Shown: positions 1 through 11,605 of the stretch, piece after piece
How positions within the stretch are numbered: the first letter of the stretch is position 1
Layout of the letters: the number at the start of each line of letters is the position of its first letter
From: Alphaproteobacteria bacterium
Lineage (GTDB): Bacteria; Pseudomonadota; Alphaproteobacteria; Micropepsales; Micropepsaceae
NCBI GenBank assembly: GCA_017307315.1
Contig: JAFKFF010000105.1
Location: 1 to 11,605, forward strand
Direction of reading: 5' to 3'
Length of the DNA: 11,605 nucleotides
Position numbers and translations under genes: made by a program
The notes under the pieces: model-generated
Seen by the model: only the letters and a program-made list of their open reading frames with translations
The model's database searches: none
What the model was told of the DNA's origin: nothing

Positions 1-846
1 GATGCCGCCGTCCGCGCCCTGGAGAAGATCGAGACCGCGATCCTGCCACCCTCCTCCCGCGCCATTCACGAACTTGCCGCCGCCGGGATTGCGATCCGGC
101 GCCTCGAAATGAAAAGCGCCCGCGCCGCGCTGGAACGGGCGGACGGCGCGGCGCGCCGGGCGGGCATTCCAGCGCTGATCGCGGAAACCGAAGCCGCCGC
201 CCGCACATTGAACGCTCCGGCCGCGCGATTGATTGCGCGCCACAAGGAGCGACCCTTGCGTCTGGATGAAGTCGAAGCGCTGTTCGCCTCCCGCGCGCTG
301 GTGGTGGATGCCTGCCGTTATGCCGTCCGCGAAAAAGACCGGACTATCGCTCTGGCAACCCGCCCGGTCCTGTTCGCCCTCGCCCGCGCATTTGCGGAAG
401 CCTGGCCGAACGATGTCTCGCGCGCCACACTGGTGGCGCGCGCCTTTCGCGCGAAGGAGGCCGACGAAAGTCACCGCGCCCGGCTTCGGGTCGAGATCGG
501 GCGGCTGCGCCGGCTGCTGCGCACGGTTGCGGCCATCGACGCCACGAAAGACGGCTTTCGCCTGCTCCCGCATCATGCCCGTCGGGTCGCCGTCCTGGCG
601 CAACCAGTCGAGGACGAAAACGCGGCGGTCCTGGCGCTTCTTGCCGACGGAAAATCCTGGTCGAGTTCGGCGCTTGCGCTGGCGCTGGGCGCGAGCCAGC
701 GCAGCGTGCAGCGGGCGTTGGACGCGCTCACCCGCTCGGGCCGGATCCAGCCGGTGGGACGCGGCCGCGCGCGCCGCTGGATGACCCCACACCTGTCCGG
801 ATTCGCGACGGCCTTGTTACTCCCCACGCCCTTTCCCGGCGGCTAG
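1..846 (+). CDS. Helix-turn-helix DNA-binding protein (5' end outside window)
   Basis: The frame is open from base 1 to the TAG at 844-846, so 281 residues are visible and the true start lies upstream. The first Met (base 109) is inside a continuous Ala/Arg/Glu-rich helical stretch and is unlikely to be the start. Visible residues about 96-188 resemble an OmpR/PhoB-type winged helix: a basic core (RLRVEIGRLRRLLR) is followed by a wing ending DGFRL. Residues about 206-261 form a second helix-turn-helix, with ALALGASQRSVQRALDALTRSG as the recognition unit and a basic wing (GRGRARRW). The protein is therefore probably a cytoplasmic transcriptional regulator. There is no receiver domain in the visible part. 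The beta-propeller gene follows after 9 bases, so the two are probably one operon. The regulator's target and signal cannot be read from the sequence. Confidence 0.8.
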   Translation, partial: DAAVRALEKIETAILPPSSRAIHELAAAGIAIRRLEMKSARAALERADGAARRAGIPALIAETEAAARTLNAPAARLIARHKERPLRLDEVEALFASRALVVDACRYAVREKDRTIALATRPVLFALARAFAEAWPNDVSRATLVARAFRAKEADESHRARLRVEIGRLRRLLRTVAAIDATKDGFRLLPHHARRVAVLAQPVEDENAAVLALLADGKSWSSSALALALGASQRSVQRALDALTRSGRIQPVGRGRARRWMTPHLSGFATALLLPTPFPGG

Positions 847-855
847 GATGTGCCC

Positions 856-1500
856 ATGAAACGATCCGCCGCCGAAATTACGAACGAATATGGCCCCTTC
901 CCGGGCGTCGAAGGCGTGCATGGCGTCAGCTATGACGGAGCCCATGTCTGGTTCGCCACCGGCGACGCGTTGAAGGCGCTCGATCCGGAAAGCGGCAAGA
1001 CCGTCCGCTCGCTGCCGGCTGAAGCGCATGCGGGCACCGCCTTCGATGGCGAGCATCTGTTCCAGCTGGCCGGAAACCGGATCCAGAAGATCGATCCCAA
1101 GACCGGGCGCGTGCTTTCCACCATTCCATCCCCGGGCGGGGGAGGCGATTCCGGCCTCGCCTGGGCGGAGGGCACGCTTTGGGTCGGCCAATACCGGGAG
1201 CGCAAGATCCATCAAATCGATCCGGGAACGGGGACTGTCCTTCGCACCATCGAATCCAACCGCTTCGTGACCGGCGTGACCTGGGTGGACGGCGATCTGT
1301 GGCATGCAACCTGGGAAGGAGATGAGAGCGCCCTGCGCCGGGTCGATCCGGGGACGGGAGCGGTGCTGGAAGAGCTGGAGATGCCGGCCGGGATTTCAGT
1401 CTCGGGCCTGGAATTCGACGGCCGCGACCGCTTCTTCTGTGGTGGCGGAAGCAGTGGAAAAGTGCGCGCGGTCCGCCGCCCCAAGCGCGCCAAAGCCTGA
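856..1500 (+). CDS. Cytoplasmic YVTN/glutamine-cyclotransferase-like beta-propeller protein
   Basis: This 214-residue protein contains at least four repeated blades. Each runs as a Trp- or Phe-rich strand (HVWFATG, HLFQLAG, TLWVGQY, DLWHATW), then a basic or hydrophobic strand, then DPxTGxVLxxI/L. That is the pattern of YVTN/SMP-30/glutamine-cyclotransferase-like propellers. There is no signal peptide or membrane segment, so a cytoplasmic location is likely. I chose ATG 856 because TAGGA at 844-848 gives a Shine-Dalgarno-like site about seven bases upstream. A GTG at 850 in the same frame would add two residues. The gene follows the HTH protein directly, and from memory close relatives of both genes occur as a pair in Alphaproteobacteria. 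No catalytic site is recognisable, so an enzymatic role (cyclotransferase, lactonase) is unproven and the protein may be a ligand or protein binder. Confidence 0.8.
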   Translation: MKRSAAEITNEYGPFPGVEGVHGVSYDGAHVWFATGDALKALDPESGKTVRSLPAEAHAGTAFDGEHLFQLAGNRIQKIDPKTGRVLSTIPSPGGGGDSGLAWAEGTLWVGQYRERKIHQIDPGTGTVLRTIESNRFVTGVTWVDGDLWHATWEGDESALRRVDPGTGAVLEELEMPAGISVSGLEFDGRDRFFCGGGSSGKVRAVRRPKRAKA

Positions 1501-1527
1501 ACCGGCCGGCTGAAAGCGCGCCAAACC

Positions 1528-1555
1528 GGGAAATTTTCCTGGAATGGCTTTTCCC
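1528..1555. promoter_or_regulatory. Probable response-regulator box upstream of the kinase gene
   Basis: GGGAA-ATT-TTCCT at 1528-1540 matches the GGGAA-N3-TTCCC palindrome repeated upstream of pqqA. Two half sites follow, TGGAA at 1540-1544 and TTCCC at 1551-1555. A TATAAG at 1575-1580 could be a -10 element, which would place the last half site over the -35 region, as at pqqA. Inferred role: autoregulation of the two-component operon. Confidence 0.5.
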
Positions 1556-1606
1556 GCCGACCCAAGTCCCGCGCTATAAGGTGGGGGCAACCTGTCCCCG
1601 GCCTTC

Positions 1607-2926
1607 ATGTCGCTCCAGTTCCGCGTTCTGGGCTCCATCGCCACTCTTCTGCTGCTGACGCTGCTGTGCGGCGGCACGCTCCTGTCGCTGCGGGCCCGCT
1701 CGGTGGTGGATATCGAAGTCCGCACCGCCTTCCGGGGCGCGGTCAGTTCCGTGCGCGACACGTTGAAAAGCGACGTGCAGCATACCGTCACCCTTCGCCA
1801 GGTGGTGGCCAGCTTCGAAGGCCAGCGCCATGTGCGGGCCGCGCTGATCAACGAAAAGGGAAAAGTGATCGTGCATTCCCGGATCGGCCGCCTCAACGAT
1901 CCCGCCCCGGCCTGGTTCGCGCGGCTGATGACCCCGCCCGTGATGACCGCTCAGCTCAATATCAACCTGCCGCAATACCCCTGCGTGGTGGAACTGGTCA
2001 GCGATCCCAGCAGCGAGATCGCCGATGTCTGGGATCATGCCCGCGACACCTTTGCCGCGATGCTGCTGTTCTGCGGCGCGACCATGGCGGCAGTGTCGGC
2101 GGCGGTGGCCTATGCCCTGCGGTTCTTCAGCCGCTTCCAGACGGGATTGCTGGCAATCTCCGACGGCGGTTACGACGCGCGCCTCGATGCCAGGGGGCCG
2201 CCGGAATTCGCGGCACTGGCGCATGGCTTCAATCACATGGCGGCGCGGCTGGAAGCGTTTTCGGACAGCAATCAGCGGCTTCAGCGCCAGATTCAGAATG
2301 TGCAGGAAGAAGAACGCGCCGGAATCGCCCGCGACCTGCATGACGAAGTGGGCCCCTACCTGTTCGCCATTCAAGTCGACGCCAACAAGGTGGCCAAGTC
2401 CCGCCAACCGGAAACCCGCGCTTTGGGCGCGGCGATCCGCGACGCCGCCCAGCATGTACAAACCCATGTGAAAGAGATTCTGCGCCAGTTGCGCCCGGTG
2501 AGCAGCCTCGATTTCGGGCTGGAGCCCGCCATCGCCGATCTCATCGCCTTCTGGACGCGCCGCCACCCCGCCATCCGCTTCGAGCGCGATATCGCCGCCA
2601 CGCCCGGCCTGGATCGCCGAGGCGAAGACACCATTTATCGCGTGGTGCAGGAAAGCATCAGCAATGCAGTACGCCACGGGAATCCGCAAACCATCCGGAT
2701 CGGGGTCGCCAACGGGCCGGACAATGTCACTGTCTGTGTCGCCGACGATGGCGGCGGGCTTCGGCAGGACGCATCGGCGGAATTGAGTTTGGGACGACAG
2801 GGTCTTGCCGGCATGCGGGAACGGTTGCGCCATCTCGGTGGACAGCTTTCCATCGCCGAGGAGCCAGACCATGGCGTGACCGTCCGCGCCATCCTGCCCA
2901 AGCTGCGTGAACTGGAAATCGCATGA
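1607..2926 (+). CDS. MoxY-like sensor histidine kinase (NarL/UhpB class)
   Basis: This is a membrane sensor kinase of 439 residues. The order is: TM1 at about 7-28; an extracytoplasmic region at about 29-148 resembling the LapD/MoxY N-terminal domain (RHVRAALI, PAPAWFARL, SDPSSEIADVW); TM2 at about 149-170; a HAMP region to about 223; a HisKA_3 helix with phospho-acceptor His245 in RDLHDE; and a HATPase domain with N-box (QESISNAVRH, 348-357), DDGGG at 380-384 and a late GRQGLAGMRERL motif. MoxY of Paracoccus works with MoxX on methanol oxidation, a PQQ-dependent process, which fits the neighbouring pqq genes. The stop overlaps the regulator start (ATGA), so the two are translationally coupled. 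The ATG at 1607 has no clear Shine-Dalgarno site, but the TM1 position supports it. The signal it senses is unknown. Confidence 0.9.
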   Translation: MSLQFRVLGSIATLLLLTLLCGGTLLSLRARSVVDIEVRTAFRGAVSSVRDTLKSDVQHTVTLRQVVASFEGQRHVRAALINEKGKVIVHSRIGRLNDPAPAWFARLMTPPVMTAQLNINLPQYPCVVELVSDPSSEIADVWDHARDTFAAMLLFCGATMAAVSAAVAYALRFFSRFQTGLLAISDGGYDARLDARGPPEFAALAHGFNHMAARLEAFSDSNQRLQRQIQNVQEEERAGIARDLHDEVGPYLFAIQVDANKVAKSRQPETRALGAAIRDAAQHVQTHVKEILRQLRPVSSLDFGLEPAIADLIAFWTRRHPAIRFERDIAATPGLDRRGEDTIYRVVQESISNAVRHGNPQTIRIGVANGPDNVTVCVADDGGGLRQDASAELSLGRQGLAGMRERLRHLGGQLSIAEEPDHGVTVRAILPKLRELEIA

Positions 2927-3552
2927 GCCGCGTGCTGCTCGTGGACGATCACGCCATCGTGCGGTCGGGCATCCGCCGCCTGTTGGCCGATCTGCCCGAT
3001 TTGGAGCTTTCGGAAGCGGCGAGCGGGGAGGAAGCGCTCGACCAGGTTCGCGGCACCGGCTTCCAGCTTCTGATCCTGGACCTCAATCTGCCGGGCCTGG
3101 GCGGTCTGGAATTGTTGCGCCGCCTCATCAAGGCCGATCCGCGTCTGCAGATTCTGGTCTTCTCCCTTCACACCGAGGCGATCTACGCCACCCGTGCCAT
3201 GGAAGCGGGCGCGCGCGGCTTCATCAGCAAGAACGCGGCACCGGAAGAATTGCTGGGCGCGATCGATACGGTGCTGAAAGGCGGCACCGTGATCGAGCGC
3301 GATATCGCGAACGAAATGGCGGTGCATGAGATCGGCGAGAATGCCTATTTGCGCCCCCTCACCCAGCGCGACCTGGAAATCCTGCGCCTGCTGGCGGAAG
3401 GCAACAATCTCAACCAGATCGCCGATGCCTTGGGCATCGCCTACAAGACCGTCGCCAACACCTTGAGCCGCATCAAGGAGAAGCTCGGGGTCAGCCACAC
3501 GGCGGATTTGATTCGCATTGCCATCGGACGCGGGCTTACGGATCTGCGGTAG
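2923..3552 (+). CDS. LuxR/NarL-type response regulator, cognate of the upstream kinase
   Basis: This 209-residue regulator has an N-terminal receiver (acidic pair D8-D9, phospho-acceptor D53 in LILDLNLPG, conserved Lys103 in FISKN). A linker leads to a LuxR-type helix-turn-helix at about 145-205 (LTQRDLEILRLLAEG, NQIADALGIAYKTVANTLSRIKEKLGV). Length and order are normal for the NarL/FixJ family. Its ATG overlaps the kinase stop by ATGA, so the partnership is clear. The 163-base gap after it carries an array of palindromes and then pqqA. I infer that this protein, when phosphorylated, binds those boxes and activates pqqA and its own operon. LuxR-type regulators of pqq genes are known in pseudomonads, and MoxX is the analogue in Paracoccus. 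Confidence 0.92.
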   Translation: MSRVLLVDDHAIVRSGIRRLLADLPDLELSEAASGEEALDQVRGTGFQLLILDLNLPGLGGLELLRRLIKADPRLQILVFSLHTEAIYATRAMEAGARGFISKNAAPEELLGAIDTVLKGGTVIERDIANEMAVHEIGENAYLRPLTQRDLEILRLLAEGNNLNQIADALGIAYKTVANTLSRIKEKLGVSHTADLIRIAIGRGLTDLR

Positions 3553-3571
3553 CGATCGGCTCGCGCGGGCT

Positions 3572-3645
3572 CCGGGAATTCTTCCCGGAAATTTTCCCGG
3601 CGTGGGAAATTCGCGGAGGAATTCTTCCCAAAGGAGGAATTGACG
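3572..3645. promoter_or_regulatory. Array of GGGAA-N3-TTCCC operator-like boxes and -35 element upstream of pqqA
   Basis: Three full boxes are visible: CCGGGAATTCTTCCCGG at 3572-3588 (perfect 7-base arms, 3-base spacer), CGGAAATTTTCCC at 3586-3598 and AGGAATTCTTCCC at 3617-3629. There is a left half site GGGAA at 3604-3608 and another, AGGAA, at 3635-3639. The last abuts TTGACG (3640-3645), a good -35 element. Centres are spaced about 12, 18, 13 and 18 bases apart. No convincing -10 was found. This is the layout expected for a dimeric LuxR-type activator; the binding protein is inferred to be the regulator just upstream. Confidence 0.6.
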
Positions 3646-3715
3646 CCGTCACGCGCTTTGCGCGCATCAAACGCGCTCCTAAGGTTTTTCCGTTTCTGTC
3701 AACAAGGAGAAACCA

Positions 3716-3793
3716 ATGACCTGGAACACCCCGCGCGTGATCGAAATCGCCGTCGGCATGGAAATCAACTGCTACGCCTGCGCCGATATCTGA
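3716..3793 (+). CDS. pqqA: PQQ precursor peptide PqqA
   Basis: This 25-residue ribosomal peptide is the backbone of PQQ: PqqE joins the side chains of a conserved Glu and Tyr, which then become the cofactor. The peptide has Glu16 and Tyr20 in the order G-M-E-I-N-C-Y, the invariant E-x3-Y spacing, and a typical MTWNTPRVIEI start. A strong Shine-Dalgarno site, AAGGAGA (3704-3710), precedes the ATG by five bases. It is oddly rich in Cys near the reactive Tyr (Cys19 and Cys22). It is the first gene after the palindrome array and is followed by a terminator-like hairpin, so it may be made in excess over the enzymes. The identification is secure from the motif and from pqqBCDE following. Confidence 0.95.
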   Translation: MTWNTPRVIEIAVGMEINCYACADI

Positions 3794-3806
3794 TTCACGC
3801 GATCAG

Positions 3807-3840
3807 GAGCGGGGCCGCCGGCGGTCCCGCTCTTTTCCTT
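3807..3840 (+). terminator. Intrinsic-terminator-like hairpin between pqqA and pqqB
   Basis: Bases 3807-3817 pair with 3822-3832 (GAGCGGGGCCG against CGGTCCCGCTC, with one G-T wobble) around a CCGG loop. That gives an 11-bp GC-rich stem followed directly by TTTT and a pyrimidine-rich run. It begins 13 bases after the pqqA stop and ends just before pqqB. It probably stops or stabilises most pqqA transcripts, with partial read-through to pqqBCDE. Confidence 0.7.
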
Positions 3841-3852
3841 TACGGGCCTCTC

Positions 3853-4785
3853 TTGCTCCATATTCTCGTTCTCGGCGCCGCGGCGGGCGGCGGCTTTCCG
3901 CAATGGAACAGCAACGACGCCATCGCGCGGCGCGCCCGGGCGGGCGACCCCGATTTGCCACTCCGCACCCAATCCTCCATCGCCGTCAGCGCGGATGGCA
4001 GGCGCTGGGTGCTGTTCAATGCCTCGCCCGACCTGCGCCAGCAGATCAACGATCGCAGACAATTGCAGCCGGCCCCGGACGCGGCTCTGCGCGCCAGCCC
4101 GATCGCGGCGGTGGTGCTGACCAATGCCGATGTCGATCATGTCACCGGTCTGCTCAATCTGCGCGAAAGCCAGGCTTTCGCGCTCTACGCCCATTCCCGC
4201 GTTCTCGGCGTCCTGGCCGCGAACAGCATCTTCAATGTTCTCAACCCCGCCTTTGTCCCGCGCCGGCCCTTGCCGATGGACGAACCCTTGATGCTGATGG
4301 ACGGAAGCGGCGCGCCGCTGGGACTCTCGGTCCGCGCCTTTCCGGTACCCGGCAAAGTGGCGCTGTGGCTGGAAGACGGCAATGCCAGGGATTTCGGAAC
4401 CGCCGAGGGTGACACGCTCGGCTTGGAGATCGCCGGCGCGGATGGAAGATCGTTCTTCTATATTCCCGCTTGCGCGGCCATGACGGCCGAATTGGCGGCG
4501 CGGCTGCAAGACGCGTCGCTGGTGTTTTTCGACGGCACCTTGTGGCGCGACGACGAGATGATCGCGGCCGGCGTCGGCACCAAGACCGGGCGACGCATGG
4601 GCCATATGAGCTGCGACGGCGCCGGCGGCAGCATCGCCGCCCTCGCGGATCTGAACATCGCGCGCAAGATTTTCATTCACATCAACAATACCAATCCGCT
4701 TTTCATCGCCGGCTCTCCCGAACGCGCGCGCGCGCGCCAAGCCGGCTGGGAGATCGCGGAGGACGGCTTGGAGGTCGCGCTTTGA
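3853..4785 (+). CDS. pqqB: PqqB, metallo-beta-lactamase-fold PQQ biosynthesis protein
   Basis: PqqB is a metallo-beta-lactamase-fold protein reported to hydroxylate the Glu-Tyr-derived intermediate before PqqC acts. The start was set at TTG 3853 because family members begin just before the ILVLGAAAGGGFPQWN strand-loop. The longer open frame upstream runs through pqqA and the hairpin and is not coding. The result is 310 residues, the usual length. Visible marks are GGGFPQWN (12-19), TQSSIAVSADGRRW, NASPDLRQQI, the partial metal motif NADVDHVTGLLNLRE (D93, D95, H96, lacking the first two His of HxHxDH as is usual in PqqB), and the C-terminal IHINNTNP. The Cys motif after PQWN in many homologues is absent (PQWNSNDAIA). 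Its stop overlaps the pqqC start. Confidence 0.92.
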   Translation: MLHILVLGAAAGGGFPQWNSNDAIARRARAGDPDLPLRTQSSIAVSADGRRWVLFNASPDLRQQINDRRQLQPAPDAALRASPIAAVVLTNADVDHVTGLLNLRESQAFALYAHSRVLGVLAANSIFNVLNPAFVPRRPLPMDEPLMLMDGSGAPLGLSVRAFPVPGKVALWLEDGNARDFGTAEGDTLGLEIAGADGRSFFYIPACAAMTAELAARLQDASLVFFDGTLWRDDEMIAAGVGTKTGRRMGHMSCDGAGGSIAALADLNIARKIFIHINNTNPLFIAGSPERARARQAGWEIAEDGLEVAL

Positions 4786-5519
4786 ACCAGCCCTGGCCGC
4801 GTGAGGATTTCGAACGGCGCCTGCGCGCCATTGGCGAGGCGCGCTATCACGACCGGCACCCTTTCCATATCAAGCTGCACGAAGGCGCGCTCAATCAGGG
4901 CCAGATGCAGGCCTGGGTGCTGAACCGTTTCTATTATCAGAAGTCGATTCCCCTCAAGGATGCCAGCCTGGTCGGACGTGCCGACGATATCGCGCTGCGC
5001 CGCGAATGGATCAGCCGCATCACCGACCATGACGGCACCAGGCCGGGCGAAGGCGGCATCGAGCGCTGGCTGGTGCTGGCGGAGGGCGTGGGCCTCGACC
5101 GGGCCTATGTCGCCAGTTGCGCGGGCGTGTTGCCGGCGACCCGCTTCGCCTGCGAGGCCTATATCCGCTTCGTGCGCGAAAAGACCTTGCTGGAAGCGGT
5201 GGCCTCCTCGCTCACCGAGATGTTCGCGCCCACCCTGCACAAGACCCGGATCGCCGCCCTGCTGGAACATTACCCCTTCGCCAACGACAAGACCCTGGCT
5301 TATTTCCGCGCCCGGCTGGTGCAGGCGCCGGAAGATGTCGCCTTCGGGCTTGGCTATGTGCTGGACCATGCCGACAGCCGCGAGAAGCAGGAACAATGCC
5401 TTGCGGCGCTGAGCTTCAAGACCGACGTGCTGTGGAGCCAGCTCGACGCCCTCAATCACGCCTATGTCACGCCCGCGCTGATTCCGCCCGGCGCTTTCGT
5501 GCCGAAGGACCGGTCATGA
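4782..5519 (+). CDS. pqqC: Pyrroloquinoline-quinone synthase PqqC
   Basis: PqqC is the cofactorless oxidase that performs the last step, ring closure and oxidation of the bicyclic intermediate to PQQ. The protein has 245 residues, close to the usual length. It shows the all-helical PqqC/TENA-like pattern: HDRHPFH (23-29), NRFYYQKSIPLKD (from 48), ITDHDG, CEAYIRFV, SSLTEMFAP and FGLGYVLDHADS. The start is TTG 4782, whose last bases form the pqqB stop (TTGA). No ATG or GTG occurs nearby in frame, and the alignment of NQPWPREDF to family N-termini supports it. The end overlaps pqqD by ATGA. The TTG start and overlap imply coupling of translation to pqqB. Confidence 0.95.
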   Translation: MNQPWPREDFERRLRAIGEARYHDRHPFHIKLHEGALNQGQMQAWVLNRFYYQKSIPLKDASLVGRADDIALRREWISRITDHDGTRPGEGGIERWLVLAEGVGLDRAYVASCAGVLPATRFACEAYIRFVREKTLLEAVASSLTEMFAPTLHKTRIAALLEHYPFANDKTLAYFRARLVQAPEDVAFGLGYVLDHADSREKQEQCLAALSFKTDVLWSQLDALNHAYVTPALIPPGAFVPKDRS

Positions 5520-5806
5520 ACGAACGGGTGCAAGTCGGCCTGGAATCGGTCCCACGCCTCGGTCCGCACATGCGGCTGCGCCACGACAAGGCGCGGGGAC
5601 AATGGACCATTCAGGCGCCCGAGCGCAGCTTCGTATTGGACCAGACCGCGCATGCCATCGTCTCGCGCTGCGATGGCAAGGTGGCGCTGGGCACGATGAT
5701 CGACGATCTCTGCGCCGCCTTTCCCGGCGCCCCGCGGGATGTGATCGAAAAGGACGTCCTCGCTTTGGTGCAGAATTTCGTCGACAAAGGCGTGATGCAG
5801 GCATGA
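5516..5806 (+). CDS. pqqD: PqqD, peptide chaperone for PqqA
   Basis: PqqD is the small RiPP recognition protein that binds PqqA and delivers it to PqqE. It has 96 residues, normal for the family, with the expected pattern PRLGPHMRLRHDKARGQWTI, then ERSFVLDQTAHAIVSRCDG and a C-terminal helical part containing IDDL and VLALVQNFVDKGV. It begins at the ATG overlapping the pqqC stop and ends in an ATGA overlap with pqqE, so C, D and E are translationally linked. It is a separate protein here, not fused to PqqC or PqqE as in some methylotrophs. Location is cytoplasmic. Confidence 0.93.
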   Translation: MNERVQVGLESVPRLGPHMRLRHDKARGQWTIQAPERSFVLDQTAHAIVSRCDGKVALGTMIDDLCAAFPGAPRDVIEKDVLALVQNFVDKGVMQA

Positions 5807-6894
5807 GCGCGGTGGAACCGCCGTTGGCGCTTCTGGCGGAAGTGACGCATCGCTGCCCGCTGCAATGCCCCTATTGTTCCAATCCGCTGGCGCTGGAGCG
5901 TCCGGCGAACGAGATGGCGACGGCCGACTGGCTGCGCGCCATCGCCGAAGCGGCGGAATTGGGTTGCCTGCAGGTGCATTTCTCCGGCGGAGAGCCGACG
6001 GCGCGGCGCGACCTGGAGCAGCTCGTCGCGGGCGCTACGGCGGCGGGGCTCTACACCAATCTCATCACCTCCGGCGTGGGATGGGACGCGAGGCGGCTCA
6101 CAGCGCTGATCGAGGCGGGCTTGGAGCACGTCCAGCTCAGCTTCCAGGATTCGGGTGCGGACATCGGCGAGCGCATCGGTGGCTATCAAGGCGCCCATGC
6201 CAAGAAACTCGCGGCCGCGAAAACGGTACGCGAAGCCGGCTTGCCGCTCACCGCCAATTTCGTGGTGCACCGCCAGAACCTGCATCACTTGCCGGAGATG
6301 CTGGACATGGCGGTGACGCTGGGGGCGCACCGGGCCGAGATCGCCAATGTCCAATATTATGGCTGGGCGCTGAAGAACCGCGCCGCCCTGATGCCCAGTC
6401 GCGCGCAGCTTGACGAAATGACGGCCGCGGTGGCGGAAGCGCGCAAGCGGTTGGAAGGCATCCTGGTGATCGATTATGTGGTGCCGGATTATTATGCCCG
6501 GCGCCCCAAATCCTGCATGGGTGGCTGGGGCCGCCGATTCCTGAACATTTCGCCGTCCGGCAGGGTCCTGCCTTGTCATGCCGCCGAAAGCATCGAAGGC
6601 ATGGCCTTCGACAATGTGCGCCAGCGCAGCCTGGTCGACATCTGGCGCGGCTCCGAAGCGTTCAATCGCTTCCGCGGCACGGCGTGGATGCCCGAGCCCT
6701 GCCGCAGTTGCGACCGCAAGGAAATCGATTGGGGCGGCTGCCGCTGCCAGGCTTTCGCCATCACCGGAGATGCCGCCAGAACCGATCCGGCCTGCGGCTT
6801 GTCGGACGATCACGCGCGGTTGGTCGATGTCGCCGTCACCGAAGCCGACGCCGGCGCGGACGGCTTCATCTATCGCCGCTATGGCGCCGGCTGA
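5803..6894 (+). CDS. pqqE: PqqE, radical SAM/SPASM enzyme crosslinking PqqA
   Basis: PqqE uses S-adenosylmethionine to form the carbon-carbon bond between Glu16 and Tyr20 of PqqA. The protein has 363 residues, close to the usual 360-390. The radical-SAM CxxxCxxC is at Cys18, Cys22 and Cys25 (HRCPLQCPYC), and GGEP at 62-65 is the SAM amino-group motif. The SPASM half carries Cys238, Cys258, Cys300, Cys303, Asp309, Cys313, Cys315 and Cys331. Their spacing matches the auxiliary-cluster ligands, including the Asp, known from Methylobacterium PqqE with a constant offset of ten. All key residues are present, so the enzyme should be active. It is the last pqq gene in this run. Its final 16 bases overlap the end of the opposing arsR-type gene. 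Confidence 0.96.
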   Translation: MSAVEPPLALLAEVTHRCPLQCPYCSNPLALERPANEMATADWLRAIAEAAELGCLQVHFSGGEPTARRDLEQLVAGATAAGLYTNLITSGVGWDARRLTALIEAGLEHVQLSFQDSGADIGERIGGYQGAHAKKLAAAKTVREAGLPLTANFVVHRQNLHHLPEMLDMAVTLGAHRAEIANVQYYGWALKNRAALMPSRAQLDEMTAAVAEARKRLEGILVIDYVVPDYYARRPKSCMGGWGRRFLNISPSGRVLPCHAAESIEGMAFDNVRQRSLVDIWRGSEAFNRFRGTAWMPEPCRSCDRKEIDWGGCRCQAFAITGDAARTDPACGLSDDHARLVDVAVTEADAGADGFIYRRYGAG

Positions 6895-7577
6895 ACGATC
6901 CGGGAATACCAGCGCACGAACTCGGTCTCGCCGCGCCTGCTGAAAGATACGGCGCGGGCCTGGGAGCTTCGCACCGCCCAGCCCCGCGTCACCGCCAGCG
7001 CCAGCACTTCGGCGCCCAGCATGCCCGCCAGATGGTGCCGCCGCTCGCTCCAATCCATGCACGAGCGGCAGAGCGGGCGCTTGCCGGTCTCAAGCTGAGC
7101 CAGCGCGACGCCGCCGCGGACCAGGAAATCGCGGCCCTTGCGGGTGACATGGACATCGCCGCCGCGCCGGCACAGGACACCCGCTTCCAGCCAACGCGCG
7201 AACAAATCCACCGCCACGCGGCCCGCCAGATGATCATAACAAGAGCGGGCGTGCCGCATGGCCTCGTCTCTGGGCCCGGGGCGGCTGCGCAGATGGCCCG
7301 CCCGCGCCGCCACCGCGGTCAAGGCTTCCACCGCCTCGGCGACATCGGGTTCGGCGATGTCGAAATAGCGGTTGCGGCCCTGGCTGCGCACCTTGAGCAA
7401 TCCGGCGGACACCAGCTTGTCCAGATGCCCGCTCGCCGTCGAGGGCGCAATGCCCGCTTCCCGCGCCAAATCGGCGGCGGCAAGCGCCCGTCCACCCATC
7501 AGCGCCATCACCATATTGGCGCGGGCGGGATCGCCCATCAGGCTGGCGACCCGGGCGATGTCGGGACCGTCTTTCAT
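6879..7577 (-). CDS. ArsR-family winged-helix transcriptional regulator
   Basis: This 232-residue regulator starts at the ATG complementary to 7575-7577. A longer frame upstream covers the intergenic region and the start of the transporter gene and is unlikely to be coding. Residues about 1-90 form an ArsR-type winged helix (ARVASLMGDPARANMVMAL, then LAREAGIAPSTASGHLDKL, then the wing RSQGRNRYFDI). A C-terminal region follows with CRSCMDWSERRHHLAG (170-185), a motif I recall from a large proteobacterial ArsR subfamily of similar length. Known ArsR metal-site motifs such as ELCVCDL are absent, so the ligand is not obviously a metal. It is divergent from the EamA transporter across 174 bases, which makes that gene and itself the likely targets. 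No good Shine-Dalgarno site was seen. Confidence 0.85.
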   Translation of the reverse strand: MKDGPDIARVASLMGDPARANMVMALMGGRALAAADLAREAGIAPSTASGHLDKLVSAGLLKVRSQGRNRYFDIAEPDVAEAVEALTAVAARAGHLRSRPGPRDEAMRHARSCYDHLAGRVAVDLFARWLEAGVLCRRGGDVHVTRKGRDFLVRGGVALAQLETGKRPLCRSCMDWSERRHHLAGMLGAEVLALAVTRGWAVRSSQARAVSFSRRGETEFVRWYSRIVQPAP

Positions 7578-7751
7578 GCTTCGACGGTAACCGAAGGATC
7601 GCACCGTGTCGATTTGCGGCGCTGCCGTTTCGCGTTTTGGAGGTCTTCCCGCGTCCCGCGCAACCCCGCCTTTCCGATTTCGCGGCAAGGATGGGATGGC
7701 CGCGCGCGCCGCACCACTGATATCGTGCCGGTCGTTGCTGGGATTTCGCCG
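7578..7751. promoter_or_regulatory. Divergent intergenic region between the arsR-type and EamA genes
   Basis: This gap must hold both divergent promoters. A small palindrome, CGGTAACCG (7585-7593), lies 8-16 bases upstream of the regulator's start and could be an operator. GGGA at 7740-7743 is the probable ribosome site of the transporter. No clear -35/-10 pair was found, so the operator call is weak. Confidence 0.3.
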
Positions 7752-8684
7752 ATGCCGCCGCAAACCACCGCACCCCGGATGGGCGCGCGAGAATGGGCCC
7801 TGATGCTGGCGCTGTCGGCGCTGTGGGGCGGTTCCTTCTTTTTTTACAAGGTGCTGGTCGAGGAATTGCCGCCCTTCACGGTGGTGCTGGGCCGGGTGAG
7901 CATCGCGGCCCTGGCGCTTCACATCCTTCTATTGGCGCGGCGCGATCCGCTGCGCCTGACCGCGCAGCAAGGAAAATCCTTCCTGGTCTTGGGACTGCTC
8001 AACAATGTGATCCCGTTCAGCCTGATCGCGTTCGGCGAAATTCACATCGCCAGCGGTTCGGCCGCCATCCTCAACGCCACCACGCCGATCTTCACCATCT
8101 TGGTCGCGCATGTCTTCACCCCGGACGAAAAGATAACCCCCGCCAAAGGTCTGGGCGTTCTGGCGGCCTTTCTGGGCGTGGCGGTCTTGATCGGGCCCGA
8201 GGCCTTTTCCGGCCTGGGGCGGGAAAATCTTCTGGGCGATGCGGCCTGCCTGCTGGCGGCTCTGGTCTACGGCCTGGGCGCCACCTATGGCCGCCGCTTC
8301 AAGGGCATCGCGCCGCTCAAGATTGCCACCGGACAGGTTACCGCTGCCACCATCATTCTCTTGCCCTTGTCGGTGCTGGTGGACCGGCCATGGGGGTTGC
8401 CGATGCCCTCCGCCGGCGCCTGGGCCGCCCTGCTGGCGATCGCCCTGCTTTCGACCGCCCTCGCCTATCTTCTTTTCTTCCGCATCCTGGCGGTCGCCGG
8501 TGCCACCAATCTGGTGTTGGTGACGTTCCTTCTGCCCGGCAGCGCGCTAGCGCTGGGCGCACTCTTCCTTGACGAGGTCGTAACCCTCCGGGCGGTGATG
8601 GGCATGGCACTGATCGGGCTGGGTCTGGCGGCGATCGATGGAAGACCCTGGAGTGTGGCACGCCGGCTTCTGGACGGCCGTTGA
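7752..8684 (+). CDS. EamA/DMT-family inner-membrane transporter
   Basis: This 310-residue, very hydrophobic protein shows the two tandem EamA domains of drug/metabolite transporters, about ten membrane helices in total. The first half begins ALMLALSALWGGSFFFYKVL and contains RVSIAALALHILL, NVIPFSLIAFGEIHIASG and ATTPIFTILVAHVF. The second begins at about residue 155 with GDAACLLAALVYGLGATYGRR and ends in TNLVLVTFLLPGSALALGALFLDE and an ATP-site-free basic tail. EamA proteins export or import amino acids, nucleosides or other small molecules; the substrate cannot be inferred here. ATG 7752 was chosen for its upstream GGGA, though a second Met at residue 10 is possible. Its divergent ArsR-type neighbour is the likely regulator. 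Confidence 0.9.
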   Translation: MPPQTTAPRMGAREWALMLALSALWGGSFFFYKVLVEELPPFTVVLGRVSIAALALHILLLARRDPLRLTAQQGKSFLVLGLLNNVIPFSLIAFGEIHIASGSAAILNATTPIFTILVAHVFTPDEKITPAKGLGVLAAFLGVAVLIGPEAFSGLGRENLLGDAACLLAALVYGLGATYGRRFKGIAPLKIATGQVTAATIILLPLSVLVDRPWGLPMPSAGAWAALLAIALLSTALAYLLFFRILAVAGATNLVLVTFLLPGSALALGALFLDEVVTLRAVMGMALIGLGLAAIDGRPWSVARRLLDGR

Positions 8685-8785
8685 TATCCCCCGCAAAATG
8701 CGCTTCGGGGATGGGGCAGTGGCATCGGTCAGCCGTCTCCTATCAGCAGACACCAGCTACCAGACTGGGAACCGAGGAGACGTGC
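8685..8785 (+). promoter_or_regulatory. Intergenic region before the gamma-glutamyltransferase gene
   Basis: This 101-base gap contains an imperfect inverted repeat, ATCCCC (8686-8691) against GGGGAT (8707-8712). It could form a weak hairpin after the transporter gene, but no T run follows. A strong Shine-Dalgarno site, GAGGAGA (8774-8780), serves the next gene. No confident promoter was found. Confidence 0.35.
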
Positions 8786-10702
8786 ATGAACAGAATGACC
8801 CGCACCAGGCTTTCACGCGGCCTGGCGGTTTTGGCGGCGGTTTCCGCCTTCTCGATCGCCACCTCCGGTTCGGCCGCCGATCTGGCCTCCTCGACCTGCA
8901 ACCCCAAGGATCCCGCCTCCAGCCCGGCTTTCTGCAAGGCGGTGCGGGGCGACCGCGCCGAGGGCTGGCTGGCCCAGGGCCGTTCGGAAATGATGGCCCG
9001 CAACGGCATGGTCACCACCAGCCAGCCGCTGGCCGCCCAGGTCGGCCTGGACATCCTCAAGAAAGGCGGCAATGCGGTGGATGCCGCCGTCGCCATGGCC
9101 GCCACGCTCAATCTGGTCGAGCCCATGAATGTGGGCCTAGCCGGCGACATGTTCGCCATCATCTATTCCGCCAAGGATCACAAGCTGCATGTGCTCAACG
9201 CCAGCGGCATGGCGGCATCTGGCCAGACCTTGGCGTTCATGAATGCGCATGGCTACAAATTCAACCCCCGCAATATCGGGCCCGGCTCGGGCATGGCGCG
9301 TGGCGTCCTGTCGGTGACGGTGCCGGGCGCGGCCTGGGGATGGGGCGAGGTGCTCGACAAATACGGCACCATGACCTTCAAGGACGTGCTGGAGCCCGCG
9401 GCGCAATATGCGGAAAAGGGCTTTCCCATTTCCGAGCGCATCGCCTTCGACTGGCATTTGCCCAGGGCGGTGAACGCCAATCGCGGCCAGGTGGAGAATT
9501 GCTGCACCGAGCTCGATCCCGATTCCGTCGCCACCTGGTACATCGACGGCAAGCAGCCCAAGGCCGGACAGATCTACAAGAATCCCGATCTGGCCAAGAC
9601 CTTTCGCATCCTGGAAGAGAAAGGCCGCGACGGCTTCTACAAAGGTCCGGTCGCCGAAGCCCTGGTCAAGAAAGTGCGTTCGCTGGGCGGCACCATGACC
9701 ATGGAAGACCTCGCCAACTACAAGGGCGAATGGGTCGAGCCCGTGATGAGCGAATATCACGGTTACACCCTGGCGGAGTTGCCGCCGCCCAGCCAAGGCT
9801 TCGCCGCCAACGAGATGCTCAACATCCTGGCAACCTGCACCGGCAAGGTCTATCCGGGCCAGACCCTGGCGTCGCTGGGACCGACAGACCCGCGTTACTG
9901 GCATCTCTTGATCGAGGCCAAGACCTTGGCCTATGCCGATCTCAATCGCTTCAACGGCGACCCCAATGCCAATCCCGGCCTGCGCGCGCAGGTGCAATCG
10001 CTCATCTCCACCGCCCATGCGCAGGAATTGTGCGCCAAGATCAGCCCCGACAAGGCCATGCCGACGCCGGGCGTGAGCGTCCCCACCGGCGGCGACACCA
10101 TCGTGCTCTCCACCGCCGACCGCTGGGGCAATATGGTGTCCTGGGTCAATTCCAACTATGCCAATTTCGGCTCCGGCATCACGGTGCCGGGCTATGGCTT
10201 CATCCTGCACAATCGCGGCGCGCTCTTCACGCTCGATCCCAACAGCCCGAACGTGATCGCGCCGCACAAGCGGCCTTACAATACGCTGGCCGCCGCCTTT
10301 GTGCTGCAAGGCGGGCGCACGGACGGTCAATTAATGGCGCTGCAGCTGATGGGCGGCGACATGCAGTCCCAGGGCCATGCGCAAGTGATGGTGGACATGG
10401 TCGATCTGGGCGCCAACCTGCAGGCCGCCAGCGACATGGCGCGCTTCCACCACAATCAGGTGACCGGCAAAGTGTCTCTGGAATCCGAAGCCTACAAGCT
10501 CGTGGGCCGGCAATTACTGGCGATGGGGCACAATGTGGTGTCGGCCGATGGCGATGCGATGGGCGGCTATGAGGCGATCCTGTTCACGCCCGATCCGAAG
10601 GAACCAAAGCCGGACGGGGCGAAAAACTCCCAGCAGCCGATCAACGGCTATTACCGGGCGGGCACCGATCACCGCAAGGATGGCATGGCGCTCGGCTGGT
10701 AG
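8786..10702 (+). CDS. Exported gamma-glutamyltransferase-family protein
   Basis: This 638-residue N-terminal-nucleophile hydrolase precursor cuts itself into two subunits and transfers or hydrolyses gamma-glutamyl groups, for example of glutathione. It opens with a signal peptide: basic MNRMTRTRLSRG, a hydrophobic core, and cleavage near GSAA (28-31), so it should act in the periplasm. Large-subunit marks include NGMVTTSQPLAAQ and GGNAVDAAVAMAATLNLVEP followed by GLAGDMF. The probable nucleophile is Thr438 in GGDTIVLSTADRWGNMVS, where the usual second Thr and His are replaced by Ile and Val, as in YwrD-like relatives. The oxyanion-loop-like FGSG and the GKRP-like HKRPYNT follow. The start ATG has a strong GAGGAGA five bases upstream. 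Substrate is uncertain. Confidence 0.9.
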   Translation: MNRMTRTRLSRGLAVLAAVSAFSIATSGSAADLASSTCNPKDPASSPAFCKAVRGDRAEGWLAQGRSEMMARNGMVTTSQPLAAQVGLDILKKGGNAVDAAVAMAATLNLVEPMNVGLAGDMFAIIYSAKDHKLHVLNASGMAASGQTLAFMNAHGYKFNPRNIGPGSGMARGVLSVTVPGAAWGWGEVLDKYGTMTFKDVLEPAAQYAEKGFPISERIAFDWHLPRAVNANRGQVENCCTELDPDSVATWYIDGKQPKAGQIYKNPDLAKTFRILEEKGRDGFYKGPVAEALVKKVRSLGGTMTMEDLANYKGEWVEPVMSEYHGYTLAELPPPSQGFAANEMLNILATCTGKVYPGQTLASLGPTDPRYWHLLIEAKTLAYADLNRFNGDPNANPGLRAQVQSLISTAHAQELCAKISPDKAMPTPGVSVPTGGDTIVLSTADRWGNMVSWVNSNYANFGSGITVPGYGFILHNRGALFTLDPNSPNVIAPHKRPYNTLAAAFVLQGGRTDGQLMALQLMGGDMQSQGHAQVMVDMVDLGANLQAASDMARFHHNQVTGKVSLESEAYKLVGRQLLAMGHNVVSADGDAMGGYEAILFTPDPKEPKPDGAKNSQQPINGYYRAGTDHRKDGMALGW

Positions 10703-10703
10703 C

Positions 10704-10987
10704 GTGCGCAGCGTAACCGGGCAGGATATCGCGACGCATGTCGCTGTCGCCGCGATCCTGCCCGCAATGCGCGAAGCCTTGCGCGCCGACGCGGAAGGCC
10801 GGGTTGAGGCGACCTGCTCGCCGCATTCGGCACATCCGACCAGGTGATGGCGCACCTCAGCGCCCTGGGCGAGATCGTGGCGCATCCCCTGGCGGCGCGG
10901 CCCAGAGGCCGCACGGTCTACAAAGCGGTGGGCAATGCCGGGCAGGATCTCTATGCCGCCGCCATCCTCGAATTGCTGGACGCCTAA
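10704..10987 (+). pseudogene. Remnant of an ornithine cyclodeaminase/mu-crystallin-family gene
   Basis: Two pieces of one family lie side by side in different frames. From GTG 10704 the reading gives RSVTGQDIATHVAVAAILPAM followed by REALRADAEGRVEA, like the N-terminal helix region of ornithine cyclodeaminase-type proteins; this frame then stops at 10845-10847. From about 10808, in another frame, comes GDLLAAFGTSDQV and then ALGEIVAHPLAARPRGRT, VYKAVGNAGQDLYAAAILEL, the usual C-terminus, ending at TAA 10985-10987. The NAD-binding middle, about 200 residues, is missing, with the join near 10806. The gene cannot make an enzyme. It overlaps the end of thyA by three bases. Family assignment rests on the short C-terminal KxVGNAxQDL motif and is from memory. 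Confidence 0.65.
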
Positions 10988-11605
10988 ACCGCGATCGGCG
11001 CCTTGATCGAGGGATGCGCCTGGTAATTCTCCAGCGTGAAATCCTCAAACTGGAATTCGAAGATATCCTTCACGTCCGGATTGAGCCGCATGACCGGCAA
11101 TGGATACGGCGTTCGCGTCAATTGCTCGCGCGCCTGCTCCCTATGGTTCAGGTAAAGATGTGCGTCGCCGAAACTATGGATGAAGTCGCCGGGCTTCAGA
11201 CCCGTCACCTGCGCTACCATCAAGGTGAGCAGCGCATAAGACGCGATGTTGAACGGCACGCCCAGGAAGATGTCCGCCGAGCGCTGGTAAAGCTGGCAGG
11301 AAAGCCGGCCGTCCGCGACATAGAACTGGAACAGGCAATGGCAGGGCGGCAGCGCCATCTTGGGCACGTCGGCCGGATTCCAGGCCGTGACGATCAGGCG
11401 GCGGGAGTCCGGATTGGCCTTGATGTCGCGGATGAGGTTGGAGATCTGATCGATGGTGCCGTCGGCCCGCGTCGGCCAGGACCGCCACTGATAGCCATAG
11501 ACGGGCCCCAATTCGCCATTGGCATCGGCCCATTCGTCCCAGATGGTGACGCCGCGCTCCTGCAGCCAGCGCACATTGGTTTCGCCGCGCAGGAACCACA
11601 GCAAT
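10984..11605 (-). CDS. thyA: Thymidylate synthase ThyA (N-terminus outside window)
   Basis: ThyA methylates dUMP to dTMP using methylenetetrahydrofolate. The frame is open to the right edge, and 207 codons including the stop are visible. Compared with the 264-residue E. coli enzyme, roughly the first 57 residues lie outside. The first visible codon is the Leu of the family's LLWFL motif, not a start. Clear family marks follow: [42 protein letters not shown], the catalytic Cys in [11 protein letters not shown] (codon at 11343-11341), [32 protein letters not shown] and the C-terminal PSIKAPIAV. It looks intact over its visible length. It converges on the ornithine cyclodeaminase remnant, the two stops sharing bases. 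Confidence 0.97.

Follow-up and report, generated by a model that had tools for sequence, protein, structure and literature searches.

A GGGAA-N3-TTCCC box, a putative operator for autoregulation by a MoxXY/FlhSR-like two-component system beside the pqq genes of an alphaproteobacterium

Gene Order and Features of the Locus

The window, the whole 11,605-nt stretch of DNA analyzed here, comes from an assembly (G000) of 2.66 Mb in 507 contigs that is 87% complete. Within it, genes for a sensor kinase and a response regulator are followed contiguously by pqqA and then by pqqB, C, D, and E:

1607..2926, + strand: sensor histidine kinase gene (LapD/MoxY periplasmic domain, HAMP, HisKA_3, and HATPase)
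2923..3552, + strand: LuxR/NarL-type response regulator gene (receiver and GerE domains), proposed to encode the binder of the boxes described below
3716..3793, + strand: pqqA (TIGR02107, over cut-off)
3853..4785, + strand: pqqB (TIGR02108, over cut-off; start codon uncertain)
4782..5504, + strand: pqqC (TIGR02111, over cut-off)
5501..5806, + strand: pqqD (TIGR03859, over cut-off)
5803..6894, + strand: pqqE (TIGR02109, over cut-off)

The periplasmic domain of the kinase corresponds to the Pfam family LapD_MoxY_N (PF16448; 2.4e-08, 34.3 bits against a cut-off of 25). The regulator gene starts 4 nt before the kinase gene ends and encodes a receiver domain (PF00072; 5.9e-27) and a C-terminal GerE helix-turn-helix (PF00196; 1e-14). 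D53, the presumed phosphorylated residue, is invariant in 10/10 aligned regulators. The same holds for K175, T176, A178, and N179, which we take to lie in the DNA-reading helix of the regulator; their invariance is expected if the binding site is common to these proteins. Outside its own cluster, the nearest homologue of the regulator (94% identical) belongs to a Rhizomicrobium sp., and "the genus" in the genome comparisons below denotes Rhizomicrobium, as taken from the names of the matches.

Palindromic Boxes Upstream of pqqA

The 163-nt gap between the regulator gene and pqqA (3553-3715) contains three sites that match GGGAA-N3-TTCCC with no more than one mismatch, together with two half sites:

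3574..3586, + strand: distal pqqA box, GGGAATTCTTCCC; perfect palindrome with 0 mismatches
3586..3598, + strand: second palindrome, CGGAAATTTTCCC; 1 mismatch, shares one base with the first
3604..3608, + strand: half site GGGAA, read from the sequence; not conserved
3617..3629, + strand: proximal pqqA box, AGGAATTCTTCCC; 1 mismatch, inside an 18-nt block at 3615-3632
3635..3639, + strand: half site AGGAA, 1 mismatch to GGGAA; not conserved

A sequence-only reading of the window had described three palindromes, one of them perfect, and two half sites before pqqA. All five are in place between 3574 and 3639, the palindrome at 3574-3586 is indeed free of mismatches, and the five centres (3580, 3592, 3610, 3623, and 3641) reproduce the spacings of 12, 18, 13, and 18 nt that it had given. 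It had also set the last half site against a TTGACG -35 element. The adjacency is real in the window, where TTGACG at 3640-3645 directly abuts AGGAA, but the hexamer is absent from three relatives, and no promoter that uses it emerges when 3500-3760 is scanned for the sigma-70 consensus.

Counts over larger regions are what chance clustering in a GC-rich gap would lead one to expect. With two mismatches allowed, the whole window shows no enrichment (10 sites found against 6.3 expected, with 26 of 200 shuffles reaching 10), and the genome contains 3 copies of the exact palindrome as against 2 of a reversed control pattern. One exact site, G000:C424:1423, lies within a 532-aa ORF; it was rejected as an operator and taken as chance, and enrichment by count alone, over window or genome, was set aside as uninformative. 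The signal is in the clustering, quality, position, and conservation of the sites. First-order Markov simulation of 20,000 sequences gave no site in 19,476, one site in 512, two in 12, and in none the three seen here; each of nine permuted half sites gave 0 sites in this pqqA gap and the gaps of three relatives, and two of the boxes are conserved. An origin by chance is thus hardly credible.

Conservation in Relatives With the Same Gene Order

The order kinase-regulator-pqqA-B-C-E recurs in three other assemblies, L052, L053, and L054 (pqqD lay outside the gene-order query). These are taken to be genomes G107, G110, and G106, with which their contig numbers and coordinates agree, and each was counted once. 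In all three (3/3), pqqA is preceded by two boxes that deviate from the consensus at one position at most. Two or three boxes are therefore found in every one of the four linked genomes (4/4), which are close relatives (regulators approximately 91-92% identical) and not four independent cases.

In a four-way alignment, the proximal block at 3615-3632 is invariant at 18/18 positions, and the distal box at 10/13, with a box at that place in 3/3 relatives. Invariance falls to 6/30 positions in the stretch at 3587-3616 and to 11/46 in the spacer at 3633-3678, and rises to 35/37 in the leader at 3679-3715. The second palindrome at 3586-3598, the half sites, and TTGACG are not conserved. The five sites had been read as an array of dimers stacked on the DNA; the relatives keep neither the middle palindrome nor the half sites, so the 12/18/13/18 stack is peculiar to this genome and does not characterize the system.

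A Box Upstream of the Kinase Gene

A further box, absent from the sequence-only reading, precedes the kinase gene and is accompanied by a half site and a candidate promoter element:

1528..1540, + strand: kinase box, GGGAAATTTTCCT; 1 mismatch
1549..1556, + strand: half site after the kinase box, TTTTCCCG; kept in three same-order relatives
1575..1580, + strand: TATAAG, candidate kinase -10 element with a putative promoter role, 34 nt after the box

In a search of 69 genomes of the genus (kinase orthologue threshold E <= 1e-50), the kinase was found in 15/69 and pqqB over cut-off in 6/69, four of these six having the kinase. The other 11 of the 15 kinase-bearing genomes are without pqqB over cut-off, a count that includes some assemblies of low completeness (75% in the lowest). 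Of the 15 orthologues, 12 have, in the 250 nt before the kinase gene, a box that departs from the consensus at one position at most; in 8 of them it is perfect, and nine permuted half sites give 0/15 each. The 12 genomes comprise the 4 pqq-linked ones and 8 without pqqB over cut-off. G045 has a box with two mismatches at the usual spacing, and G016 and G009 have no site upstream of the kinase even at two mismatches. With -10-like hexamers chosen by a loose pattern, 34-36 nt separate the box from a TATANN hexamer in 8/15 genus kinases, the two-mismatch G045 included; the gap is 40-42 nt in three close relatives, 27 nt in G017 (TATGAT), and 11 nt in G025 (GATAGG).

Conservation of the box in orthologous gaps had been named as a check, and the relatives bear it out before pqqA (3/3) and in the kinase gaps alike. 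Together with the box at 12/15 kinase orthologues, this agrees with the tie that had been drawn between the operator and the adjacent LuxR-type regulator.

Across 24 kinase upstream regions, from the genus and from outside it, 12 perfect GGGAA-Nx-TTCCC sites occur, all with a spacer of 3 and none with spacers of 0-2 or 4-12. When one mismatch is allowed, spacer 3 gives 17, spacer 2 gives 14, and the others give at most 5; the spacer-2 count is expected from spacer-3 sites whose third spacer base is T.

Another reading is that the inverted repeats form a structure in the transcript or terminate the kinase-regulator operon. The repeats before pqqA begin 22 nt after the regulator stop codon, and the 163-nt gap at 3553-3715, taken as RNA, folds to -65.5 kcal/mol, better than most shuffles (z = -3.0; 1/200 as good). 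Any cluster of palindromes would do so, and the good folding is probably merely due to them. A terminator scan of 3500-3760 found none. In front of the kinase gene, too, most relatives carry this box, and what stays constant is a palindrome of 13 bp around a 3-nt centre, the form expected of a dimer site. A function in RNA is very improbable on these grounds.

Kinase-Regulator Pairs Beyond the Genus

Relatives of the kinase (E <= 1e-40, with at most four candidates scored per genome) were found in 10 of 385 genomes of the class, three from this genus and seven others from six families. Together with two second copies, these seven give nine loci. Five of them, in G394, G423, G315, G424, and G122, have a mismatch-free box before the kinase gene, and the second copy in G031 has one with a single mismatch. 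In G429, kinase and regulator genes are divergent and a perfect box lies beyond the 3' end of the kinase; the second copy in G423 has a perfect box after the regulator and not upstream of the kinase, and G352 has no box at its kinase locus. Counted strictly within 250 nt, the score over the nine loci is 5/9, the upstream region of G424 being misplaced by an over-long start, and one permuted half site reaches 1/9. The box-bearing distant pairs have kinases of only 29-39% identity.

The neighbors of these pairs vary, and the gap that holds the box often also borders a TonB receptor or PQQ dehydrogenase gene. A divergent PQQ methanol/ethanol dehydrogenase gene (over cut-off) adjoins the G122 kinase, and a partial S-formylglutathione hydrolase gene adjoins that of G429, which is approximately 32% identical to the window kinase. 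Among the seven outside genomes, pqqB is over cut-off in five, G394 and G424 being the other two.

Other pqq Operons, Quinoprotein Genes, and Genome-Wide Counts

The sequence-only reading had raised the possibility of a PQQ operator. As a general PQQ operator the box was rejected, being absent near pqqA in 2/2 genus operons that lack the kinase and in 4/5 operons of other families. Specifically, the 700 nt before pqqA in the two genus operons (G003 and G041) are free of boxes at the one-mismatch level, the nearest being approximately 740 nt upstream in G041, and the four operons from other families show none before pqqA over the sequence examined. The fifth, in G429, has a one-mismatch site approximately 60-75 nt upstream of pqqA. 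The box thus appears, from its distribution over these genomes, to belong to the regulator family rather than to the PQQ genes.

On both strands, CGGGAAN3TTCCC outnumbers its reversed control by 67 to 11 in the 15 kinase-bearing genus genomes and by 122 to 80 in the 54 others, fully palindromic sites counting twice in this tally. The excess differs between the two groups (Mann-Whitney test on the differences, p = 0.0013, uncorrected for relatedness). The weaker excess in genomes without the kinase would suit a transcription factor other than the adjacent regulator as the protein that binds the boxes, as would two one-mismatch box-like sites in G111, a genome with no kinase orthologue, before a quinoprotein gene (L245, G111:C31, upstream of 9899-11803). 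These two may perhaps be read by a paralogous regulator, and paralogues of the same family could likewise explain the remaining excess. The box accompanies the kinase-regulator genes in several families, and most pqq operons not linked to these genes lack it near pqqA, which makes a different binding protein improbable.

A general role before PQQ dehydrogenases was also rejected: 118 quinoprotein upstream regions of 600 nt show no general excess. A box with at most one mismatch occurs in 5/69 regions from kinase-bearing genomes and 2/49 from genomes without the kinase, against 4/69 and 3/49 for the best permuted controls. The test left out 9/61 and 4/59 matches that start inside the domain, as well as 6 more of the 59, and it took in 17 regions of G036 and G042 from a list that does not cover all of theirs. 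Four of the five boxed regions are in G025 (4/9 examined there), and the four pqq-linked genomes contribute 0/17.

Several single loci deserve mention in their own right. G025, which has the kinase and no pqqB over cut-off, bears perfect palindromes at L183:3042 and L184:2995, approximately 100-135 nt before quinoprotein dehydrogenase-like genes (PF01011). In G106, a perfect box (L118:2918) lies just upstream of an ECF sigma factor/FecR gene pair. G031, G017, G011, and G056 have a PQQ methanol/ethanol dehydrogenase over cut-off and no pqqB over cut-off, which suggests that they take PQQ from outside.

Linked TonB Receptors

A divergent TonB-receptor-like gene lies beside the kinase in G031 (second copy), G394, G423, G315, and G424, and within the genus in G017 and G011; the naming rests on NCBIfam matches below curated cut-offs. 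The receptor family as collected (L134:4614-6977, L328, L329, L330, L332, and L333) occurs in several families of Alphaproteobacteria, and the gap that its genes share with a MoxXY-like kinase-regulator pair contains a GGGAA-N3-TTCCC box.

Compared with the G011 receptor, five other kinase-linked receptors show 41-44% identity. Among solved structures, the G011 receptor alone matches YncD/PqqU best, and a six-receptor profile places a siderophore receptor first and YncD/PqqU next. The published signature of PqqU is an aromatic residue at Y99 together with R304 and R365 (PMC12124388). In the six receptors, the Y99 column reads S, L, L, Q, Q, and Q in a weak alignment (21 bits) that leaves R304 and R365 outside. 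Being non-aromatic at Y99 in 6/6, the receptors do not qualify as PqqU under this signature, and all of their NCBIfam matches fall below the PqqU cut-off; this identification was dropped.

A separate sequence, GGGAATTTTTCCC, shows no variation among the four pqq-linked genomes (G000:C333:130 on L124, L116:2946, L121:233, and L123:2772). It lies beside a possible membrane protein gene and, in three of the four, has a TonB receptor gene on its other side, the G000 contig ending first. This gap was not accepted as a counted box, as its letters may code for the start of a divergent protein.

One tentative reading, which we regard as possible and rather unlikely, is that the box marks a single alphaproteobacterial regulon, in which a MoxXY/FlhSR-like system tunes the supply or use of PQQ or its partners. 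Its target would depend on lineage: a TonB receptor (perhaps for PQQ or a lanthanide carrier), quinoprotein dehydrogenases, or, in this Rhizomicrobium clade, PQQ synthesis. If that were true, the regulator would have moved between scavenging a cofactor and making it by capture of the pqq operon.

Promoter Candidates and Mode of Action

Downstream of the proximal pqqA box lies a candidate promoter element:

3678..3683, + strand: CCTAAG, candidate pqqA -10 element with a putative promoter role (CATAAG in three relatives)

Because the sigma-70 consensus scan of 3500-3760 found no promoter at all, this hexamer is only a candidate. It follows the proximal box by 48 nt in the window and by 38 nt in the relatives; the difference is a 10-nt insertion in the window, close to one helical turn. 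The conserved boxes lie upstream of the core promoter, at a mostly constant distance from the -10-like hexamer and centred approximately 53-67 nt before the putative transcription start, which makes activation likelier than repression.

The regulator could instead bind the boxes and repress pqqA and its own genes until the signal relieves repression. Both modes are on record for one LuxR-type protein, PedR2, which activates pedE and represses pedH (PMC6115532), and the additional overlapping sites of this genome could let protein extend across the promoter. The spacing speaks for activation: the conserved boxes mostly end 34-48 nt before a -10-like hexamer, which suits contact with RNA polymerase better than blocking, the exceptions being G017 (27 nt) and G025 (11 nt). 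Repression is therefore unlikely, although it has more in its favor than binding by a different protein.

Proposed Model

The boxes are, with high probability, the autoregulatory operator of the adjacent MoxXY/FlhSR-like two-component system, which in this clade would also control pqqA, more likely as an activator. In this model, the kinase, with its MoxY-type periplasmic domain, would phosphorylate the LuxR-type response regulator, a dimer of which would then bind C-GGGAA-WWW-TTCCC-G. The box before the kinase-regulator genes would provide autoregulation, and the box group before pqqABCDE would let PQQ synthesis follow the signal, the pqq operon of this clade adjoining the regulator and bearing its box. 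Binding, phosphorylation, and activation are all inferred steps. What survives of the sequence-only reading is accordingly its putative operator of the adjacent regulator; the TTGACG -35 element and the stacked array are not general.

Comparison With Known Systems

NarL/DevR-type operators are inverted-repeat sites read by dimers of GerE-domain proteins, from which the present box differs in half site and spacing. MoxX is a LuxR-type regulator, and the window kinase has the same LapD_MoxY_N-type periplasmic domain as the MoxXY/MxaXY systems of methylotrophs. Unlike those systems, no methanol dehydrogenase gene lies in the window, and a PQQ methanol/ethanol dehydrogenase (TIGR03075) has no match over cut-off in the 87% complete source assembly. 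In Methylomicrobium buryatense, MxaY governs the lanthanide switch, according to a study in which neither "palindrom" nor "binding site" occurs (PMC5018670).

The FlhSR system of Paracoccus, likewise a kinase with a DNA-binding response regulator, controls formaldehyde and methanol oxidation genes (PMC8879981). The likeness extends to the distant relative G429, whose kinase gene has the partial S-formylglutathione hydrolase gene as a neighbor and a perfect box close by; unlike in FlhSR, formaldehyde oxidation genes are not among the window genes scanned.

In Pseudomonas, AgmR/ErbR (PedR1), LuxR-type like the regulator here, activates the ped cluster, the pqq operon, and PQQ-dependent genes; its proposed partner, PP_2683, is a hybrid kinase, and the pqq operon of P. 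putida is distant (PMC12997753). Unlike in the AgmR system, the kinase, regulator, and pqqABCDE are contiguous here and have a common box, the regulators being compared by description only. A second system, PedS2/PedR2, uses lanthanides as the cue for switching PQQ dehydrogenases (PMC6115532). Neither of these two papers (PMC12997753 and PMC6115532) contains "palindrom" or "consensus," and no operator with a GGGAA-N3-TTCCC consensus was recognized among the papers listed, as judged by titles and abstract openings, with subscription journals partly covered.

The kind of system is familiar; the new part is the consensus and its reach across Alphaproteobacteria. The operator consensus CGGGAAWWWTTCCCG is put forward for alphaproteobacterial sensor-regulator pairs that neighbor genes for TonB receptors, PQQ dehydrogenases, or PQQ synthesis. 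It lets the regulons of such pairs be predicted in uncultured genomes, and it makes the control of PQQ synthesis testable outside Pseudomonas and the methylotrophs.
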